From: Paenibacillus sp. 37
Lineage (GTDB): Bacteria > Bacillota > Bacilli > Paenibacillales > Paenibacillaceae
Length of the DNA: 64,000 nt
Direction of reading: 5' to 3'
NCBI RefSeq assembly: GCF_008386395.1
Contig: NZ_CP043762.1
Location: 1 to 64,000, forward strand
The notes under the pieces: model-generated
Seen by the model: the letters and a program-made list of their open reading frames with translations, nothing else
The model's database searches: none
Told to the model about the DNA's origin: nothing
Shown here: positions 1 through 64,000 of the stretch, piece after piece
Layout of the letters: each line of letters begins with the position of its first letter
Position numbering within the stretch: position 1 is the first letter of the stretch
Translations under genes and position numbers: made by a program

Positions 1-1
1 A

Positions 2-175
2 ATTCCAAGTGTGTCTGTAAGTATGGGGGCGATGAAGGATACGGGCATGCCTGTCAATCTAACCCTGGCGGGTGCAGCTTATACCGACAATGACCTGCTC
101 CGATATGCATATTCCTATGAACAGGCATCGCACAACCCGTCCGATTGCAACCCGTACGCCTCCGCTGCAAGATGA
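2..175 (+). CDS. Amidase C-terminal fragment (cut by window edge)
   Basis: The open frame from the left edge reads a typical amidase-signature family C-terminus: PSVSVSMGAMKDTGMPV, then LTLAGAAYTDNDLLRYAYSYEQ, ending in a TGA stop. Family members hydrolyse amide bonds (amidases, GatA-like enzymes). The catalytic Ser-Ser-Lys core lies upstream of the window, so substrate and integrity cannot be judged. The tail matches the family in spacing and motif, which makes the identity fairly secure although only about 57 codons are visible. Confidence 0.7.
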   Translation: MPSVSVSMGAMKDTGMPVNLTLAGAAYTDNDLLRYAYSYEQASHNPSDCNPYASAAR

Positions 176-294
176 GACTATTTCATACCATCCTAAAACA
201 TCAATTACTCCTGCAAAGCGGCTCGAGAAAGATACTCCTGTAATAATGTAATAACATAAAATGCTGCAATCAAAGAGTAAGCTCTTGTCTTAAG

Positions 295-520
295 CGGATC
301 CGTCACCGATCAGAGTACGATTACTGAACTTCGTGTTTATGTCAATGGCATTCGTGTAGGGCCGAAGCATATATACCTAATTGGTTATCCACACTCTCAA
401 CTGCAAAATATAAACAACCTGGTGCCTTTAAGGCAGATACAATACATGTTTTTGCCCTGGCCAAAGATATTTCATGGAAATACCTCTGCTCAAATTACCT
501 CTTTGGATTTAGCACCTTGA
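295..520 (+). pseudogene. Degenerate fragment of an unknown, possibly surface, protein
   Basis: One frame reads SGSVTDQSTITELRVYVNGI and ends NTSAQITSLDLAP followed by TGA, while a neighbouring frame carries AFKADTIHVFALAKD. Joined across one or two frameshifts these resemble a beta-sandwich surface-protein domain. No start codon or ribosome binding site is visible. The family is not recognised; this is a tentative reading of decayed coding DNA. Confidence 0.3.
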
Positions 521-598
521 GATACTGACACCTATTAACTTGGTAATTGAAATAAACAGGGAGAGAAACCGGTAACTATCTGGCCCCCCCTGTTTAAT

Positions 599-856
599 TT
601 ATCCCTCTTCCAAAAACCTCTCTAACGTAAACCAAAAAAACAACACCATCGTCCGTATACAGCAGCCGCAGGATTGGCCATGATCATTTACAATCTGCTT
701 GACGATAGCCAGTCCCAGGCCTGAGCCAGACACGTTCCGACTTCTGCCCTCTGCAACTTGATAAATTTGGTCCCATATCCGCTGCAAGTGTTCAACCGAT
801 ATCGAATTGCCAGGGCTCCATATAATCCCTCTTAATTGTGCTTTGGGCGGAAACAA
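599..856 (-). pseudogene. Histidine kinase ATPase-domain remnant
   Basis: The minus-strand frame contains HLQRIWDQIYQVAEGRSRN followed by SGSGLGLAIVKQIVNDHG, the F/G2-box region of a HATPase_c domain from a two-component sensor kinase. The N-terminal sensor, the phospho-accepting His box and the N box are absent, and the last residues drift out of the normal frame. The neighbouring IS4-type element begins 130 bp upstream of the fragment, so transposition or a linked deletion probably removed the rest. It cannot be functional. Confidence 0.7.
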
Positions 857-1035
857 GCGTCCGCCATCTCCTATCTATTGATCATATCGGTTCCGTGGAA
901 CCCCATCCGGTCATCCTTGCCTTTAATTATATAGAAATATGGCGATTGGCGGGAAGGACGCAGGTTCTGGGTTTCGGGCTTGCAGGCAATGTCATTAAGA
1001 TAAGGAACAGGCCCAGAATGAATGAATCACAAGAG

Positions 1036-1065
1036 CAGGCCATCCAAAAGATGGCTTGTTTTTTT
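1036..1065. terminator. Hairpin with T-run inside the left end of the IS4 element
   Basis: CAGGCCATC / GATGGCTTG form a 9-bp stem (one G-T pair) around a CAAAA loop, followed by TTTTTTT. It lies between the left inverted repeat and the transposase start, where it would block read-through transcription from outside into the transposase gene, a common IS self-control device. Confidence 0.6.
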
Positions 1066-1136
1066 GCGTAAAAAAATCTTGACAAGTTCGTAGAAATATG
1101 TGGCGAAGCCCCTTGAAACAAAAGGAGGCTACGCCA

Positions 1137-2459
1137 ATGAATTTGTACGCTATTTCGCTAAAAGATAAGTTGACATCCCTCATACGAGAAATGTCACTCA
1201 CGCCCGCGCTTTATGTTAGGAACCCGGAAACTGATTTTACTCGGAAGAAAAAGCTACCTTTTGAAACGGTCATGCATCTTCTCATCTCTATGGGAGGAAA
1301 CAGCTTATACAAGGAACTTCTGGAATCACAAGGCTATGACGTCAACACGGCAACTACTTCTGCGTTTGTTCAGCAACGGAATAAAATTCTCCCATCTGCC
1401 GTGGAATTCTTGTTTCACAACTTTACGCAATCGGTTACCGAACTCAAGAACTACCGTGGTTATCGTTTACTTGCCATGGATGGCTCGGATTTGCACATTC
1501 CAACGGACCCCGCAGACCCAAACACCTATTTTCAAAATGCGCCCGGTAGCAAAGGCTACAACCTGCTGCGCTTGAACGCAGCCTATGATTTATGTAACCG
1601 ACTATATGTGGATGCGGTCATTCAACCGCGAAGGTTGTGCAACGAGGGAAGAGCGCTCGCCACGATGGTGGATCGTTCTCCCATTCAGGGGAAAACCATT
1701 GTCATTGCTGACCGTGGCTATGAAAGCTACAATAATTTCGCACATTTAGAACGCAAAGGATGGGGCTATGTCATTCGGGTAAAGGATCTGGATTCAAGAG
1801 GAATTCTTTCCGGTTTACACTTGCCCTACAGCGGAGAATTTGATACAGACGTTCATTTGACACTCACCAAAAAGCAAACCAAAGAGGTAAAGGCAGAGCC
1901 CGAGAAATATAAGTTCGTCCCAGCCACCTCTACCTTTGACTTTTTAGATTTGCAAGACCATCTGTTTTACCCGATTTCCTTTTGGGTTGTTCTTTTTGTT
2001 CTGCCGACTGGCGGTTACGAGACGATCATCACCAATCTGCCAACTGCTGAATTCCCGCCAGATGAAATTAAATCGATTTACAACAAGCGGTGGGGAATTG
2101 AAACGTCATTCAGGGCACTAAAATACACCGTCGGTCTGACCCATTTTCATGCCAAAAAGCAAGAGTCCCTCGTCCAAGAGATCTTCGCAAGAATGATTCT
2201 GTACAATTTTGCTGAAATGGTGACCTCGCACGTCATCATCTCGCAAATGGATAAACAGCACCCGTACCAAATAAACTTTACAGTTGCTGTTCATGTGTGC
2301 AGACACTTCCTACGCTCCAAGGACAATGAACCCCCGCCCGATGTTGAAGCACTGATTCGCAAGAATATTTTGTCGATTCGACTAAAGCGACCAGGTCAGG
2401 AGAATACGCGCAAAATCCGTGGGAAATCAGTGGTTAGCTTCGTATACAGAGTAGCATAA
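1137..2459 (+). CDS. IS4-family DDE transposase
   Basis: A 440-residue DDE transposase that cuts and pastes its own element. The acidic triad is visible as D in LLAMDGSDLH, D in IVIADRGYES and E in the YREK signature YNKRWGIETSFRALK (Y-2-R-3-E-6-K), which defines the IS4 family. The frame is open further upstream, but the ATG at 1137 has AAAGGAGG eight bases before it and is the sensible start. The frame is uninterrupted, so the enzyme may be active. It fills the element almost end to end. Confidence 0.92.
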   Translation: MNLYAISLKDKLTSLIREMSLTPALYVRNPETDFTRKKKLPFETVMHLLISMGGNSLYKELLESQGYDVNTATTSAFVQQRNKILPSAVEFLFHNFTQSVTELKNYRGYRLLAMDGSDLHIPTDPADPNTYFQNAPGSKGYNLLRLNAAYDLCNRLYVDAVIQPRRLCNEGRALATMVDRSPIQGKTIVIADRGYESYNNFAHLERKGWGYVIRVKDLDSRGILSGLHLPYSGEFDTDVHLTLTKKQTKEVKAEPEKYKFVPATSTFDFLDLQDHLFYPISFWVVLFVLPTGGYETIITNLPTAEFPPDEIKSIYNKRWGIETSFRALKYTVGLTHFHAKKQESLVQEIFARMILYNFAEMVTSHVIISQMDKQHPYQINFTVAVHVCRHFLRSKDNEPPPDVEALIRKNILSIRLKRPGQENTRKIRGKSVVSFVYRVA

Positions 2460-2676
2460 TGGATGCCATATGAACATTTTTTTAAGGGATATTTCCTCCG
2501 CTTTGTTTGCTGTACCCTTTTCGTATTTGGACAAAAAAAAGAAACGGCACAGGACTTTTCCCATATCGTTTCAGATTTCATTTTATTCTCCGTCTTGTCT
2601 TTGAGTTAAACTTAATGACATTGGATATCATCTTCTAAGATAAACAGGAGTTTTGTTCATTTTAATCTTTAAACAT

Positions 2677-3240
2677 TTAATTAAATTTTGTTGATGTGAT
2701 TTGAACTTCTAAGAAAAGGAAAAGTGAATCTCCTGTAAATGTCTTTACTAAATCATAAAATTCTTCTTTAGTAACCTCTTTTTCTCCATTTACCATAGCC
2801 TCATATAAACACCAGCGATCTTTATATAAGAGTCCTGAACTTTCATAACCATTCCGCTCATAAAACTTTTTCCTTGTTAACCTTTGCACAAAATTAATTG
2901 CACTTTCATCAATAACTTCTATATTGAGTATTATTTGGTTTTTTGAGTATTTATCTTTAATTTGAGATAGTACCAGGCTACCATAGCCTTTTGACCTAAC
3001 ATTACCATCTATCGCCAAATACAGAACATATGTTAAATTTTTATGGGTAATTAAATAAGTAAACCCTACAAAAATATCCTTATCGTAAATAGCAAGAAAA
3101 TCTACATAATTTAGATTTGCTTTATAGAATAACAAATCCATAGGATGCCGTTCAACTTCAGGAAAAGATCCATAATATAAATCTTTTACTTTCTCGATGT
3201 CTTTTGAGTTTTTATTTATTGATTCTAATAATAGTTCCAT
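2677..3240 (-). CDS. GNAT-family N-acetyltransferase
   Basis: A 187-residue protein with the GNAT acetyl-CoA binding motif A, read as LAIDGNVRSKGYGSLVLSQI (the R/Q-x-x-G-x-G/A loop), and a following motif B region with FVQRLTRKKFYERNGYESSG. The family transfers acetyl from acetyl-CoA to amines; the substrate here is unknown. AAAGGA stands upstream of the ATG. Length is normal for a single GNAT domain plus a short C-terminal extension. It sits alone between the IS4 element and a decayed MFS gene. The A+T-rich codon use differs from the sulfur genes downstream and suits acquired DNA. Confidence 0.85.
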   Translation of the reverse strand: MELLLESINKNSKDIEKVKDLYYGSFPEVERHPMDLLFYKANLNYVDFLAIYDKDIFVGFTYLITHKNLTYVLYLAIDGNVRSKGYGSLVLSQIKDKYSKNQIILNIEVIDESAINFVQRLTRKKFYERNGYESSGLLYKDRWCLYEAMVNGEKEVTKEEFYDLVKTFTGDSLFLFLEVQITSTKFN

Positions 3241-3382
3241 ACTATCAAATCCTTTATTTTTTTTTTACATAAAAAAACTATATTCTTTAAGTTTTAGGAA
3301 TTCAGCCCTTCCATGTTCCCCATTTGTTTTAGCCAGCCACCGCCAATATTGCAACTGTAATTAAACATAATTGGATCAGTTT

Positions 3383-3919
3383 CTATTCACCAAGTATATC
3401 TACCATTTTTCCAAACATAAAAACTTGGATAACAACTCCGAAAATTGAGCTGATTGTAATAATAGCCCGAATCTCCTTCGGCGTGAAGCCAAATTTATGA
3501 TCAGAAAATAGACTAAAACAGTTTCATATGCTGGTAAACCGAAAGCAAGTACAAATACAATGATTAAGGCAGTAAAGTAACGTGGATTAAGTGATCTTTT
3601 GAAATCGCCTATAAAGTTTGTTTGCTTTGTATTAGCAGAAAATTCTGCAATCTATTCCTTTGTTAGCGGCTCTTTTAAAATAAATATGGATGAGTTGCAT
3701 ACTAAAAAGGCAATACCTGCCGCAAAGAAAAAGGCATACCTATACCGTATTCTGCAATAAAGCCACCGATGGCAGGTCCGATAATAAAGCCAGTACTATT
3801 GGCGGGAGAGATATAGCCTATCGCTTTTGACCGTTTCTGAACAGATGTAATATCTGCAACATATGCAGTAACACCCGGCATAATAATGGTGGCACTATTT
3901 CCGCCTAGAATCTTTGGAA
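3383..3919 (-). pseudogene. MFS drug-efflux transporter remnant
   Basis: Two minus-strand frames together spell the middle of a 12-TM drug efflux permease: LGGNSATIIMPGVTAYVADI, then KRSKAIGYISPANSTGFIIG, then GFTPKEIRAIITISSIFGVV ending in TAG at 3383. The N-terminal third is missing and at least one frameshift separates the blocks, near 3510; a stop also interrupts the sequence near 3655. Proton-driven multidrug or tetracycline export is the family role, but this copy is dead. An intact and distinct MFS gene lies 2 kb to the right. Confidence 0.75.
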
Positions 3920-4025
3920 AAGTGCTTCATAAAAACGACGAACTTATTCTTAATTGGTTTCAACTGACATGATTGTCTTTCCACTCATGAAAAATTAAAA
4001 CTACAATTTCTGTCTTCTCTATTCT

Positions 4026-4787
4026 TTAAAATGAATATGATTCTCCGTCATCAGGTACTAAAACATTCGAGGAGATTCCTTTTTCACTAATAAAGCTTTT
4101 TAATTCTTCTTTTGATAATGTCCAATGATTGACAGCTTCCATATGGACAGAAATGATTTTTGCATCTGGAGCAGCTTTATAAACTTCATAAATGTCATCT
4201 TTCCCCATAATTAGAGAACCACCTTCAGAAAGTTGAACATCCCCGCCGTTGACTACAATTACTTCTGGTTTGTGTGTTTCAATTACTTCCTGAACAGCTT
4301 CATACCAAACAGTATCTCCAGCAACATATAAAGTTTTCTCATTTGAGTGTTTGAAGACTACGCCGCACACTAGACCAGTACCCTTTAGGATTTCGCCTCT
4401 TCCATGCTCACCTTTTGTTTTAATTAATTGGATTCCTTCAAAGACTGTATTCTCTTGTAAAACCTCAACATTTTGGAAGCCTGCATTTCGAATTTCAGTC
4501 GCATCTTCTTCATTTTGGGAAAGTATTTTAATCTCTTTGGGCAGCGCTTCTTTAGCAGCATCATCCCAGTGGTCATAATGTAGATGAGTGACAATAACAG
4601 CATCAACATTATGAATGATATCGTCAATGGATATTGGTAAACTAACTAAAGGATTATTTGAGTTGTTTTGTCTTAATGAAGGGAAAGGCGGGTAAGTGCC
4701 TTTTTCTGATAACATTGGATCAATTAAAAATTTCTTTCCCGCATATTCAACGACAATTGTTGCATTACGAATTTGATGTATATTCAT
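4026..4787 (-). CDS. MBL-fold metal-dependent hydrolase, UlaG-like
   Basis: A 253-residue metallo-beta-lactamase-fold protein of the UlaG-like branch. The metal-binding motif appears as VTHLHYDHWD (HxHxDH) near residue 70, a histidine follows in the TKGEHGRG stretch, the metal-bridging aspartate in YVAGDTVWYE, and a late His in ISVHMEAVNHW. Relatives hydrolyse small esters or lactones; the substrate here cannot be predicted. A G-rich site (AAGGGGG) precedes the ATG. A decayed Lrp/AsnC regulator is transcribed divergently 130 bp away and may once have controlled it. A truncated paralogue of its C-terminus lies at 7392-7549. Confidence 0.85.
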   Translation of the reverse strand: MNIHQIRNATIVVEYAGKKFLIDPMLSEKGTYPPFPSLRQNNSNNPLVSLPISIDDIIHNVDAVIVTHLHYDHWDDAAKEALPKEIKILSQNEEDATEIRNAGFQNVEVLQENTVFEGIQLIKTKGEHGRGEILKGTGLVCGVVFKHSNEKTLYVAGDTVWYEAVQEVIETHKPEVIVVNGGDVQLSEGGSLIMGKDDIYEVYKAAPDAKIISVHMEAVNHWTLSKEELKSFISEKGISSNVLVPDDGESYSF

Positions 4788-4919
4788 ATATATTAACCCC
4801 CTTTATATTTTAAATTTCATCTGAACAATGTATATTCTACACTATGGACACATAACATATACATAGATTAAGTAAAGTCTTTTGGCGGTTTGACTTTATT
4901 TATGAAAGGAGTTAAATAA

Positions 4920-5325
4920 ATGTTACATAACACATATATGCATATCTTGAAGAAACTAACTAAGAACAGTCGGATTACAATGAAAGATTTGGGTGAAAAA
5001 GTCCATTTGACTGGACCGGCTACTTCAGCTAGAGTGGCAAAATTAGAGGACAATGGGTTGAGGGGTATACCATTAAAGTGAATCAAGTAAAAATGGGGTA
5101 TATTGTAACGCAATTATACATATTTATACGAAAAGCACGAATCATCAACCTTATCTGTCGTTTATAAAAAAACAAGTTCAATTCGTCATAAACAACTACA
5201 AAGTCAGTGGAGAAAATTGTTACCTTCTCGAATGCAAATTCCCAGGCAATGAAATATTAGATGAATTCTTGACAGGTTTGAGCAATTTGGTGAGCTACAA
5301 ATTATCCATTGTTATTAACAAATAG
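4920..5325 (+). pseudogene. Lrp/AsnC-family regulator, frameshifted
   Basis: After GAAAGGAG and an ATG the frame reads the winged-HTH start of an Lrp/AsnC regulator: ILKKLTKNSRITMKDLGEKV then HLTGPATSARVAKLEDNG. It then leaves frame near 5060. The remaining ligand-binding (RAM) part is recoverable in other frames: IKVNQVKMGYIVTQL, NYKVSGENCYLLECKFPGNE, and VSYKLSIVINK with a stop at 5323-5325. At least two frameshifts make it non-functional. It is divergent from the MBL gene and may be that gene's former local regulator. Confidence 0.75.
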
Positions 5326-5853
5326 TATCAATAAACATGCGACATTGTGAAGGAATACAGTTAAACAAACGGAGGCATTAATCCAAGAAAGAACGATGCC
5401 TTTTAAGTTGAAGTTACTTATTGAATGTAGTGTATTGTTTAGAGGAAATCAAAGATCGGTCACTTAAAGAAAAATCCCTTTTTAATAGACTTAGAAAAGG
5501 TTCTTATTATTCAAGAAAAGCCTTCGTTACTTCCTTAAGATAGAGTTTACATCAGTTATCCTTTCAACCTTAATTGCAACTAGTTCTTTGTGGTAATAAT
5601 TTAAAAAGCTACTTATGGTCTTTTTACCTTAAAAATCATAAAGAAACCCTTAAAGGCATTGTTCCCCTCCCTATTAGCGTTAGATTTCCTCTTTAACTTT
5701 TGTACCCATTACAAAAATGTCATCTTCACTCACACCAATTCTCGGCTCCAAGGCTCATGGCATGATCTAAGAATGCCTTGAACTTGATTTCTTATTACAG
5801 ACGAAATCAAGATTCGGCGTTCTTCGCGTTCTTCACGCTTTATTAATAATAAC
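5326..5853. other. Gene-poor stretch with one possible short remnant
   Basis: No intact gene is apparent. A long-loop hairpin at about 5373-5402 (GGCAT…ATGCC followed by TTTT) could terminate the old Lrp transcript. On the minus strand around 5690-5790 two frames join to SLEPRIGVSEDDIFVMGTKV, which looks like decayed coding sequence of unknown family. Confidence 0.3.
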
Positions 5854-5880
5854 GAAAGAGACCCTTCAAGGGTCTCTTTC
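5854..5880. terminator. Rho-independent terminator after the MFS gene
   Basis: Perfect 11-bp stem GAAAGAGACCC / GGGTCTCTTTC with a TTCAA loop, 19 bp beyond the stop codon of the minus-strand MFS gene. The U-tract on that strand is weak. Confidence 0.7.
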
Positions 5881-5898
5881 CATACAAATTCAAATTAC

Positions 5899-7176
5899 TT
5901 ATGATTTTTTAGTGACTTTTATTGATTTTGATATGCGAGACCATATCATAACCGGAATCACTAGCAGTGAAAGTACACCTCCAATGTATGAAAGTAAGGC
6001 GAAACTAGAATGTGCTACCACCATACCTGATAGTACTCCTCCTAATGCCCCGGCTATTCCAACAAACACATCAATCATTCCTTGTATTTTTGCGCGATCA
6101 GTTGGATTGGTCGAATCAACAATAATTGCAGTTCCACTAATTAAACCGATATTCCACCCAATACCTAACAAAGCAAGAGCAGTGATTAGTAATAACATTG
6201 AATCCGCAGGAGCTGTAGCTGCAACAATGCCTGCAAGTAATAAAATAGCTGCTGAGACCATCGACATACGTAAACGACCTATCCTGTCTACTAGAATACC
6301 TGTTATTAGAGAAGGAAAATACATTGAACCAATGTGGATACCAATGACTAATCCTACGTCATTTAGGTTATGTCCATGATGTTTCATGTGAATCGGTGTC
6401 ATTGTCATAATTGCAACCATAACGATTTGAGTTAGAATCATGATTGTTGCGCCTACAACTAGTGCTCTATGATTTGTCGCAATTAAAGTTCTGTTCTCTA
6501 CCATTTTGTAATGAACAGACTCTTTAATTAGACTTTTAGCTAAAAATAAAGGGTCGGGATTCAAAAAAATTAATATAACCAAGCCCGCTAAAATAAATGC
6601 CACTGAAGCTAATACAAATAATCCTGAAAGTGGGGGTAGGCCGATTACCGTTGCAAATTTTCCTGTAGCGTCTACCATATTTGGCCCAGCAACAGCACCA
6701 AAAGTTGTCGAAACCATAGAGATACTAATGGCTTTTGCTCGCTGGTTAGGATTAGCCAAGTCTGTTCCTGCATAACGTGCCTGTAGGTTAGCGGCTGTAC
6801 CGAATCCGTAAATCACTAGTGAGATAAACAAAAGAAATATACTATTATGCACCGTAGCCACTATAACCCCAATAGCTCCAAATCCTCCTGTTAAAAATCC
6901 ACCTGCAAGGCCAATTCGACGACCATAACGTTGTGAAAATCGCCCGATTATAAATGCAGCTACAGCCGACCCGAGTGTTAATAACGCGGATGGAATACCC
7001 GCTAAACTCTCTGTACCTAACATATCCTGAGCCAGCAGTGCTCCAACTGTTACCCCCGCTGCCAGTCCAGCACCCCCAAAAATTTGAGATAACACGACTA
7101 CAAATAGTGACCTTTTATATAAGCGTTTTTTTAATTCATAATGTTCCGCATGACTTTGAGTATTGTTGGTCAACAA
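5899..7176 (-). CDS. Major facilitator superfamily transporter
   Basis: A 425-residue, 12-TM permease. The cytoplasmic loop after TM2 carries GRFSQRYGRRIG and the repeated motif in the second half is GILVDRIGRLRMS, both versions of MFS motif A. Strong hydrophobic segments run throughout, starting LFVVVLSQIFGGAGLAAGV. The start is a TTG at 7176, chosen because GAGGGGG lies seven bases upstream. The substrate is unknown; the sequence resembles Bacillus multidrug-type exporters. It is a single-gene unit ending at the terminator at 5854-5880 and flanked by broken DNA on both sides. Confidence 0.85.
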   Translation of the reverse strand: MLTNNTQSHAEHYELKKRLYKRSLFVVVLSQIFGGAGLAAGVTVGALLAQDMLGTESLAGIPSALLTLGSAVAAFIIGRFSQRYGRRIGLAGGFLTGGFGAIGVIVATVHNSIFLLFISLVIYGFGTAANLQARYAGTDLANPNQRAKAISISMVSTTFGAVAGPNMVDATGKFATVIGLPPLSGLFVLASVAFILAGLVILIFLNPDPLFLAKSLIKESVHYKMVENRTLIATNHRALVVGATIMILTQIVMVAIMTMTPIHMKHHGHNLNDVGLVIGIHIGSMYFPSLITGILVDRIGRLRMSMVSAAILLLAGIVAATAPADSMLLLITALALLGIGWNIGLISGTAIIVDSTNPTDRAKIQGMIDVFVGIAGALGGVLSGMVVAHSSFALLSYIGGVLSLLVIPVMIWSRISKSIKVTKKS

Positions 7177-7391
7177 CGAAACCCCCTCTTTATTTTGTTA
7201 ATACTGTACTTGTCAATAATTGCTTCAAGTATTTGTAAATTCAAAGAGCTGATAATATCCCTATGCCACTTCTCTCCATTGGTCCAGTGTCGATATCTCT
7301 TTCCAGTTCAAAAAAAGCACTTCTTTGTGCAAAAATCAGATTATTAATGATTGCTTACATAGTTGATTGGTTGACTAGGATAATATTATAG

Positions 7392-7549
7392 TGCATAAGG
7401 CTGCCCCTAACGCGATGATTGTTTAAGTTCACATGGAAGCAGTAAATCACTGGACCTTGTCAAGAGCAGAGTTAAAAAGCTTCCTAAATGAAAAAGGGAT
7501 TACTTCTAATGTATTAGTGCCGGATGGTGGCGAATCTTATACATTCTAA
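7392..7549 (+). pseudogene. MBL-fold hydrolase C-terminal fragment
   Basis: The plus strand reads HKAAPNAMIV, a TAA, then VHMEAVNHWTLSRAELKSF and LVPDGGESYTF with a stop. This is a close paralogue of the last 50 residues of the MBL protein at 4026-4787, with the Ser codon of ISVHME mutated to a stop. The rest of the gene is missing. It lies in the opposite orientation to its intact relative, with the MFS gene between them. Confidence 0.85.
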
Positions 7550-7580
7550 CCTATAAGCATTACTGTTCACCTATAAATTC

Positions 7581-7617
7581 AAATAACAGCAACCGAAGGT
7601 TCCGGCTGCTGTTATTT
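7581..7617. terminator. Hairpin between MBL fragment and thioredoxin remnant
   Basis: A 15-bp stem (AAATAACAGCAACCG / CGGCTGCTGTTATTT, one mismatch) with a 7-base loop, 31 bp after the MBL fragment stop. It probably terminated that former gene. Confidence 0.6.
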
Positions 7618-7685
7618 GTTTGCCATAGCCCCCCACCGTATTCAAAAAACGACTCAGCCTTGGCTGAATCGTCATCATTAGTGAA

Positions 7686-7919
7686 TTATTCAGTATAAAT
7701 CTGATAAATATGGTCCAGCTTTTCCTTCAACAGTGATAAAAGAACAAATCGATCTTCTCTCAAAATACTCTTTTGTTCGATGAACAAGAGCATCATCGGA
7801 GCACTCAGAATGAGAAACTTCTCTGTTACCTCTTCGACTTTGCTGGCATCAATATGCCCGAGACGGATAAGTGGATAATGGGACAGGAGTTCTTTTAGTT
7901 TGGGCAATCGCTTCTGCAA
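7686..7919 (-). pseudogene. Thioredoxin-family C-terminal fragment
   Basis: The frame reads LPKLKELLSHYPLIRLGHID, ASKVEEVTEKFLILSAPMML and then KLDHIYQIY, the second half of a thioredoxin-fold protein including the cis-Pro loop (SAPMMLLF). The N-terminal half with the CxxC site is absent. The fragment is joined, out of frame, to the middle of a rhodanese gene just upstream, so a deletion probably fused two neighbouring thiol-redox genes. No credible ribosome binding site precedes the TTG that opens the frame. Confidence 0.6.
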
Positions 7920-7921
7920 TA

Positions 7922-8187
7922 GAGCAGCAGTTCACGATCCTTTGGGAGATCACCGAGCCGGAAATTCAATTCAGACAAAGGGATATTCGTGGCTCCTTAA
8001 ATGTGCCCTCCCTTAAAATTCCCCTGATTCACGAACATCAATAAGAATCGCTCTTTGGACTGCTCTAGTTCTCATTTAAAACCTTTCCCATTCAACGTTT
8101 TCAAGCCTTTCGTCTTTCCAAATCGAATGTACATAATACGATGACCAGCAAGAATATAGACAAGCTCGACAAAAGATCATTATTCAT
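7922..8187 (-). pseudogene. Membrane-anchored rhodanese, frameshifted and truncated
   Basis: From an ATG at 8187 with AAGGTGAG upstream, the frame gives a hydrophobic anchor (LSSLSIFLLVIVLC) and then shifts. The rhodanese domain is readable in other frames as AILIDVRESGEF, NIPLSELNFRLGDLPKDREL and LLLYCRSD, where the Cys is the sulfur-carrying catalytic residue. At least three frame changes are needed and the C-terminus is replaced by the thioredoxin remnant. The architecture (one TM plus rhodanese) matches the proteins at 12986-13751. Confidence 0.65.
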
Positions 8188-8239
8188 ATATAGCTCACCT
8201 TCCTCATTATTAATTCCTCCTCAGGAAACAGAAGGATGA

Positions 8240-8544
8240 TTAATCACAAACCAATTCATCTTTCCAATTATTAAGTCCTCCGGTCATACTGATGACGTTG
8301 TAACCACTAGCGATTAACAGTTCACACACTAGTCCGCTTCTGCAGATCACAATGGTCTCTAGATTTGGATCCAGATCATTGAGACGCTCGCTTAGTTGTC
8401 CGAGAGGAAGGTGTTTTGAGCCGGCATATGTCCCTCCTGCCATTCTTCCGGTTCTCTTACATCAAGCATCATGAGAGACTCCCCTTTTTTCAGGCGTGCT
8501 GCAACCTCTTGCGGTGTAATTTCCTTCGCAACTCTAAATGTCAT
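8240..8544 (-). pseudogene. Single-domain rhodanese, frameshifted
   Basis: An ATG at 8544 behind GGGGGG opens a frame reading MTFRVAKEITPQEVAARLKK, MMLDVREPEEWQEGH; after a shift near 8425 the protein continues HLPLGQLSERLNDLDPNLET, VICRSG and MTGGLNNWKDEL to a stop at 8240. This is a paralogue of the intact rhodanese at 13788-14105. Besides the frameshift, the active-site loop CRSGNRS of the intact copy is shortened to CRSGLV, so restoring the frame would still give an altered enzyme. Confidence 0.75.
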
Positions 8545-8572
8545 TTAATCCCCCCCTCTGAATAGTTTTTCT

Positions 8573-9145
8573 TTAATGGATTCTGGATATATATTTTTCC
8601 ATTATTTCATAGCTGATCGCCCATTGAAATTTTTCCAGGATGACTCCTTCGGTATCCAATAAATATGTCGTGGGATAAGCAACAACTTGCTAAGTTTGCA
8701 CAACATCACTCTTCTCGTCCATGACAATTGGAAACGTGAGTTGTTGTTCATTAACGAAGGTCTGAACGTCTTCCAAATTCTCTTCTGTAAGCGTCATGTT
8801 GACCCCCAGAATGACAACATCTTTTGCCTTGAAATCCTGAAAAATATTCTGCATATGAGGCATTTCCACCTGACATGGCGGACACCAGGTAGCCCAAAAA
8901 TTAACCAGTACGATCTTGCCCTTAAAATCAGACAGCTGAACTGTAGTCCCCTTTAAGTCCGTAAGTGTAAAGTCCGGCGCCAGCTGTCCCTTCAGGATCC
9001 CCGTCCTCAACTGCTTGTTTTCTGACTTCGTTATTTGTATTGTTTCTGAGGGTGATTTTTTAAAATAATCGTAGCCGCCATAAACGACAAGTCCTATCAA
9101 AACAAGGATCGCAATCAGGTTTTTTCTCAACTGATTCATCACCAT
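8573..9145 (-). pseudogene. TlpA/ResA-like thiol-disulfide oxidoreductase with in-frame stop
   Basis: A membrane-anchored thioredoxin-like reductase: N-terminal TM (LIAILVLIGLVVYGGYDYF), then PDFTLTDLKGTTVQLSDFKG and the redox site WATWCPPCQVEMP. The frame is interrupted by TAG after DEKSDVVQT and continues in frame with QVVAYPTTYLLDTEGVILEK to a stop at 8573. The lost part holds the cis-Pro (YPTTYLL), so the truncated 151-residue product would be inactive. Relatives reduce apocytochrome c or other exported thiols, receiving electrons from CcdA, whose gene is directly upstream. Confidence 0.8.
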
Positions 9146-9148
9146 CCA

Positions 9149-9848
9149 CTAAAAGTTGATATCCAAAAGTGTATATTGGGCCAGCCAGGCACTAATTCTC
9201 TGCAGTTGTCCGGTAAACAACAAAAATCCCAGACCAATGACTAACCAGCCGTTCAATTTGGACAGAAAAGGAACCCATTTGTTGATTTTTTTCATTAATT
9301 GCAGAGAATAAGTCAATAACCATGAAATCAACAGGAACGGCACTCCCATTCCGAGGGAATAGACGGTAAGCAGCCCAACGCCATTCCACAGCGTATCACT
9401 GGACCCGGCCAGAAGTAAAATAGCTGACAACGCCAAACCCACACAAGGGCTAAAGCCCGCACCAAAGGCCAGACCAGTAAGCAGTGAACGCACTGCACCA
9501 CGACTTCTTTTCGTCTTGAATTCTCTTGTCTTACCGGACATCAGCAACCGGAAATTTAGAATCCCCGCCATTTGTAAGCCAAAGATAATAATCAATAAGC
9601 CGCTTATTTTTTGAATTACATCGCGTTCCCGGGCAAAGAAATGGCCTATAAAACTTGCCGAAGCTCCCAGCGAAATAAGAAAAAAGGGATAGAAAAATCA
9701 TCTTCCCCCTATTTACAACCAGCTTGCCATCTTGAACGGATGAACCGGTCAAATGAGAAATGAAAGCAGGGAGTAGCAGAAAAACACAAGGGGATAAAAA
9801 GGATAGTACACCTGCGGCAAAGGCTGAGAAAACATTAATATTATTCAT
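9149..9848 (-). pseudogene. ccdA: CcdA-family thiol-electron carrier, frameshifted
   Basis: CcdA moves electrons across the membrane from cytoplasmic thioredoxin to extracytoplasmic thiol proteins. Both cysteine motifs are present: LSFLSPCVFLLLPAFISHL in the first block and GAGFSPCVGLALSAILLL in the second. The two blocks lie in different frames; removing one T from the T6 run near 9680 would join them smoothly through LFLISLGASASFIGHFF. It may therefore be a real frameshift or a sequencing error. The gene sits between a TlpA/ResA-like and a polytopic membrane gene, the usual setting for a thiol-relay pair. Confidence 0.8.
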
Positions 9849-10523
9849 CGAACCCTCTCTTTTGCTTGTTATCGGTCAACCCGCCCATTCCGGCCAGACC
9901 CGCGGCGGCTATAAGGTAGAATACCTGCTGCTTGTTGAATGATAAAAACCACGGTTGCCGTTCGGAAATGAAAAACCAAAGTACAATATGTCCGATACAG
10001 AACCAGACAACATAAACGAACCTTCTGGCGGCAGGCAAATTTGATGCTCTTGTAGTCTGTAGAAGGATAAGAAGTACAATGGATAATACTGCGCTTGTCA
10101 AATGAAACCATATGAGCTCCGCTCCGGTAAGAAGCAACAATATCCGTGAAGCTAAGTAACCCGCCAGCATATATATCATCAAGCTGTCGACCCAAGCCGC
10201 AAATATTATATTCCGCTTTGAGGCTGCCCTCCAGATATAGACCACTGCTGCCAAAGATGCCAGCCATGCCCCGCGTTCCCCGCCATCATAATACAGGAGA
10301 GAGATCGGACGCTGAATAACCTCCACGGGATAAAATAGCAAATAACTTGTTTTCCAGACAACCATCCATAACCAGAACGCGTTGGTAAGGGGGGCAACAC
10401 TTCCTCTTGTGCCCTTTGATTCCGATAATGGTAACGCAACATCAACCAGCCCGCTGTTCCAAACCAAAAATAGAATATCAGTTGTCCGTTTAAGACTAAA
10501 GAACCGACTTGAATATTATGCAA
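9841..10523 (-). pseudogene. Polytopic membrane protein, possibly Lgt-like, frameshifted
   Basis: A multi-TM protein that begins at a TTG (10523) behind GAGGGG with NIQVGSLVLNGQLIFYFWFG. It continues, after a frame change in a C6 run near 10397, with AFWLWMVVWKTSYLLFYPVE, LLYYDGGERGAWLA and further membrane helices. One more C would restore a single frame of about 226 residues. The first helices and the YDGGERGAW loop recall prolipoprotein diacylglyceryl transferase, but its catalytic histidine motif was not seen. It overlaps the ccdA start by eight bases, suggesting an operon of exported-thiol genes. Confidence 0.5.
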
Positions 10524-10587
10524 TTAGCCACCCCTCACTGAAGAGCATAACGCATCTTTACTCAACAATTATACTCGTCTAAGCACT

Positions 10588-10615
10588 TCGTGGAACACCT
10601 GCTTATGTTCCACGA
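10588..10615. terminator. Inverted repeat after the methyltransferase gene
   Basis: TCGTGGAACA / TGTTCCACGA forms a 10-bp perfect stem with an 8-base loop, 14 bp past the methyltransferase stop. There is no clear U-tract, so its role as a terminator is uncertain. Confidence 0.4.
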
Positions 10616-10628
10616 GCGTCCATTTCTT

Positions 10629-11198
10629 CTAGCCTTGTTTACGAGCGATAATGACATAATGCTGCTCGTTTGGAAATGAAATCTGTTCGATTGTAAAGCC
10701 GTGTTCTTCGAAAGACTGGGACAACTCGCTGGAATGCAAACGATGTTCAAGCGGTGGCCCCTGCTCCATTTGCTTCTTTTCCCATTCGATACAAAGTACT
10801 TTACCTCCCGCCTTCAGCACTCTTTGTATTTCTTTTAAACCGTCTTGAAGCGGCTCCACCTCATGGATTACGAAAGAAGCAATAATATGGTCTGCAGCTT
10901 GTGATTCCACAGGTATCTGCTCAATTTTTCCCTCTAAAAGTTCTACATTGGTTGTTTCTTGTTCAGCTATTTTTTCTTGAAGATGCTGCAGCATCAGAGG
11001 AGAAACGTCTAATGCATAAACTTGATGACAGAGAGTCGAAGCCGGTAACGTAAAATACCCTGTACCCGCACCCAAATCTAATATGGTATCACTTTTCTTA
11101 ATATCCAATAAAGCTAGAATGGTTTCCGGTGGTAAAGCCTTTTTTCTCTCCAGACTATCTAACCTTGCAAGTTTTTCGGGATTGAATCTTTTTTCCAT
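10629..11198 (-). CDS. Class I SAM-dependent methyltransferase
   Basis: A 189-residue methyltransferase. Motif I is TILDLGAGTGYFTLP (SAM-binding Gly loop), the acidic end of beta-2 is VYALDVSP, and the post-motif segment reads ADHIIASFVIHEVEPLQDGL. The family is UbiE/Methyltransf_11-like; the substrate is unknown. The ATG at 11198 is preferred over an upstream GTG because GGAAG lies eleven bases before it. The gene is intact although both neighbours (Lgt-like gene and chemoreceptor) are broken, so it may have been kept by selection. Confidence 0.85.
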   Translation of the reverse strand: MEKRFNPEKLARLDSLERKKALPPETILALLDIKKSDTILDLGAGTGYFTLPASTLCHQVYALDVSPLMLQHLQEKIAEQETTNVELLEGKIEQIPVESQAADHIIASFVIHEVEPLQDGLKEIQRVLKAGGKVLCIEWEKKQMEQGPPLEHRLHSSELSQSFEEHGFTIEQISFPNEQHYVIIARKQG

Positions 11199-11209
11199 AA
11201 TGTTACACA

Positions 11210-11935
11210 CTTCCTTTTTTTTGATCTATTTCCATGCAGTTGAATCCGCATTCTCGGAGAGATCTTTCGTTTTTTCTGTGGTATCAGACCAAGCCGCCAT
11301 CGTTGACACCACTCATCAGTGCCAGATGACATCTGTTGCGTAACCGATGATACTTCTTGCAACTGGGGCTTCAGCCAGTTTGTTCGCTGATCCCGCAATC
11401 CGTCCAATGTTTAGAGCCATAAGTTCCATCGTATGGTTCATTTCCTTCGCCCCATGCGCCGGGGCTACGGTACCTTTCATTGATTTCCCTGATTTGTTCA
11501 GAGATCTCTTTGATTGTAGTTACGCTTTGCTTAGAAGCTTGAGTTAGCACCTCTGAATTTTCCGACAACGCTAAAACTATTCCTTTGATGTGCTGAATCC
11601 GTTTTCCTGTCGTTACAACCAAACTGTCGATAGAATTGGTCATCTTGCCTATTTCATCCTTCGAAATCATACCCATAACTAGCTTTGCGACAACCCCCAG
11701 CAGCACTACGGAGACAAATAGTAGGAGAGAACTGATCAATTTGGCCTTCATGCTTGTGCTAAAGATTGTATTTAAATTGGAATCATCTGCCATGCTGTTT
11801 ACATAATAGAAATTTACACTATTGATCAATACCAGTAGAAAGAAGGATATCAGGATAAAACGTGAGTTTTAGTGCTTATTTTAAGATCCTGAAAGGTTGT
11901 TCCTCCTGAGTCAGTCTTACCTTTTTCTTTGAACG
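11210..11935 (-). pseudogene. Methyl-accepting chemotaxis protein remnant
   Basis: Fragments of an MCP are scattered over several frames: an N-terminal signal-anchor (FILISFFLLVLINSVNFYYV), a second membrane segment (LISSLLLFVSVVLLGVVAKL), a HAMP-linked coiled-coil part (SENSEVLTQASKQSVTTIKE), and signalling-domain pieces such as LQEVSSVTQQMSSGTDEW. The ligand-binding region is very short and the hairpin tip that contacts CheA is not recovered. Frame changes near 11840, 11460 and 11380 make it a pseudogene. It lies between thiol genes with no functional link. Confidence 0.7.
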
Positions 11936-12016
11936 AATACCTCCTCCACCTGATTAGCGTTTATCTACCTGAGAGGGCTCTTTTTTCAAAAAATGCTCCG
12001 TTCATTTGTTTGAAAA

Positions 12017-12337
12017 TTATTTTCCTGCCGCATTTAGAATTTTATCTTTCAGTACAGATTTCGTATTTACTCCGACCATTTGTTCAACCAGCTTACCATC
12101 TTTAAACAGCAGCAAGGTCGGAATGCTTCGAACGCCAAATCGTATAGCCAATTCCTGCTCATCATCAACATTAACTTTAGCGATATTAGCTTGACCCTTT
12201 AGCTCATTCGCCAATTCTTCAACAATGGGGAGTTGAATTCGGCATGGACCACACCAAGGTGCCCAAAAATCAACCAGGGAAACTCCTGATTCAATATGAT
12301 TTTGAAACGTATCTTTTGTCAAAGCCATTGCACTCAT
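12017..12337 (-). CDS. trxA: Thioredoxin
   Basis: A 106-residue thioredoxin with the active site WAPWCGPCR near residue 30, the buried Asp in LVDFWAPWC, and the cis-Pro loop RSIPTLLLFKDG. It reduces protein disulfides and, with persulfides, can release sulfide. GAGGAGG stands upstream of the ATG. It is the last gene of a probable minus-strand unit with osmC and the rhodaneses, which suggests a role in clearing persulfides rather than general housekeeping. Full length, no anomalies. Confidence 0.93.
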   Translation of the reverse strand: MSAMALTKDTFQNHIESGVSLVDFWAPWCGPCRIQLPIVEELANELKGQANIAKVNVDDEQELAIRFGVRSIPTLLLFKDGKLVEQMVGVNTKSVLKDKILNAAGK

Positions 12338-12408
12338 ATGACTTGCCTCCTCAAAACTTAGTTAAATATTGGATTTCTTCAAAATGTATAATAGATTAAT
12401 GAGGCCTC

Positions 12409-12855
12409 TTAAGCGTTCTTTGATAATGAGACATCACCATTGATGAAGATTTGAACTCCGGCTTTTTTTAGCATATTACCAACGTCGCAGTTCCGGTCGG
12501 CCGCTGCAAAGGTTCGATCGGCAGATTGAATCTCCTCTTCAGTCGCACCAGTAGGCAGCACAATTGCTGGGTAATGGGTGATCTTGAATCCTTCTTCTTT
12601 GGAGACACTTGCTTCCGAATGCATCTTCAGGCTTTCTACAGCAAGATTTCTTGCCTCTAGCATGCCTACAAGGGTCATCAGAAAGCATGTTGCGGCGGAA
12701 GTGACTAGCAGTTCCTTCGGTTCGGTACCTTCACCAGTGCCGCCGAAGGATTGGGGAACAGCAATTTCTGTTTTTAGATAGCCAGCTTCGACTTTTCCAC
12801 TTCCACTTTTATTCCCGTTCCATTCTATTTTCAATGTCGTTTTTGACTGATCCAT
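12409..12855 (-). CDS. OsmC/Ohr-family peroxiredoxin-like protein
   Basis: A 148-residue OsmC-family protein with the paired redox cysteines: VTSAATCFLMTLVGMLEARN near residue 57 and the second in AADRNCDVGNML near residue 125. OsmC/Ohr proteins reduce organic hydroperoxides with thiols. AAAGGAG precedes the ATG. The position between a rhodanese and trxA, behind a CstR-like operator, argues for induction by reactive sulfur, with organic hydroperoxides or polysulfides as candidate substrates. It is not separable here into Ohr and OsmC subtypes. Confidence 0.85.
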   Translation of the reverse strand: MDQSKTTLKIEWNGNKSGSGKVEAGYLKTEIAVPQSFGGTGEGTEPKELLVTSAATCFLMTLVGMLEARNLAVESLKMHSEASVSKEEGFKITHYPAIVLPTGATEEEIQSADRTFAAADRNCDVGNMLKKAGVQIFINGDVSLSKNA

Positions 12856-12882
12856 AACTCACTTCTCCTTTAGTTTAGTCAA

Positions 12883-12975
12883 CTAGTTATTTGTTAATAA
12901 AGTAAATCTTTCTCTACGATTTGCACTTGCAACAAATTCGTGGTGAACGGCTTGATACAAATCCTGTTTACTCAC
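12883..12975 (-). CDS. Possible small ORF or gene tail between rhodanese and osmC
   Basis: A 30-codon frame starting at a GTG reads SKQDLYQAVHHEFVASANRR then ERFTLLTNN and stops. The composition looks protein-like and the next upstream in-frame stop is near 13000, but there is no good ribosome binding site. It may be the tail of a deleted gene. Confidence 0.3.
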   Translation of the reverse strand: MSKQDLYQAVHHEFVASANRRERFTLLTNN

Positions 12976-12985
12976 GCTAGGGTTA

Positions 12986-13375
12986 TCATTTTCGAGTCAG
13001 TGGATCTCCCCATGTATTTACTCCACCTTGGAGTTGAACGAGTTTAGAGTATCCGCTCTTACTTAAAATTTTGGCTGCACTTTTGCTGCGCATACCGCTT
13101 TGGCAGTAAAGAAAAACGGTGTTATCTTTTGGTATCTCGACCAGGCGTCGCTTCAATTGAGATAAAGGAATGTTTACAGCTCCCTTGATGAAACCTCTTT
13201 TATACTCGCCAGGTTCACGTACATCAACCACAAGACTTTTACTGTCTGCTTTCATCTCATTTCGGAAATCGTCTGATCTTAAATTTTTCAGGCCTTTTAC
13301 CGGCTTAAGCCGTGTATAAAGCAACCATACAACAAGAAGCAGGATTGCGATATTAATAACAGTATTTATGTTCAC
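12986..13375 (-). CDS. Membrane-anchored rhodanese
   Basis: A 129-residue protein: an N-terminal TM anchor (VINIAILLLVVWLLY) then one rhodanese domain with VVDVREPGEYKRGFIKGAVN and the catalytic loop YCQSGMRSKSA, whose Cys would carry the persulfide. C-terminal LQGGVNTWGDPL completes the fold. Rhodaneses move sulfane sulfur between donors and thiol acceptors. The GTG start at 13375 lies inside the end of the upstream gene (23-bp overlap), suggesting translational coupling. It belongs to the sulfur-response unit running from 14105 to 12017. Confidence 0.88.
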   Translation of the reverse strand: MNINTVINIAILLLVVWLLYTRLKPVKGLKNLRSDDFRNEMKADSKSLVVDVREPGEYKRGFIKGAVNIPLSQLKRRLVEIPKDNTVFLYCQSGMRSKSAAKILSKSGYSKLVQLQGGVNTWGDPLTRK

Positions 13376-13751
13376 AGGATTCTCCCTTTCTATTCACGGA
13401 TAAAAAGCAACCTTTGACTGCATATAGTTGATAAAATCCGCGGCGTGCAAGAATTCTGGCTGCTTTTCTTCTCGTGAGCCAGTTTCGTGAAAAAATAATC
13501 ACTTCGTTATGTGGTGAAAGTTCCTTATGCCATACAACTGGCAAACGACCAATGGATATATTTATCGAGTCGGGAATATGACTAAGCCAATATTCACTTG
13601 AATCCCTAACATCTAGTATTTTTACGTTGGACCACCGATCATCTAAAGGATCCCACTCTTTGCTGTGCACATAAGTAAGTGAGGGGACTGGCCACAACTG
13701 AACCAACAACCATATAATCAGTAAACCCGCTAAGATGAAAATAAGAGTCAT
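13353..13751 (-). CDS. Membrane-anchored rhodanese-like protein lacking the catalytic Cys
   Basis: A 132-residue protein with an N-terminal TM (LIFILAGLLIIWLLVQLW) and a rhodanese fold recognisable by VKILDVRDSSEYWLSHIPDS and RRKAARILARRGFYQLYAVK. At the active-site position it reads IIFSRNWLTRRK where its relatives have YCQSGMRS, so the sulfur-accepting Cys is replaced by Ser and the loop is changed. It cannot work as a sulfurtransferase; a partner or regulatory role with the overlapping active rhodanese is plausible. GAAAGGA precedes the ATG. Confidence 0.75.
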   Translation of the reverse strand: MTLIFILAGLLIIWLLVQLWPVPSLTYVHSKEWDPLDDRWSNVKILDVRDSSEYWLSHIPDSINISIGRLPVVWHKELSPHNEVIIFSRNWLTRRKAARILARRGFYQLYAVKGCFLSVNRKGESCEHKYCY

Positions 13752-13787
13752 TTATGACATCCTTTCAGTAACGTTAGGAACCTATGA

Positions 13788-14105
13788 TCAAATTAATTGA
13801 TCGAAATCTGACCACTCATTAAGGCCACCTGTCATATTCACAACTTTATATCCTTTCTCATGAAGAAGCTTACAGGCAAGACCGCTTCGATTTCCGCTTC
13901 GGCACATAATGATGATCTCCTGAGCAGGATTTAATTCATGAAGTTGTTCCATTAATTGTCCTAACGGAATGTGCTTAGCTCCTTTCACATGCCCTTCTGC
14001 CCATTCAGCAGTTTCACGGACATCCAGCATGATGAGATCTTTTCCTTGTTTTAGTTGCTCGGCTACTTCTTGCGGTGTAATCTCTTTTGGGACTCGAAAT
14101 GTCAT
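13788..14105 (-). CDS. Single-domain rhodanese (sulfurtransferase)
   Basis: A soluble 105-residue rhodanese: MTFRVPKEITPQEVAEQLKQ, LIMLDVRETAEWAEGHVKGA, catalytic loop MCRSGNRSGLA with the sulfur-carrying Cys, and MTGGLNEWSDF at the end. It transfers sulfane sulfur between persulfidated proteins and low-molecular-weight thiols. AAGGAGAGG precedes the ATG. First gene of the minus-strand unit rhodanese, Cys-less rhodanese, rhodanese, osmC, trxA, with a CstR-like operator 230 bp upstream. A decayed paralogue lies at 8240-8544. Confidence 0.9.
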   Translation of the reverse strand: MTFRVPKEITPQEVAEQLKQGKDLIMLDVRETAEWAEGHVKGAKHIPLGQLMEQLHELNPAQEIIIMCRSGNRSGLACKLLHEKGYKVVNMTGGLNEWSDFDQLI

Positions 14106-14335
14106 AATTATCCTCTCCTTGTTGTTTAAATTTATATTTTAACTAGCTCACCATAGCTCTTTAACTTAGGTTACTAGTATTGCGTTATCTGAGTGTTGTT
14201 CATTCCTCAGGTTTTTTGTAGCTAGTAAGACAATTGAGAGATGACCTATTAGCTAGGTATATCCTTACTTCATCAGCCGCAGAACACCGCGAAACTGGCC
14301 TAATCTACCTGATTTAGTACATTTGCTTATTACCC

Positions 14336-14351
14336 ATACTCCTATAGGTAT
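14336..14351. promoter_or_regulatory. CstR/CsoR-type operator upstream of the rhodanese unit
   Basis: The 16-bp near-palindrome ATACTCCTATAGGTAT matches the sites at 14994-15009 and 18880-18895 in length and in its ATAC…GGTAT ends. It lies upstream of the rhodanese-osmC-trxA unit. The assignment as a repressor site is inferred from this similarity and the linked cstR gene. A clear promoter was not resolved. Confidence 0.6.
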
Positions 14352-14628
14352 CATGATGCCGCATTTGACCTTTAACAACCCTCTGCTGAAAGATTACTTT
14401 TAGCCCGATTTACAGTAGGAAATCATAAAGTCTATATAGCAATAGAGTGATCTATAGATATAAAGATTCTAGTACTTGTTTTCAAATCTTAGCCTATGCT
14501 TTCGAAATGAAAACATAATCAAACTGTTTTCATTTTATCATCTGCAATAAGTTAACATTTCATTTCGCTGCAAAACTCGACATGTGAAGGGAATTGTACC
14601 TTTTATCTACCAGATTATCTTCATCTAA

Positions 14629-14666
14629 AACAACAGCAGCTGTCAAAAATCACAGCAGCTGTTGTT
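14629..14666. terminator. Rho-independent terminator after cstR
   Basis: A perfect 15-bp stem (AACAACAGCAGCTGT / ACAGCAGCTGTTGTT) with an 8-base loop, flanked by T/A runs, 34 bp beyond the cstR stop codon. It separates cstR from the rhodanese unit. Confidence 0.85.
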
Positions 14667-14699
14667 TTTGTTAGATGAACTAGTTAAAGGATATTGAAG

Positions 14700-14969
14700 T
14701 TAACGGCTTTTCACAAGGAGATCTATGGCTTCCTTCACCAATTTACCTGTATCCTTATTGCCAGCCTCCTGTTCAGCCATAATGCACTCTTGGAGATTCT
14801 CAGCAACGATTTGCGCAATAGCTCTATCAGAGGCATTACGAACGGCAGACAACTGGGCAACGACCTCTTTACAAGATTTACCTTCCTCCATTAATCGAAG
14901 CACACCACGAACCTGGCCTTCAATTCTCCGCAAACGTGTTTTCAAGCTGTCTGTATAGTTATACTCCAT
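14700..14969 (-). CDS. cstR: CstR-type persulfide-sensing transcriptional repressor
   Basis: An 89-residue CsoR/RcnR-family repressor: DSLKTRLRRIEGQVRGVLRL, the first Cys in GKSCKEVVAQLSAVRNASDR and the second in AENLQECIMAEQ. Copper-sensing CsoR has a Cys-His-Cys ligand set; here the His position is Asn (AENLQEC), leaving two cysteines as in the sulfide/persulfide sensor CstR. Sulfane sulfur would crosslink the pair and release DNA. The start at 14969 is chosen over upstream codons because of AAGGAG before it and the operator just beyond. It resembles B. subtilis YrkD and probably controls the neighbouring sulfur operons. Confidence 0.85.
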   Translation of the reverse strand: MEYNYTDSLKTRLRRIEGQVRGVLRLMEEGKSCKEVVAQLSAVRNASDRAIAQIVAENLQECIMAEQEAGNKDTGKLVKEAIDLLVKSR

Positions 14970-14993
14970 ATAAAATCTACACTCCTTCATAAC

Positions 14994-15015
14994 ATACCTG
15001 TATAGGTATATTATA
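14994..15015 (-). promoter_or_regulatory. cstR promoter -10 with adjoining operator
   Basis: The 16-bp palindrome ATACCTGTATAGGTAT (14994-15009) abuts a TATAAT box at 15010-15015 on the minus strand, 41 bp before the cstR start codon. The layout is that of an autorepressed promoter. No good -35 was seen. Confidence 0.65.
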
Positions 15016-15054
15016 GAGCAAAAAATATTAGCGTACACCTTTAAATAAATTAGT

Positions 15055-15250
15055 TTATCTATCCAATTGTTTCATTCCCAGCAGGGCCATGGTCATAGTA
15101 CAGGCAACCTCTAATCCTGTGCCACCTCAATCAATTTGAGACAAAGACAAAGCGTTGGGCTTATCACGTGCTTAATTACCTGCGGTCCGTGCCCCCAAAT
15201 AGTTCTTATTGAACTGCCCGAGTTTTGATGACCTCATTCTTCCGCAGAGC
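15055..15250 (-). pseudogene. DsrE/DsrF-family C-terminal remnant
   Basis: The minus strand ends with TGLEVACTMTMALLGMKQLDR and a TAA, the conserved C-terminal segment of DsrE/F-type sulfur-relay proteins (compare IIACQMTMDVM in the intact gene at 17766-18161). Upstream the frame is broken by stops. It stands just upstream of the cstR promoter, evidence that a second sulfur-carrier gene once stood here. Confidence 0.6.
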
Positions 15251-15415
15251 ATTGAGCTTCTAAAAAGTAAAAAGTATAGTTAATTCGTGTTTATAGGCAG
15301 TTGCAAAGAGCAATAGAAATAAAAAATCTTACTAATGCTTTATAGCAATTTACTGCTAAACGTACGATTGATGTTTTTTTTCAGCCACTAAGGAATACTA
15401 CTTTCTCGTTATACC

Positions 15416-15431
15416 CATCCCCCTGTAGGAT
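15416..15431. promoter_or_regulatory. Degenerate CstR-like operator
   Basis: ATCCCCCTGTAGGATA keeps about 11 of 16 positions of the other operators and is preceded by ATACCC, like the yrkF site. It lies upstream of the dead DsrE remnant and may be its decayed control site. Confidence 0.35.
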
Positions 15432-15478
15432 AATGTATAGTAGGTACACTCTGTAAGACAGTTCTTTTCTATATGCTC

Positions 15479-16276
15479 TTAAAGGATAGATGCCCAAACC
15501 TTTACAGCTGTCAGGGCAATAAGCACGACCAGTCCATAACGAAGTACTTTAACATTGATTTTAGAACTGATTTTGGAACCGAAAGGGGCGCCGATCAGGC
15601 TTCCGACCACCGTGAATAAAGTAGGCCAAAAGGGAATATGACCGCCGGTGAGTTTTCCAATAACTCCGCCAATGGCTGAAATAAAGACGATCGCAAGAGA
15701 GGAAGCGATGGTCGTACGGGTTGGAATCTTAAGGATAGTGAGCATAATGGGAATCAGGATAAAAGCGCCACCCGCACCCACGATTCCGGATACAATCCCA
15801 ACTATGAAGGCCGAGACTATCGCTATAACTCTGTTGAATTGAAGATTGTCTTTAATTTCATCGGAGCCTTTGCGAGGTATCAGCATTAGAATAACTGCTA
15901 ACACGGCAAGGATACCATAGATCAGGTTAATGATATCTCCTTGAAGAAGCCCTGATATATAACCTCCGATTAGACTTCCCGCCAAAATGCTGATGCCCAT
16001 GAAAACAACCAGTTCCTGATGAACGACAGCAGGCCCCATGTTTTCCTTGCTATTTTTCTGAAACGCCAGTAGACCTGCAAGAGACGCAAAAAAAACTTGG
16101 AACATACTGATCGAAGAAACCTCATGTGCTGAGAAAGATGCTGCATCGAATAAAGGTGGTACATACAGCAGTAACGGATACATTATGATAGCACCACCTA
16201 TTCCAAGCAATCCTGAAAAGAAGGATCCGATTAAGCCGAGAACGATCATGATGACCAATAACGAAATATCCACCAT
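15479..16276 (-). CDS. yrkJ: TauE/SafE-family sulfite/organosulfur exporter (YrkJ-like)
   Basis: A 265-residue TauE/SafE permease with about eight TM segments; the two halves carry the family glycine-rich repeats LGLIGSFFSGLLGIGGAII and VSGIVGAGGAFILIPIML. In sulfide-detoxification operons this protein is thought to export sulfite or related anions formed by persulfide oxidation. It is the last gene of the yrkF-E-H-I-J order, 90 bp after yrkI and behind a strong hairpin, so its expression may be lower than that of the upstream genes. GGAGGGGAATG stands at the start. Confidence 0.88.
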   Translation of the reverse strand: MVDISLLVIMIVLGLIGSFFSGLLGIGGAIIMYPLLLYVPPLFDAASFSAHEVSSISMFQVFFASLAGLLAFQKNSKENMGPAVVHQELVVFMGISILAGSLIGGYISGLLQGDIINLIYGILAVLAVILMLIPRKGSDEIKDNLQFNRVIAIVSAFIVGIVSGIVGAGGAFILIPIMLTILKIPTRTTIASSLAIVFISAIGGVIGKLTGGHIPFWPTLFTVVGSLIGAPFGSKISSKINVKVLRYGLVVLIALTAVKVWASIL

Positions 16277-16316
16277 TCCCCTCCTTTCTTTGTTTGAGGG
16301 TTGCTTACGAAAGTTT

Positions 16317-16356
16317 GAAACAAAGCGAACACACTGCAGTGTGTTCGCTTTGTTTC
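16317..16356. terminator. Perfect 17-bp hairpin between yrkI and yrkJ
   Basis: GAAACAAAGCGAACACA / TGTGTTCGCTTTGTTTC with a 6-base loop, 10 bp after the yrkI stop. T-rich tails on both sides suggest partial termination within the operon. Confidence 0.75.
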
Positions 16357-16366
16357 ATTTTTTCAT

Positions 16367-16594
16367 TTAAATCTTTTTGACGTGAAATTTATAGATACCG
16401 TTCACTTCTTCATGGGCAATCAATTTGTGTTTCGTTTGTTTTACCCATGCTTGAAAGTCATTAACCGAGCCTTTGTCCGTTGAAAGTACTTCCATGATTT
16501 GTCCGGATTCAAGACCATCCAGCGCCTTTTTTGCTTTTACGATTGGCATAGGGCATGACAGCCCTTTCGTATCTACTACCAAGTCTGTTTTCAT
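16367..16594 (-). CDS. yrkI: TusA-family sulfur-carrier protein (YrkI-like)
   Basis: A 75-residue TusA protein. The sulfur-carrying Cys is in the hallmark DTKGLSCPMPIVKAKKAL, and VLSTDKGSVNDFQAWVKQT is the second conserved block. TusA receives persulfide sulfur and hands it to downstream partners. The start at 16594 is chosen because GGAGG sits 10 bases before this ATG; the longer open frame runs back into yrkH without a ribosome site. It lies 16 bp after yrkH. Confidence 0.9.
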   Translation of the reverse strand: MKTDLVVDTKGLSCPMPIVKAKKALDGLESGQIMEVLSTDKGSVNDFQAWVKQTKHKLIAHEEVNGIYKFHVKKI

Positions 16595-16610
16595 CTTGAG
16601 TTTTCCTCCT

Positions 16611-17747
16611 TTAGTGGTCATGCACGGCACAGCGATTCGGACCGATTTCCATCTCACGCTGTTCATCTTCGTGTGGTGTTATTCTCCCCATGTTCATCTG
16701 GCGGATTTCTTGATACGCATTCGGCTGAGGTGGAAGACTCTCAGTCACAGTACGCCGGAATACATCCTCATCACGAATGTTAAGACCAGGGTTATTGTGA
16801 TACAAGTCAGAAAGTTTGGCCATCACTCGACCACCCTCACCCAACTCAGTCAATTTTCCGAAATGAGCAGGCAATACGATCAGATCTTGAGATAGTTCTG
16901 TAAATCGCTTATAAAGCGTATTATGAAGATCACCCACCCAGTCTTCAGCGAGACCCGCCAAATCAGGGCGACCGATCGATTCAACAAAAAGGATATCGCC
17001 GGTTAACAAATATTGATCATCCACAATGAATGATGTGCTTCCAATCGTGTGACCAGGAGAGTAAATCGGCTGAATCCGAATTGTTGTGGAACCTACTGTG
17101 ATATCACGACCCTCTTCAAGTTTTTCGTAATTGAAAGTGACTTCAGTTGCATCTTTTGGCGGCAACCAATAAGTCGCTCCGGTTTGCTCGGCCAGTTTAC
17201 GTCCGCCGGAAATATGATCGGCATGCAGGTGTGTGTCCAGTGTGTGTTTAATCTGTACATCTTGCTCTTTGGCAAACTGTTCAAACACTTCGGTCATGCG
17301 AAGAGTGTCAATAACTGCGGCTTCACCGCCTGAAACAACCATATAAGACAAGCACCCTTTACCAATTCGTACGAACTGATACAAAGAGCCACCGTCCTTT
17401 AATTCTCCAATCTGCACTGGCTCCAGATGCTCACTCCAAGATTTCATACCGCCTTCTAGGTAATACACGTTGGATCTGCCGGCTTCAATAATTTGTTCTG
17501 CTACAAATTTGGAAGACCCCTCTTTAGCACAGACAACAAGCATTTTTTTGTCATCAGGAATCCTGTTGAGCACATCATCTACACCGTCTAAGAGATCGAA
17601 ATAAGGAATGTTAATGATATCTACACTGTCGCCTTCAACTTTCCAATCGTTAAAGTCCGTTTCATTACGAACATCAAGGATAAAGATTTCTTCTTTAGCC
17701 AAGACGATTCGAGTAAGTTCTTTGGCCGTCATCGCTTTTAATTCCAT
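16611..17747 (-). CDS. yrkH: Rhodanese-persulfide dioxygenase fusion (YrkH-like)
   Basis: A 378-residue fusion. Residues about 1-110 are a rhodanese domain ([11 protein letters not shown]; catalytic loop [10 protein letters not shown]). Residues about 120-340 are an ETHE1-like MBL dioxygenase with [48 protein letters not shown] and LPAHFGKL giving the metal ligands. The pair would accept glutathione- or bacillithiol-type persulfide and oxidise it to sulfite. Domain order is as in B. subtilis YrkH, unlike staphylococcal CstB. The second ATG (17747) follows AAAGGAG and is preferred to the one at 17765. It begins 19 bp after yrkE. Confidence 0.9.
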
Positions 17748-17765
17748 TTTCGATTCTCCTTTCAT

Positions 17766-18161
17766 TTAAAAAGTTAATGTAACATTGGCATCTTTCGCAA
17801 AATCCAGAAAAGTGACAGCTCCGCCTACTTCAATCCCTTCAATAAAATCCTCTATTGTCAAGTTCATAACGTCCATAGTCATCTGACAAGCAATAATCTT
17901 AACACCTAACTCCTGAGCCATTTCTACAAGCTGTGGTATCGTTGGAACATTTGCATTCTTGAACCCTTCAGCAAAATGTTCAGCCCCTTCAGGTAACGGC
18001 AGTTGGTGATGTGCTTGCTTATGAATCAGATTCAATCCTTCAAATGTAAAGAAAATGGCAACCTCTGCTTCAGTTGCTGCAGAAGCAGTTGCGATATTAA
18101 ACACCTTATATGCATCGAACATTCCACCATTACTTGCAATAATAGCTACTTGTGTACTCAT
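17766..18161 (-). CDS. yrkE: DsrE/DsrF-family sulfur-relay protein (YrkE-like)
   Basis: A 131-residue DsrE/F-type protein: QVAIIASNGGMFDAYKVFNI at the N-terminus and the conserved Cys in GVKIIACQMTMDVMNL, followed by GGAVTFLDFA. Family members bind sulfane sulfur on that Cys and pass it along TusA/rhodanese relays. It stands between yrkF and yrkH in a tight operon (30 bp after yrkF). AACGGAGG precedes the ATG. Intact; a broken relative is at 15055-15250. Confidence 0.9.
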   Translation of the reverse strand: MSTQVAIIASNGGMFDAYKVFNIATASAATEAEVAIFFTFEGLNLIHKQAHHQLPLPEGAEHFAEGFKNANVPTIPQLVEMAQELGVKIIACQMTMDVMNLTIEDFIEGIEVGGAVTFLDFAKDANVTLTF

Positions 18162-18191
18162 TGATATACCTCCGTTATTTTGTTGGTTTTA

Positions 18192-18761
18192 TTATTTTTC
18201 GGTTGGACCTGTCCAACTAGTCATGCCGGGTTCTACATTCGTGACTTGTTTAAACCCTTTTTCAGTAAGCAATTGACAGGCAAGGTCACTGCGGTTGCCT
18301 GTTTGGCATACTACATAAATTTCTGCATCCTGATTAAGTTCCTGGATTCGACTTTCGAGTTCACCTAGTGGAATGGAAAGGGCTCCAGCAATTCGGTTAA
18401 ACGCATATTCGGCAGGTTCACGTACATCCAGTAAGATCATCTTTTTGTTTTCAATAAGTTTTTCCTCCAAATCTTCATTGGAAATGACTTGTGGATGCTT
18501 CTTCTCTTTCTTTATTTCAGTAGAATTTGCCTTACGGACATAATGCTTGAGAACATTGCCATCCTCTACTGTACCGAGATAATGATGTCCAGTATTTTTG
18601 GTCCATCCTTGAATGTCTGCCAGAGATCCTTTATCTGTGGCTTGCACTTCAATAACTTGACCAGCATCAAGTTGATCCATTGCTTTTTTTGTTCTAACGA
18701 TTGGCATTGGACATGAAAGTCCCATGCAATCGAGTGTCTGATCTACTTTAATTTCGGCCAT
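18192..18761 (-). CDS. yrkF: TusA-rhodanese fusion (YrkF/CstA-like)
   Basis: A 189-residue two-domain sulfurtransferase: TusA domain about residues 1-72 (LDCMGLSCPMPIVRTKKAM) and rhodanese domain about 85-189 (MILLDVREPAEYAFNRIAG, active loop VVCQTGNRSDLA, end VEPGMTSWTG). Both catalytic cysteines are present, so sulfur can be relayed inside one chain. AAGGAGG supports the ATG at 18761. It is the first gene of the yrkF-E-H-I-J operon, transcribed from a sigma-A promoter overlapped by a CstR-type operator. Confidence 0.9.
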   Translation of the reverse strand: MAEIKVDQTLDCMGLSCPMPIVRTKKAMDQLDAGQVIEVQATDKGSLADIQGWTKNTGHHYLGTVEDGNVLKHYVRKANSTEIKKEKKHPQVISNEDLEEKLIENKKMILLDVREPAEYAFNRIAGALSIPLGELESRIQELNQDAEIYVVCQTGNRSDLACQLLTEKGFKQVTNVEPGMTSWTGPTEK

Positions 18762-18879
18762 GAAAGCAACCTCCTTAAAATTTGTTGCGAACAAGACAAT
18801 CTCTTAGGATATATTAAATTCTCCCTTTTGGACTGTAGTTTACAACGAGAATCTCATTAGGGTCGATAACTTTATACCC

Positions 18880-18922
18880 ATACCCCTATGGGTATAATAC
18901 AAAGAGTTTTCGTTATTGTCAA
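18880..18922 (-). promoter_or_regulatory. yrkF operon promoter with CstR operator
   Basis: On the minus strand TTGACA (18917-18922), 17-bp spacer and TATTAT (18894-18899) form a near-consensus sigma-A promoter. The 16-bp ATACCCCTATGGGTAT (18880-18895) overlaps the -10 and the start region; a further ATACCC half-site at 18874 extends it. Bound repressor would block polymerase, and persulfide-modified CstR would release it. Confidence 0.8.
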
Positions 18923-19049
18923 CCTCAAGTACTAAAATAATGAAGTGTCGCTTCAAGCCTGGGATAATAGTGATTGACTTTACATCCCTTTTGAACTTTG
19001 TTTGTTCAGAACGTTATGATTTTTAATACCTAGCCGCCCGTATTTAACC

Positions 19050-19255
19050 TCTTATCGTGTCAGTTGTTCCAAAATAATGTAAACATTTTCATGTATTATA
19101 GTACTTAATGAGTTTTAAGTGCATTCGCTAAATGTTTAGATATTCATCTAATCGGCAATCGGAATATGTTCTTGTCCATTCCGGCAATCGGTACAAGTTC
19201 TTGTCCTTGGCTTGGGACACGAACTTGTACCGATAAAACAAAAAAGCCGCTAAAA
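19050..19255. repeat. Interspersed palindromic repeat, copy 1, left part
   Basis: It contains the family core: CGGTACAAGTTCTTGTCC, a short loop, its near-complement ending ACTTGTACCG, then AAAAAAGCCGCTAAAA. The upstream 100 bp (TCAGTTGT…ATGTATTATAGTACTTAAT) also match copy 5. The copy is cut by the IS3 element at 19256 and resumes at 20543. Confidence 0.85.
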
Positions 19256-20542
19256 TGTGGTCATAACCCTGTCAAGTAGACAGTACAAAAAAAGACAAGG
19301 ATTTAAGCTGCGTCCGTTTCCCGGTATTCTACCGGGGAACGGTCGTTTAGTTTTTTCTGGAATCGGTTTTGGTTGTAAAACAATATGTATTCGCTCACTT
19401 GCTGTTCAACCTCTGCTTTGTCGGCCGCCTTATTCAAGTATATTTTCTCGGTCTTCAAATGAGAGAAGAAGGACTCGATACAGGCATTGTCTGGACAATT
19501 TCCACGTCTGGAGTGGCTGCCTAGCATGCCGAGCTGTTTCAGTTTACGGTTAAAGGGCTTCGAGGTATATTGAAATCCTTGATCCGAGTGCAGGATTACG
19601 CCACTCAAGTCCACGTGCTTACGGAGTCTATCCAGCGTTTCATGAACTAAAGCGAGGTCATTTGGTTCAGAAAGATGCCACGCTACAATTTCGTTATTGT
19701 ATAAATCCTGAATGACAGAGAGATACACAAAATGTTCTCCAGCACGAATATAGGTAAAGTCCGTAACTAGCTTCGTTCGTGGCGTATCCGCCCGAAACTG
19801 GCGCTCAAGCCGATTTGGATTTACCACAGAAGCTTGTTTTCCAAAGAATCGACGTTTCTTTCGAATGACAGAACAGATGCCTAATTGTTTCATTAATCGG
19901 TACACCTTTTTGTGGTTGACCCTAAGACCTTCCCTCCGTAAAGCTACCGTCATTCAAAGATAACCAAAGTAGGGATGTACGCGATGGATGGCAAACAAAT
20001 GCGATTCTAATTCATGTTCCTTGTATCGACGTTCTTTTGCCGCTGATCTGCTTTTTCTCCACTTGTAATAACCCGAGCGGGAAACCGCAGCTAGCTTTAA
20101 GAGCCAAACCAGACCATGGCGTGCTCGCAGGTCTTCTATGATTTGAAATCTGGCAGCTTTACTCGTCACTCCTTGTGTATACTGCTTTTTTAAGTATTCA
20201 ATCTCCGCCCGCAAGTATGCCATCTCTTCATCCATACTGGAAAACGTTGTTCTAAGGCGTCCCCGTTTGGATGTAGCAGGTTCTAGACTCATTCCCTGTT
20301 TCGCTTTTGCTGCCCATACTTGTACCTGAGATTTGTTTTGAATATCTAAACGAGTCGCTACTTCACGTATACTCATATGTTCCTCGTTGACCAGTCGGGC
20401 CGCCTCCAATTTCAATTCCAAGGAGTACCGCCGGAAAGTTTTGTCCTTTTTTAGCCATGAAAAAATCCTCTTCGTTTGACATGATATAGTTCATCTTACC
20501 AGATGTCTTTTTACTCTTGTCTACTAAAAGGGGATAATACCA
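19256..20542 (-). mobile_element. IS3-family insertion sequence, 1,287 bp, inserted in a repeat copy
   Basis: The ends are imperfect inverted repeats starting TG (TGTGGTCATAACCCTGTC… left; TTGGTATTATCCCC… inward from the right), sharing AGTAGACA further in. The 3-bp direct repeat AAA (19253-19255 and 20543-20545) is the target duplication typical of IS3. Removing the element and one AAA rebuilds GCCGCTAAAATAGCGAC exactly as in uninterrupted repeat copies, which fixes the boundaries. Confidence 0.85.
19303..20458 (-). pseudogene. IS3-family transposase, interrupted by TGA and an N-terminal frameshift
   Basis: Reading right to left: an HTH/leucine-zipper N-terminus (LNIQ-type helix region with SIREVATRLDIQNKSQVQVW and MAYLRAEIEYLKKQY), then a DDE integrase core with LVTDFTYI, VILHSDQGFQYTS and NCPDNACIESFFSHLKTE. 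An in-frame TGA at 19954-19956 replaces an expected CGA (…HPYFGYL-stop-MTVALRREG). Near the start, one extra A in an A6 run puts the ATG at 20458 out of frame. Unusually, the OrfA and OrfB parts are otherwise in one frame. The copy is probably inactive. Confidence 0.8.
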
Positions 20543-20587
20543 AAATAGCGACTTTCAATGGGTGCATGTTTCTTGTCCCTCGACATT
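20543..20587. repeat. Interspersed palindromic repeat, copy 1, right part
   Basis: AAATAGCGACTTTCAATGGG then TTCTTGTCCCTCGACA continues the repeat split by the IS3 element. Confidence 0.85.
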
Positions 20588-20591
20588 TACT

Positions 20592-21086
20592 TCAAAATAA
20601 GCTATCAAACGCACGTTCCATTGAATCGGCTTCTTTTGAAACCGCCAAGAATACATATTTCCCCTTTGTCTTTAACACATGATGTTCGAGCAGATAATAT
20701 TCATCCGGGCGATAGTCCTTGAATTTCATTTTTTGCGTTTCGATTCGTTGCTCCATATTTTCTTTGACGCTTTCAGATTGACTCTCATCCTTTAGTTTGA
20801 TGACGGCCAATTCATCAGCTTTTACATTCGATGTTGACGTATAAAGGATAAAATCATCCACGCTGTCTGCATCAATGTTATACAATTTCTGCAGCTTATT
20901 CAGATCCTGCTTTTTCATTTCTTTTAGGCTCACGGCCTGTTCGATACTTTTTCCGATTTCAGTGGCCGACTGTTGTTCTGAAATCTTGTCATCCTTGCCT
21001 ACGCATCCGGACAAAACGCCAATTACGACGATGAATACAAGCATAACGGGGGAAAAAATTCTTTTCCCTCTCCATTGCTTTTTCAT
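20592..21086 (-). CDS. DUF4358-type lipoprotein
   Basis: A 164-residue exported lipoprotein: basic start MKKQWRGKR, hydrophobic core FSPVMLVFIVVIGV and lipobox LSGC. The mature part (SIEQAVSLKEMKKQDLNKLQ, LYNIDADSVDDFILYTSTS, KADELAVIKLKDES) matches the DUF4358 family. Such genes occur beside DHHW/MBOAT genes thought to acetylate cell-surface polymers; here the DHHW neighbour is truncated, so the pathway is probably lost. CGGAGTG precedes the ATG, four bases after the DHHW stop, which points to an operon. Confidence 0.75.
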   Translation of the reverse strand: MKKQWRGKRIFSPVMLVFIVVIGVLSGCVGKDDKISEQQSATEIGKSIEQAVSLKEMKKQDLNKLQKLYNIDADSVDDFILYTSTSNVKADELAVIKLKDESQSESVKENMEQRIETQKMKFKDYRPDEYYLLEHHVLKTKGKYVFLAVSKEADSMERAFDSLF

Positions 21087-21090
21087 TTGA

Positions 21091-21637
21091 TCACTCCGTT
21101 ACATTTTTTATGGATGGGTCCTCGAAAAACGTATTCGCATTATAAAGAAATAGCATGTCCTGAATTCCCTGTTCGTTCGCCAGCGACGCCAAATCCTCTT
21201 CATAATACCGAAGGTCTACCACGTTTATTTCGCTAAAATGCTTTAATAAGAAAGGAATCAGGCTGTTAGCGTACGAATCTTTGACTACCAGCAGCTTTCT
21301 ACCGCTCGGATTAGCCGTTTTAATATGGATTTGTGCATGATTTCCGTTAAGAAACACCGCATATTTATCCTTCCTGAGCAGTTGCTCCATCGCATACAAT
21401 GAATCCGTGGTCTTCTCTTCATCGACATACGTTACGGTATATTTCTCTTGATCCTTTGGCAAATAAAGCTCCAAACGATCGGGCTGCATATGTCTGAACC
21501 CGCTTTTTGAATAAAGCGAGCCGTAAAATTCATCGGTTACTTGCTGGATGTTAAACTCTTCCTCTTTTTGAGGTGTTAGCCCCATTTGTCTGCAAAGTTC
21601 CAGGTAAGCGATATAAGCGCCTTTACGTCCGAGTGGA
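21091..21637 (-). pseudogene. DHHW/AlgX-like surface O-acetylation protein, C-terminal fragment
   Basis: The frame carries GAYIAYLELCRQMGLTPQKE, SLYSKSGFRHMQPDRLELYL, LLVVKDSYANSLIPFLLKHF and INVVDLRYYEEDL, the C-terminal half of DHHW-family proteins (SGNH-like, KDSYA loop). The N-terminal half with the DHHW motif is missing: at about 21637 the sequence switches to an unrelated gene read on the opposite strand. The fragment lies upstream of the DUF4358 lipoprotein, its usual partner. Confidence 0.75.
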
Positions 21638-22395
21638 TCCCGCAAACTGGCGGTCATTACTGCATCAGTGTACGTATTCAAGATTATCAGGTACCGGGGT
21701 TCCCCGATATTAAAGAGTTATCGAACCAAAATAACCATGCACAATCGAATTACGATCGTTTCTATTCAACCACTTCTTCTCCACCTTCACGTGAAATTAA
21801 AACGATTGAAGTTGGAAATCCGTTTAATTTAAGAACACGTATTTGGTTTGTTGTTAGTAACAGCAATCCCCTTTATCGCACGTACCTAAAGCATGGATGG
21901 GTCTTTCTTGATCCTGGTGAAGCCAAGGATATTGAGATGATGTTCGAATACGCCCCTGATCTACTAACTAACGATATGTACTCAGATGAATTAAAGTTGA
22001 AATATAAAGAATTTGAGAAAAAAGAAAATAATGTTGATGTTACTGCATATATTGAAAACCCTTATGACAACCCTCACCACGAGATTCAAAAACTCGGGGG
22101 AATGCAAGTACAGGTACTCACTGGACGTGCCACTAAATTTGAAACCTTTTATTTACAAGATGGGATAATTAATGGGATTATCGTAGCTGTTGATCAAAGT
22201 GAACCAGTAAAAGGAGGAAAACTTATCTTACGCCATACGCATAGGAAAACACATACTTTCGAATATCAGGAGGTTGAATTAGATAACGGTAAGTTCACAG
22301 CACAACGAAAAGACATGACTACAGATGTTAAAGCTTTCTATCTCCCTTCTGAAGGTTATGGCGATTGCGAAAGTAAAACTCTAGATGTTGATTAG
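21635..22395 (+). pseudogene. C-terminal fragment of an uncharacterised secreted-type protein
   Basis: From about 21635 the plus strand reads EWIPQTGGHYCISVRI, then SNQNNHAQSNYDRFYSTTSS, RYLK-type RTYLKHGWVFLDPGEAKDIE and, to the stop, VKAFYLPSEGYGDCESKTLD. The WIP…HYCI…NNHAQ…NPF pattern suggests an Ig-like/CARDB-type region at the end of a larger protein; the family is not named with confidence. No start site lies within the conserved part and the 5' end overlaps the DHHW fragment, so this is one side of a rearrangement. Confidence 0.55.
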
Positions 22396-22520
22396 CCAAG
22401 GTACTCTACAGGATGGCCTAGTCTCAGTACGGGCAAATTTCCACTTCCATCTCATTCAACAGGAAGTGTCTGAGATCCGATTTTAGTGATGAGTATCTAC
22501 AATTTGATCCAAGATCACGT

Positions 22521-22770
22521 TTACTGTTCAAGAGATGCTTTTATATTCTCCATTCGATCTATAATAATTTTGATGACGCTTAAGAAAAAATCTTCTTTGA
22601 GGGGGATTTTCTTTTTCAGAAGGTAGGTAGATTGAGAATCATCAAAACGAAGCAGTACATTATCATTTTGCATCATGCGGATATGCCCTTTTCCAACACG
22701 CCCAGCGGCTTCTGATGAAGACTGATCAATATAAGAGGCAAATGCCGCTCGTCTCGATGAACGTATGCAG
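22521..22770 (-). pseudogene. Unidentified gene fragment
   Basis: The minus strand reads RRAAFASYIDQSSSEAAGRV, GKGHIRMMQNDNVLLRFDDS and VIKIIIDRMENIKASLEQ to a TAA at 22521. It looks like the end of a real protein but has no start, and no family was recognised. Confidence 0.35.
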
Positions 22771-22951
22771 GCCTCGCACTAAACTTTCCCAAATTACATG
22801 TCAATCACTGCCGGTGACATCAATATACAAAGAGATCGAATTGGTTGTAGAACAAGTTCTAATCCTTACTCAGGATAAGAATTTGCTTTCTACATATTAG
22901 AAGCTGCTTTAAAAGGAATATAATTGAGATTATATTTAGTCCACCATCTTT

Positions 22952-23015
22952 CCCCAATGACACAATGTTCTTGTCCTTTTCGGCAATGGTACTATGTTCT
23001 TGTCCCTCGACAGCG
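22952..23015. repeat. Interspersed repeat, partial copy 2
   Basis: ATGTTCTTGTCCTTTTCGG, GGCAATGGTAC and TGTTCTTGTCCCTCGACAG are diverged family motifs; the central palindrome is lost. Confidence 0.6.
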
Positions 23016-23103
23016 AAAAATGATCTGTGATTATTGTGAGAGAGCTACCAGTGTTACTTATCCTATCATGATTTTAGGTCTATTTGCATAACACAGCAAA
23101 TAA

Positions 23104-23123
23104 GCCTCGAAAAAGTTCGAGGC
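23104..23123. terminator. Hairpin downstream of the Rpn gene
   Basis: GCCTCGAA / TTCGAGGC with an AAAG loop, 127 bp beyond the Rpn stop; read on the minus strand it is followed by TTATTT. Confidence 0.5.
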
Positions 23124-23249
23124 TCTGTCACGTAGATTGTTCCACGTTAGTAATGAAAAGTGTTTTTACTACTGGAGGAACTATCTCCATTTTATTACTT
23201 ATCTGTTGCTCAGATGTCCTTACTAAGATGTCATCGGCAACATTTATGA

Positions 23250-24095
23250 TCAAACTTTATGGTGTTTTATGAGTCGTTCCACTTCTGCTTTTGTCAGACC
23301 GGTAGAAGAAGCAATGATATCAACATCTACTCCTGATTTAATCAATTTCTTGGCAACATCAGTAGCTTTGTTACGCTCTCCTTCTTCCTTTGCCCCTTCA
23401 ATCATAGAAGCTTCATCATGCAAATACTTTTGTCTGTCCTCGTATAATCGGCGGGATTCGGCATCCTGACTAAGAAATTCCAACGTATCCATTGCTTTTT
23501 TTAATACAGGTTCGTTCATCGTCAGCACCTCCCAATTGGATTTATCGACACCTTTTAAGAATAATAGCCAGTTAACCAAACCACCATTTTCTACTGGAGT
23601 CGCATGATCGCCAAGCTTGGGCAATTCCAGAAAATGCAGTTCTATGTCATCTATGAGCGAGATCCCACTCCGGTCTTCACGCAGATGGAATACGTTATGA
23701 TATTGATCATTGGGCAAAAAAGAATAGTTCAGGATGTTAATCGTCACGCATTTTTTCAGCATCTTATAAGAATGCCCCTCTTGAAGCTGTCCGCTGTATA
23801 GCTTGCTCCAGTAAAACATCGTTCGTTTCTCAGTATCATATTTATTGAATAACTGCATTTCAACGTTGATGAGCTCGCCCTCCGCTGTTCTTCCGTGTAT
23901 ATCAAGGATGGATTGCTTGTCACGAGGAGTGTCCTTCTCGGTATATGGATTCAACAAGATGATTTCTGTCAAAGGCGGCCTACCTGCCTCTACAAAAGTC
24001 TTGTTCAAGAAGGCAAGCAGAACATCCCGATTTTCTTCACTGCCAAATATACGTTTGAATAAAAAATCATTTCGGGGGTCAAGCAGTTCATTCAT
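23250..24095 (-). CDS. Rpn-family PD-(D/E)XK recombination-promoting nuclease
   Basis: A 281-residue Rpn/transposase_31-type protein. The N-terminal signature LLDPRNDFLFKRIFGSEENR and the nuclease core SILDIHGRTAEGELINVEMQ (D…ExQ) are visible, followed by LFNKYDTEKRTMFYWSKLYS. The C-terminal 60 residues are variable, ending in a small helix-turn-helix-like unit (SGVDVDIIASSTGLTKAEVE). Rpn enzymes are DNA endonucleases that stimulate RecA-independent recombination. GGAGATG supports the ATG at 24095 over a TTG six bases upstream. Two decayed relatives lie around the CRISPR array. Confidence 0.85.
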   Translation of the reverse strand: MNELLDPRNDFLFKRIFGSEENRDVLLAFLNKTFVEAGRPPLTEIILLNPYTEKDTPRDKQSILDIHGRTAEGELINVEMQLFNKYDTEKRTMFYWSKLYSGQLQEGHSYKMLKKCVTINILNYSFLPNDQYHNVFHLREDRSGISLIDDIELHFLELPKLGDHATPVENGGLVNWLLFLKGVDKSNWEVLTMNEPVLKKAMDTLEFLSQDAESRRLYEDRQKYLHDEASMIEGAKEEGERNKATDVAKKLIKSGVDVDIIASSTGLTKAEVERLIKHHKV

Positions 24096-24131
24096 CTGCA
24101 ATCATCTCCATTCATTCATAGTATATCACGC

Positions 24132-24458
24132 TTAAAGGTTCTTAGACACACACCAGACAGACCACCCTTTACGTCTTTTTCTCCATTCTTTCTCCTCTTT
24201 GGGTGTTGCCTCTCCGCCATGAGCAGAATTAACAATTATTCTGACCCGGGGGAGTCTTTTTATCGAACAAACGCTAATATTGACATTATCGAACGTATTT
24301 TCCGGAAGCCATTCATATATCTTTGCAGCGCCCGCAGGATCGGAACTTCTGGAGGATGCACTCCAGCCGAACACCGTGGAATTGTCTCGTGTCACAGCCC
24401 GCCATTCTTTTCCTTCTCGCAAGTTCTGTGCACTTTCAATCTGGGCGTTTGCCCTCAA
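24132..24458 (-). CDS. Hypothetical fragment, unrecognised
   Basis: A 108-codon frame with NLREGKEWRAVTRDNSTVFG, SSDPAGAAKIYEWLPENTFD and RVRIIVNSAHGGEATPKEEK. The stretch looks protein-like, perhaps a secreted protein that has lost its signal region. It lacks a convincing ribosome site and the family is unknown, so decayed DNA is equally likely. Confidence 0.3.
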   Translation of the reverse strand: MRANAQIESAQNLREGKEWRAVTRDNSTVFGWSASSRSSDPAGAAKIYEWLPENTFDNVNISVCSIKRLPRVRIIVNSAHGGEATPKEEKEWRKRRKGWSVWCVSKNL

Positions 24459-24619
24459 TACTGGGGCGGTAGTATCGGATCATAAAGGAGCCATCGGGAG
24501 AAAGTTCTCCTTGTATATGACGATGAGTGGCTTCAGCTCACGGTGCTTCAGGTATTGATGAGAAAAGTTTATTCAAGCTCTGTTCTTGGCGATAGTATTC
24601 CATTGGGCATTAGTTTTGG

Positions 24620-24757
24620 GATTCTCTATCTCTTTGGAATTGTCTTTTAAGAAAACCCCTGATCAATTACTTGTTCTTGGCTCGGAACTCAGCTTGGAAC
24701 AAAAATTTGGTTCTTAAAACAAAAAAGCCGCTAAGTAGCGACTTTGATATTAATTAC
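24620..24757. repeat. Interspersed repeat, diverged copy 3
   Basis: TTCTTGGCTCGGAACT and AACAAAAAAGCCGCTAAGTAGCGACTTT retain the central and right-hand motifs, including the small GCCGCTA…TAGCGAC hairpin. Confidence 0.65.
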
Positions 24758-24768
24758 CTTAACCTTTA

Positions 24769-25113
24769 TTATTCAATAATGACTTTTTCAGCTATAGCTT
24801 GTGGAGGTGATGACTGGGCTATAAGATTTTTTATCCATACTTCAGCTTTTTTATTTTTTATTGAACTAGCAAATTTAGACTCGGCTGCCCCACCGATAAC
24901 TATTTCACTATCCTCATCTTTACTTATCCAAATTTGTTTCGTTGCAGGATCATCTGGGTTATCTTGTTCAATCAATATTTGATTATCTTGTTCATTAACT
25001 TCTATAATTGTACCGCTGATGTCCGCATCTGATTGAGTTAGTTCATTTTGAGAACTACAGCCGACGGCTAGTAGCAACAAAACGAGTGTGAGTCCACTCA
25101 CTAGTTTAGCCAT
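24769..25113 (-). CDS. Small lipoprotein next to a secreted protease
   Basis: A 114-residue lipoprotein with signal KLVSGLTLVLLLLAVGC (lipobox Cys) and a small beta-rich domain: ISGTIIEVNEQDNQILIEQD, TKQIWISKDEDSEIVIGGAA, KKAEVWIKNLIAQSSPPQAI. It resembles DUF3221-type lipoproteins. The ATG at 25113 follows AAGGTGATG. It begins 32 bp after the serine protease gene and is probably co-transcribed, so it may bind or hold that protease at the surface; this role is inference. Confidence 0.7.
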   Translation of the reverse strand: MAKLVSGLTLVLLLLAVGCSSQNELTQSDADISGTIIEVNEQDNQILIEQDNPDDPATKQIWISKDEDSEIVIGGAAESKFASSIKNKKAEVWIKNLIAQSSPPQAIAEKVIIE

Positions 25114-25145
25114 GATCATCACCTTCCACTTGCAATATAAAAACA

Positions 25146-26417
25146 TCAATAGGAGGAATCGGTGTAAACTCCCGAGAGACCTAACGAACTAATTGTATAA
25201 CTATATTTTGAAAAAGCTTGCCATGTATCTACTCCACCTTGTCTAACTATACCAGTGTGGGTACCTTCAATTCTTGCATAGTTTCGTACACCATTATTGA
25301 CGACATTGTATACTAATCCTCCACTATCTCCTAGCTGTGTACCACTAAGTCCAGTAATGATCATATCAGTCGGTCCACCATTAATATCATAACTAGTGTC
25401 AACAATCTCAGCTAGAGGATAACTACTTCCATTCAAATTGTACCCGTGTACTCTTACCTTATCTCCAACCTGACGATATAGGCCAGAGTAATCCGTTGTC
25501 CCTATCGTTAAAGAATTACCATTTAAATTATGGCTCGGATTTACAGATGAGTTGTATACTATATAACCTGCATCGAACTTAGACGTATCCGAAAATACAG
25601 CATTGTTCATTGTACCAATCGGGCTAGAACCGTCAGATAAGTCATACCAAGTTCCATTCTCACAATGCCCCGCAGTAACACCGACGTTGTTACCATTGGC
25701 ACGACCGTTGAAACCTAAACTACATGCCGGGGAAGTAATAGCAGTTCCTCGTTCAATTTTTTCTCCGGGAAACAAGTTATACGCTTGTGTTTGAAGGCTC
25801 AACTCGCCTATTACCGATCTCACCATATCTTCATCGATATAGTTTAGTATCTCTTCCTTAGCATTATCGTACTGCTCTTGTGAGATGTACACATTAACTT
25901 TGTTCAACTTAGGATTTATACCAACCGCTTCTAACCCTAACTCTTTCATTTTTCCAGATAATGATTCTTTTGCTTTAGTCAGTTCTTCTAAAGAATATTT
26001 TACAATTAAATATTCAATATTTTGAGGAAAAACACTCGTGCTCATTACTGAACTTTTTAATTCGTTTGGTAACTCAGTAACAAGAATGACATTCTTACCG
26101 TTTTCATCGGTGTATGCACCAGTATAAATATCGCTATAGTTGCTCATTAACTCTAGCTGTACGTTACCTCGATCAATCAATATATTTGTGTTAAGTAGAC
26201 TGGCTTCAGGATATTGTTCCGTGACTGCCTCTGCCTCAGTTTCTAATGACTTCGTGAAACTAGTAGCGGTAGGTATCTCCCATTTATGACCTGGATCATT
26301 GCTTTGCACTCTAATGTTATCGTTTGATATGGACTCCGCCGCTTGACCTGTACTAATAAAAATACTTAACGAAATCATTAGCAAGGTTACTATCAGTGAT
26401 AAAATGCGCTTGTTCAT
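25146..26417 (-). CDS. Secreted S1-family (streptogrisin-like) serine protease
   Basis: A 423-residue pre-pro-protease. A signal peptide (LSLIVTLLMISLSIFISTGQ) and a ~190-residue pro-region precede a chymotrypsin-fold domain starting near GTAITSPACSLGFNGRAN. The triad is visible: His in VGVTAGHCENG, Asp in SKFDAGYIVY, Ser in GTQLGDSGGLVY; two Cys (SPACSL, GHCEN) can form a disulfide. The pro-region (VIVK-type LIVKYSLEEL, NKVNVYISQEQYDNAKEEIL) resembles alpha-lytic protease chaperone domains. GAGAGGAG precedes the ATG. Function: extracellular protein degradation. Confidence 0.88.
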   Translation of the reverse strand: MNKRILSLIVTLLMISLSIFISTGQAAESISNDNIRVQSNDPGHKWEIPTATSFTKSLETEAEAVTEQYPEASLLNTNILIDRGNVQLELMSNYSDIYTGAYTDENGKNVILVTELPNELKSSVMSTSVFPQNIEYLIVKYSLEELTKAKESLSGKMKELGLEAVGINPKLNKVNVYISQEQYDNAKEEILNYIDEDMVRSVIGELSLQTQAYNLFPGEKIERGTAITSPACSLGFNGRANGNNVGVTAGHCENGTWYDLSDGSSPIGTMNNAVFSDTSKFDAGYIVYNSSVNPSHNLNGNSLTIGTTDYSGLYRQVGDKVRVHGYNLNGSSYPLAEIVDTSYDINGGPTDMIITGLSGTQLGDSGGLVYNVVNNGVRNYARIEGTHTGIVRQGGVDTWQAFSKYSYTISSLGLSGVYTDSSY

Positions 26418-26504
26418 AAACTATCTCCTCTCATAAGGTATATAAAATAAAACGCAATTTTCAGTAAAATGTTGCATTTATTTTTATATTTTTACTCAAA
26501 TTGG

Positions 26505-26660
26505 TTCATCTAATCGAGAATGGGAACATGTTCTTGTTCATTTCGGCAATCGGTACAAGTTCTTGTCCTTGGCTCGGGACAAGAACTTGTACCGATAAAA
26601 TAAAAAAGCCGCTAAAATAGCGACTTTAATGGGAATATGTTCTTGTCCCTCGACACTTTA
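26505..26660. repeat. Interspersed palindromic repeat, well-preserved copy 4
   Basis: Best template of the family: GGCAATCGGTACAAGTTC…, an 18-bp stem (CGGTACAAGTTCTTGTCC with GGACAAGAACTTGTACCG; loop TTGGCTCG), then GCCGCTAAAATAGCGAC and a terminal TGTTCTTGTCCCTCGACA. Confidence 0.9.
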
Positions 26661-26791
26661 GTAGTGAGTCTAGGCATTGGCTGATAATTCATATAAATTC
26701 ATCCGTTTTATTCCAGATTCAATCACCCTGTTTTCTATGTATGTGCAAAGTAGCTAGATTGTATGCCGCGACCACCAATTTATTTTTATGA

Positions 26792-26820
26792 TTCAAAATA
26801 CGCTTCCTACATGCTATAAT
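26792..26820 (+). promoter_or_regulatory. Promoter of the type I toxin gene
   Basis: TTCAAA (26792-26797), 17-bp spacer, extended -10 TGCTATAAT (26812-26820), 59 bp before the toxin ATG. Confidence 0.6.
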
Positions 26821-26878
26821 TAAATGGCATGATTTTCCTTGAGTGCGGTTAGCTTATCTCCGAAAGGAGGTGAGCGCT

Positions 26879-26962
26879 ATGAACTTCTCCTTCTCAGACG
26901 TGATAATGTTCGCAACATTTCTAATTGCGGTACTAACGTATGTAGATAACAAGAAGAAATAA
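26879..26962 (+). CDS. Type I toxin peptide, TxpA/BsrG (holin-like) family
   Basis: A 27-residue peptide too short for normal gene calls: MNFSFSDVIMFATFLIAVLT followed by YVDNKKK. One hydrophobic helix with a basic tail is the hallmark of the Firmicute Hol_Tox/TxpA-BsrG toxins, which insert in the membrane and depolarise it. A strong AAAGGAGGTGAG site stands nine bases before the ATG, and a terminator hairpin begins at the stop codon. An antisense RNA promoter faces it from the right, giving the normal type I toxin-antitoxin layout. Identity rests on size, motif and context. Confidence 0.75.
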   Translation: MNFSFSDVIMFATFLIAVLTYVDNKKK

Positions 26963-26999
26963 CCCACTCTGAGGTTCGCGCCAAAAGTGTGGGTTATTT
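26957..26999. terminator. Terminator of the toxin mRNA
   Basis: AAATAACCCACTCT / AGTGTGGGTTATTT pair around a 15-base loop, overlapping the toxin stop codon. The near-symmetric T/A flanks can end transcription from both strands. Confidence 0.7.
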
Positions 27000-27086
27000 C
27001 CGTCTTTGTCATCATTAATGGAGATGGGATTCCCTACTCAACAATAATTGTGCAGGGAGACGGTATAGCGCACCGTCTTCTTTATG
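26957..27086 (-). ncRNA. Putative antitoxin antisense RNA
   Basis: A minus-strand transcript is predicted to start near 27086, from TTGATG (27116-27121), a 17-bp spacer and TATTAT (27093-27098). It would begin with the hairpin GACGGT…ACCGTC (27059-27077) and run to the shared terminator, covering the 3' end of the toxin mRNA. The arrangement copies RatA/SR4-type antitoxins of B. subtilis. The RNA boundaries are inferred. Confidence 0.55.
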
Positions 27087-27092
27087 TAGTAT

Positions 27093-27121
27093 ATAATACC
27101 ACAGTTGTTTTTATACATCAA
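27093..27121 (-). promoter_or_regulatory. Promoter of the antitoxin RNA
   Basis: -35 TTGATG at 27116-27121, 17-bp spacer, -10 TATTAT at 27093-27098 on the minus strand, facing the toxin gene. Confidence 0.6.
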
Positions 27122-27368
27122 TAATGATCTTGTTGACTATAGTCGATTCTAATCTCTTGGTTCGACTGTTTTTAATGTATTATCCAGTTCAATCAATCTG
27201 TCCACAACAGTTCTTCTTATCTTGGGTAAGTCACTAATATGTCTTCAATAAAAACTCTTGCCGTTTGCAGTTGTATATGAAATATACATCCTTTGAGAAT
27301 CAGTTAAGATAGACCCTTTTCATGCTATTGTACCACTCCAATCGTATGGAGTTAAAGTAGCTTATTTG

Positions 27369-28003
27369 CTAACTTTTTCCGTTTCTAATGATCGTTCGAA
27401 ATCTTGCCCTTTCGTTTTCTGTTTTTGTATATCTTCGCGAGTAATCCGCACGAGTGTGATCTTGTTCTTTCTCCGATCCTTTTAAAAAGGCACCTTTAAC
27501 CCACTGGGGAATATCTTGGGATAAAGTTTGAACCTTTTCTCTTTCAACCTCCATTACTAATCTAAATTTTGAGGTATTATCAAAAATAAAAGAGCGATCG
27601 ATCGGTCATATCGTCTTCGGATATCCTCTTCTGGATTATGATGTCCACCATTCCTTACTCGCATTTCTACTCGCTCGATGTGATACTCCACGTTTTTAAG
27701 ACCTAAGTAATACAGGTTTATTTCAAACCCTGCCTTTTTGGCTTGTTCTATTTGCCGCATTGCATTTTTACCGGCAAGCGTTGTTTCAAGGGAAAAGCTT
27801 TTTCCGTTCTGTATATATTCACTGAATGTTTGATAGCTTCTCTTCCAGCTGATGGAGAAACCGATTCCGGAAGACAAGGATTGATAGTTTTTGCAATGGC
27901 ATCCGGATCAATAACCTCTCCTAACTGATCGTTAAAGTTCTAGTTAGTGTGCTTTTCCCTGCTCCATTCGTTCCAGCAAAAACAGTCATGACGGGTTTGC
28001 TCA
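27369..28003 (-). pseudogene. Zeta-toxin-like P-loop kinase, frameshifted
   Basis: A GTG overlapping the antitoxin stop (GTGA) opens MTVFAGTNGAGKSTLT, the Walker A loop of zeta-toxin/UNAG-kinase proteins. Later blocks lie in other frames: EVIDPDAIAKTINPCL, then SFSLETTLAGKNAMRQIEQA, INLYYLGLKNVEYHIERVEM and EEDIRRRYDRS. At least three frame changes are needed, so the kinase is dead. Zeta toxins phosphorylate UDP-N-acetylglucosamine. The 3' fragment VEREKVQTLSQDIPQWVKGA is in a further frame. Confidence 0.75.
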
Positions 28004-28198
28004 CGGGTATTCAATTTCCTTTTTGTTACCATTTTCTTCATATATGATCACTGTTTTTTTGCCATCCGGATATTCCTTGATCATTTTTTCATTTTCTTCA
28101 TATACAATGGGCACACCATTGCTTTTGGCCTCTTGTCTGGCCGAGAATGTTGCTTTTACTAAAATTTCATTCAATTCAGAAATTGACATACGTTTCAT
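28001..28198 (-). CDS. Small antitoxin-like protein partnered with zeta-toxin gene
   Basis: An intact 65-residue protein: MKRMSISELNEILVKATFSA, RQEAKSNGVPIVYEENEKMI and KEYPDGKKTVIIYEENGNKK. AAGGAGGATAT precedes the ATG, and its stop overlaps the toxin start, typical of a toxin-antitoxin operon. Small proteins of this type commonly precede zeta-type toxin genes. As the toxin is broken, the antitoxin is probably a leftover. Confidence 0.65.
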   Translation of the reverse strand: MKRMSISELNEILVKATFSARQEAKSNGVPIVYEENEKMIKEYPDGKKTVIIYEENGNKKEIEYP

Positions 28199-28224
28199 GT
28201 GAAGATATCCTCCTTAAACAATTG

Positions 28225-28380
28225 TACGTAAAAGTTTCACACTATATGGACGGATCATTTTTCAAGTTTAGCAAGCCTTTTTCCATTCTCAAGAAATCTT
28301 TCTCACTAATTTGTCCAGACAGTTTTTGTTCATTCAGCTTATTGGCTCTGACTTGGAGCTCCTATCCCTCGATATGTGAA
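28225..28380 (-). pseudogene. Unknown fragment upstream of the antitoxin gene
   Basis: The minus strand reads LQVRANKLNEQKLSGQISEK then DFLRMEKGLLNLKNDPSI and stops. This helical, protein-like tail has no start and no recognised family. Confidence 0.35.
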
Positions 28381-28384
28381 CTAC

Positions 28385-28605
28385 ACTCTACCTAAGAGGT
28401 GGGGTGCTTTTTGGTCAATAGTGCAACTGCCTCAGCTTACAGGGGAGTTCCTCCCCCAATGTATGCCATTTAGTTGGCGAGTTGCAGTAGATTGAGGGCC
28501 GCATTTCGATCACGATCATGTACGGTCTGGAGGGATGGGCACATCCATTCGCACAAAGCCAGATTTTTTACCTCCACATTTTTGTAACCACAACATGAAC
28601 ATAGC
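28385..28605 (-). mobile_element. tnpB: IS200/IS605-type TnpB tail with right end
   Basis: The minus strand encodes [33 protein letters not shown] then LQLAN and a TAA at 28470: the zinc-finger and last RuvC motif (HDRDxNAA) of TnpB, the RNA-guided nuclease of IS605 elements. The second Cys pair is degraded (CPSL for CPxC). The following ~85 bp with GC-rich hairpins (GGGGGAGGAACTCCCC; GCACCCCACCTCTTAG) match the region where an IS605 right end and omega RNA scaffold would lie. The rest of the gene is gone. Confidence 0.7.
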
Positions 28606-28612
28606 TGACAAA

Positions 28613-29566
28613 CTATAACGAATCTGCATCACGTTTTGCCCTTTGATATTCTCTTTCATCTCGAACTGCTCGATTCCATTCTGATTGCGAATACCTAACG
28701 TTATAATTAGCTTGTTTTACAAACATTTTTTTTGAAAAATCGGCCTGTTCCCGTTTTTCCTCAGCGTTATCATATGCCTTACTTTTTAATCGTTCTCTCT
28801 CTTCGTGTAAATTACTTTCCCCATTACTCCATCCGGTACCATGGTTTGGATTACTAAATAATGAGACAACCTTATCCAGTACTAACAGCAGAACGAATAC
28901 AATAGTACCACCGACCAAAAGTAAAAAATCAATGACTTTGAGCCGCATCATTCCTCCCTTCAAGGAAGATACGCTTCCTTTTTTTAATAACTTCAACATT
29001 CTAGCTTTATCTCTCTGGCTTAGAATCTCTCTATCGTATTTTCCTGCCTCTATCTCTTCAATCAATCTTCCGTTTGTATTTGTTATTCGAACCATAACTT
29101 TGTTGATCAACTTTGCAGATATCACAGCAAAGACAATTGGAATAATGAATGAAATAGCTAGATGTATGAAACCATCCCATACATCAGATACTAGCATTTG
29201 AGATGCATACGTATTGGTTAAATTAAGTAGAAGAAACAGAATAATAAATCCGCAAACAGTTCCATACATACTATGCCATTTGAATTTTTTTTCATCATCT
29301 AAGGGATTGGACTGCCTTTTAATCTTATTCGTAAAGAGCTTTACAACTAAAATACTTATAAATCCAGCGGGGATTGCAAATATCACACCATAGATACCAA
29401 GTGAGAAATGGTTTGTATAAGAAGAGTATAACCCCCCCTCAAAAATTACCTCTTGAGTCATTATTCGATTGACCAATTTATTGATTGCAATGGTCAAAAT
29501 AATCGTTAGGATAATTATGGAAAAGGTCTTTCCTTTCAATGTTTCCTTCATCGTCCATTTGTTCAT
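28613..29566 (-). CDS. Hypothetical membrane protein with charged C-terminal tail
   Basis: A 317-residue protein with about five TM segments ([94 protein letters not shown]), then a strongly charged, coiled-coil-prone tail ([33 protein letters not shown]). The family is not recognised. AAAGGA favours the ATG at 29566 over the first ATG at 29590. A broken paralogue lies at 44326-44529. Its stop abuts the TnpB remnant, so the extreme C-terminus may have been altered by that insertion. Confidence 0.7.
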
Positions 29567-29590
29567 CTCTTTCATTCCTTTACTCATCAT

Positions 29591-29984
29591 TTAGGTTTCT
29601 ACTCAGCAACCAAGTTAAATATAGATTCTACAAACGATTTCTTTGTTAAAGAGACCTCCTATTCAAATGCTCTAGTACGTACGTTTCTGTTCCTGAAACC
29701 ATCAGCCTTACATCCTATCTAACTAATACGGTTAAAACTAGTTTCTTAACTACCTCAAGTTCGTATGTACTTATTTTCGGTGTTTTACTATGTATAGGTA
29801 TTTTAGGACCTAAATACTAACAAAACAGATTATAATAAGAATATTACTGCTATATACTCATTTAATATAGGTATATCCTCTCGGTTCACCATGGGAATCC
29901 CCTTTAATGATTACTACTGCAGGAAAACCGCCTTCTAAACAAACATGTTCCCGCTCAATTAGGTGACAGAGAATTGTTAGGTAT
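29591..29984. other. Intergenic, no gene recognised
   Basis: A+T-rich DNA without a supportable ORF. The stretch 29700-29890 resembles 33650-33790 (…TAGGTATTTTAGGACCTAAATAC…; ATATAGGTATAT), perhaps a diverged duplicated segment near the copper-amine-oxidase-like pseudogenes. Confidence 0.3.
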
Positions 29985-30330
29985 ATATCTAATCGGAAAT
30001 AGGAACATGTTCTTGTCCTCAGCAGTTATTTTCAGTCCGATGTTTCGCTTTTTTAATACCTAGCAACCGTGTTTTACCTCTCATCTTGTCAGTTGTCACA
30101 TAATATTGTGAACATTTTCATGTATTATGGTACTTAATAAAGCTTTAAGTGCATGTGATCAATGTTTAGATGTACATCTAATCGGTAATCGGACTATGTT
30201 CTTGTCCATTCCGGCAATCGGTACAAGTTCTTGTACTTGGCTCGGGACAAGAACTTGTACCGACAAAATAACAAAGCCGCTAATTTACCGACTTCAAAGA
30301 AACTATGTTCTAGTCCTCCGACATACACTT
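29985..30330. repeat. Interspersed palindromic repeat, copy 5 with long left arm
   Basis: It carries the left arm TTTTTTAATACCTAGC, GTCAGTTGT and AACATTTTCATGTATTAT shared with copy 1, then CGGTACAAGTTCTTGT / ACAAGAACTTGTACCG and AACAAAGCCGCTAA. About 340 bp in all. Confidence 0.85.
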
Positions 30331-30337
30331 TGATAAC

Positions 30338-31764
30338 TACTTCACAATCTGAAGTTCTCTCCACTCTTCGGAAGCTAGTTTGTTAGATTTAGTAAAAAGT
30401 TTTAATCCCACGCCAGTTAGAACATCTCTAATTGGATAATAGGCGCGGTTCTTCCAAAAGATTTATTTTTTGGGATTCAGATTAAACGACTTCTCTTGTT
30501 AAGTAAGGGTAATCTTACCGTTTTTATTGCTAATGGTTCCACTTAAGAGAGCCATTAATTCCGAAACAGGTGTGTACATAGTTAGATCAGTTTGACTGAA
30601 CATTCCCTGACCACTATACTTCAGGTATTTCCCCTCGAAACTCACCGGAATAGGATCATTTATACTCAATTAATCATTTAGTGATAAGCTATAATAAGGT
30701 TCAGTAAAATCGTCAACAACATTACCATATCTTCGAGGTGTCATTAGATCGCTCCCGATGACACGGTAGGCACCTTGGTTTAAAAGACCAGATTGAAAGA
30801 TATGATCCGTGCCCCCATCCAACTGACTCCGTAATCAATGGGAGGAGATCATCCAGTCGTATTAATTGTTATGGTTCGAACCCGTTTCCCTGTCTGAGTT
30901 TCAAAAATCCGGTATTCTTATGTTCCTTTGACCAATCGATTGTTTTCAATGAAGTTCACCCGGAGTACGCCATACTTACCATTTGGACTTGATTGAGCGA
31001 ACTTTCTCTTGTTAACATAATCATCTGCGGCGTTTTCTCTAGTTGTATGGAGTTTTATTATTTTTCCATTAACCTTGATCTCGTAAGGATATTCTCCCGG
31101 GTAAGAAACATATCCATTTTTTGAATCATATTACGTACCTGCTTCCACATATAATGCTCCAATAGACAACTCTGGATCAAAGTAATTGTGGTACAAGTAG
31201 TTAGTTACAAAAATATTTGAGTGTTCCATGGGTCTTTCTTTTGCTTTGTGTATCAGTTTATTGGTAGCTAAAGAATAAACTAGGTATTCTCTTCTTCCCT
31301 TCTCTACGACGTACATCCCTGTATCTGGGTAAACTTCGTCAATCGCTCCATCGTTGATATTTCGATATGCGAGGGTAGTAACAACTTTCTTCTGGCTATC
31401 ATACTTTAGAAGTTTTTCTGTAGCTCCGCCCTTTTATATCGCATAAGTGATTAAAGAGTTTTTCGTGTTCATCCCGCTAATGGACTTGAAATAGTACTCA
31501 GAAGAGGTGTCTATGAAGTCCAGTACAGTATCCTCATTTGTAAATAAACCTGTAGTGTAATCGACTGTCGTTTTCCTCACTATAGGTTTTCCTGTTCCAT
31601 TTATCATATAATTGTGAGGTATCCACTGTAGGTTAGTTTTATCTTTTGTCTCAGCATTCGAATCAACGGCACTACCGTAAACAACACTGTCCCAAGGGGT
31701 CATTACTCCTGTGAGAAAAGTAACAATAATACCATTAATAAAGTTAGATAAGCTTAGTGTTCAT
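30338..31764 (-). pseudogene. Copper-amine-oxidase-N-domain-like secreted protein, decayed
   Basis: From GGAGG and ATG at 31764 the frame soon stops, but coding segments continue in several frames: WDSVVYGSAVDSNAETKDKT, KPIVRKTTVDYTTGLFTNED, KGRREYLVYSLATNKLIHKA, and near the end PVSFEGKYLKYSGQGMFSQT, TPVSELMALLSGTISNKNGK and YYPIRDVLTGVGLKLF. The last part is a stalk domain of the copper amine oxidase N-terminal type, common in Paenibacillus surface proteins. Multiple stops and shifts over 1.4 kb make it non-functional. Confidence 0.65.
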
Positions 31765-31991
31765 AGGACCTCCAAAGTTAAAAATAGTAATTTGCTATAT
31801 ACCTATAGATTAAGATTGATTTGAAATACTCCATTCCAAACCTATAATAATTTGTATACCTTCCATTTCCCGTACTAAATTAAATTGGCTGATGAACGAA
31901 GCAACATCTTCACCACTTACTATGGATTTACCATTACTTCCCCCCGGTCCGCCCTGCTTTTGTTTAAGTCTGTAGCAGTTCTTCATTCGAC

Positions 31992-33245
31992 TTATCTTAG
32001 TGGGAGACTAAAAGAAGAACTCGTATTTTGGTCTATGGTGAAGGTTTTCCAGGTTCCTGTGGAAGATCCATCTGAAGTTTTAGCTAACGCAAACCGCATC
32101 CAGAACTTTCGTGGCACTTCCTTTTTGAAAAAACCAGAATCCACGTACTCTTCAACCGGCAGATTATTGATGCCATAAGCTTCTACTGTTCCACTATCAA
32201 AGTTGTTTACCGTTGTAAAAGCGTCGGCTGTAGCTTGGTAGAAAGCTAGATTTCTTAAATTATCACCCTTCGGAGTTACCGTTACTTCGATAAAAACCTC
32301 ATATAATTCCTGTTTAATAGGATATCTGTAATTCTTGTCAATGAACATCTTCCCATAAAGATTTAGAACGCTTTTCTTAGAATTTGCATGGGTAACAATC
32401 ATCCTATGCGGCATAATGGTACCCAAATTATTGCGTAATTTGGCCGATTTACCAACGATGCGATCAAAGCTTGCAATTGTACCGTCTTCTGATTTCAGAT
32501 AAACATACGGCGTAGCAGAAGTTAGGTTTGTACCAGTCAATCCCACTTCGCGCATCTCATTCAGATCTCTATACGAAGTTGCCTCATTCTCCTGTATCTG
32601 CTCGTAACGTGATAAAATAACCGCTGCCTCTGCACGTGTGGTCGTTTTGCCTGGACCAAAGGTGCCATCTGGATAGCCACTCATTAATCCGGTTCCCAGA
32701 ACTACTGATACGAAGGGATATGCTGATTTCTTCAATCCGCCCTTGTAGTATTCTGCTACAGGAACCAGCGTGTTTTCTGTATCTTTCAGCGCTTGCTTGT
32801 ACTCTTCATCTTTAGCAGCGAGGCCTGAACTGAGCCACTTCGCCATCTCTTCCCGTGTTAATGCGGTGCTAGGTTTAAACCCATTCGGGTAATCTGAAGA
32901 GTTCAAGAACCCCAGGGATACTGCACGATTCACTTCTTCCTCACTCCAGTGGCCGGTCAAATCCTTAAACACATTTGCCTGATCCGTTTTCGCCGTTCTT
33001 TTGGCCACTCGGGACAGCAATGTTGCAAATTCTGCGCGCGTAACCGTCGCACCCGGTTTAAATGTCCCATTGCTATATCCTTTGAAATAACCTTTATCTA
33101 CTGCGGCATCAATGGATGCTTTCGCCCAATGATTCGCAGGTACATCTTTAAATGAGGTAACTGCAGCCTGACTTGTGCTTTCGGTGAATGGGTATATACC
33201 TATTATCAATACAGCACTTAATAAGAGTTGAGTTACTTTTTTCAA
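31992..33245 (-). CDS. S-layer-homology (SLH) surface protein
   Basis: A 417-residue exported protein. Signal peptide KVTQLLLSAVLIIGIYPFTE; three SLH domains: FKDVPANHWAKASIDAAVDK, FKDLTGHWSEEEVNRAVSLG and GTGLMSGYPDGTFGPGKTTT-RAEAAVILSRY; then a C-terminal domain of unknown function (VYLKSEDGTIASFDRIVGKS…). SLH repeats hold proteins to pyruvylated cell-wall polymer. The TTG at 33245, ten bases after GGAG, gives a normal signal peptide; an in-frame GTG at 33254 is too close to the ribosome site. Neighbouring surface genes on both sides are broken. Confidence 0.85.
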   Translation of the reverse strand: MKKVTQLLLSAVLIIGIYPFTESTSQAAVTSFKDVPANHWAKASIDAAVDKGYFKGYSNGTFKPGATVTRAEFATLLSRVAKRTAKTDQANVFKDLTGHWSEEEVNRAVSLGFLNSSDYPNGFKPSTALTREEMAKWLSSGLAAKDEEYKQALKDTENTLVPVAEYYKGGLKKSAYPFVSVVLGTGLMSGYPDGTFGPGKTTTRAEAAVILSRYEQIQENEATSYRDLNEMREVGLTGTNLTSATPYVYLKSEDGTIASFDRIVGKSAKLRNNLGTIMPHRMIVTHANSKKSVLNLYGKMFIDKNYRYPIKQELYEVFIEVTVTPKGDNLRNLAFYQATADAFTTVNNFDSGTVEAYGINNLPVEEYVDSGFFKKEVPRKFWMRFALAKTSDGSSTGTWKTFTIDQNTSSSFSLPLR

Positions 33246-33319
33246 TGTTTCCACGCTCCATAGATAAAAATTAGACTGGTTTTTCCTGAGATAAGCTATG
33301 TATTCTTTCGGGTTAATCT

Positions 33320-33640
33320 TTAATTGAATCCAACCATTTGTACTTTAGATCCCGTTCCATACTTGTGAAGGATCTTTACTGGCTTTATTAAAGCCTTCAT
33401 TCTGTAGGACATTTTTGCTCCTAAGGTTTCCGAAACGAAGCGAATTGCAACTATCACAATACCTTGACGATCCTGGAACGGCTTTTCATCCGGGAAATTC
33501 ATCATCTTCGTATTCAGTAAAACTTCTACAGTTGCTTTTCATCTTGTTTCTACGGCTGATTCTGTACCCACCATGCTAGTAGTCACTATTCCTGCTAATG
33601 CTATAAAAGAAAATTTCTACTTTTCTTTTTAAAACTCTAC
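33320..33640 (-). pseudogene. Copper-amine-oxidase-like stalk-domain protein remnant
   Basis: The minus strand reads FSFIALAGIVTTSMVGTESA, a stop, KATVEVLLNTKMMNFPDEKP and GIVIVAIRFVSETLGAKMSY, matching the signal peptide and first stalk domain (VPVRFVSEALGA type) of copper-amine-oxidase N-domain proteins. The frame ends soon after and the rest of the protein is absent. Confidence 0.6.
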
Positions 33641-33884
33641 TTTAGTATGTACTTGCTTCTCACATGGATTTTACCTTGTTCTTATGTTTTCTACTGTTTA
33701 TAGGACTTACAGATCCTAAACACCTATCAAACTTCCCAGTTATGAGAAAATATTGCCACTATGCGTTTATTTTATATAGGTATATTATCCCATACGCCCC
33801 AAAAAGAAAAGCTTGTTCCGAATATTAATTTGAACTTATTAATATACTTCATAATAATGTTCACTATAAAAACTCAGTAAAGAA

Positions 33885-33935
33885 CGAATTCTTGAAATAA
33901 AAAAGAGCCGCTATTTTAGCGACTTAAAAAAAAGG
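33885..33935. repeat. Interspersed repeat, partial copy 6
   Basis: ATTCTTGAAATAAAAAAGAGCCGCTATTTTAGCGACTTA retains the right-hand hairpin; its hairpin sits right before the Rpn pseudogene stop and could act as that gene's terminator. Confidence 0.6.
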
Positions 33936-33937
33936 GC

Positions 33938-34735
33938 TTATCTTTTCAATTGAATGATCTCCTGTTCAGTGAGCCCAGTTGCCTTAGCGATCGTTGATAT
34001 ATCCAAATTCAAATCCAACATATTTTTGGCCACTTCTGTGATACCCGATTTGATACCCGCTTTTCGAGCTCCTTCTAGCATCGACGCTTCATCATGCAAA
34101 TATTTCTGACGCGCTTCGGAATCCTGGCTCAAAAATTGCAAGGTATCCATAGCCTTCTCTAATCCTGGTTCATTCATCTTCAGCACCTCCCAATGTGTAG
34201 CATCCACACCCTTCAGAAACAACAACCAGTTCTCAAGACCACCTTGTGATAGAATAACGTTAGGTAATTCCAGAAAATGAATCTCGATATCATCAATTAG
34301 GGTTAAAGCTGTCCGGTCTTCTCGAAGATGAAAAGTACTATGGTAATTATCATTGGCTAAAAAAGCATAGTTCAGGATATTAATTGTGACGCATTTTTCA
34401 ATTCCTGATACTTCTCTCCCTCATGAAATTGACTGGAATATCGTTTACTCCAGTAAAACAACGTTCTTTTCTCAATGTCGTACTTATTAAATAGCTGCAT
34501 TTCAATATCAATCAGTTTTTTACTCTGAGGTTTTAGCATAAACATCAAAGATCGATTACTTATCGAGCGGATCATCTTTGTCCGTGTATGGATTCATGAG
34601 GATGATCTCTGTAAGTGGTGGATCTCACGCTTCAGTAAGGACTCGATTCAGAAATGCCAGTAATACATCTTTATTATTCTCACTGCCAAAGATACGTTCG
34701 AAGACAAAATCTACTCTGGGATCAAGCAATTCCAT
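33938..34735 (-). pseudogene. Rpn-family nuclease, decayed copy 2
   Basis: Closely related to the intact Rpn at 23250-24095: ELLDPRVDFVFERIFGSEN, LAFLNRVLTEA-stop, PPLTEIILMNPYTDKDDP, then LIDIEMQLFNKYDIEKRTLF, NEPGLEKAMDTLQFLSQDSE and KYLHDEASMLEGARKAGIKS. Stops near 34630 and 34560 and a frameshift near 34370 split it. The C-terminal HTH-like unit (DLNLDISTIAKATGLTEQE) survives. Its first ~140 bp and promoter region are duplicated at 36655-36900, beyond the CRISPR array. Confidence 0.8.
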
Positions 34736-34899
34736 AACAGCAACTCCGTTCTATATCCACTTCCATTATACCAAAAATCTGAGCGTTCAAAACAAGTTTC
34801 ATACAGGCATCAACCTATTTAAGCCTGTCCAGCATAAGGGTTCTATTCGCCAATGGCGTTCAAGGGAACAATAGAATCCTTGGCTTATCTGTTGTGGCT

Positions 34900-35060
34900 T
34901 TGCTTTAATTCAGTGCACTGATTACTGCCCGACTTTCTTCCCCGCTTGTTTATTCCAGACGACAGGTTCCACATACCCAATCTGTTCAATACCAGGCGAA
35001 GCTTCTCATACTCAAGATCGCCTGGCTGAAGGTCTACCCGGGATAGGCTGTTACATTAAT
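34900..35060 (-). pseudogene. ParB-like domain fragment
   Basis: Two frames join to DLQPGDLEYEKLRLVLEQIG then YVEPVVWNKQAGKKVGQ, close to the start of ParB-like nuclease/DNA-modification domains found in prophage terminase regions. The protein stops right after the GYVEPVVWN motif and lacks the GGHQR part. Adjacent minus-strand sequence (SLQQ-rich, near 35150-35215) may belong to the same phage-derived segment. Confidence 0.45.
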
Positions 35061-35342
35061 CTGCGCATTGGCACGATTCTGATGTTCATTCTCGTTTCCT
35101 TTTTTTGTGAGTAAAAGAAAAAGCTACTCTTTGTGCGACTCATTTTAAACCTTGCTGTAATGAAGCAAATAATTGGGCTGCTTGTTGGGTCGAATGTGCA
35201 TCTTCTTCCATCTTCTACTCGCTAAATTGCTCCAATAAAATAAAGCCGATCCATTGAAGGATCGACTTTGGCTGTAGCATAAGGGCTATCTCTTAATGGT
35301 ACAACAGCAACAATAAAAGTTTGGATACTCTCTAAACATAAA

Positions 35343-36456
35343 GCAACTGATGGTTGACTCCAAACGGAGTGCGACGGTGATGTCAAAAGATCAGCCAGGG
35401 CATTTCGGTATTTCAATCCACGCACTCCATACAGAGTGCGACACCAAAGGAGAGATAAAGAATGCATGAGTTCGAAATTTCAATCCACGCACTCCATACA
35501 GAGTGCGACAAGGAGAGTTTGATATGGCAGTTAACGATTGGGTAATTTCAATCCACGCACTCCATACAGAGTGCGACCAGCTCCCATCATTCCGTCCGGA
35601 TGGCGTAAAGGTATTTCAATCCACGCACTCCATACAGAGTGCGACCCACCGTCTTGAGCTGCACGTTTTCCCATGACTTTATTTCAATCCACGCACTCCA
35701 TACAGAGTGCGACGAGGACAGGCCAAGGCGATTATCTACTTCACGGATATTTCAATCCACGCACTCCATACAGAGTGCGACGGCTCGTGTGCGCATACAT
35801 AACGCACCTTCTTGGATTTCAATCCACGCACTCCATACAGAGTGCGACGACCACGGGCTGCGTGTGACATCCTACTTATAACAATTTCAATCCACGCACT
35901 CCATACAGAGTGCGACGACGAAGTGCCCGGAAGAATTTGGAGTCAGAGTTATTTCAATCCACGCACTCCATACAGAGTGCGACCCATCCAAGATATCCCT
36001 CGCTGTCAATCGTGTCATGATTTCAATCCACGCACTCCATACAGAGTGCGACATGTATTCATTCAGGCATCTAATGTTAACGTAATATTTCAATCCACGC
36101 ACTCCATACAGAGTGCGACTATGTACATCCTTCGAACAACTCCAAATCGCAATAATTTCAATCCACGCACTCCATACAGAGTGCGACATTCAATATGAGG
36201 TTGATGTTAAAGACGATATAATTTCAATCCACGCACTCCATACAGAGTGCGACACAAATTGCGAACAGTCTGAATATGCTCTTTGTTTATTTCAATCCAC
36301 GCACTCCATACAGAGTGCGACACGTATATGCGCGGCGCATCTTGCCGGAATCGTCCGATTTCAATCCACGCACTCCATACAGAGTGCGACCTCCGTAGCT
36401 TCGCGCATTCTTACGTGTTCGATATTTCAATCCACGCACTCCATACAGAGTGCGAC
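35343..36456 (-). CRISPR. Orphan type I-C CRISPR array, 16 perfect repeats plus one degenerate
   Basis: The 33-bp repeat begins GTCGCACTCTGTATGGAG and ends TGCGTGGATTGAAAT when read on the minus strand, the GTCGC…ATTGAAA form of type I-C (stem ACTC…GAGT). Perfect copies start at 35410, 35477, 35545, 35613, 35681, 35749, 35816, 35884, 35951, 36020, 36087, 36155, 36221, 36289, 36358 and 36424; spacers are 33-36 bp and all different. A degenerate repeat ends at 35375, marking the old, leader-distal end and supporting minus-strand transcription. No cas gene occurs in the window. Confidence 0.97.
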
Positions 36457-36650
36457 AGCGAAAAGTGACGTAATAACTATGCTTGAAGAATAACTATTAA
36501 CGTATTTCCGATATTTCCACTACTTTAAACCGGTTATCACAAACTTTCGACTATAAATCATTGCCAAAAGGTCACAATAAAGACCTTTTCGACAAATTTC
36601 GAGGTGCGAATCCCCCAGGGAAATCATGTGAACTTGGCATTCGCACCTGT
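36457..36650 (-). promoter_or_regulatory. Probable CRISPR leader
   Basis: The A+T-rich DNA next to the youngest repeat (36424-36456) lies where a leader is expected for minus-strand transcription. A clear promoter was not resolved. A short hairpin-like AAGGTC…GACCTT occurs near 36569-36586. Confidence 0.45.
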
Positions 36651-36654
36651 TAAA

Positions 36655-36900
36655 ATGATCTCTTTAAGTAGTGGATCTCACTTTAGTTAGGACTCGATTT
36701 AAAATGGTATTTTTAACGCTAAAGATACTTTAAATACAAAATCTACTCGGGGATCAAGAAATTCCATAACAGCCACTCAAATCTCTATACACTTCCATTA
36801 TACCAAAAATCAAAGCGCATAAAGCAAATCTCATGCATGCATCAACCTATTTATGGCTGGCCTGCCCCAATTGCGTTCAAGGGAACATTTACGATTGCCA
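36655..36900 (-). pseudogene. Rpn 5'-end fragment, decayed copy 3
   Basis: About 245 bp align collinearly with 34595-34870: ATGATCTCT.TAAGT.GTGGATCTCAC, AAATCTACTC.GGGATCAAG, ACTTCCATTATACCAAAAATC and GCGTTCAAGGGAACA occur in both. This is the first part and upstream region of an Rpn gene in the same orientation. The two copies flank the CRISPR array as direct repeats. Confidence 0.75.
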
Positions 36901-36904
36901 TAGC

Positions 36905-37489
36905 GCTTCTCTTTTGATCAACATTTACGTGCGTATCGTATATCTACGTCACTTTTCATTGCGAACGAATGTCTTAATTTATGGCATGAAAGTTTCATAT
37001 CACTAACATTTGGATTGCCTTTCTAGAATGCTTCGAATGTGAGATAGACAATTTTCTGTATCTGGCTTATGGAGAGTCTGCGCCCTTTCTGAGATACAAA
37101 GAACGCTTCTTCCTGAAGTCTGTAAGGAGAAATCCTCTCCTTTTCTACCTCGAGTAGATAGTTCAGTAATACGTCTGGTACAGGTATCTCATTCCACTTT
37201 CGACCTTTCCCAAACACTTCAATCGTTCCTCTAGTTTTTTCAAATCTTTTAAATTCAACCTATGAGCTTCCCCAACTCGGAGACCACAGTAGGCCATAAG
37301 TAAAAATATCACAATGTTCCTGTTTTTATATCGTCTCTCTATATATTTAAGGCTTTCGGATAGATCCTCTTCCTCCAGGTAGATCGGTTTCTTATTTTTT
37401 TCAGTTTTATACTTTTTCACTTCGGCAGCCGGATTTTTTGAGGCAAGTTCGAAATCAATCAGAGCCATATAGAATGTTCGGGAGTTCAC
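36905..37489 (-). pseudogene. Tyrosine recombinase/integrase, frameshifted
   Basis: Frames together give a phage-type tyrosine recombinase catalytic domain: YKTEKNKKPIYLEEEDLSES, LLMAYCGLRVGEAHRLNLKD (first catalytic Arg), then after a shift near 37190 GRKWNEIPVPDVLLNYLLEV, and after a stop at 37023 MKLSCHKLRHSFAMKSD (His-x-x-Arg-His box). The nucleophilic Tyr region and the N-terminal core-binding domain were not found intact. It lies on the leader side of the CRISPR array. Confidence 0.75.
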
Positions 37490-37609
37490 CTATAATGGGT
37501 CTACTTCATACATTAAAATCAATTTAAAATAAAAGTGCGTCAAATTCATGTTTGCCGCTATTATAATAGCACATATATTTCTTAATTATATGAAGTACAT
37601 ACACATAGA

Positions 37610-37850
37610 CTTAAAATTGCAAATTAAATAACAAGCACAGATCAGCACTAAGTACGATATTTGAATATTCTCCTCCCTTGCTCCAAAATCACATTCAGCT
37701 TCCTTTTCTTAGCTAAAGTGCTTGATAACGAACTTAATTTATCTATTTCAAATAGGATTACAGTTCCGGTGGAATTCCTCTTAGCGTTGAAGCTAGTCTC
37801 TTGATCATACTGCTATCAGTTAATCGCTCAAAAGGGACTCTCTTCTACAC
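37610..37850. other. Intergenic, no gene recognised
   Basis: A+T-rich DNA without ORFs or clear signals between the recombinase remnant and repeat copy 7. Confidence 0.3.
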
Positions 37851-37851
37851 T

Positions 37852-38012
37852 TAGATGTACATCTAATCGGTAATCGGACTATGTTCTTGTCCATTCCGGC
37901 AATCGGTACAAGTTCTTGTTCTTGCCTCGGGACACGAACTTGTACCGATAAAATAAAAAAGCCGCTAAATTAGCGACTTCAATGGGTATATGTTCTTGTC
38001 CCGCGACAGTTC
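37852..38012. repeat. Interspersed palindromic repeat, copy 7
   Basis: TGTACATCTAATCGGTAATC, CGGTACAAGTTCTTG / ACGAACTTGTACCG, GCCGCTAAATTAGCGAC and TTCTTGTCCCGCGACA: full right part, no long left arm. Confidence 0.88.
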
Positions 38013-38157
38013 TTCACGGCTTCTAACTTTTTGCCTTTAGTCATAAGACTTAGTTCCTGATACAAAAAATCGTTATAACAAGCGAAGTCTTATTTCATAT
38101 GCTTTTATCCAAGAGTATGATCTCCATCACGATACTATTTAGATAATTACCTACTCC

Positions 38158-38295
38158 GAAATGACACGTTGTTGTTGTGCTTTTCGGCAATGGTACATAT
38201 TTTTTGTCAAAGCTTACAAAAAATGGTGCCTTAAAACAAAAAAGCCGCTACAATAGCGACTTTAAATGGAGCAATATTCTTGTCCCGCGACACGA
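38158..38295. repeat. Interspersed repeat, diverged copy 8
   Basis: TTTTCGGCAATGGTAC, AACAAAAAAGCCGCTACAATAGCGAC and TTCTTGTCCCGCGACACG. The central stem is strongly diverged, while the right end matches copy 7. Confidence 0.75.
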
Positions 38296-38301
38296 CACGT
38301 T

Positions 38302-38329
38302 GAAGCGTCCTCACCTGCTCGGACGCTTC
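38302..38329. terminator. Terminator of the CAP/SLH gene
   Basis: GAAGCGTCC / GGACGCTTC stem with an 11-base loop, 42 bp after the stop of the minus-strand CAP/SLH gene. Confidence 0.6.
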
Positions 38330-38370
38330 TTCGCCTATCGTTCTTAAGTTGTGAACATTTTGTTCGGTCA

Positions 38371-40467
38371 TTATTTCGAAAAATCCGACGCGTTCATTGT
38401 GCCTCTTTTGACCCCGATGGCATAAACCACTCCTTGCGTCCTTAGATACACATTTAGTGTAGCATCGCTATACGTACCCGTGGACGAAATGGAGAAGTGA
38501 CCCGATGAATCAATCTGCACTGGAATTTTCTCCAGCATCTTTCCACCTTGAACGCTATCCTGATGCTGATCGATCTGAATCTCCAATTGCTTGCTCGCCT
38601 GATCTATGAATTTCCCTTCCACCACCAACCTGCCGTCAGTGCCGAATTCAACAATCAACGTTTTGCTACCAAGTGCCGGTCTAATATACACTTCCGGAAA
38701 CAGCTGTTCAGGTAGTTTTTTCTCGGAAGTGCCTGATTTCGGTGCTCCAACCAATTGCTTCATGTTGGACTGCAATTGCATCAAAATCACTGCTGCCTGT
38801 GCTCGAGTAACGATATCGTTGGAACCAAACATCTTACTCTGATTGCCTTCAGTTCCGCGCATGTAATTATGAGCCAGCACGTAGTCCACTGCATAAGTAT
38901 AATCGAAGTTCACACCGTCCATCGAAGCAATCAGGCCAGCTGCGCGGTAACGGTTAATTGGCTTATCCCGGAATTCGCTTTTGCCCAGACCTGAGCTGAA
39001 CAGTAGCAGGTTGCGGGCCTTAGCCACGTTGTATGCGCCTTCCGCCCAGTGCTTCTTTTTCTTGGAAGCATACGATTCGTCATCAATTTTGTAGGTGCGT
39101 AGCAGCATGATAAGGAACTGCGCTTCACTCACGGAATCTTCTGGCCGGAATTTTCCGTTTGTGTCCGCTCCAGCGATACCTGAACGAAGCGCCCACTCAA
39201 TCGCTGCTTGGTCGGCACGTCCTGCGATATCATTGACCTTGGCCGGATCAGTTAATGGGTAGCTCTTGCTCTTGAGACGCTCGAATACTCGTACCGGTAC
39301 TGTTCCCTTCACCTCACCGGAGCTGATCGTTACCTTGTAACTGCCAGGCTTAACTCCTTCGAGCATGCCATCCGGCGAAACTTTCAGACCCGCAGGGGAA
39401 CTGCTGGAGTATGCGATCGCCGTTTTTGGAGTTGCGAATGTCCCGTCGTCGTAAGAGGCTACGATCTGCATCGGCAACTTACTTCCTGAATTCAACACCA
39501 ATTCGTCGTAGTGAGCAGATAAACCCTTCATCGTGTGCCCTTTCCCCGTCGTGAACGACCAAGTTTTGCTTCGTCGCTGCGACTCCTTATACAGCGTATA
39601 ATCAAACTTCACCGTATAGACGCTGTAGCCGTCCAGCACATCCTTGGGATACAAGAACACCGTATTGCCATGCAGTTCACTGTAGTACGGAACATCTTGT
39701 CCTTGAGAATCCAAAATGCTGGCTTCAAACGAATCGATGGCGAAGCCTGCTGAAGCGGAGATGATGCCACCCGAGTGTTCAACACCGAAGCGGACAAGAG
39801 GATTCGGCCTCTCGAATCCGTAGAAACCAACGTCCGCTTCTTTCATTCCGTCATACGGATATACTCTCGCTTCCGTACTATCCTTCTGTAACTTCATGAA
39901 TGCTGGGTTCATGACAGCAGTACCATTCTGTAATCCAATGCCGACCGATGTGTACTGCTCATCCAATATAATCTGGCGATGATAAGCGGTGCTTAGCCAG
40001 GCATCGACCGCTTGACGTGTTGTTGCCATATTAAAAGACATGACTTCAGCTACCGATTTATTTGGCCATCCAGCTGCCTTTCCCCGGTCTCCTGCTGTCA
40101 CTCCCGTAAATCCTGGGGTACCCGGTCCCTCCTCATGGGCCGTCCTTCCTTTGAACTGAGTTGTATTGTAATATGTCGCGTGTGCTTGAGACGCCTGAGA
40201 CAATCTCGCATCAAGCTCCAAGGGGCCTACGCCTACCTTCGCCCGAATCTCATTCAGATAAGCCAATCCGTCGAGTTGATCCTGTGTGAATCCTCCTTGG
40301 GAGACCATCGTAGCCGATGCCGCCGATGCGTGATCCACTGGATAAGCCGGCACGATGACAGTTAGGGCAAAGGTTGCAGCGAGCATATATATACCCCACC
40401 CACGTCCCTTTTTCCGGGTATTCCCTTGATTTTGCATGTCTTTCTTGCTGCGTTCGCTTGATTTCAT
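38371..40467 (-). CDS. CAP-domain protein with SLH repeats
   Basis: A 698-residue exported protein. Signal peptide region GWGIYMLAATFALTVIVPAY; CAP/SCP-PR1 domain at about 60-200 (LDGLAYLNEIRAKVGVGPLE, SQAHATYYNT, NKSVAEVMSF, AWLSTAYHRQIILD); a middle Ig/Big-type region (MQIVASYDDGTFATPKTAIA, SYKVTISSGEVKGTVPVRVF); then three degenerate SLH units (AAIEWALRSGIAGADTNGKF; HWAEGAYNVAKARNLLLFSS; VLAHNYMRGTEG) and a C-terminal beta domain. AGAGGAT precedes the ATG. It is probably wall-anchored; the biochemical role of bacterial CAP domains is unsettled. Confidence 0.85.
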   Translation of the reverse strand: MKSSERSKKDMQNQGNTRKKGRGWGIYMLAATFALTVIVPAYPVDHASAASATMVSQGGFTQDQLDGLAYLNEIRAKVGVGPLELDARLSQASQAHATYYNTTQFKGRTAHEEGPGTPGFTGVTAGDRGKAAGWPNKSVAEVMSFNMATTRQAVDAWLSTAYHRQIILDEQYTSVGIGLQNGTAVMNPAFMKLQKDSTEARVYPYDGMKEADVGFYGFERPNPLVRFGVEHSGGIISASAGFAIDSFEASILDSQGQDVPYYSELHGNTVFLYPKDVLDGYSVYTVKFDYTLYKESQRRSKTWSFTTGKGHTMKGLSAHYDELVLNSGSKLPMQIVASYDDGTFATPKTAIAYSSSSPAGLKVSPDGMLEGVKPGSYKVTISSGEVKGTVPVRVFERLKSKSYPLTDPAKVNDIAGRADQAAIEWALRSGIAGADTNGKFRPEDSVSEAQFLIMLLRTYKIDDESYASKKKKHWAEGAYNVAKARNLLLFSSGLGKSEFRDKPINRYRAAGLIASMDGVNFDYTYAVDYVLAHNYMRGTEGNQSKMFGSNDIVTRAQAAVILMQLQSNMKQLVGAPKSGTSEKKLPEQLFPEVYIRPALGSKTLIVEFGTDGRLVVEGKFIDQASKQLEIQIDQHQDSVQGGKMLEKIPVQIDSSGHFSISSTGTYSDATLNVYLRTQGVVYAIGVKRGTMNASDFSK

Positions 40468-40656
40468 ATTCGTTTATCCTCTCTGCATCCCTTATTTACG
40501 AATTTTACTAGTATGTTTGGGACGCGTTCGCATCCAATTTCCCATAACGATTATTCAAAAATTTAATTTTCACTTGTCCTGATTATGTAAAGCATGAATC
40601 AAGAAATCTATCTCTGAACATATATTCTTCAAAACATCATAAGGAGGCAATCCAAG

Positions 40657-41007
40657 TTACGTTTGAAAAGATGGGTGAGCGTTCATATTTCTAATATTTC
40701 TTAGCTTGTGATATCTAGACTGCTTTTCTTGATCAATCATATTTCTCTTTGACATCCTGTCTATTATAGACGAGAGCTGCAAACGAGTGGTTCCAGTGTA
40801 ATTTGATCCGCATATCTTTTCATGAATATGGGAAATCGTTGCCTCAAAAGCTTTAAATGCTTGATCCAATGATAGTGTTATCAATCGACTCTATTAGAGA
40901 TGTCTCCGTAATTTTTTGATATTCACCTGTCAGAGGATCTCTGTAACCGAAAAAATTAAAAGGTTCATCTGCATTCTAATAGTTCTCACTTGTAATTCGT
41001 TTCATTT
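40657..41007 (-). pseudogene. HEPN/DUF4145-like fragment, frameshifted
   Basis: An ATG near 41007 gives MKRITSENY, a stop, then FNFFGYRDPLTGEYQKITET. In another frame ITLSLDQAFKAFEATISHIH, LQLSSIIDRMSKRNMIDQEK and LRNIRNMNAHPSF follow. The last motif (R…RN…H) is like the RxxxxH end of HEPN/DUF4145 helical domains seen in defence and toxin proteins. The break near 40880 makes function unlikely. It lies next to a restriction-nuclease remnant. Confidence 0.45.
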
Positions 41008-41144
41008 ACCTACCCCACTATTCTAATAGTTTACTTGCTTTAGATTCCGTATAATAATTATATCGGCACTTCATCACTGATGGCTTAAAATCAATGATTC
41101 GAATTACTAGGAAAGTGGATATACTTTGACAGTACAACCTAAGA

Positions 41145-41660
41145 CTTCTCTCGCCATTTCTCATAGCCATCAAGTATCCTTCTGGGTTCCGCTTCAATTA
41201 TTTTACGAGCTGCAAAGGTATCACCAGCTCTGAGAGCCTCTATAATGCTTGACTAGTCCGTACGATCAATTAACTTCACGTAATTTACACCAGCCAGCGT
41301 TTTACATGAATCTGTGAATCTGGTTGTTGCGATGACAACCGCTTTTTTAGTCTTATAGTATCTCATACAAGAGAAAACTTCTTGAACAGCACTAATGCCT
41401 ACCGGATTTCTACCGAATATCTTTGGCTTGAACGACATTTTCAACTCCAACTGGATCAGTAAAAACGATATCAACTCCAAAGTCACGACTACCTATAGTC
41501 TTATAGACACCAGAATAGCCTAGTTCGATTAATAATCTGTATAAGTACATCTCAAAACCGGAGCCGTTTTCCATTCTATCAATATCAGCTAATGTAATAT
41601 CTCTTAGTTCGTAGTCCTCCTTATCAAATACAACGATCTTTCGTTTTCTCGACTAGATGA
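41145..41660 (-). pseudogene. Mrr-like PD-(D/E)XK restriction endonuclease, broken
   Basis: The minus strand reads LRDITLADIDRMENGSGFEM, LIELGYSGVYKTIGSRDFGV and DIVFTDPVGVENVVQAK. This is a restriction-endonuclease-like core with Asp in FGVDIVF and the QAK motif (D…QxK). After a shift near 41420 it continues GRNPVGISAVQEVFSCMRYY, KTKKAVVIATTRFTDSCKTL and, past a TAG at 41251, SIIEALRAGDTFAARKIIEA. Mrr-type enzymes cut modified foreign DNA. No partner methylase is visible. Confidence 0.65.
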
Positions 41661-41834
41661 GAATTAATTAATATAGACAACACAAAAACTTAAGCAATAA
41701 TCAGCAGAAAAACAATATACTCCATTAGACCTACACTCCTTCTAATTCCTAGTACAATAATACCATATATTTCAAGGTTATAGATAGAATTTGTGATCAC
41801 AGTATTATGAAAATCAAGATTTTCAATTTATGCA

Positions 41835-42285
41835 AACAAGCTATAAGCCAAGGTCTAAAACGGATGATCTGGCTAAATCGTTATCTTCAAGCAGCAGAGG
41901 GGACTCTTAAAGAAGGCTCAGCGCGATGAAGATGTCTTCAAATTGGCGAAGAAAACCTTTCATCGCCGGAAGTTTCACGTTTCATCTAAATCAGTATCAT
42001 GTATAATCTCAAACGAAGTCGTGGATTGATGAAGAAATTCGGTTTGGTCTGTCCTCATCTGAAACTCAAACCATACAAACGAGTGGCTAAGGCGACTCAG
42101 GAGCATCGAATTTAACCCATCCTTTTTATAGAGGGACTTCATGAAAAGAATCCCTGGTCTCGCTCTTCTGACAGATATCATCTATTTACCTTATGGCCAC
42201 TCCAAGATGGCCTATTTGTCCTTCAACAATATGGAAGCAAGCATTCCAGGGATTGGGGATAAGATTCGCATTGAGTAAAAGTAGT
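41835..42285 (+). pseudogene. IS3-family (IS150-like) transposase OrfB remnant
   Basis: The plus strand reads YNLKRSRGLMKKFGLVCPHL, KLKPYKRVAKATQEHR and, after shifts, LLTD-type IIYLPYGHSKMAYLSFNNME with GIGDKIRIE. These match the N-terminal and first-Asp part of an IS150-type OrfB. It is unlike the IS3 element at 19256-20542 and has no detectable ends. Confidence 0.6.
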
Positions 42286-42511
42286 AAACGTTTCATAGAG
42301 GTTACTTTTCTTCTCTCTTGTTTAACTTCTGTTTGAGTATCATGATTTAGTATGTAAGCATTAGCTCAATAAGGGTAAGGTTACAGTTAAAGTGGTGGTA
42401 GCGTATCTATATTCCAGTGAAGTCAGTGTTGGGGCATCATCGAACTGAGATGCGGGCACATAAAAGATCTCGGCTATTAAATAATAAGAAAAACTTTTTG
42501 TTCTGTAAAAC

Positions 42512-42543
42512 ATGAAGTCCATCTCAAATGAGATGGACTTCAT
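42512..42543. terminator. Terminator of the WG-repeat gene
   Basis: ATGAAGTCCATCTCA / TGAGATGGACTTCAT perfect stem; on the minus strand GTTTTA follows. It is 15 bp past the gene's stop codon. Confidence 0.85.
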
Positions 42544-42558
42544 TGTTCATACTAGTTT

Positions 42559-43551
42559 TTATTCATCATATTCCCACTTCAGAATGTCTTTAGCCTCCTT
42601 GATCACTTTTCCTTTTTTGTTGATGTAATAGGCTTTTCCATTTTTATAAACAATAGCTTGTCCATTACTGAAACTCGTTACACTACTGTAAATCGCGGGG
42701 ATGACCATTGTACCTTTTTTGTTGATGAAGCCGACTTTTCCGTTGTGTAGAGTTACAGGAGCTAACCCTTCCGAATAAAAAAAGATACGAGCATACTTAG
42801 GCTTCACAACAACTGTTCCTTTTTCATTGATGAAACCCCAGTTTTTGCCGATTCTTACTCCAACCAATCCTTCATGAAAACCAGTATCATGAATTTCGTC
42901 AAACTGCGGCTTAATTAAGTAGGCTCCTTTTTTATTGATAAACCCATACTTTCCATTGATGCTGACTGGGGCTGCCCCTTTAGCGTTAAATGGTTTGGCT
43001 GTCTGAAATTTTGCCGGAATGATGATTTTTCTGTTTTTATCAACATAGCCATATGCCCCTTGGCTACTCTGGTAAACATATAGCTTCTGATTGTGAGGAT
43101 CATCATTAAAGATTTTTAGAATACTAGGTTCTTCAGATTCAACGATAAATTCGATGATAAACTCGTTCCATACATAACCACCGATTTCATATACCGAGAG
43201 TTCTAGCAGGTATTTCCCAGGTTTCACCTTTGGGGCGAATTTGACGGTATACGAAAACGCACCACCTTCGCCCGGAAGCAATTTTAGCACCCCTGGCGAG
43301 CTTGTGACAGAAACCATGTTTTCTCCAGCGTGACCCCAACCGGACAAATAAGCTCGGGGTGTTAGATACATCGTTTCGTTGGTGTTATTGGTATAATGGG
43401 AGGGAATATTGAGTTTCTTCGCTTCGCCAGGTTTTAATTTAATCGTTTGGATCGCTTTTTGGCTTGCGGAAACTTGAGTAGGAATGCAAAGTACAGATAA
43501 TAGAATGGTAACAATAGAAAGCAGTAATGCTAATCTCAATTTCTTTCTCAC
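42559..43551 (-). CDS. Secreted WG-repeat protein
   Basis: A 330-residue exported protein. Signal peptide LRLALLLSIVTILLSVLCIP; an N-terminal beta-sandwich (LNIPSHYTNNTNETMYLTPR… FAPKVKPGKYLLELSVYEIG); then five WG-type repeats: AYGYVDKNRKIIIPAKFQTA, KYGFINKKGAYLIKPQFDEI, NWGFINEKGTVVVKPKYARI, KVGFINKKGTMVIPAIYSSV and AYYINKKGKVIKEAK. WG repeats form beta-propeller-like surfaces and probably mediate binding; no catalytic motif is seen. The GTG at 43551 follows GGAGG. A single-gene unit. Confidence 0.85.
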   Translation of the reverse strand: MRKKLRLALLLSIVTILLSVLCIPTQVSASQKAIQTIKLKPGEAKKLNIPSHYTNNTNETMYLTPRAYLSGWGHAGENMVSVTSSPGVLKLLPGEGGAFSYTVKFAPKVKPGKYLLELSVYEIGGYVWNEFIIEFIVESEEPSILKIFNDDPHNQKLYVYQSSQGAYGYVDKNRKIIIPAKFQTAKPFNAKGAAPVSINGKYGFINKKGAYLIKPQFDEIHDTGFHEGLVGVRIGKNWGFINEKGTVVVKPKYARIFFYSEGLAPVTLHNGKVGFINKKGTMVIPAIYSSVTSFSNGQAIVYKNGKAYYINKKGKVIKEAKDILKWEYDE

Positions 43552-44325
43552 GCTGAAACCTCCAGTTGATTTTCATTAAACTCTAATATATGTAAACTTC
43601 TAACTTATAAATGAGCAATCCAATTCTAGCAAACGGTAGAATGAAAAAGAATAGATGCAAGTAGCAATCCCTTTTTGATGAAGGCTAGTTACATACCTAA
43701 TCAGGGCCAGAAGAGAAACCATGACGTCATATAAGGGTACCATACCTAAAGTCCGCCCTTTTTCAACTATTTATTTCCAGAATAACCTACTCTTTTTCTT
43801 AATCCAAATGGCTATGGCGAAGTCATATATAGTTGCTTCGACGATCAAAAGATTCTGGGAGAAAGTGTTGGTTGGGTCAAACACAGCCATCCGACTTCCA
43901 GTTGACCATTTCTGGTAGAAAGCAGATGGGATAAAAGCGCCCTAGTCCTTCCTTTCATTTTAATAAATTTAATGGTACACTGCCCTCCGCCAGGCTTACA
44001 TACTGATTGACTAAGACCAATTGCAAACTTTGCATAAGAACCAAATTTAAAGTTTATTTACTTAGATTCACTTTCTCACTCCCCTCTAGGTAATTTTTAA
44101 CATGAAACAATTTACAATTATATTTTACTTATTGAAAATTATCAATTAATAATTCGTTAAAAAAATAATTAATCTCCTTCATATCTACGAAACGTGATAT
44201 TCAACATATACATTGTTGTTATGAACATATTTAGAATGTGAAATGCCCTGCCTTAATATTATTGTTTCAACTACAGCAACTTGGAACTTTTCCCAGCTTC
44301 CTTCCAAACGGAATGAGTTTATCTA
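43552..44325. other. Gene-poor 0.77-kb stretch
   Basis: No intact gene. On the plus strand around 43795-43900 a frame reads LNPNGYGEVIYSCFDDQKIL then GESVGWVKHSHP, protein-like but broken by stops and unrecognised. Confidence 0.3.
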
Positions 44326-44529
44326 CTAATAAAAATGTAATGAATATAATAGAAGATCAAGCATCAGTAAGAAATCAAGGATTTTGAGACGCAACAGTCC
44401 TCCCTTGATGGTATGTACATTTCTTTCCTCGCAAGTCTTGATGAGTATTCTGTTTTTTGATTGACAATCAACAGGACTCATTAATGTGGCAGCATTAATG
44501 ACAAGCTCCATCTTGGAAGCCCAACGCAT
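44326..44529 (-). pseudogene. Fragment of a membrane protein related to that at 28613-29566
   Basis: The frame reads IKGGLLRLKILDFLLMLDLLL, matching the [20 protein letters not shown] segment before the last TM of the protein at 28613-29566. The rest of the gene is missing on both sides. Confidence 0.5.
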
Positions 44530-44564
44530 GTAAATAGTCCCCTTCCCTACGGCGGTTCAATGAT

Positions 44565-44642
44565 ACTGTTTCAACGAAACAAACAAAAAAGCCACTGTAA
44601 TAGCGACTTTGAATGGAACAATGTTTTTGACCCTCGGCAGAA
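44565..44642. repeat. Interspersed repeat, partial copy 9
   Basis: AACAAAAAAGCCACTGTAATAGCGACTTTGAATGG and ATGTTTTTGACCCTCGGCAG retain the right-hand part. Confidence 0.65.
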
Positions 44643-44764
44643 GTTTAAAACCCAAGACAAGCAAAATCAACTCATTGCAAACATTACTGTTCATCACTTG
44701 GTCATTGGTGTAGACATCGCCCAAGAGGTCCATATTGTCCGTGCAGTCAGCTTACATGTGAAAA

Positions 44765-44784
44765 GGACGGCGAATTTGCCGTCC
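44765..44784. terminator. Terminator of the protease operon
   Basis: GGACGGCG / CGCCGTCC-type stem (GGACGGCAAATTCGCCGTCC on the minus strand) followed by TTTT, 17 bp after the CYTH-fusion stop. It can work in both directions. Confidence 0.8.
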
Positions 44785-44801
44785 CTTTTTCACTCCCCGA
44801 T

Positions 44802-46064
44802 TCAATGGTTGTCATTGGAGGCAGCTGGTTCAATAACTCCGCTACCATACTTCACAAGCGATGCTTGCAAGATATCCAGTTGTCGGATGATCCGATATCC
44901 TTGCTCTGTCCCTAAGGGTTGGAGGATGACCAAACCTAGATGATCCAGAACCTCCTGGAGCTGATTCTTGAACGTGTGATAGTGTGCAACCAAAACCTGG
45001 TTGGTTCCGAGCTCCGGCTTCACCTCCAGCACTTGCTGTAATTCATCTACACTGGGCAGGCGTTCATCGGTTTTTACCGCACCCTCATTAGGAAAAGCCA
45101 AGACAGCCGTTTGCAGCGCACGTATAACCGGACTGGATAAAACCGGTATTTGCAACGGGATTTTTTTATTCCTCAAAATTTCCCCTAACTGCCGCGCCTG
45201 TGTTTTCCCCAACTCGCTTAAAGGGTCTTCATCACCATTGCCCCCAACAGGTCTTGCATGGCGAAAGTACAGATTAAAGCCACCCTGAAGCAACAGCGAA
45301 AAGGGATCCCCTCTTTTCGCCGGATGCTGAATTATATCCATAGCCCATCCAGTTTTTGAAATTTTATGCTGGATCGGGAGCAAGTTCTGCTGGGACAGCA
45401 GACCCTCCATTGTCCGGTGGCTGCTTTCGGCCGCCTCTAATCCTGTCGCCTCTGTCGATATCTCCACGATGGAATTGCCGGCCACCGTCCAGATCTCCAC
45501 ACTCTCTTGAAATCCATCCCATTGCCCCTTGTACTTTAGAGCAGTAATTGGGCCTAACACCCTGGTTTCTGTCAAAATGGCGCTAAAGTCGCGTTCTCCC
45601 CATTTTTGAGTCTGCAGCATTGGAGGGGCATTTTCATTCAGAATGCCTCTCCACTCTTCCAAGTTATCCTCTTGAACGATCTTTGCTTTTACTTCATAGG
45701 AAAGATCAAACGTACGGTCAGCTCCGCTCCAATCAACCTCTTGTTTGCAGGTGGGGTCCTCAAGATCAAATCCAAGCTCCTTTGCATGATCCATTACCTG
45801 CTGCAGATCTTGACCCTCAGAAAAGTTAAACCTCTTCTTATAGGTGATTTCCCATTGATCTTTATTCGGTTTCAGCCGGGCACGTAATATCCAATTATCG
45901 CGGAAGAAATCCTGTTCTGGCGTATCTATGAAACGGATATCGATCTGTTGCCCCTCCGATTGATCTAAATGCACAAGCTCTGTGCGCAATGTATGCTTAT
46001 CCGTAAGCACCTGGTTGGCATCGAGCAGAAACTTGATTTCATACTGCGTGTCTACATTACTCAA
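44802..46064 (-). CDS. CYTH-like domain fused to a histidine-phosphatase-like domain
   Basis: About 420 residues. The N-terminal half resembles CYTH triphosphate-tunnel enzymes: TQYEIKFLL (first Glu of ExExK is Gln), IDIRFIDTPEQDFFRDNWIL, RARLKPNKDQWEITYKKRF. The C-terminal ~180 residues resemble the histidine phosphatase superfamily: NLYFRHARP (RHG-type box with Ala for Gly), LSELGKTQARQLGEILRN, LSSPVIRALQTA and VLVAHYHTF for the second His. The TTG at 46064 lies 11 bases after GGAG; an ATG at 46085 has no ribosome site. It is last in the protease operon, 58 bp after the second S8 gene. Natural substrate unknown; the fusion is unusual. Confidence 0.7.
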   Translation of the reverse strand: MSNVDTQYEIKFLLDANQVLTDKHTLRTELVHLDQSEGQQIDIRFIDTPEQDFFRDNWILRARLKPNKDQWEITYKKRFNFSEGQDLQQVMDHAKELGFDLEDPTCKQEVDWSGADRTFDLSYEVKAKIVQEDNLEEWRGILNENAPPMLQTQKWGERDFSAILTETRVLGPITALKYKGQWDGFQESVEIWTVAGNSIVEISTEATGLEAAESSHRTMEGLLSQQNLLPIQHKISKTGWAMDIIQHPAKRGDPFSLLLQGGFNLYFRHARPVGGNGDEDPLSELGKTQARQLGEILRNKKIPLQIPVLSSPVIRALQTAVLAFPNEGAVKTDERLPSVDELQQVLEVKPELGTNQVLVAHYHTFKNQLQEVLDHLGLVILQPLGTEQGYRIIRQLDILQASLVKYGSGVIEPAASNDNH

Positions 46065-46121
46065 TGCAAAACCCACTCCTTTCATATATTCACAAAATCC
46101 ACATGTCGGTAAATTTGTTCC

Positions 46122-47620
46122 CTAAAAACCGTTCAAACGCGAGATCAGTGCCCTCAAATCGGGTAGATTGCCAATCCGTTGGCTGGCAGGTCTGCCTGGC
46201 GCGTCCTGCTGCGGACTGCCCGTTGTGCGCAGCATCTCCCGCACTATTGCGTAAGGCAGTTGCCTTCCACCGCGTGTAAGATGAATGCTCTGCAAGCATG
46301 CCAGAGCTCCAACAACAATTGGAGATGCGCTGGAGGTGCCGCTGAACTGGTCGGTATACCACGAATTCTCGCCGCTGCCCCGTGATTGATCGCCATAACC
46401 GGTAGTTGTCACTTCCCTTCCCCAACCTTGCGCGTCAATAGCCGATCCATAGTTGGAGAAGTCCAATCTGGATCGTGCGGGTCCGTGATTACGGCCATGG
46501 GTTCCTTTCGGGGGAGCTCCTGCTCCGACAAGAATGGCTCCAGAATCTCTTCCTTGTCTGCGAAAGGGATTGCTCCAGTTGGGAGGAAAGCCATCTTTGG
46601 GCTGATCGTACATCGGATCATCTAGATTTTCTCCGCCATTCCCCGCCGCCTCCACAACAAGAATCCCTTTAGCAACAGCATATTTTATCGCAGCCAACAT
46701 ATCGGGGTACCACTCAATGGCAATGTATCCCCGTTGATCGGGTCGCCAGACATAATTATAGTGCGGGCCGGGGACATGCATTTCCAACAGCAAAATGTCG
46801 CCGGTCCGCAATTGATCAGCGGCTTTGCGTATCGCTTCCGGGGCGCAAAGCCGGATGGAATCCAGCAGCACGTCGGGGCTGTCCCCTGAGAGCGCGCAGC
46901 TTTCGTTCCAGGCGATGCCAGCTATGCGAGCCTCGGGGCAAATCCCTTTAATCCCTTTGGCATCGTGATCCCCGCCCATCACCCCAAGCACGGCAGTTCC
47001 GTGATCGTTATAGTCATTCTCCGTACCAATGATACCTTGCTCATTGACCTGCAAATCCTCATGTGAAAAGTTCCATCCGCTTTCAAGATCAATGATCCGC
47101 ACTCTGTTACCATAACCGCCGGGCAGGGTCCAGGCATAATACGCGTCAATCCCTGTCGGTGCTGCATTTAAATAACCTTGCCGTTCGCCGAAATCCGGAG
47201 TAGCTGACGGCAAGAGGGATACATCCTTCTCCGTTTCCACTGCAACTGGGCGGGCATTTCCGGTTCAGGCCGCACATAAGCACCTTGAATTCGGCTGTCT
47301 TGACGCAATTTCTCGGCAATATGATCCAATTTATCATCGGGAGCGTCGACCCTGTAGAAGATGTGCAATCCTGCCTTGGCCTCGGCCATCTCAGCGGTCA
47401 TTTCAACAATCTCGGCTTCAGCTTCCTGTTCCCGCGCAAATAACGGAAGCAGTTGAAAGGATTCTCCCATCTCCGCAGACAATTCCGATAATAGCGTGTG
47501 GACTGTAGGCAGCGGCTGAATCAAGGAGCTCTCTGGAGGGTTTAATGCACCGGGGTCTGATATAACGATCAGCTCGCGTCTGTTCTCGGGCATGCGCCCA
47601 GCCGCCGATGCCCGACTCAT
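46122..47620 (-). pseudogene. S8 (subtilisin-like) peptidase with one frameshift
   Basis: The ATG at 47620 overlaps the stop of the preceding protease (ATGA). The N-terminal ~125 residues (SSLIQPLPTVHTLLSELSAE; HIFYRVDAPDDKLDHIAEKL) look like a pro-domain. After a one-base shift near 47255 the S8 domain follows: Asp in RVRIIDLESGWNF, His in NDYNDHGTAVLGVMGG, Ser in FSGTSSASPIVVGAL. One extra C in the ATGCCCGCCC stretch would restore about 500 residues, so a real frameshift and a sequence error are both possible. No signal peptide is seen. Confidence 0.75.
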
Positions 47621-48528
47621 ACCTTTACCATGTCTTGTCCTGATTCTGCGGATGCTTGGGGAGATGCGCCGGCTTCCTTCCATTTCAGCACATTGGCGTA
47701 CACATCACGGTCAATCCGGGTACCGGAGTTGCTACCGTTGGCAGCACAACCGCCGTAAGCGTGAATACAAATGACTTGATTCGTCTCACCTAGACATACC
47801 GGACCTCCGCTGTTACCGCCCATTGTGTCCAATTTGTAGTATACTTTTCGCGTCTGTACGTTATCGACAATCCCCTTCATGTACCACTGTGTGCCGTTTT
47901 TATCGTAAGGATAGCCTGTATTCAATATAGGCTTTTGATTGATAGTGTCATTAGGATCATACCTGAAGCCAAAATAGCCAGTGTTGTTGCCTATGGTAGA
48001 ATTTAGAATGATTGCCCCATAGTCATATTCTTGATTCCCATCTTGAACCCAGCCGTTGACGGACCAGAAATGCTCGGTTGTAACGGTGAACCGTCCATAA
48101 GGTTCGAGTCTGTCATCTTTACCTGGAATGACAACTATCGATTTATGCCATTTTCTAGTTTCGCTGTCAAATACACAATGCCCCGCAGTAATCACCGTAC
48201 CCGGACCACATAGCCACCCCGTTCCAACGCCCTCACGTCCATCATCCAGTGTAATAATTAACCGGCAGACCGCGGACCAGGAGAATTTCGCGGTATCCAT
48301 TACTCTAAGCCTGTCATCAAGCTGGCAGACTTCCTCTTTATTCACAAATAGCAACGACTCAATGGATGGAAGCTGTTTGTCTTTGATATCTGTTTCCGCT
48401 GCCCCCCGATTGGAGAGGGTACCCGTTCCTTGAAAAGCTTCGGTCTGCGCCGAATCAGCCGCTGTATTGGTAGCGGCAGCCATAACTTCTCCTTTACCGC
48501 TCACCATATTATGCAATGTATCAGCCAT
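47617..48528 (-). CDS. Leaderless V8-like (S1B) serine protease
   Basis: A 303-residue trypsin-fold protease. After ~95 variable residues the domain runs SAVCRLIITLDDGREGVGTG, with His in TVITAGHCVFD, Asp in NQEYDYGAIIL and Ser in TMGGNSGGPVCLGE. The layout resembles glutamyl endopeptidases (V8/Mpr). The start MADTLHNMVSGKGEVMAAAT is not a signal peptide, suggesting cytoplasmic action or an alternative route. AAGGAGTG precedes the ATG. It follows the IspA-like gene by 64 bp and its stop overlaps the next S8 gene, so the four genes are one operon. Confidence 0.85.
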   Translation of the reverse strand: MADTLHNMVSGKGEVMAAATNTAADSAQTEAFQGTGTLSNRGAAETDIKDKQLPSIESLLFVNKEEVCQLDDRLRVMDTAKFSWSAVCRLIITLDDGREGVGTGWLCGPGTVITAGHCVFDSETRKWHKSIVVIPGKDDRLEPYGRFTVTTEHFWSVNGWVQDGNQEYDYGAIILNSTIGNNTGYFGFRYDPNDTINQKPILNTGYPYDKNGTQWYMKGIVDNVQTRKVYYKLDTMGGNSGGPVCLGETNQVICIHAYGGCAANGSNSGTRIDRDVYANVLKWKEAGASPQASAESGQDMVKV

Positions 48529-48592
48529 CTAATTTCACTCCTTACGACTATTTGTACATATTTTCGTTATCCGGCATTTTTGCTCTTCTAGA

Positions 48593-49588
48593 TTAGGCAT
48601 ATTCACTGACATTGACCGGGTGTTGCCGTAAATGTTCCTCCAGCAGCTCGTCGGCTGTAAGATACAACAGACCGTTACCTTCAACGGATTTCGGTCTTCC
48701 CAGCGGAATCGTCCGCTTCGTCAATTGGGCGTAAAGCTCCGGCTCGGTCAACTGTCGGTTAAACTGTTCCGCACTTTGGCAGCTATTGATTAGCAGCGCC
48801 AATGCCCCGGCTACATGCGGTGCAGCCATCGAAGTGCCGGAAAGGATTTTGTAGGGGATGGACTTATCCTCCGCTAGCTCCAGCGGATACGTCGACTTGA
48901 TGTCCACACCCGGAGCTAGCAGATCAATTTCATTGTTCATCGTCAGGAATGGTGCCGAATCAGAGTTGAAATTAATGGCTCCTACTGAAGTCGATTCATT
49001 GAACCCGGCGGGAAAACGAAACTCTTCTTTTCCCGTATTTCCGGCTGCACACACGACAATAATATCGTTGTCTACTGCACGCTTAACCGCGTCATGAATC
49101 CCTTTGTGGTCAGTTGCAAAAGACAATGACATCGAGATGATCTGTACATTTTGGTCAATCGCATAATGAATCGCCTGGGCAATCCATTCCGGTCTTCCGC
49201 GCCCTTGACGGTTGAGAACTTTCAGAATCAGCAGCCCTGCTTCGGGAGCAATGCCGACCACGCCGTCCCCATTTTTCGTCGCAGCGATAATCCCGGCCAC
49301 ATGCGTTCCGTGTCCGTTGTAGTCCTTGTACACGCGAGGAATTCCATCGTCATCATCGGTGAAGTTCTTACCGCCCATAATCCGCTCGCGTAAATCGGGA
49401 TGTTCGGCATCACAGCCGGTATCTAGGACTGCTATCATAACTCCCTTGCCATAATTCCCTTGTTCCCAGTATTGCGGGGCCTGGATCATCTGCACGCCTT
49501 TCGGGATTTCTTTCACATGCTGCCGCACACTTACCATTTCGACCGGAGGCAGCTGTACGTCATCTGCATTGCCTACAAACGTTGACAT
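48593..49588 (-). CDS. Intracellular-type subtilisin (IspA-like S8 peptidase)
   Basis: A 331-residue S8 protease. The short N-terminal extension VRQHVKEIPKGVQMIQAPQY is that of intracellular subtilisins, in which it blocks the active site until cleaved. The triad is Asp in MIAVLDTGCDAEHPDLR, His in DYNGHGTHVAGIIAA, Ser in LSGTSMAAPHVAGALAL; the oxyanion Asn is in VCAAGNTGKEEF. There is no signal peptide. AAGAGGTGA precedes the ATG. First gene of the four-gene operon; 207 bp separate it from the divergent metalloprotease. Confidence 0.9.
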   Translation of the reverse strand: MSTFVGNADDVQLPPVEMVSVRQHVKEIPKGVQMIQAPQYWEQGNYGKGVMIAVLDTGCDAEHPDLRERIMGGKNFTDDDDGIPRVYKDYNGHGTHVAGIIAATKNGDGVVGIAPEAGLLILKVLNRQGRGRPEWIAQAIHYAIDQNVQIISMSLSFATDHKGIHDAVKRAVDNDIIVVCAAGNTGKEEFRFPAGFNESTSVGAINFNSDSAPFLTMNNEIDLLAPGVDIKSTYPLELAEDKSIPYKILSGTSMAAPHVAGALALLINSCQSAEQFNRQLTEPELYAQLTKRTIPLGRPKSVEGNGLLYLTADELLEEHLRQHPVNVSEYA

Positions 49589-49795
49589 GATTCACCTCTT
49601 GTAACAAATTTCAGCTTTTAGCTGCGTGGTTATTATTTGAGCATCTTTTCATATCATCCACTCCTTTTTTTGTTAACGTGTTAAGCCACTGCAGTGCATT
49701 GCCGATTTTCCAAAAGTTAATCCGGATACCGGGTGATCCTTGGTTCATAATATTGTTTGGTTAAAAAATACTCATTACGAAAAGGAGTAACGTCA

Positions 49796-50608
49796 ATGAC
49801 CGAACCGCAGAACGCATTGAAGATTTGTGTCATCTTGAAACCCCCTGCTAACAAAAACAACGAAGCGGTGTCCATCGCAATAAAAGAACGGGCAGATAAT
49901 GCCGGCCCGCTTGAGCTGGAAGCCGACGCCTTGGAGAACATGACCGCCCGCAATGAAGTCGGCCCCGAGATGGCCGTTATGGTCCGAAAACTGTGGCGAA
50001 ACGGCAGAAGGCTACGCGTCCGCTTTCTGGACGGAGAGCCTGCGATTCAGGCCAAGGTCGTCCGTTGGGCCAAGGAATGGGAAAAGTATGCGAATATTAC
50101 CTTTGATTTTGGCGATCACCTGGAGGCGGAGATCCGGATTACCTTTCTCGACAAAGATAAAGCCTACTCGGCCGTAGGGACGGATGCGCTGTTATTCAAT
50201 ACGGGGGCAACCATGAATTTCGGCTGGTTTGACCAGGATACCGAGGAGTCGGAGTTCGAAAGAACCGTCATGCATGAATTCGGCCATGCCCTGGGATGTA
50301 TTCATGAGCACCAGAGTCCATCGTCTGGTATCTGCTGGAACGAACAAGCTGTTCTGGAGCATTTCCGTAGAAGCGACTGGGACGAGGAGACAACAAGACA
50401 CAATGTATTGGATAAAGAAAACCCCTTAAATACAAACTTCACTGAATTTGACCCCAATTCAATCATGCTGTATCCTTTCCCGGGTGAATTGACCTGCGAC
50501 GGAAGAGGTACGCCGTTCAACACCACCCTGTCGGAAACGGATAAAAACTTCATGCGTCAAATGTATCCGCGCGTAGCCGCGCCCGCACCGGAGCCAGTTA
50601 TGGGCTGA
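49796..50608 (+). CDS. Leaderless metzincin (astacin-like) zinc metalloprotease
   Basis: A 270-residue protease with the metzincin zinc site TVMHEFGHALGCIHEHQSP (HExxHxxGxxH) near residue 160 and a Met-turn in SIMLYPFP. The preceding beta-sheet part (IQAKVVRWAKEWEKYANITF; EIRITFLDKDKAYSAVGTDA) matches astacin/M12A-like bacterial proteins. The start MTEPQNALKICVILKPP lacks a signal peptide. AAAAGGAG supports the ATG at 49796. It is transcribed divergently from the serine-protease operon, so a shared control region at 49589-49795 may regulate all five genes. Confidence 0.85.
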   Translation: MTEPQNALKICVILKPPANKNNEAVSIAIKERADNAGPLELEADALENMTARNEVGPEMAVMVRKLWRNGRRLRVRFLDGEPAIQAKVVRWAKEWEKYANITFDFGDHLEAEIRITFLDKDKAYSAVGTDALLFNTGATMNFGWFDQDTEESEFERTVMHEFGHALGCIHEHQSPSSGICWNEQAVLEHFRRSDWDEETTRHNVLDKENPLNTNFTEFDPNSIMLYPFPGELTCDGRGTPFNTTLSETDKNFMRQMYPRVAAPAPEPVMG

Positions 50609-50702
50609 TAATTCACACTTGGAGCAGTAAATCAGAGGAACCTGTTCTAATGAACTACGGCATTGCAGAGATCCCCATCAATAAGCTGTTTTATTTTATT
50701 TA

Positions 50703-50750
50703 AATAACCCCAAGGCCCTTTATCTTGTTCTAAAGGGCCTTGGGGTTATT
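50703..50750. terminator. Strong terminator after the metalloprotease gene
   Basis: A perfect 20-bp stem (AATAACCCCAAGGCCCTTTA and complement) with an 8-base loop, 95 bp after the stop codon. Confidence 0.85.
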
Positions 50751-50824
50751 GTGTTAAGCTTTCCGAGCAAGGATTGTGCTGTGTATGCGGAGTACTATGG
50801 GACGTGCCTACTGAAATAAGCCGG

Positions 50825-50990
50825 TTCATCGTATCCGAAGTAGAATAGACCTTATTCGAATGGACCAATCATGGAAGTACGGTTCCCGTTGCTATCATAT
50901 TCGAACGTTGTTTGCTTCCGTCGGGATAAATCATCCGTTTTAACTGTCCAGTTAAAGCATCAAATTCGATGCTCTCTGCCAAATATTATG
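50825..50990 (-). pseudogene. Rhs-repeat fragment
   Basis: The minus strand reads ESIEFDALTGQLKRMIYPDG, SKQTTFEYDSNGNRTSMIG, two YD/RHS repeat units, without start or end. It is a leftover of a second Rhs gene or of recombination at the locus. Confidence 0.7.
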
Positions 50991-51101
50991 TAGATACAAA
51001 ACATCTAGAAAAGATTAGTCCTAGATATATCTCAATAAAGGATAAAAAAGTCCTTAAAAGGCATTTAACAAATCAAGGTCTCTTCCTCAGATACTACATA
51101 A

Positions 51102-51401
51102 TTAACTTCTCTCTACACTCGAAACCCAATTTTTAAAGCAGTCGAGTACTTCTTCCAAATTTGTTGCTCCACCTGCACCGTGAAACACTCTATCCCTCAC
51201 AATACAGTAGAACCAATCTTCTTCATTTCTCTCTTCTTCGATCATATCAAACGGAACATCCTCTAAAAAAGTATCTGTCAAATCGATTTTGACAGACCAA
51301 CCGGGATTATCCACAGTATCAATTTTAACACCGTATGAATGCTCCCAATCACCATTACAGTTTTCAAGATACCAGTTTTGAAGCCATTTTAATGCGTTCA
51401 T
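51102..51401 (-). CDS. Imm53-family immunity protein
   Basis: A 99-residue protein matching immunity protein 53 of polymorphic toxin systems: LKWLQNWYLENCNGDWEHSY, GVKIDTVDNPGWSVKIDLTD, NEEDWFYCIVRDRVFHGAGG. It would neutralise the toxin tip encoded just upstream. GAGGT precedes two adjacent ATGs; the second (51401) has better spacing. Its start is six bases from the toxin-tip stop, the usual toxin-immunity coupling. The gene is intact although its toxin is not, so it may protect against kin. Confidence 0.8.
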   Translation of the reverse strand: MNALKWLQNWYLENCNGDWEHSYGVKIDTVDNPGWSVKIDLTDTFLEDVPFDMIEEERNEEDWFYCIVRDRVFHGAGGATNLEEVLDCFKNWVSSVERS

Positions 51402-51406
51402 CATCT

Positions 51407-51600
51407 CTACCTCTTCTTCGGAATTTCATCTGGTCTTGCTGGTCTAACTCCCCCAGGTATTGATTTACCATTAACATGAGGTGTTGGAACATCTTGTTTT
51501 GTTAATCTGTTGATATGACCCTTTCCTTTTCCATCAAGTGAGCTTAGTTATCTGTATTTCTGCACTATATAACCGAACCCAAATCCATAAAAAGCTGAAT
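51407..51600 (-). pseudogene. Displaced polymorphic-toxin C-terminal tip
   Basis: The frame reads HSAFYGFGFGYIVQKYR, a TAA, then LSSLDGKGKGHINRLTKQDV, HVNGKSIPGGVRPARPDEIP and a stop. The GKGHINR…HVNGK…GGVRPxRPDEIPKK pattern occurs at C-termini of Rhs-type toxins. It has no Rhs core, and its upstream side is cut by an IS3 end at 51600. It pairs with the following Imm53 gene. The toxin activity was not identified. Confidence 0.65.
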
Positions 51601-51680
51601 GACCATTCCCCGGTGGAATACCGAGAAACGGTCGCAGCTTAAATTTCGACTTTTTTGTCTACTTGACAGGGTTATGAACA
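51600..51680 (+). mobile_element. Solo end of the IS3-family element
   Basis: About 80 bp match the transposase-3' end of the IS3 element at 19256: the last codons read VEYRETVAA then TAA (EYRETDAA there), followed by CTTGACAGGGTTATGA to an outer ACA. The rest of the element is deleted. It lies next to repeat copy 10 at nearly the same internal position as in copy 1, in the opposite orientation. Confidence 0.8.
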
Positions 51681-51725
51681 TAAATGGCGACTTTCATTGA
51701 ACTAATGATTCTTGTCCTTATACAA
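51681..51725. repeat. Interspersed repeat, right half, copy 10
   Basis: TAAATGGCGACTTTCATTG and TTCTTGTCC correspond to the part right of the IS3 insertion point in copy 1; the left half was lost with the deletion. Confidence 0.7.
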
Positions 51726-51746
51726 TTTTTTTCTAACGACAATAAA

Positions 51747-52478
51747 TCAGTGTTCTATGGCTACCAAATACTTTTCATTGCCTTTTTTATTAATCAAAGC
51801 AACTTCAAAATCAGATTCCCATTTAAGTTCGCCTAAATGTTTAGCATAGGCAAATTCATCTGGTTGTTCTGATAAGACCTTTTCTAAAAGTACTTGCGTA
51901 CCATCTCGTTGTAGAATAGATATGAATATATCCATGCTTTCTACATTATTATGGCATATGACTTTAGCATTGTACTTCTTATTAGGACTCTTTACTGTTT
52001 TTTTCCAAGTCCATTCATTTACATAACCTAACTCTTCTATTTGTAATGCTATTTCTCTAAATGGCTCAATCTGCCAACTATTACGTAGAGCAAGTTTCTC
52101 GATCCCGTCCATTAGTAGTCGAAGCGTAACCTTTTTTTTCTCCAACTCATTTTTTGCACGAAAGTCATTCAAACTAAATTGGATTGGCGCCGAACACACA
52201 CCTGAATCATTAACAATTCTTTCGTCCGAAATGTTTTCTACACATTCTATTAGGACTTTCCAACAATCTTTCGTTTTGTATTTCCCAAATAAACATTCAA
52301 ACATAGCTGTAATACAGCGAGTTTCCAATCTAAATGAACGTCTTTTCCATTTCCAATTCAATTCATAATCTAATTTTGTTGCTTCGTTGTACTCACATTT
52401 TTGTTTTTTCATTATAGATTCAATGCTTTTATCATTCTGAATATATGGTAAGTCTAAGTCGAATTCTTTTAGATACAT
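51747..52478 (-). CDS. Hypothetical protein in the Rhs immunity region
   Basis: A 243-residue soluble protein with no recognised family: YLKEFDLDLPYIQNDKSIES, YELNWKWKRRSFRLETRCIT, WKVLIECVENISDERIVNDS and at the end ESDFEVALINKKGNEKYLVA. TTAGGAG supports the ATG at 52478. It lies between Imm26 and the displaced toxin tip on the same strand, where Rhs loci store extra immunity genes, so an immunity role is a reasonable guess from position only. Confidence 0.65.
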   Translation of the reverse strand: MYLKEFDLDLPYIQNDKSIESIMKKQKCEYNEATKLDYELNWKWKRRSFRLETRCITAMFECLFGKYKTKDCWKVLIECVENISDERIVNDSGVCSAPIQFSLNDFRAKNELEKKKVTLRLLMDGIEKLALRNSWQIEPFREIALQIEELGYVNEWTWKKTVKSPNKKYNAKVICHNNVESMDIFISILQRDGTQVLLEKVLSEQPDEFAYAKHLGELKWESDFEVALINKKGNEKYLVAIEH

Positions 52479-52808
52479 CTGATTTTCTCCTAACTTTATT
52501 CCCATGGGTGTGGTCTTTGAACAAAACGATTATTATGATACCTCACCCAAATATGTAGAAGTCTTAAGAATTATCCACTTCTCTATAGGGGAGGAAAGTA
52601 ACCCTGTTTCAAAACTAAATACTTCCTGGCTGGAAAATTTACTGGATTCCTTAATATCAGCAGTTCATATTACACCAGAAAATCTAGCGATGGATATGGT
52701 TCTCACAAAGTTACTTATACAGGATATTTAAGATTTACACCGTGAGTAGTACAACTTAATTTATTCCTATTAAACATAATTCATATATCAACTCAAAGAT
52801 TCAATACT

Positions 52809-52858
52809 AAATAAAGCTAAGGATCGCCCTTGTCAAGAAACGATCATTAGCTTTATTT
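52809..52858. terminator. Terminator after Imm26
   Basis: AAATAAAGCTAA / TTAGCTTTATTT outer stem with an inner GATCG / CGATC stem, 44 bp after the Imm26 stop. Confidence 0.65.
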
Positions 52859-52901
52859 GCATCAGAGTGATCTCTGAATCTATAGGCGATATATTCTTGC
52901 A

Positions 52902-53339
52902 CTATTTATTCGGGTCACGGTGCCACTTATTATCTCCCATTATTCTATCAACAATATGATGAGCTTCCCAAACAGCCGCAATCTCTAATCCTTCGCATTC
53001 TTCGCGATTAGAAGGTCTAATCTCTCCCATATGATAAATCAAATATTCTCCTGATATCTTATCAATGATACAGGCAGGTGGGGGCCATGCCTCTTCTTCA
53101 TCCGGGAATGGACGATTCTCAATGACCGGCCAATCCCCTGATTTCAGTACATCATCATATACACCCACGATAAATTGATATTCCTCTTCTTGAGGTATCT
53201 CTTCTATAGAGTCACTTGTAAGATTATAGATTGCAATACTGGCATCTTTAAGCCTTCTCCCAAAGGCAAACTTATCGTTAGGCAAAGGGATAGCGTAGAT
53301 ATCACCCAATTTTATTCGTTTACGTTTCGTTTTTTTCAC
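52902..53339 (-). CDS. Imm26-family immunity protein
   Basis: A 145-residue protein matching immunity protein 26: KRKRIKLGDIYAIPLPNDKF, AFGRRLKDASIAIYNLT, then EYQFIVGVYDDVLKSGDWPV. Imm26 proteins accompany many Rhs/CDI toxins. The GTG start at 53339 overlaps the Rhs stop (GTGA), so it is translated directly after the toxin and is presumably its cognate immunity. Intact. Confidence 0.85.
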   Translation of the reverse strand: MKKTKRKRIKLGDIYAIPLPNDKFAFGRRLKDASIAIYNLTSDSIEEIPQEEEYQFIVGVYDDVLKSGDWPVIENRPFPDEEEAWPPPACIIDKISGEYLIYHMGEIRPSNREECEGLEIAAVWEAHHIVDRIMGDNKWHRDPNK

Positions 53340-56300
53340 GGTTTTCCAAACTCCTTCGTTGCGGCTTTAATATACTTACTGTACTTCTTATTTTTCGGAG
53401 AAATACCATTAATCGCATTCCCTGAAGTACCATTTTTAGATTTGGCGCCGCCATTTTTTATGATCATTTGCTGTTCTCTTCCACGTATTGCATTTTTGTT
53501 ACTTGATGATCTATCAATGGTTGCCCGACCATATCCATTTTTATTCATATGGTGGTTAGTATCCCTTTTAGCGATGTTTTCTAAAGGCGTACCTTTTCCA
53601 CTTGTTCGCCCAGTATAAACAGTACCCGTTTTAGTGTTGGTTTTAGTGTAAGTTTGATACGTTTTAGTTGTGGCTTTTTTAATTGCCTTAGTCGCTGCTT
53701 TTTGGGCAACTTTTTTGACTGTGGTTTTTACTACTTCCTTTGCTACCACTCGAACAATCACTATGATAATAATGGGAATGAAAGGAAAATTCCCATCGTC
53801 ATCTACTAACGAAACCGGATTATTCAGTGAGTAACTATATCCATTTCGGTTTAATGGATTATCTAAGTCCGTATCCTGTTCAAGATCTAGTGTTATAAAA
53901 TTTCCATGCTGAGGATTATAATAACGACTTAATAAATAATAAAATCCTGTCTCAGTATCATATTTATAACTAGCATACCGGTAGGGGTTCTCTTCGGCAA
54001 GGATACCGCTCTGGCTTATCACATTCCCCCATGCATCATACTCATACTGAGCTACTTCTTGTCCGTCTTCATCAGTTAAAGCTACAACATCACCATGACC
54101 GTTTAACTGGTAATAATAGGTATGCCCATCTTTAGTCATTGCTACCGGACTTCCACTATCATCCCACGTATACTCTCGAAGTGTTTTGTTATTTCCATCC
54201 GTTTCATAGATGACTTCATCGCCATCATAGAAAAAATTCGTCGTTCCGGACTGACCAATTGACTGGATACGTCGCCCCTGTTCATCATAACTATAGTGTT
54301 GTATACTCTGACCAGCTTGATCTTGCACTTCAATTAATTGATCCAGTGCATCATATATATACGTTTGTTTCCCATCGTTTAATAGGTTTCCATTATTGTC
54401 ATACTGATAAGCTTGTCCATTAACAGAAGTTAATTGATTGGCGTTATTGTGTTCGTATACAGTGGTTTGCTCCTGCCCATTGGTGACAACTACTTTTTGT
54501 GTCCGATTACCTACATCGTCATAACTATATTTAATCGTTTTCCTATCGGGAAGAGTTTCTTGTTCGAGTTGGTTAAGCGCATCGTACTCATACGTTGTAT
54601 CACCTAATTCCGAATGAATTGTCTTTACATTCTCATTGGAGTCATATGTGTAGTTGTACTCGCGAATTACACTCCCTGTGCTGGAGTAATCTCCGTAAGT
54701 GCGCAACTGTTCCCCAGAATCGTAGTCAGCCTTGGTTACAATTCCGTTTGCTCGATTGGCTTGTTCCAATGCAGCCATATCATTGTACTGATATGAAATG
54801 AGGTTTTGATTATCTTTGGTAATACTTTTCACTTGATCTAACTCTGTGTAATCATAAGTTACAGTAGACGAATGTGCATCAGTTGTATAAGAGAGCTCCT
54901 GAAGTCCACTATTCGCATTATAAATATACGACTTTTGATGTCCTCTATCTACCTCTGTTTCAGGTAACCCATCAGACTTATACGTAAAGGAACGAACACC
55001 ATTGTTTACATTGACAAGTAAACCATTTTCATCATATTCATAAGCCCACTTTTGTTGCCCGTCTATACTTATAGTTTTGAGTTGATCCAAAGCTGTGAAT
55101 GTCGTAGAGATTTTGTTCCCGTTAGGAGTTGTGGTCTCCATTAGGTTGCCATTTGAATCATATTTGTTATCGGTCACATTGCCAATGGCATCTGTCTTTT
55201 TCGTTAACTGATTTTGCCCATTGTACTCATACTGAACTACAGCCTGTTTTGGATTAATCGTTTTATACAAGTTTCCGACTGTATCATACTCATACGTTGT
55301 CTCTTTTCGCTTCGGATCAATTACAGCTTTCAGACGATTTAACTTATCATAATGGTAATCGGTACGATTGTTATTTCCGTCGGTATTTGCGATCATATTC
55401 CCAACAGTATCTGTTGTCACTGTTGTTGTGTTTCCTGCTGCATCTATTACCGATTTGATATCGTTACCTTTATCGTCGTAGCTGTACGTTTCTATCGATT
55501 GGTCTGGATACGTCGTCTTTTTTAAGTTTCCATAGGTGTCATATTCATAACGCGTCACCTTTTGCTTCGCATCCACGATGGTTTCCAAATCACCAACTGC
55601 GGTATACGAGTAATTAGTCACATTTTGTCTAGGGTCAATTTCTTTGACCACGTGGTTCAGGTCATTGTACTCGTATGTCGTAACATTTCCAACTTCATCG
55701 ATTTGAGTTAGAACATTACCTTTACTATCATATGTCTGTTCAGCAACAGTTCCATCTGGATTGGTTACTTTCTTGACATTGTAGTTTGCATCTAGGACAA
55801 ACTGAATGATTTCACCCTTGGCATCTTGGATTTTCTCCGCCACGAAGTTAGCGTTCAGCGTATAGTTTGTCGTATGGCCGTTTGCATTTGTTACGTTTGC
55901 TGTGCGTGCAGTGGTGTCATATTTGTACTGGGTTGCCGGCCGATCACTTGCATCTGTAACCGAAACCGTTGAAGGTTCCTGCACTTTAACCAAGTACTCT
56001 TGATCATAGGTATACGTGGTTAATCGATTATTCGGGTCAAAAATGGTTTTAATGTAATTTCCACCATAACTAAACTGAGTTCGGCTATAAGTTCCATCCT
56101 CACTATACTGATCTACAGTGACTAACTTTCCATTCTGATACGTATAATCCGTTTTACGTCCTTCAAGCATGGCGTAATCAACTAACCCATCTGAAGTATA
56201 TTCAAATGCAATGGTCCGGCCTGATGGGTCCTCTATACCCGTTAGTGCTCCGTCCCCATTCCTTTTATACGTAATTCGGTTTCCATGCATATCTTGTTCA

Positions 56301-58291
56301 TAACTGAGTTTGGCTTGAGTGATGCTTACTTGATCATCGTTAGAAACCGTATCGAAATGCATCAGGTATCCATGTTTGTCCGTTAAGTCATAACCCGTCG
56401 TGGCCCCTGAGCTACTTTTCACCTTTTTTAGTGTCAGATATTCGCCCGCTGAAGGCGTATACGTATTGTTTGATGCGTTATATTTGAATTCATAAGCAGA
56501 TCCAGTATGGTCTGTAAACAATACGTCTCCGGTTTTGTAAGCATCTACGATGGTTTCCCCACCCGTATAATACCATCCGTAGCCAAAGGGTGAAGATTCG
56601 CTAGATTTTGAGTTATATGTCCGCATGAAGTCTACGGAGGTATCTCCTCTACCCGTTAAGGAATAATCATTGAACTGGATGATATTGTTCCCCGTGGCCA
56701 AATTGGTATAACTAGTTCCGTTAGCTATCGGATGACTATCATATGTCCAATAATCTTTTAGACCAAGTCGGCTAGCAGAGGTGTATGTCACGCTTAAAAG
56801 CGGCGTGTAATCTGGGTTGGCCGTGTCATCACCGGATATAAACTTCTTGTAGCTATTTGTTGTTTCTGAATTGCTTTTCAACATAAATCCTTTGTTTGTT
56901 GTGGGGTCATTTATCCACTTTTCTAGCATATTGGCAGGCAAGGACCACTTATAGTTTGCTGAAAGTGATGTTAACGGTCCGACTGCAGTTGTAGCGACTT
57001 GCGAAGCATTGAAATCTCCACCCTGTTTACTCCACAAGTTCGTAGCATCTGCATACATCCAGGATGCAGAGTATTCTGTCCATGCTTTATTGACACTATT
57101 TAGAGTGATATCTACATTAGTATTATTTGAAACGGAAGCTAACCAGAGGTTCAAGTCAGCCGTTAACACCTTTGCCCCCTGTGGGATGGTCGATGTGTCA
57201 AACTGAATAAGAGAACGGATGACATTAGAGCTAGTAGCGTCTTTATATAGACCTACCCCTAGTGTCGTGTCGGTTGCTCCAGTTTGTTTGGGAAAAGCAC
57301 TACGTATATTGGTATCCGCTAAGCGGTATGTCGGTTGAAATTTAACAATGGTCGGATCGATGGTGACTGGGTATACACGAGATGCATCATTAAGCCATGC
57401 GATACTTGGGATCACGTCAATGAATAACTGTCCCTTTTTCTCTTTCAATTCATAGTGAATATCGTAGGAAAGAGATTCTTCAGGGTAAGCATTAACTCCC
57501 TCTACCTGCTGATAACCTTCGGGTATAAAAGAGTCATACATTAACGGTTTATCGATGATATATTCAATATCGCCAGTAGATGGGTTAATCAAGGAAACGG
57601 AGCCATCCTGTTCCTGGCGATAATCCAAATTACCTAGAGTTAAGGCAAAGGAGTAAATCACTGATTTTTTGCCTGTCGGCTTTTTGCTGAGTTTAAGCTC
57701 TTCTTTGAGTCTATCGTTTCCCAGGGTATAAATTAAATCAGTATCGGGATAAAGCCCCTTATACGTCATTACATTATTCTTAACAATCCCTGCCGGCTTT
57801 GTGCTAGAGATGCTTTGCGTAGTTGTTAACGTATTTGTTTCCGCTATGGGGTTTAGACCAATGCGGAATTTATCCTCTTTGATCTCTATCAAATTATCAG
57901 AAACAGAATGTTTCTTGTTCATTTCTACTTTGAATTCATGATCGTTATTGTAAGCTGTTTGACTCGTCGTGTTTAAACGGTTATCAATCAGCTTCCACTC
58001 TTGATTTGAGGGATCTTGATAGTGAATGGGAGTTTCAGAAATTTGAGTTGTGTACGTTCCATTCTCATTTGCGAATGTCTTCGATTTCTCACTACGAAGC
58101 GAAGCAATCTCTTTTGGGGTGTTGTTGGACGACAAGTTAGAATCGTCTGAAGTGTTGCTTTCTTGAAGTGTTGATCTTTCGGCTGAGGGGCTCCCCCAAG
58201 CAGTGGTATTATTGAGCGATGATGTAGAAATTAAGGAGCCAGCAATAATTAAGCTGACCACCTTATTCCAAAATTTGTGTTTATTTCTCAT
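53336..58291 (-). CDS. Rhs-family polymorphic toxin with GIY-YIG-like nuclease tip
   Basis: A 1,651-residue exported toxin. Signal peptide KVVSLIIAGSLISTSS; a DNRLRE-type domain at about 320-500 (TDTTLGVGLYKDATSSNVIR); then some 35 YD/Rhs repeats forming a shell (e.g. GNLKKTTYPDQSIETYSYDD), and the core end YRYASYKYDTETGFYYLLSR, YYNPQHGNFITLDLEQD, NPLNRNGYSYSLNNPVSLVD. The tip after a hydrophobic linker reads TKTGTVYTGRTSGKG, RDTNHHMNKNGYGRATIDRS and RGREQQMIIKNGG, like a GIY-YIG/URI nuclease (Y…YTG.R…E); this assignment is tentative. The ATG at 58291 follows AAGGGG. Confidence 0.9.
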   Translation of the reverse strand: MRNKHKFWNKVVSLIIAGSLISTSSLNNTTAWGSPSAERSTLQESNTSDDSNLSSNNTPKEIASLRSEKSKTFANENGTYTTQISETPIHYQDPSNQEWKLIDNRLNTTSQTAYNNDHEFKVEMNKKHSVSDNLIEIKEDKFRIGLNPIAETNTLTTTQSISSTKPAGIVKNNVMTYKGLYPDTDLIYTLGNDRLKEELKLSKKPTGKKSVIYSFALTLGNLDYRQEQDGSVSLINPSTGDIEYIIDKPLMYDSFIPEGYQQVEGVNAYPEESLSYDIHYELKEKKGQLFIDVIPSIAWLNDASRVYPVTIDPTIVKFQPTYRLADTNIRSAFPKQTGATDTTLGVGLYKDATSSNVIRSLIQFDTSTIPQGAKVLTADLNLWLASVSNNTNVDITLNSVNKAWTEYSASWMYADATNLWSKQGGDFNASQVATTAVGPLTSLSANYKWSLPANMLEKWINDPTTNKGFMLKSNSETTNSYKKFISGDDTANPDYTPLLSVTYTSASRLGLKDYWTYDSHPIANGTSYTNLATGNNIIQFNDYSLTGRGDTSVDFMRTYNSKSSESSPFGYGWYYTGGETIVDAYKTGDVLFTDHTGSAYEFKYNASNNTYTPSAGEYLTLKKVKSSSGATTGYDLTDKHGYLMHFDTVSNDDQVSITQAKLSYEQDMHGNRITYKRNGDGALTGIEDPSGRTIAFEYTSDGLVDYAMLEGRKTDYTYQNGKLVTVDQYSEDGTYSRTQFSYGGNYIKTIFDPNNRLTTYTYDQEYLVKVQEPSTVSVTDASDRPATQYKYDTTARTANVTNANGHTTNYTLNANFVAEKIQDAKGEIIQFVLDANYNVKKVTNPDGTVAEQTYDSKGNVLTQIDEVGNVTTYEYNDLNHVVKEIDPRQNVTNYSYTAVGDLETIVDAKQKVTRYEYDTYGNLKKTTYPDQSIETYSYDDKGNDIKSVIDAAGNTTTVTTDTVGNMIANTDGNNNRTDYHYDKLNRLKAVIDPKRKETTYEYDTVGNLYKTINPKQAVVQYEYNGQNQLTKKTDAIGNVTDNKYDSNGNLMETTTPNGNKISTTFTALDQLKTISIDGQQKWAYEYDENGLLVNVNNGVRSFTYKSDGLPETEVDRGHQKSYIYNANSGLQELSYTTDAHSSTVTYDYTELDQVKSITKDNQNLISYQYNDMAALEQANRANGIVTKADYDSGEQLRTYGDYSSTGSVIREYNYTYDSNENVKTIHSELGDTTYEYDALNQLEQETLPDRKTIKYSYDDVGNRTQKVVVTNGQEQTTVYEHNNANQLTSVNGQAYQYDNNGNLLNDGKQTYIYDALDQLIEVQDQAGQSIQHYSYDEQGRRIQSIGQSGTTNFFYDGDEVIYETDGNNKTLREYTWDDSGSPVAMTKDGHTYYYQLNGHGDVVALTDEDGQEVAQYEYDAWGNVISQSGILAEENPYRYASYKYDTETGFYYLLSRYYNPQHGNFITLDLEQDTDLDNPLNRNGYSYSLNNPVSLVDDDGNFPFIPIIIIVIVRVVAKEVVKTTVKKVAQKAATKAIKKATTKTYQTYTKTNTKTGTVYTGRTSGKGTPLENIAKRDTNHHMNKNGYGRATIDRSSSNKNAIRGREQQMIIKNGGAKSKNGTSGNAINGISPKNKKYSKYIKAATKEFGKP

Positions 58292-58319
58292 GTTGTATCC
58301 CCTTGTCAATTTTTTCACA

Positions 58320-58780
58320 GCAAGAAGAGTTATACCATATCATTGGAATATTTTCTAAATGAAAAACTTTCCAATGTTAACCTTTCCTCCATATATTTAT
58401 TGTATTCTGGGCCATACACCTCTCTAACCTAAGGTTATACATTCCCTAATTGGGGATAGGAACATGTTCTTATTCCAAATGCCTCTGTCCTAATTCTCTT
58501 GCTCGTTAAGCAACCTCTGTATTATCAATTCGCTCTGGATTGGAATTATTCCAGTCCTATCATATCCCTATTTCTCGTATGCTTCTCAGTAGCTTCTTGT
58601 TAAATATAATCAAACACAGGCGTGATCTTTTAAAATAGGTACTCATCAAAGTGAAAATCTGTTCTTTATAAAAGACTAGGGAAGATTTTTAAAGTCTTGT
58701 TTATACCCCCGGCACAAAAGACCAAAGCAACGTATGGGATCCTGAAAGATGTTAGGACTGATATTTCGGAACAGACAAAT
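58320..58780. other. Intergenic with a partial repeat copy
   Basis: No gene recognised. GGGGATAGGAACATGTTCTTATTCC at 58453-58477 is a diverged piece of the interspersed repeat (copy 11). Confidence 0.4.
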
Positions 58781-58802
58781 AGGACGGCTCCATCGCCGTC
58801 CT
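58781..58802. terminator. Terminator of the giant SLH gene
   Basis: AGGACGGC / GCCGTCCT stem with a 6-base loop, 120 bp downstream of the SLH-protein stop on the minus strand. Confidence 0.5.
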
Positions 58803-58921
58803 AAGTTGTGTGAAATATTCAATTATCGTCAGACTCTACGAGACAGACTGTACCTACCGTTTTCTAAAGAGTCACGCATTCAAGCTAATCAAATTATTGT
58901 TGTTTGTATAGCTTATTCATT

Positions 58922-61900
58922 TCACTTTGAAATTGAATTTAAATGATCGCGTAAACGGTAAATCATTACGGATGCCTCAGCACGTGTCAGTCCGTGTTTC
59001 GGACGGAACGTATTGTCCGGATACCCTTGTACGAATTTCTGTCCTGTTGCCATTTTTACATCCGCTAATGCCCATACTGCAATATCCGAATCATCAGAGA
59101 ATCGTTGAGCTGTAGTTGAAGGAGTTATGCCTCCCTTAATCAGCACATTGACCATCATCTTAGCTGCCTGTTCTCGATTAACTACAGCATTCGGTCGGAA
59201 TTCATTGCTATTGAATCCTTTTGCAATACCATTAACAATAGCTGCGTTTAGTTCTGCACCATACCATGCATTATCTTTAACATCCTGGAATGGCATTGTT
59301 ATGGATTCATCCGGATTTACGTTTAGAACACGCACAATTAATGCTGCAAATTCCATACGTGTGATCTGTTTATTCGGAGCAAAAGCATTTGTGCTAATGC
59401 CTTTTATTACACCATCTTTCGCTAAGGTTTCGATTTCATTCTTAGCAAAACTTGAATCGGAAACATCCTTAAACACACCCGATACCGGTCCAGACTGTTC
59501 ATTATCCTGATGATCTCCTTTAACATGATCATCAGGTTTATCATTTTCAGGATTCTCTGAATCTTTATCATGATTTGACGGAGGGATTGGAGCTGAAGGA
59601 TTACCTGGATTTGCAGGTTGTTCCTGTTTCGTGTTTTGTTCCACTTTTAATCCCTTCGTACTCTCTCCTCCAAAATTCACAGCCCTTACTTCGTATACAT
59701 ACTTTGTATTCGGTGTAAGGTTTTTATCTGTCCAGGATTTTTCCGCAGCGTCTACACGTCCTATTTCCTTCCCAGCTTTATATATCACAAATTCGGTTAA
59801 CCCTTCTTTATTTACATTGCTGAAATTGAGCGTAATGGATCTCTCTAAAGCACTTGATTCAATACCCGTAGGCACTGATGGTAAGGTCCACACAGTGACT
59901 GAAACTGGTTCTGATGGATACCCAGCTGCATTCTCTGTCACAATGTTCACAACAGCTTTTGATCCAGGCTCTAACCCTTCAAGACGTATCGGTAAGGTAT
60001 CTCCACGCCACAATTCAGTTCCGTTCTTGTCCAGAACCACATACTCATTTGCTTGCTCTACGGTTTGGAAACTAATTTCTGTCCAACCATCCCCTGATTT
60101 CACCGCTGGAGCTGACACGGGCTTTGTTGCCGTTAAAGTAGTCAGTTTGACACCTTTTCCTTCGCCGCCCTCATTTACTGGCACAATCTCATATTCATAT
60201 GACTTACCTGGTTCCACCTTTGTATCTGTATAGCTCACTAGGCTTTCTGCTTCTACCTTCGTAATTTTTACACCATTTCGTAAAATGACGTACTCCTGGA
60301 TTTCCTGTCCTGATGTCACGATTTCCAGTGTTACTAAGTTAGACTTCACATCAGTAATGATGACATTACTTTTCTTTAATTCAGCACGAGTCACCAGTTT
60401 CACAAGAACACCTTTTGACGCGTGGTCCGTTTTATTGAATGCTGATAACGTTAAATTATACGCATATCCAACTTTCAAGTGGGTAAGGTTTGCAGTAGGT
60501 TCCGATCCGTTGTAATATACTTGACCTGTTGCTTTGTCTGTAATCTCGTATCGCAATGCTCCATAAGGTTCAGTCCAACTCAATGTTGCATCTGAATTTT
60601 TTACATCCACTCGATCTATATCTGGTGCCTCGGTTAGGGTACTCCAAACGATCTCAGATTGATCCCCCATCCCAGTCGCATTTTCGGTTGATACTTTAAA
60701 GCGGTATTCTGTTCCTGGTTGCAAGTCAGTAACGTTAAATTCTGCTCCTGTTATATCAGTTGTACTACCTTGCTCATCCGTGATCCAATACCGAGATGCC
60801 GTTTTATCTTCTTCCCAGGCTAATGTCATCCCCGTTTCACTGATTGTCTTCACCGTAAATAATGATGGTCGCACCGGCTTAGTCAAAAAGCTGAATGATG
60901 TCGGTTCGCCCCAACCGGAGCTATTACCAGCCTGTACGGTCCCGCTATAATCCGTGCTTCCTTGAAGCGGTGACAGAACATAGTTTAGATCATTCGTCAG
61001 GAATTCTTCTCCATTCAGATCTATTTTATAATGAGTTGCACCCGTCACGGATGATATGTTGAATTCCGCTTCTGTTTCTCCAATCCCAGTAACTTGTACA
61101 GATTCAACATTACTCGGTAATGTCACTGTCCTTACAATCTTCGCTTTTCCTGCACCTGTTCGATTGAAAGCTACCAGTGACACGCTGTATTCCTTTCCTG
61201 GTTCAAGTCCTGAAGCCGTATATTCCAGATTTGGACCTTGATACTCGGCAACAAGATTTTGTTCGAGATCATACACCTGAAGGAGATACTTGATTGCGCT
61301 TGGGACGCCGTTCCATTGCGCAGTGAATCCTGTTGTACTAAAACCGTGCATTTTTAGGGAGTTATCCTGTTCAGGCAAAGTCATTACATTCAAAGGTTCC
61401 GAGACATCACCTTCGCCCGTTTCATTTCCAGCTGCCACTACGTATTCATACGCTGTTCCAGGGGTTAAGCCAGTATCTTTATAGTTTAGATCCCCCCCGT
61501 TATACAAGAGCTCGTTATTCCGATAGAGATCGTAATAGGTTGCCGTTGTAACGCTCTGCCACTCTGAATTTACGGTATCTTCTTTAATCTCGATTGCTGT
61601 AAACCCTGTTGGCGTTTCCGGAAGAGTTAAAAATCCGACACTTGTAGCCAAGCCCTCACCACTATCATTAATTGCTGAAACTTGTACCGTGTAGCTGCTT
61701 CCTGGAATTAGTCCAGTTAATGCTTTTTGAGTGCTTGCAACTAATCCGTTTTCTATGATTTGACCTTGGTTATCGATCAACTTTAGGCGATAATCGGTTG
61801 CAGTTGGTACAGAATCTATGTTGATCAACATTTCATCTGGTTTCCGAAAGACAGGACTGATCTCGACTCCAGGACTAGCTGGATATGTTAGTGCAGAGAC

Positions 61901-64000
61901 TTGTGTCTCCGATGATCCCACATGATTTCGAATCGTCAGCTGATAGTTATAAATTTGACCACCTTGTAGCTGCTGGTCCACGTATTCATGAACCGGATAC
62001 TCCAATATCTTCTCTGTACCGGTATTCATGTTTTTGATGGTATACGTGTAGCCTGATGTGTATCGATTTCCGCCAGGTAAATCCCAGCTTAGTTTGACTT
62101 CAGAAGCACTGATTGCTGTTGCTTCCAGTGTTGGGGCATCGGGTGCCTTCTGTACTTGATATGGGTTGGACGTATGTGTACCGGTGTTTCCAGCGTTGTC
62201 TTTCACTTGTGTATGCACATACCAGATACCTTCTTTGTCCTCTATGGTCACTTTGCCGTTGTCTGGCATTACCTGCCATGCTTCACTCGGTTGTTCGCTT
62301 TGACTAATCTCTACATATACCGGTTCAATTACACCCGACAACCTATCAGATGCCTTAATTTGAACATCGGTACCCTGCAGCGACCATTGCAGTCCATTAG
62401 GTGTATAATCCACATCAGGTAGTTCCTTGTCAATTCGGATATCGAATTGAGTCTCCGGACTGATGAGCCCTACTGCATCCACGGCGCGAGCTGTAATTGT
62501 ATGCTCACCTGTTTCTGTAATGGTGCCACTTTCACCCGTAGTGTAAGGACTATCACCAATTTTGTACTCGTAATATACATCCGATGCGTCTTGACTACCA
62601 TTTAGTTGGAATGTCACATCTTTGTTTGTCCATTGACTCTCTGAGAGAGTATAACTCGGCTCTGTTGGTGCAGTGCGATCGATGAGGACCTTTGCAGTTG
62701 CTTCAGGGCTGATATTACCTGCGACATCAATCGTCCGCGCCCATACTTCTGTTTCTCCTTCCTCATCGACAATCATTTCCCCATTATATGTTGTCCAATT
62801 TCCTGTCCCTACTTTAACCTCTGTCCGTTCTGCCCCACTTAGGTCATCTGTTCCATTCTTCAGGGTAATCGTTACCGGATCTTGTGTATAGGATTCCTCA
62901 GACAAACTCAACACTGGTGCTGTGGGTGCTTGCTTATCGACTCGCACAGTGACTTCCGTTGATTGGCCAACATTCCCTGCCTTGTCCTTTGTACGGAACT
63001 GATATGTCCATTCTCCGGAATCCCCGATAACTAAAGGATCATTGTACTTGTGCCATGTTTCACCGTCTCTCGTATATTCAGTGTAATCCGCACCACTGCC
63101 AATATCGACACCATGCTTAGCTATCAGCTTCACATCTTTGTTTGTCCATGCGTTTTCAGATAAGGTAATCTCCGGCTTCTCAGGAGCGACCATATCAAAG
63201 TTGATTCTCCCGGTATAGGTTATTGTGTCCGTGCCTTTATTCCCATCATTTCCGTTAATTTTAACATTCGTATATGTTCCTTCCGGGACTTCATTAACCG
63301 CCCAATCAAGTTTCCAAGTTCCAGCTCCTGTAACACTGGTCGATTTAGTAATACCATTTAATGTTGCTGAAATGGAAATTTCGTCTCCTTCTGAGTCAAA
63401 TGCGCTACCCTTCAAGCTGATTTTCTCAGATGCTGTACCGATATTTTGATCAGAATTATCTACTGAAAGTACCGGTGGCATGTTTGTGGTTGATTTTTTA
63501 ATATACCAGAAACCATCTGTGTGTAACCCATCATCCGGATAAGTTTTGTCTATATCTAAAATATTGCTCTGCACTAACGTATCCTTAATCTTATTTGTTG
63601 AGTTAGCTACAGCTTCATGTCTAGTAACTTGAGTTTGCTCCAGATTAGTAACTTCATACTCTGTCATACTTCGGAGGTAACCGATCGAATATAATCTAGT
63701 ACCTGCCCAAGTTGGATATGTTGGAGCCGTTTGATACTCTCCTACACCAGAGAATTCACCAGTAGTGCTATTAAACGTATAGTTACGATAACCTGAAATA
63801 TTATCTATATCACTTTTATAGGTAGTACCTTTAGATTCTCTATAACTAGTCACCTGATTTTTTGTGGTGTACTTATCCCAATAGTACAAGGAATCTGTAT
63901 TTACGATTAGGTTTCCTGTATATGTTGCTGTTGAAATTCCACCCTTACCGTCATCCACTGTAATTACTGGCCTACTGAAAGTACCACTACTACTAAACTC
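58922..64000 (-). CDS. Giant Ig/FN3/SLH surface protein, N-terminus beyond window
   Basis: At least 1,692 residues; the frame is still open at the right edge, so the start lies outside. Order in the visible part: Ig-like repeats about 90 residues each (VDKQAPTAPVLSLSEESYTQ; IDRTAPTEPSYTLSESQWTN), followed by about ten FN3-type repeats (APDAPTLEATAISASEVKLS; LPETPTGFTAIEIKEDTVNS; TKPVRPSLFTVKTISETGMT), a Pro/Asp-rich linker (PGNPSAPIPPSNHDKDSENP), and three C-terminal SLH domains (FKDVSDSSFAKNEIETLAKD; FQDVKDNAWYGAELNAAIVN; FSDDSDIAVWALADVKMATG). It is probably a wall-anchored adhesin or scaffold. Confidence 0.9.
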   Translation of the reverse strand, partial: EFSSSGTFSRPVITVDDGKGGISTATYTGNLIVNTDSLYYWDKYTTKNQVTSYRESKGTTYKSDIDNISGYRNYTFNSTTGEFSGVGEYQTAPTYPTWAGTRLYSIGYLRSMTEYEVTNLEQTQVTRHEAVANSTNKIKDTLVQSNILDIDKTYPDDGLHTDGFWYIKKSTTNMPPVLSVDNSDQNIGTASEKISLKGSAFDSEGDEISISATLNGITKSTSVTGAGTWKLDWAVNEVPEGTYTNVKINGNDGNKGTDTITYTGRINFDMVAPEKPEITLSENAWTNKDVKLIAKHGVDIGSGADYTEYTRDGETWHKYNDPLVIGDSGEWTYQFRTKDKAGNVGQSTEVTVRVDKQAPTAPVLSLSEESYTQDPVTITLKNGTDDLSGAERTEVKVGTGNWTTYNGEMIVDEEGETEVWARTIDVAGNISPEATAKVLIDRTAPTEPSYTLSESQWTNKDVTFQLNGSQDASDVYYEYKIGDSPYTTGESGTITETGEHTITARAVDAVGLISPETQFDIRIDKELPDVDYTPNGLQWSLQGTDVQIKASDRLSGVIEPVYVEISQSEQPSEAWQVMPDNGKVTIEDKEGIWYVHTQVKDNAGNTGTHTSNPYQVQKAPDAPTLEATAISASEVKLSWDLPGGNRYTSGYTYTIKNMNTGTEKILEYPVHEYVDQQLQGGQIYNYQLTIRNHVGSSETQVSALTYPASPGVEISPVFRKPDEMLINIDSVPTATDYRLKLIDNQGQIIENGLVASTQKALTGLIPGSSYTVQVSAINDSGEGLATSVGFLTLPETPTGFTAIEIKEDTVNSEWQSVTTATYYDLYRNNELLYNGGDLNYKDTGLTPGTAYEYVVAAGNETGEGDVSEPLNVMTLPEQDNSLKMHGFSTTGFTAQWNGVPSAIKYLLQVYDLEQNLVAEYQGPNLEYTASGLEPGKEYSVSLVAFNRTGAGKAKIVRTVTLPSNVESVQVTGIGETEAEFNISSVTGATHYKIDLNGEEFLTNDLNYVLSPLQGSTDYSGTVQAGNSSGWGEPTSFSFLTKPVRPSLFTVKTISETGMTLAWEEDKTASRYWITDEQGSTTDITGAEFNVTDLQPGTEYRFKVSTENATGMGDQSEIVWSTLTEAPDIDRVDVKNSDATLSWTEPYGALRYEITDKATGQVYYNGSEPTANLTHLKVGYAYNLTLSAFNKTDHASKGVLVKLVTRAELKKSNVIITDVKSNLVTLEIVTSGQEIQEYVILRNGVKITKVEAESLVSYTDTKVEPGKSYEYEIVPVNEGGEGKGVKLTTLTATKPVSAPAVKSGDGWTEISFQTVEQANEYVVLDKNGTELWRGDTLPIRLEGLEPGSKAVVNIVTENAAGYPSEPVSVTVWTLPSVPTGIESSALERSITLNFSNVNKEGLTEFVIYKAGKEIGRVDAAEKSWTDKNLTPNTKYVYEVRAVNFGGESTKGLKVEQNTKQEQPANPGNPSAPIPPSNHDKDSENPENDKPDDHVKGDHQDNEQSGPVSGVFKDVSDSSFAKNEIETLAKDGVIKGISTNAFAPNKQITRMEFAALIVRVLNVNPDESITMPFQDVKDNAWYGAELNAAIVNGIAKGFNSNEFRPNAVVNREQAAKMMVNVLIKGGITPSTTAQRFSDDSDIAVWALADVKMATGQKFVQGYPDNTFRPKHGLTRAEASVMIYRLRDHLNSISK

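Follow-up and report, generated by a model that had tools for sequence, protein, structure and literature searches.

Intracellular subtilisins (ISPs) are inhibited by a propeptide carrying a LIPY/F motif, and in the cited model calcium spreads their activation from a few molecules onward to others; the accessible text describes ISP regulation as little known (PMC6220982). In CYTH/triphosphate tunnel enzymes the ExExK motif is linked to the binding of both metal and substrate, and the second glutamate of ExE to metal 2 (accessible part of PMC8233210), and the activity of AtTTM3 is strongly lowered by altering Glu-2, Glu-4 or Glu-169 (accessible part of PMC4641920). System 3 (Kaur et al., 2020; accessible part of PMC7159879) combines trypsin, S8 and NucA in a proposed protease cascade, and protease-activated nucleases act in defence in Hachiman, AVAST and canu loci (accessible part of PMC12799240). 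The accessible text of PMC8195603 mentions neither CYTH nor subtilisin, and our literature search, which had most subscription journals outside its coverage, found no published description of a cluster such as the one reported here.

The locus spans 44802..50608 on a 543-kb contig (NZ_CP043762.1) of Paenibacillus sp. 37 that is separate from the chromosome; the window is the whole stretch of 64,000 nucleotides analysed. It belongs to a set of leaderless hydrolase islands that recur across endospore-forming Bacilli, and we put at roughly 43% the probability that such an island dismantles a dying, perhaps sporulating, cell and recycles its macromolecules and phosphate.

Gene content of the locus

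Four tightly spaced genes form a minus-strand set, a metzincin gene diverges from them, and by a hydropathy proxy all five products lack signal peptides, as the original prediction had it.

48593..49588, minus strand: S8a, first gene of the minus-strand set, leaderless ISP-type subtilase (Pfam PF00082)
47617..48528, minus strand: S1, leaderless trypsin-like, glutamyl-endopeptidase-like protease (Pfam PF00089/PF13365)
47168..47620, minus strand: S8b, N-terminal part, its start overlapping the stop of S1 (ATGA), out of frame with the rest
46122..47240, minus strand: S8b, catalytic part (second subtilase; Pfam PF00082), catalytic motifs present
44802..46085, minus strand: CYTH/histidine-phosphatase fusion, 427 aa
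49724..49752, plus strand: GGATA-17 nt-CATAATA, resembling a promoter and lying ahead of the metzincin gene
49796..50608, plus strand: metzincin (M12A, myroilysin-like), leaderless and divergent

The proteases total four, of two catalytic types, against the five of three types counted originally. A one-base frame change splits S8b in the window, and P0027 runs on unbroken at that position. In P. albidus (G357, contig C40, equated with record NZ_BMKR01000040.1) S8b is one unbroken gene of 520 aa, to which the catalytic part from the window is 94% identical over its own length; the split may be an assembly error or a mutation. S8b was tried as a marker of the system and rejected as too widespread (of 7999 proteins scored, at least 3808 reach E <= 1e-60). 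Plasmids of Nostoc, Haloferax, Mycetohabitans, Bradyrhizobium and Paraglaciecola also carry S8b relatives, and within ~7 kb of these no gene is named as CYTH, phosphatase or intracellular subtilisin; a 'serine protease' lies ~2.7 kb from the Bradyrhizobium relative.

The best solved relative of S8a is 7xr8, a 'Major intracellular serine protease' (E 2.6e-104). The Asp/His/Ser catalytic motifs are present and a signal peptide is absent by the hydropathy proxy. The propeptide motif LIPY/F is replaced by LPPV in the S8a of the window and of P. albidus, which counts against a role in dismantling the cell, and we therefore name S8a an ISP-type variant and not a plain ISP; the form L/F-x-P-Y/F is retained in eight of the ten cluster copies. 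S1 has the His/Asp/Ser motifs and matches the glutamyl endopeptidase 1p3c (E 4.7e-21), which identifies it by similarity as a glutamyl-endopeptidase-like protease. The metzincin, which probably starts at ATG 49796, matches myroilysin (5gwd, E 1.7e-46) and has HExxHxxGxxHE and the Met-turn.

The cluster has a GC content of 0.48-0.54 vs 0.40 in its flanks (0.43 and 0.49 in two chromosomal stretches). An Rhs gene and Imm53 are neighbours of the set. The Pfam scan of the window set shows no nuclease, and a search of genome G000 for relatives of the cluster endonuclease I finds none at E <= 1e-8; both results count against cell dismantling.

The CYTH/histidine-phosphatase fusion

The fusion, whose start is likely TTG 46064, as in P0001, comprises a CYTH domain (~residues 13-258) and a phosphatase domain (~267-410). 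A search of 5.8 billion proteins listed 25 matches, in Paenibacillus, including P. polymyxa, and Bacillus. Of these, 17 full-length fusions and the window copy make up an alignment of 18 rows; P0005, fragments and P0025 (a secreted CYTH-only relative) were left out. Chance joining of the two domains was accordingly rejected in favour of a family with 17 further full-length members, and the prediction that the fusion is no random joining stands. Among 398 Bacilli genomes no fusion other than the window's own was found, 75 genomes of the genus gave the window fusion and a broken copy in G246, five genomes of the genus of G467, presumably the B. cereus group, gave none, and the P. albidus fusion is broken near its own start. 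The plasmid search returned two partial relatives only (a CYTH gene from Priestia and a phosphatase from Skermanella), and in viral_contigs a single scan using the fusion alignment confirmed no relative. Fusion-query matches occur in 194 of 392 Paenibacillales genomes, mostly secreted CYTH proteins of ~290 aa. Against solved structures the fusion profile had no match and CYTH alone nothing reliable (best E 0.025).

It had been proposed that both domains may have shifted from catalysis to binding; the alignment supports this for CYTH and contradicts it for the phosphatase. R275, H276, R322, E354 and H368 are invariant in the 18 fusions, and the matching columns hold R, H, R, E and H in five fused, split and secreted relatives, on which grounds a degenerate phosphatase was rejected. 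The domain lies above the Pfam cut-off with the catalytic Arg-His, the second Arg and the second His of branch 1 all present, and its RHA box is, on this alignment, a variant and not a loss. The CYTH half has the triphosphate-tunnel fold of CYTH/TTM triphosphatases and departs from them in its motifs, where residues for metal 2 were placed by motif alone. ExExK reads QxExK in the window, the first Glu being gone in eight of nine aligned CYTH rows and kept in the Priestia copy, and ExE is lost, its second Glu being Ser or Thr in all nine. Secreted relatives have the same loss, so the fusion did not cause it.

Related clusters and linkage

Recurrence of the neighbours of the fusion had been set beforehand as the test that could overturn the prediction, and the genes do stay linked in related genomes, in the following versions.

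G144: adjacent S8b, CYTH, phosphatase and S8a, in that order
G164: S8b, CYTH/phosphatase remnant, S8a
G265: trypsin/exo-endo-phosphatase/endonuclease I chain, phosphatase, endonuclease I, S8a, CYTH, DUF2278, M14; S8 divergent
G253: metzincin, endonuclease I, S8a, CYTH, DUF2278, M14
G356: divergent S8, endonuclease I, S8a, CYTH gene with stops, DUF2278, M14
G372: M14, another S8, short endonuclease I, S8a
G386: astacin, S8a, S8b
G246: broken fusion with an XendoU gene directly upstream
Priestia megaterium plasmid: endonuclease I, S8a (64%), CYTH, M43 metzincin, M28, YukJ/DUF2278 gene

The sister clusters thus add endonuclease I, M14/M28 peptidases and DUF2278 to the set, and CYTH and phosphatase are two separate genes beside the second subtilisin lineage. 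A transposase fragment adjoins the P. albidus copy. Several copies contain broken genes, namely S8b (window), the fusion (P. albidus, G246) and CYTH (G356, G164), and the endonuclease I of G372 is short; this weakens the case for cell dismantling.

An S8a search of the 392 Paenibacillales genomes gave 51 matches at E <= 1e-95, separated by a gap into seven at E <= 1e-140 and 44 from 7e-111 to 7e-97. The S8a clade is thus present in seven genomes and a hydrolase cluster surrounds it in all seven; the loci of the 44 ordinary ISPs (L086-L129, 13 kb each, three shorter) served as control. Endonuclease I lies near six of these, and CYTH, phosphatase, S1, metzincin, astacin, M14, M28, M43, XendoU and DUF2278 near none (0/44), as checked by ORF scan and tblastn; an S8b-type frame was never the best match of any frame around them in the ORF scan. 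In control locus L101 the subtilisin itself appears by tblastn alone and not in the ORF scan. Of 319 genomes searched, two contain a metzincin at E <= 1e-25, the window's and that of G253, and in each it lies inside a cluster; P. albidus carries a metzincin and is not among the matches, so it presumably lies outside this sample. The partner queries were taken from the clusters, which makes the 7/7 partly circular, and the 0/44 and 2/319 are not circular. A second ISP of G386 (L130, E 1.8e-68) has endonuclease I and DUF2278 nearby.

In a tree of 56 subtilases the ten cluster copies fall in two groups, one of eight (97/90) and one of G144 and G164 joined by L130 (100/100); the cluster label changes twice on this tree, a number as low in none of 500 shuffles. 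The gene linkage across related genomes is real, and the contrast in recurrence (7/7 vs 0/44, metzincin in 2/319, two subtilisin lineages) counts in favour of cell dismantling.

Leaderless proteins, selection and promoters

Several of these enzyme families are usually met as secreted enzymes. No signal-peptide-like run was found by the hydropathy proxy in the 46 cluster proteins scored (window, P. albidus, G144, G164, G386, G265, G253, G356, G372, G246 and the Priestia megaterium plasmid), which also counts in favour of cell dismantling. Within the first 60 residues, the longest stretch free of charged residues measures 4-14 in these vs 16-22 in nine secreted proteins; the values 14 and 12 belong to an overlong S8a frame of G265 and to the S8a of G253. 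The hydropathy of G386 S8b, 2.03, is slightly over the lowest secreted value of 1.93. The CYTH and phosphatase paralogues on the chromosome of this genome (L029, L030) belong to the secreted set, so both domains exist in leaderless and in secreted form within one genome.

Between the window and P. albidus dN/dS is 0.08 for S8a, 0.18 for S1, 0.09 for the catalytic part of S8b, 0.27 for the metzincin and 0.22 for the fusion past the P. albidus break, values which indicate that the set is under purifying selection.

The promoter-like site upstream of the metzincin gene resembles sporulation sigma-factor sites. This type of pattern occurs upstream of metzincin (window, G253) and of CYTH (Priestia), that is, in three of 18 lead regions vs two of 643 controls, which include near copies from related genomes (Fisher p 1.6e-4, uncorrected); seven sigma-factor motif classes had been tried before, after which four patterns were counted with spacing and first box retuned. 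The 18 remain of 20 regions scanned after two P. albidus near copies were dropped, and the S8b region of G144 was taken at a wrong start codon. The pattern gives a weak hint of a sporulation-type promoter, counted in favour of cell dismantling; its absence from the other 15 regions counts against cell dismantling. Sigma-70 and terminator scans were barely above shuffles (10 vs 7.5 and 10 vs 6.7).

Proposed function and alternatives

The island proteins would be made in the cytosol and, we infer, kept there as zymogens. Loss of ion control, when the cell lyses or in the mother cell during sporulation, would trigger a cascade in which S8a, from the propeptide-inhibited, calcium-activated ISP lineage, acts as the first protease, followed by the glutamyl endopeptidase, S8b and the metzincin; a cascade starting from S8a is reasonable, and unproved. 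The earlier suggestion of intracellular or lysis-released proteolysis agrees with the leaderless proteins and with the intracellular-subtilisin origin of S8a. Endonucleases and exopeptidases in the sister clusters suggest that the kit may break down nucleic acid as well as protein. In the fusion, the phosphatase domain would act as the active phosphate enzyme, and the CYTH half may bind tri- or polyphosphate or perform altered chemistry. Rather doubtful, in our estimate, is the fuller version: a modular demolition system of endospore formers, assembled at least twice, with leaderless zymogens for protein, nucleic acid and polyphosphate kept in the cytosol, an ISP as switch when the cell lyses or in the mother cell during sporulation, and CYTH/phosphatase to handle the released tri- or polyphosphate.

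A conflict system, antiphage or abortive-infection, in which infection sets off the protease cascade, nucleases are unmasked and the infected cell is killed, seems to us unlikely. The clusters would work much as System 3 does (PMC7159879) and as the protease-activated nucleases do (PMC12799240), as far as the accessible text of each goes, G265 has its trypsin-exo/endo-phosphatase-endonuclease I chain, endonuclease I adjoins S8a in several clusters, and the island is patchily distributed. However, the window set is without a nuclease, and digestion better explains the phosphate proteins and exopeptidases. The original prediction of a conflict system with the fusion as sensor finds no support here: no sensor or NTPase domain appears in the Pfam-scanned cluster proteins, and PADLOC, run on nine proteins, found no system-defining protein of a known antiphage system and gave single-domain resemblances only (subtilase, IetS, RT-protease, LmuA, Avs1b, PtuB).

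On the export reading the products would be extracellular enzymes, freed by a route that needs no signal peptide or from lysing sister cells, and would attack neighbours or digest outside food; this is fairly improbable. The glutamyl endopeptidase and myroilysin families, which S1 and the metzincin resemble, are secreted, the same-chromosome CYTH and phosphatase paralogues have signal peptides, and Rhs and Imm53 genes adjoin, but no secretion gene is recognised in the cluster loci examined and S8a clusters with intracellular subtilisins. Least probable, and in our view quite improbable, is that accessory hydrolase genes travel together on mobile DNA with no shared function. The GC step against the flanks, the transposase fragment by the P. 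albidus copy and the several broken genes would suit such a history, whereas two subtilisin lineages with the same partners, the S8b-CYTH-phosphatase-S8a order in G144, purifying selection and the contrast of 7/7 vs 0/44 for partners besides endonuclease I argue against it.

That cytosolic general proteases and nucleases recur as a set implies that they are actively needed and tightly controlled. If the island does dismantle the dying cell, it would be a bacterial counterpart of regulated cell dismantling, and intracellular subtilisins would gain definite partners to test.

Comparison with known systems

Like the Hachiman, AVAST and canu pairs, the sister clusters co-encode protease and nuclease; those pairs, in the accessible text of PMC12799240, have a metallo-beta-lactamase nuclease and defence sensors, neither of which is seen here. 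Set against the accessible account of System 3 (PMC7159879), the island likewise has a number of peptidases, trypsin and S8 among them, and its sister clusters have a nuclease. Unlike System 3, the cluster proteins scanned include no NucA, endonuclease I occurs in the sisters only, CYTH, phosphatase, exopeptidases and DUF2278 are added, and the hosts are Bacilli instead of mostly alphaproteobacteria. Compared with the CYTH/triphosphate tunnel enzymes AtTTM3 and YgiF, the fusion is without the metal-2 glutamates of ExExK and ExE, and the partner of CYTH is a histidine phosphatase and not CHAD. S1 and the metzincin keep the catalytic motifs of glutamyl endopeptidases and myroilysin (M12A) and, unlike these, are leaderless. 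The ISPs (7xr8, 7y6m, 6f9m, 2x8j) are the best matches of S8a among all solved structures, and like them it carries no signal peptide and is extended slightly at its N terminus; unlike them, it forms its own clade apart from the 44 ordinary ISPs of the order and lies inside a hydrolase cluster.

Genes beside the cluster

Window, 49611-49652 (-): short reading frame (13 codons; strong ribosome-binding site) a little upstream of S8a, the intracellular-subtilisin-type protease
Window, 51102-58318 (-): Rhs-repeat protein (1660 aa, start signal-peptide-like) and Imm53
L053, 16254-18116 (-): protein of 620 aa that contains a peptidoglycan-binding domain and matches SpoIID weakly

The 13-codon frame, which may be a leader peptide, is retained upstream of S8a in P. 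albidus, a relative with a sister copy of the cluster (MKRCSNNNHAAKS versus MKRYTNNNHAAKS). The Imm53 immunity gene lies downstream of the window Rhs-repeat gene; an Rhs gene is also close to the P. albidus copy, on the opposite side. The 620-aa protein is encoded close to the Priestia plasmid cluster and is a possible wall-active partner.

Relatives of the cluster proteins

L065, 9319-9825 (+): 168-aa joined CYTH-phosphatase frame (Paenibacillales genome G164)
L077, 6986-8716: relative of S8b, the second subtilase, Haloferax plasmid (~50% identity)
L076, 6938-8578: S8b relative, Nostoc plasmid (~50% identity)
L029, 8778-16582; L073, 8458-15076; L075, 7590-14631: secreted CYTH neighbourhoods (genes named by eye from sequences)
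L080, 855-14623: peptidase/nuclease genes, Bradyrhizobium conjugative plasmid

The G164 frame begins as a CYTH protein and finishes as a phosphatase, apparently through an internal deletion across two adjacent genes, and shows one possible route to CYTH/phosphatase fusions. The similarity of S8b to proteins encoded on archaeal (Haloferax) and Nostoc plasmids points to horizontal transfer over a very wide range.

Genes for a LysR-type regulator, an ABC transporter (ATPase, binding protein and fused permease) and an MBL-like hydrolase recur around the secreted chromosomal CYTH gene at all three loci, which suggests phosphoester processing outside the cell, coupled to uptake.

On the Bradyrhizobium plasmid, two M12 peptidase genes, a caspase-family gene and a 5.4 kb trypsin-domain gene lie close together, with a DNA/RNA non-specific endonuclease gene at the edge; this group resembles the conflict systems of Kaur et al. 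(2020; PMC7159879).
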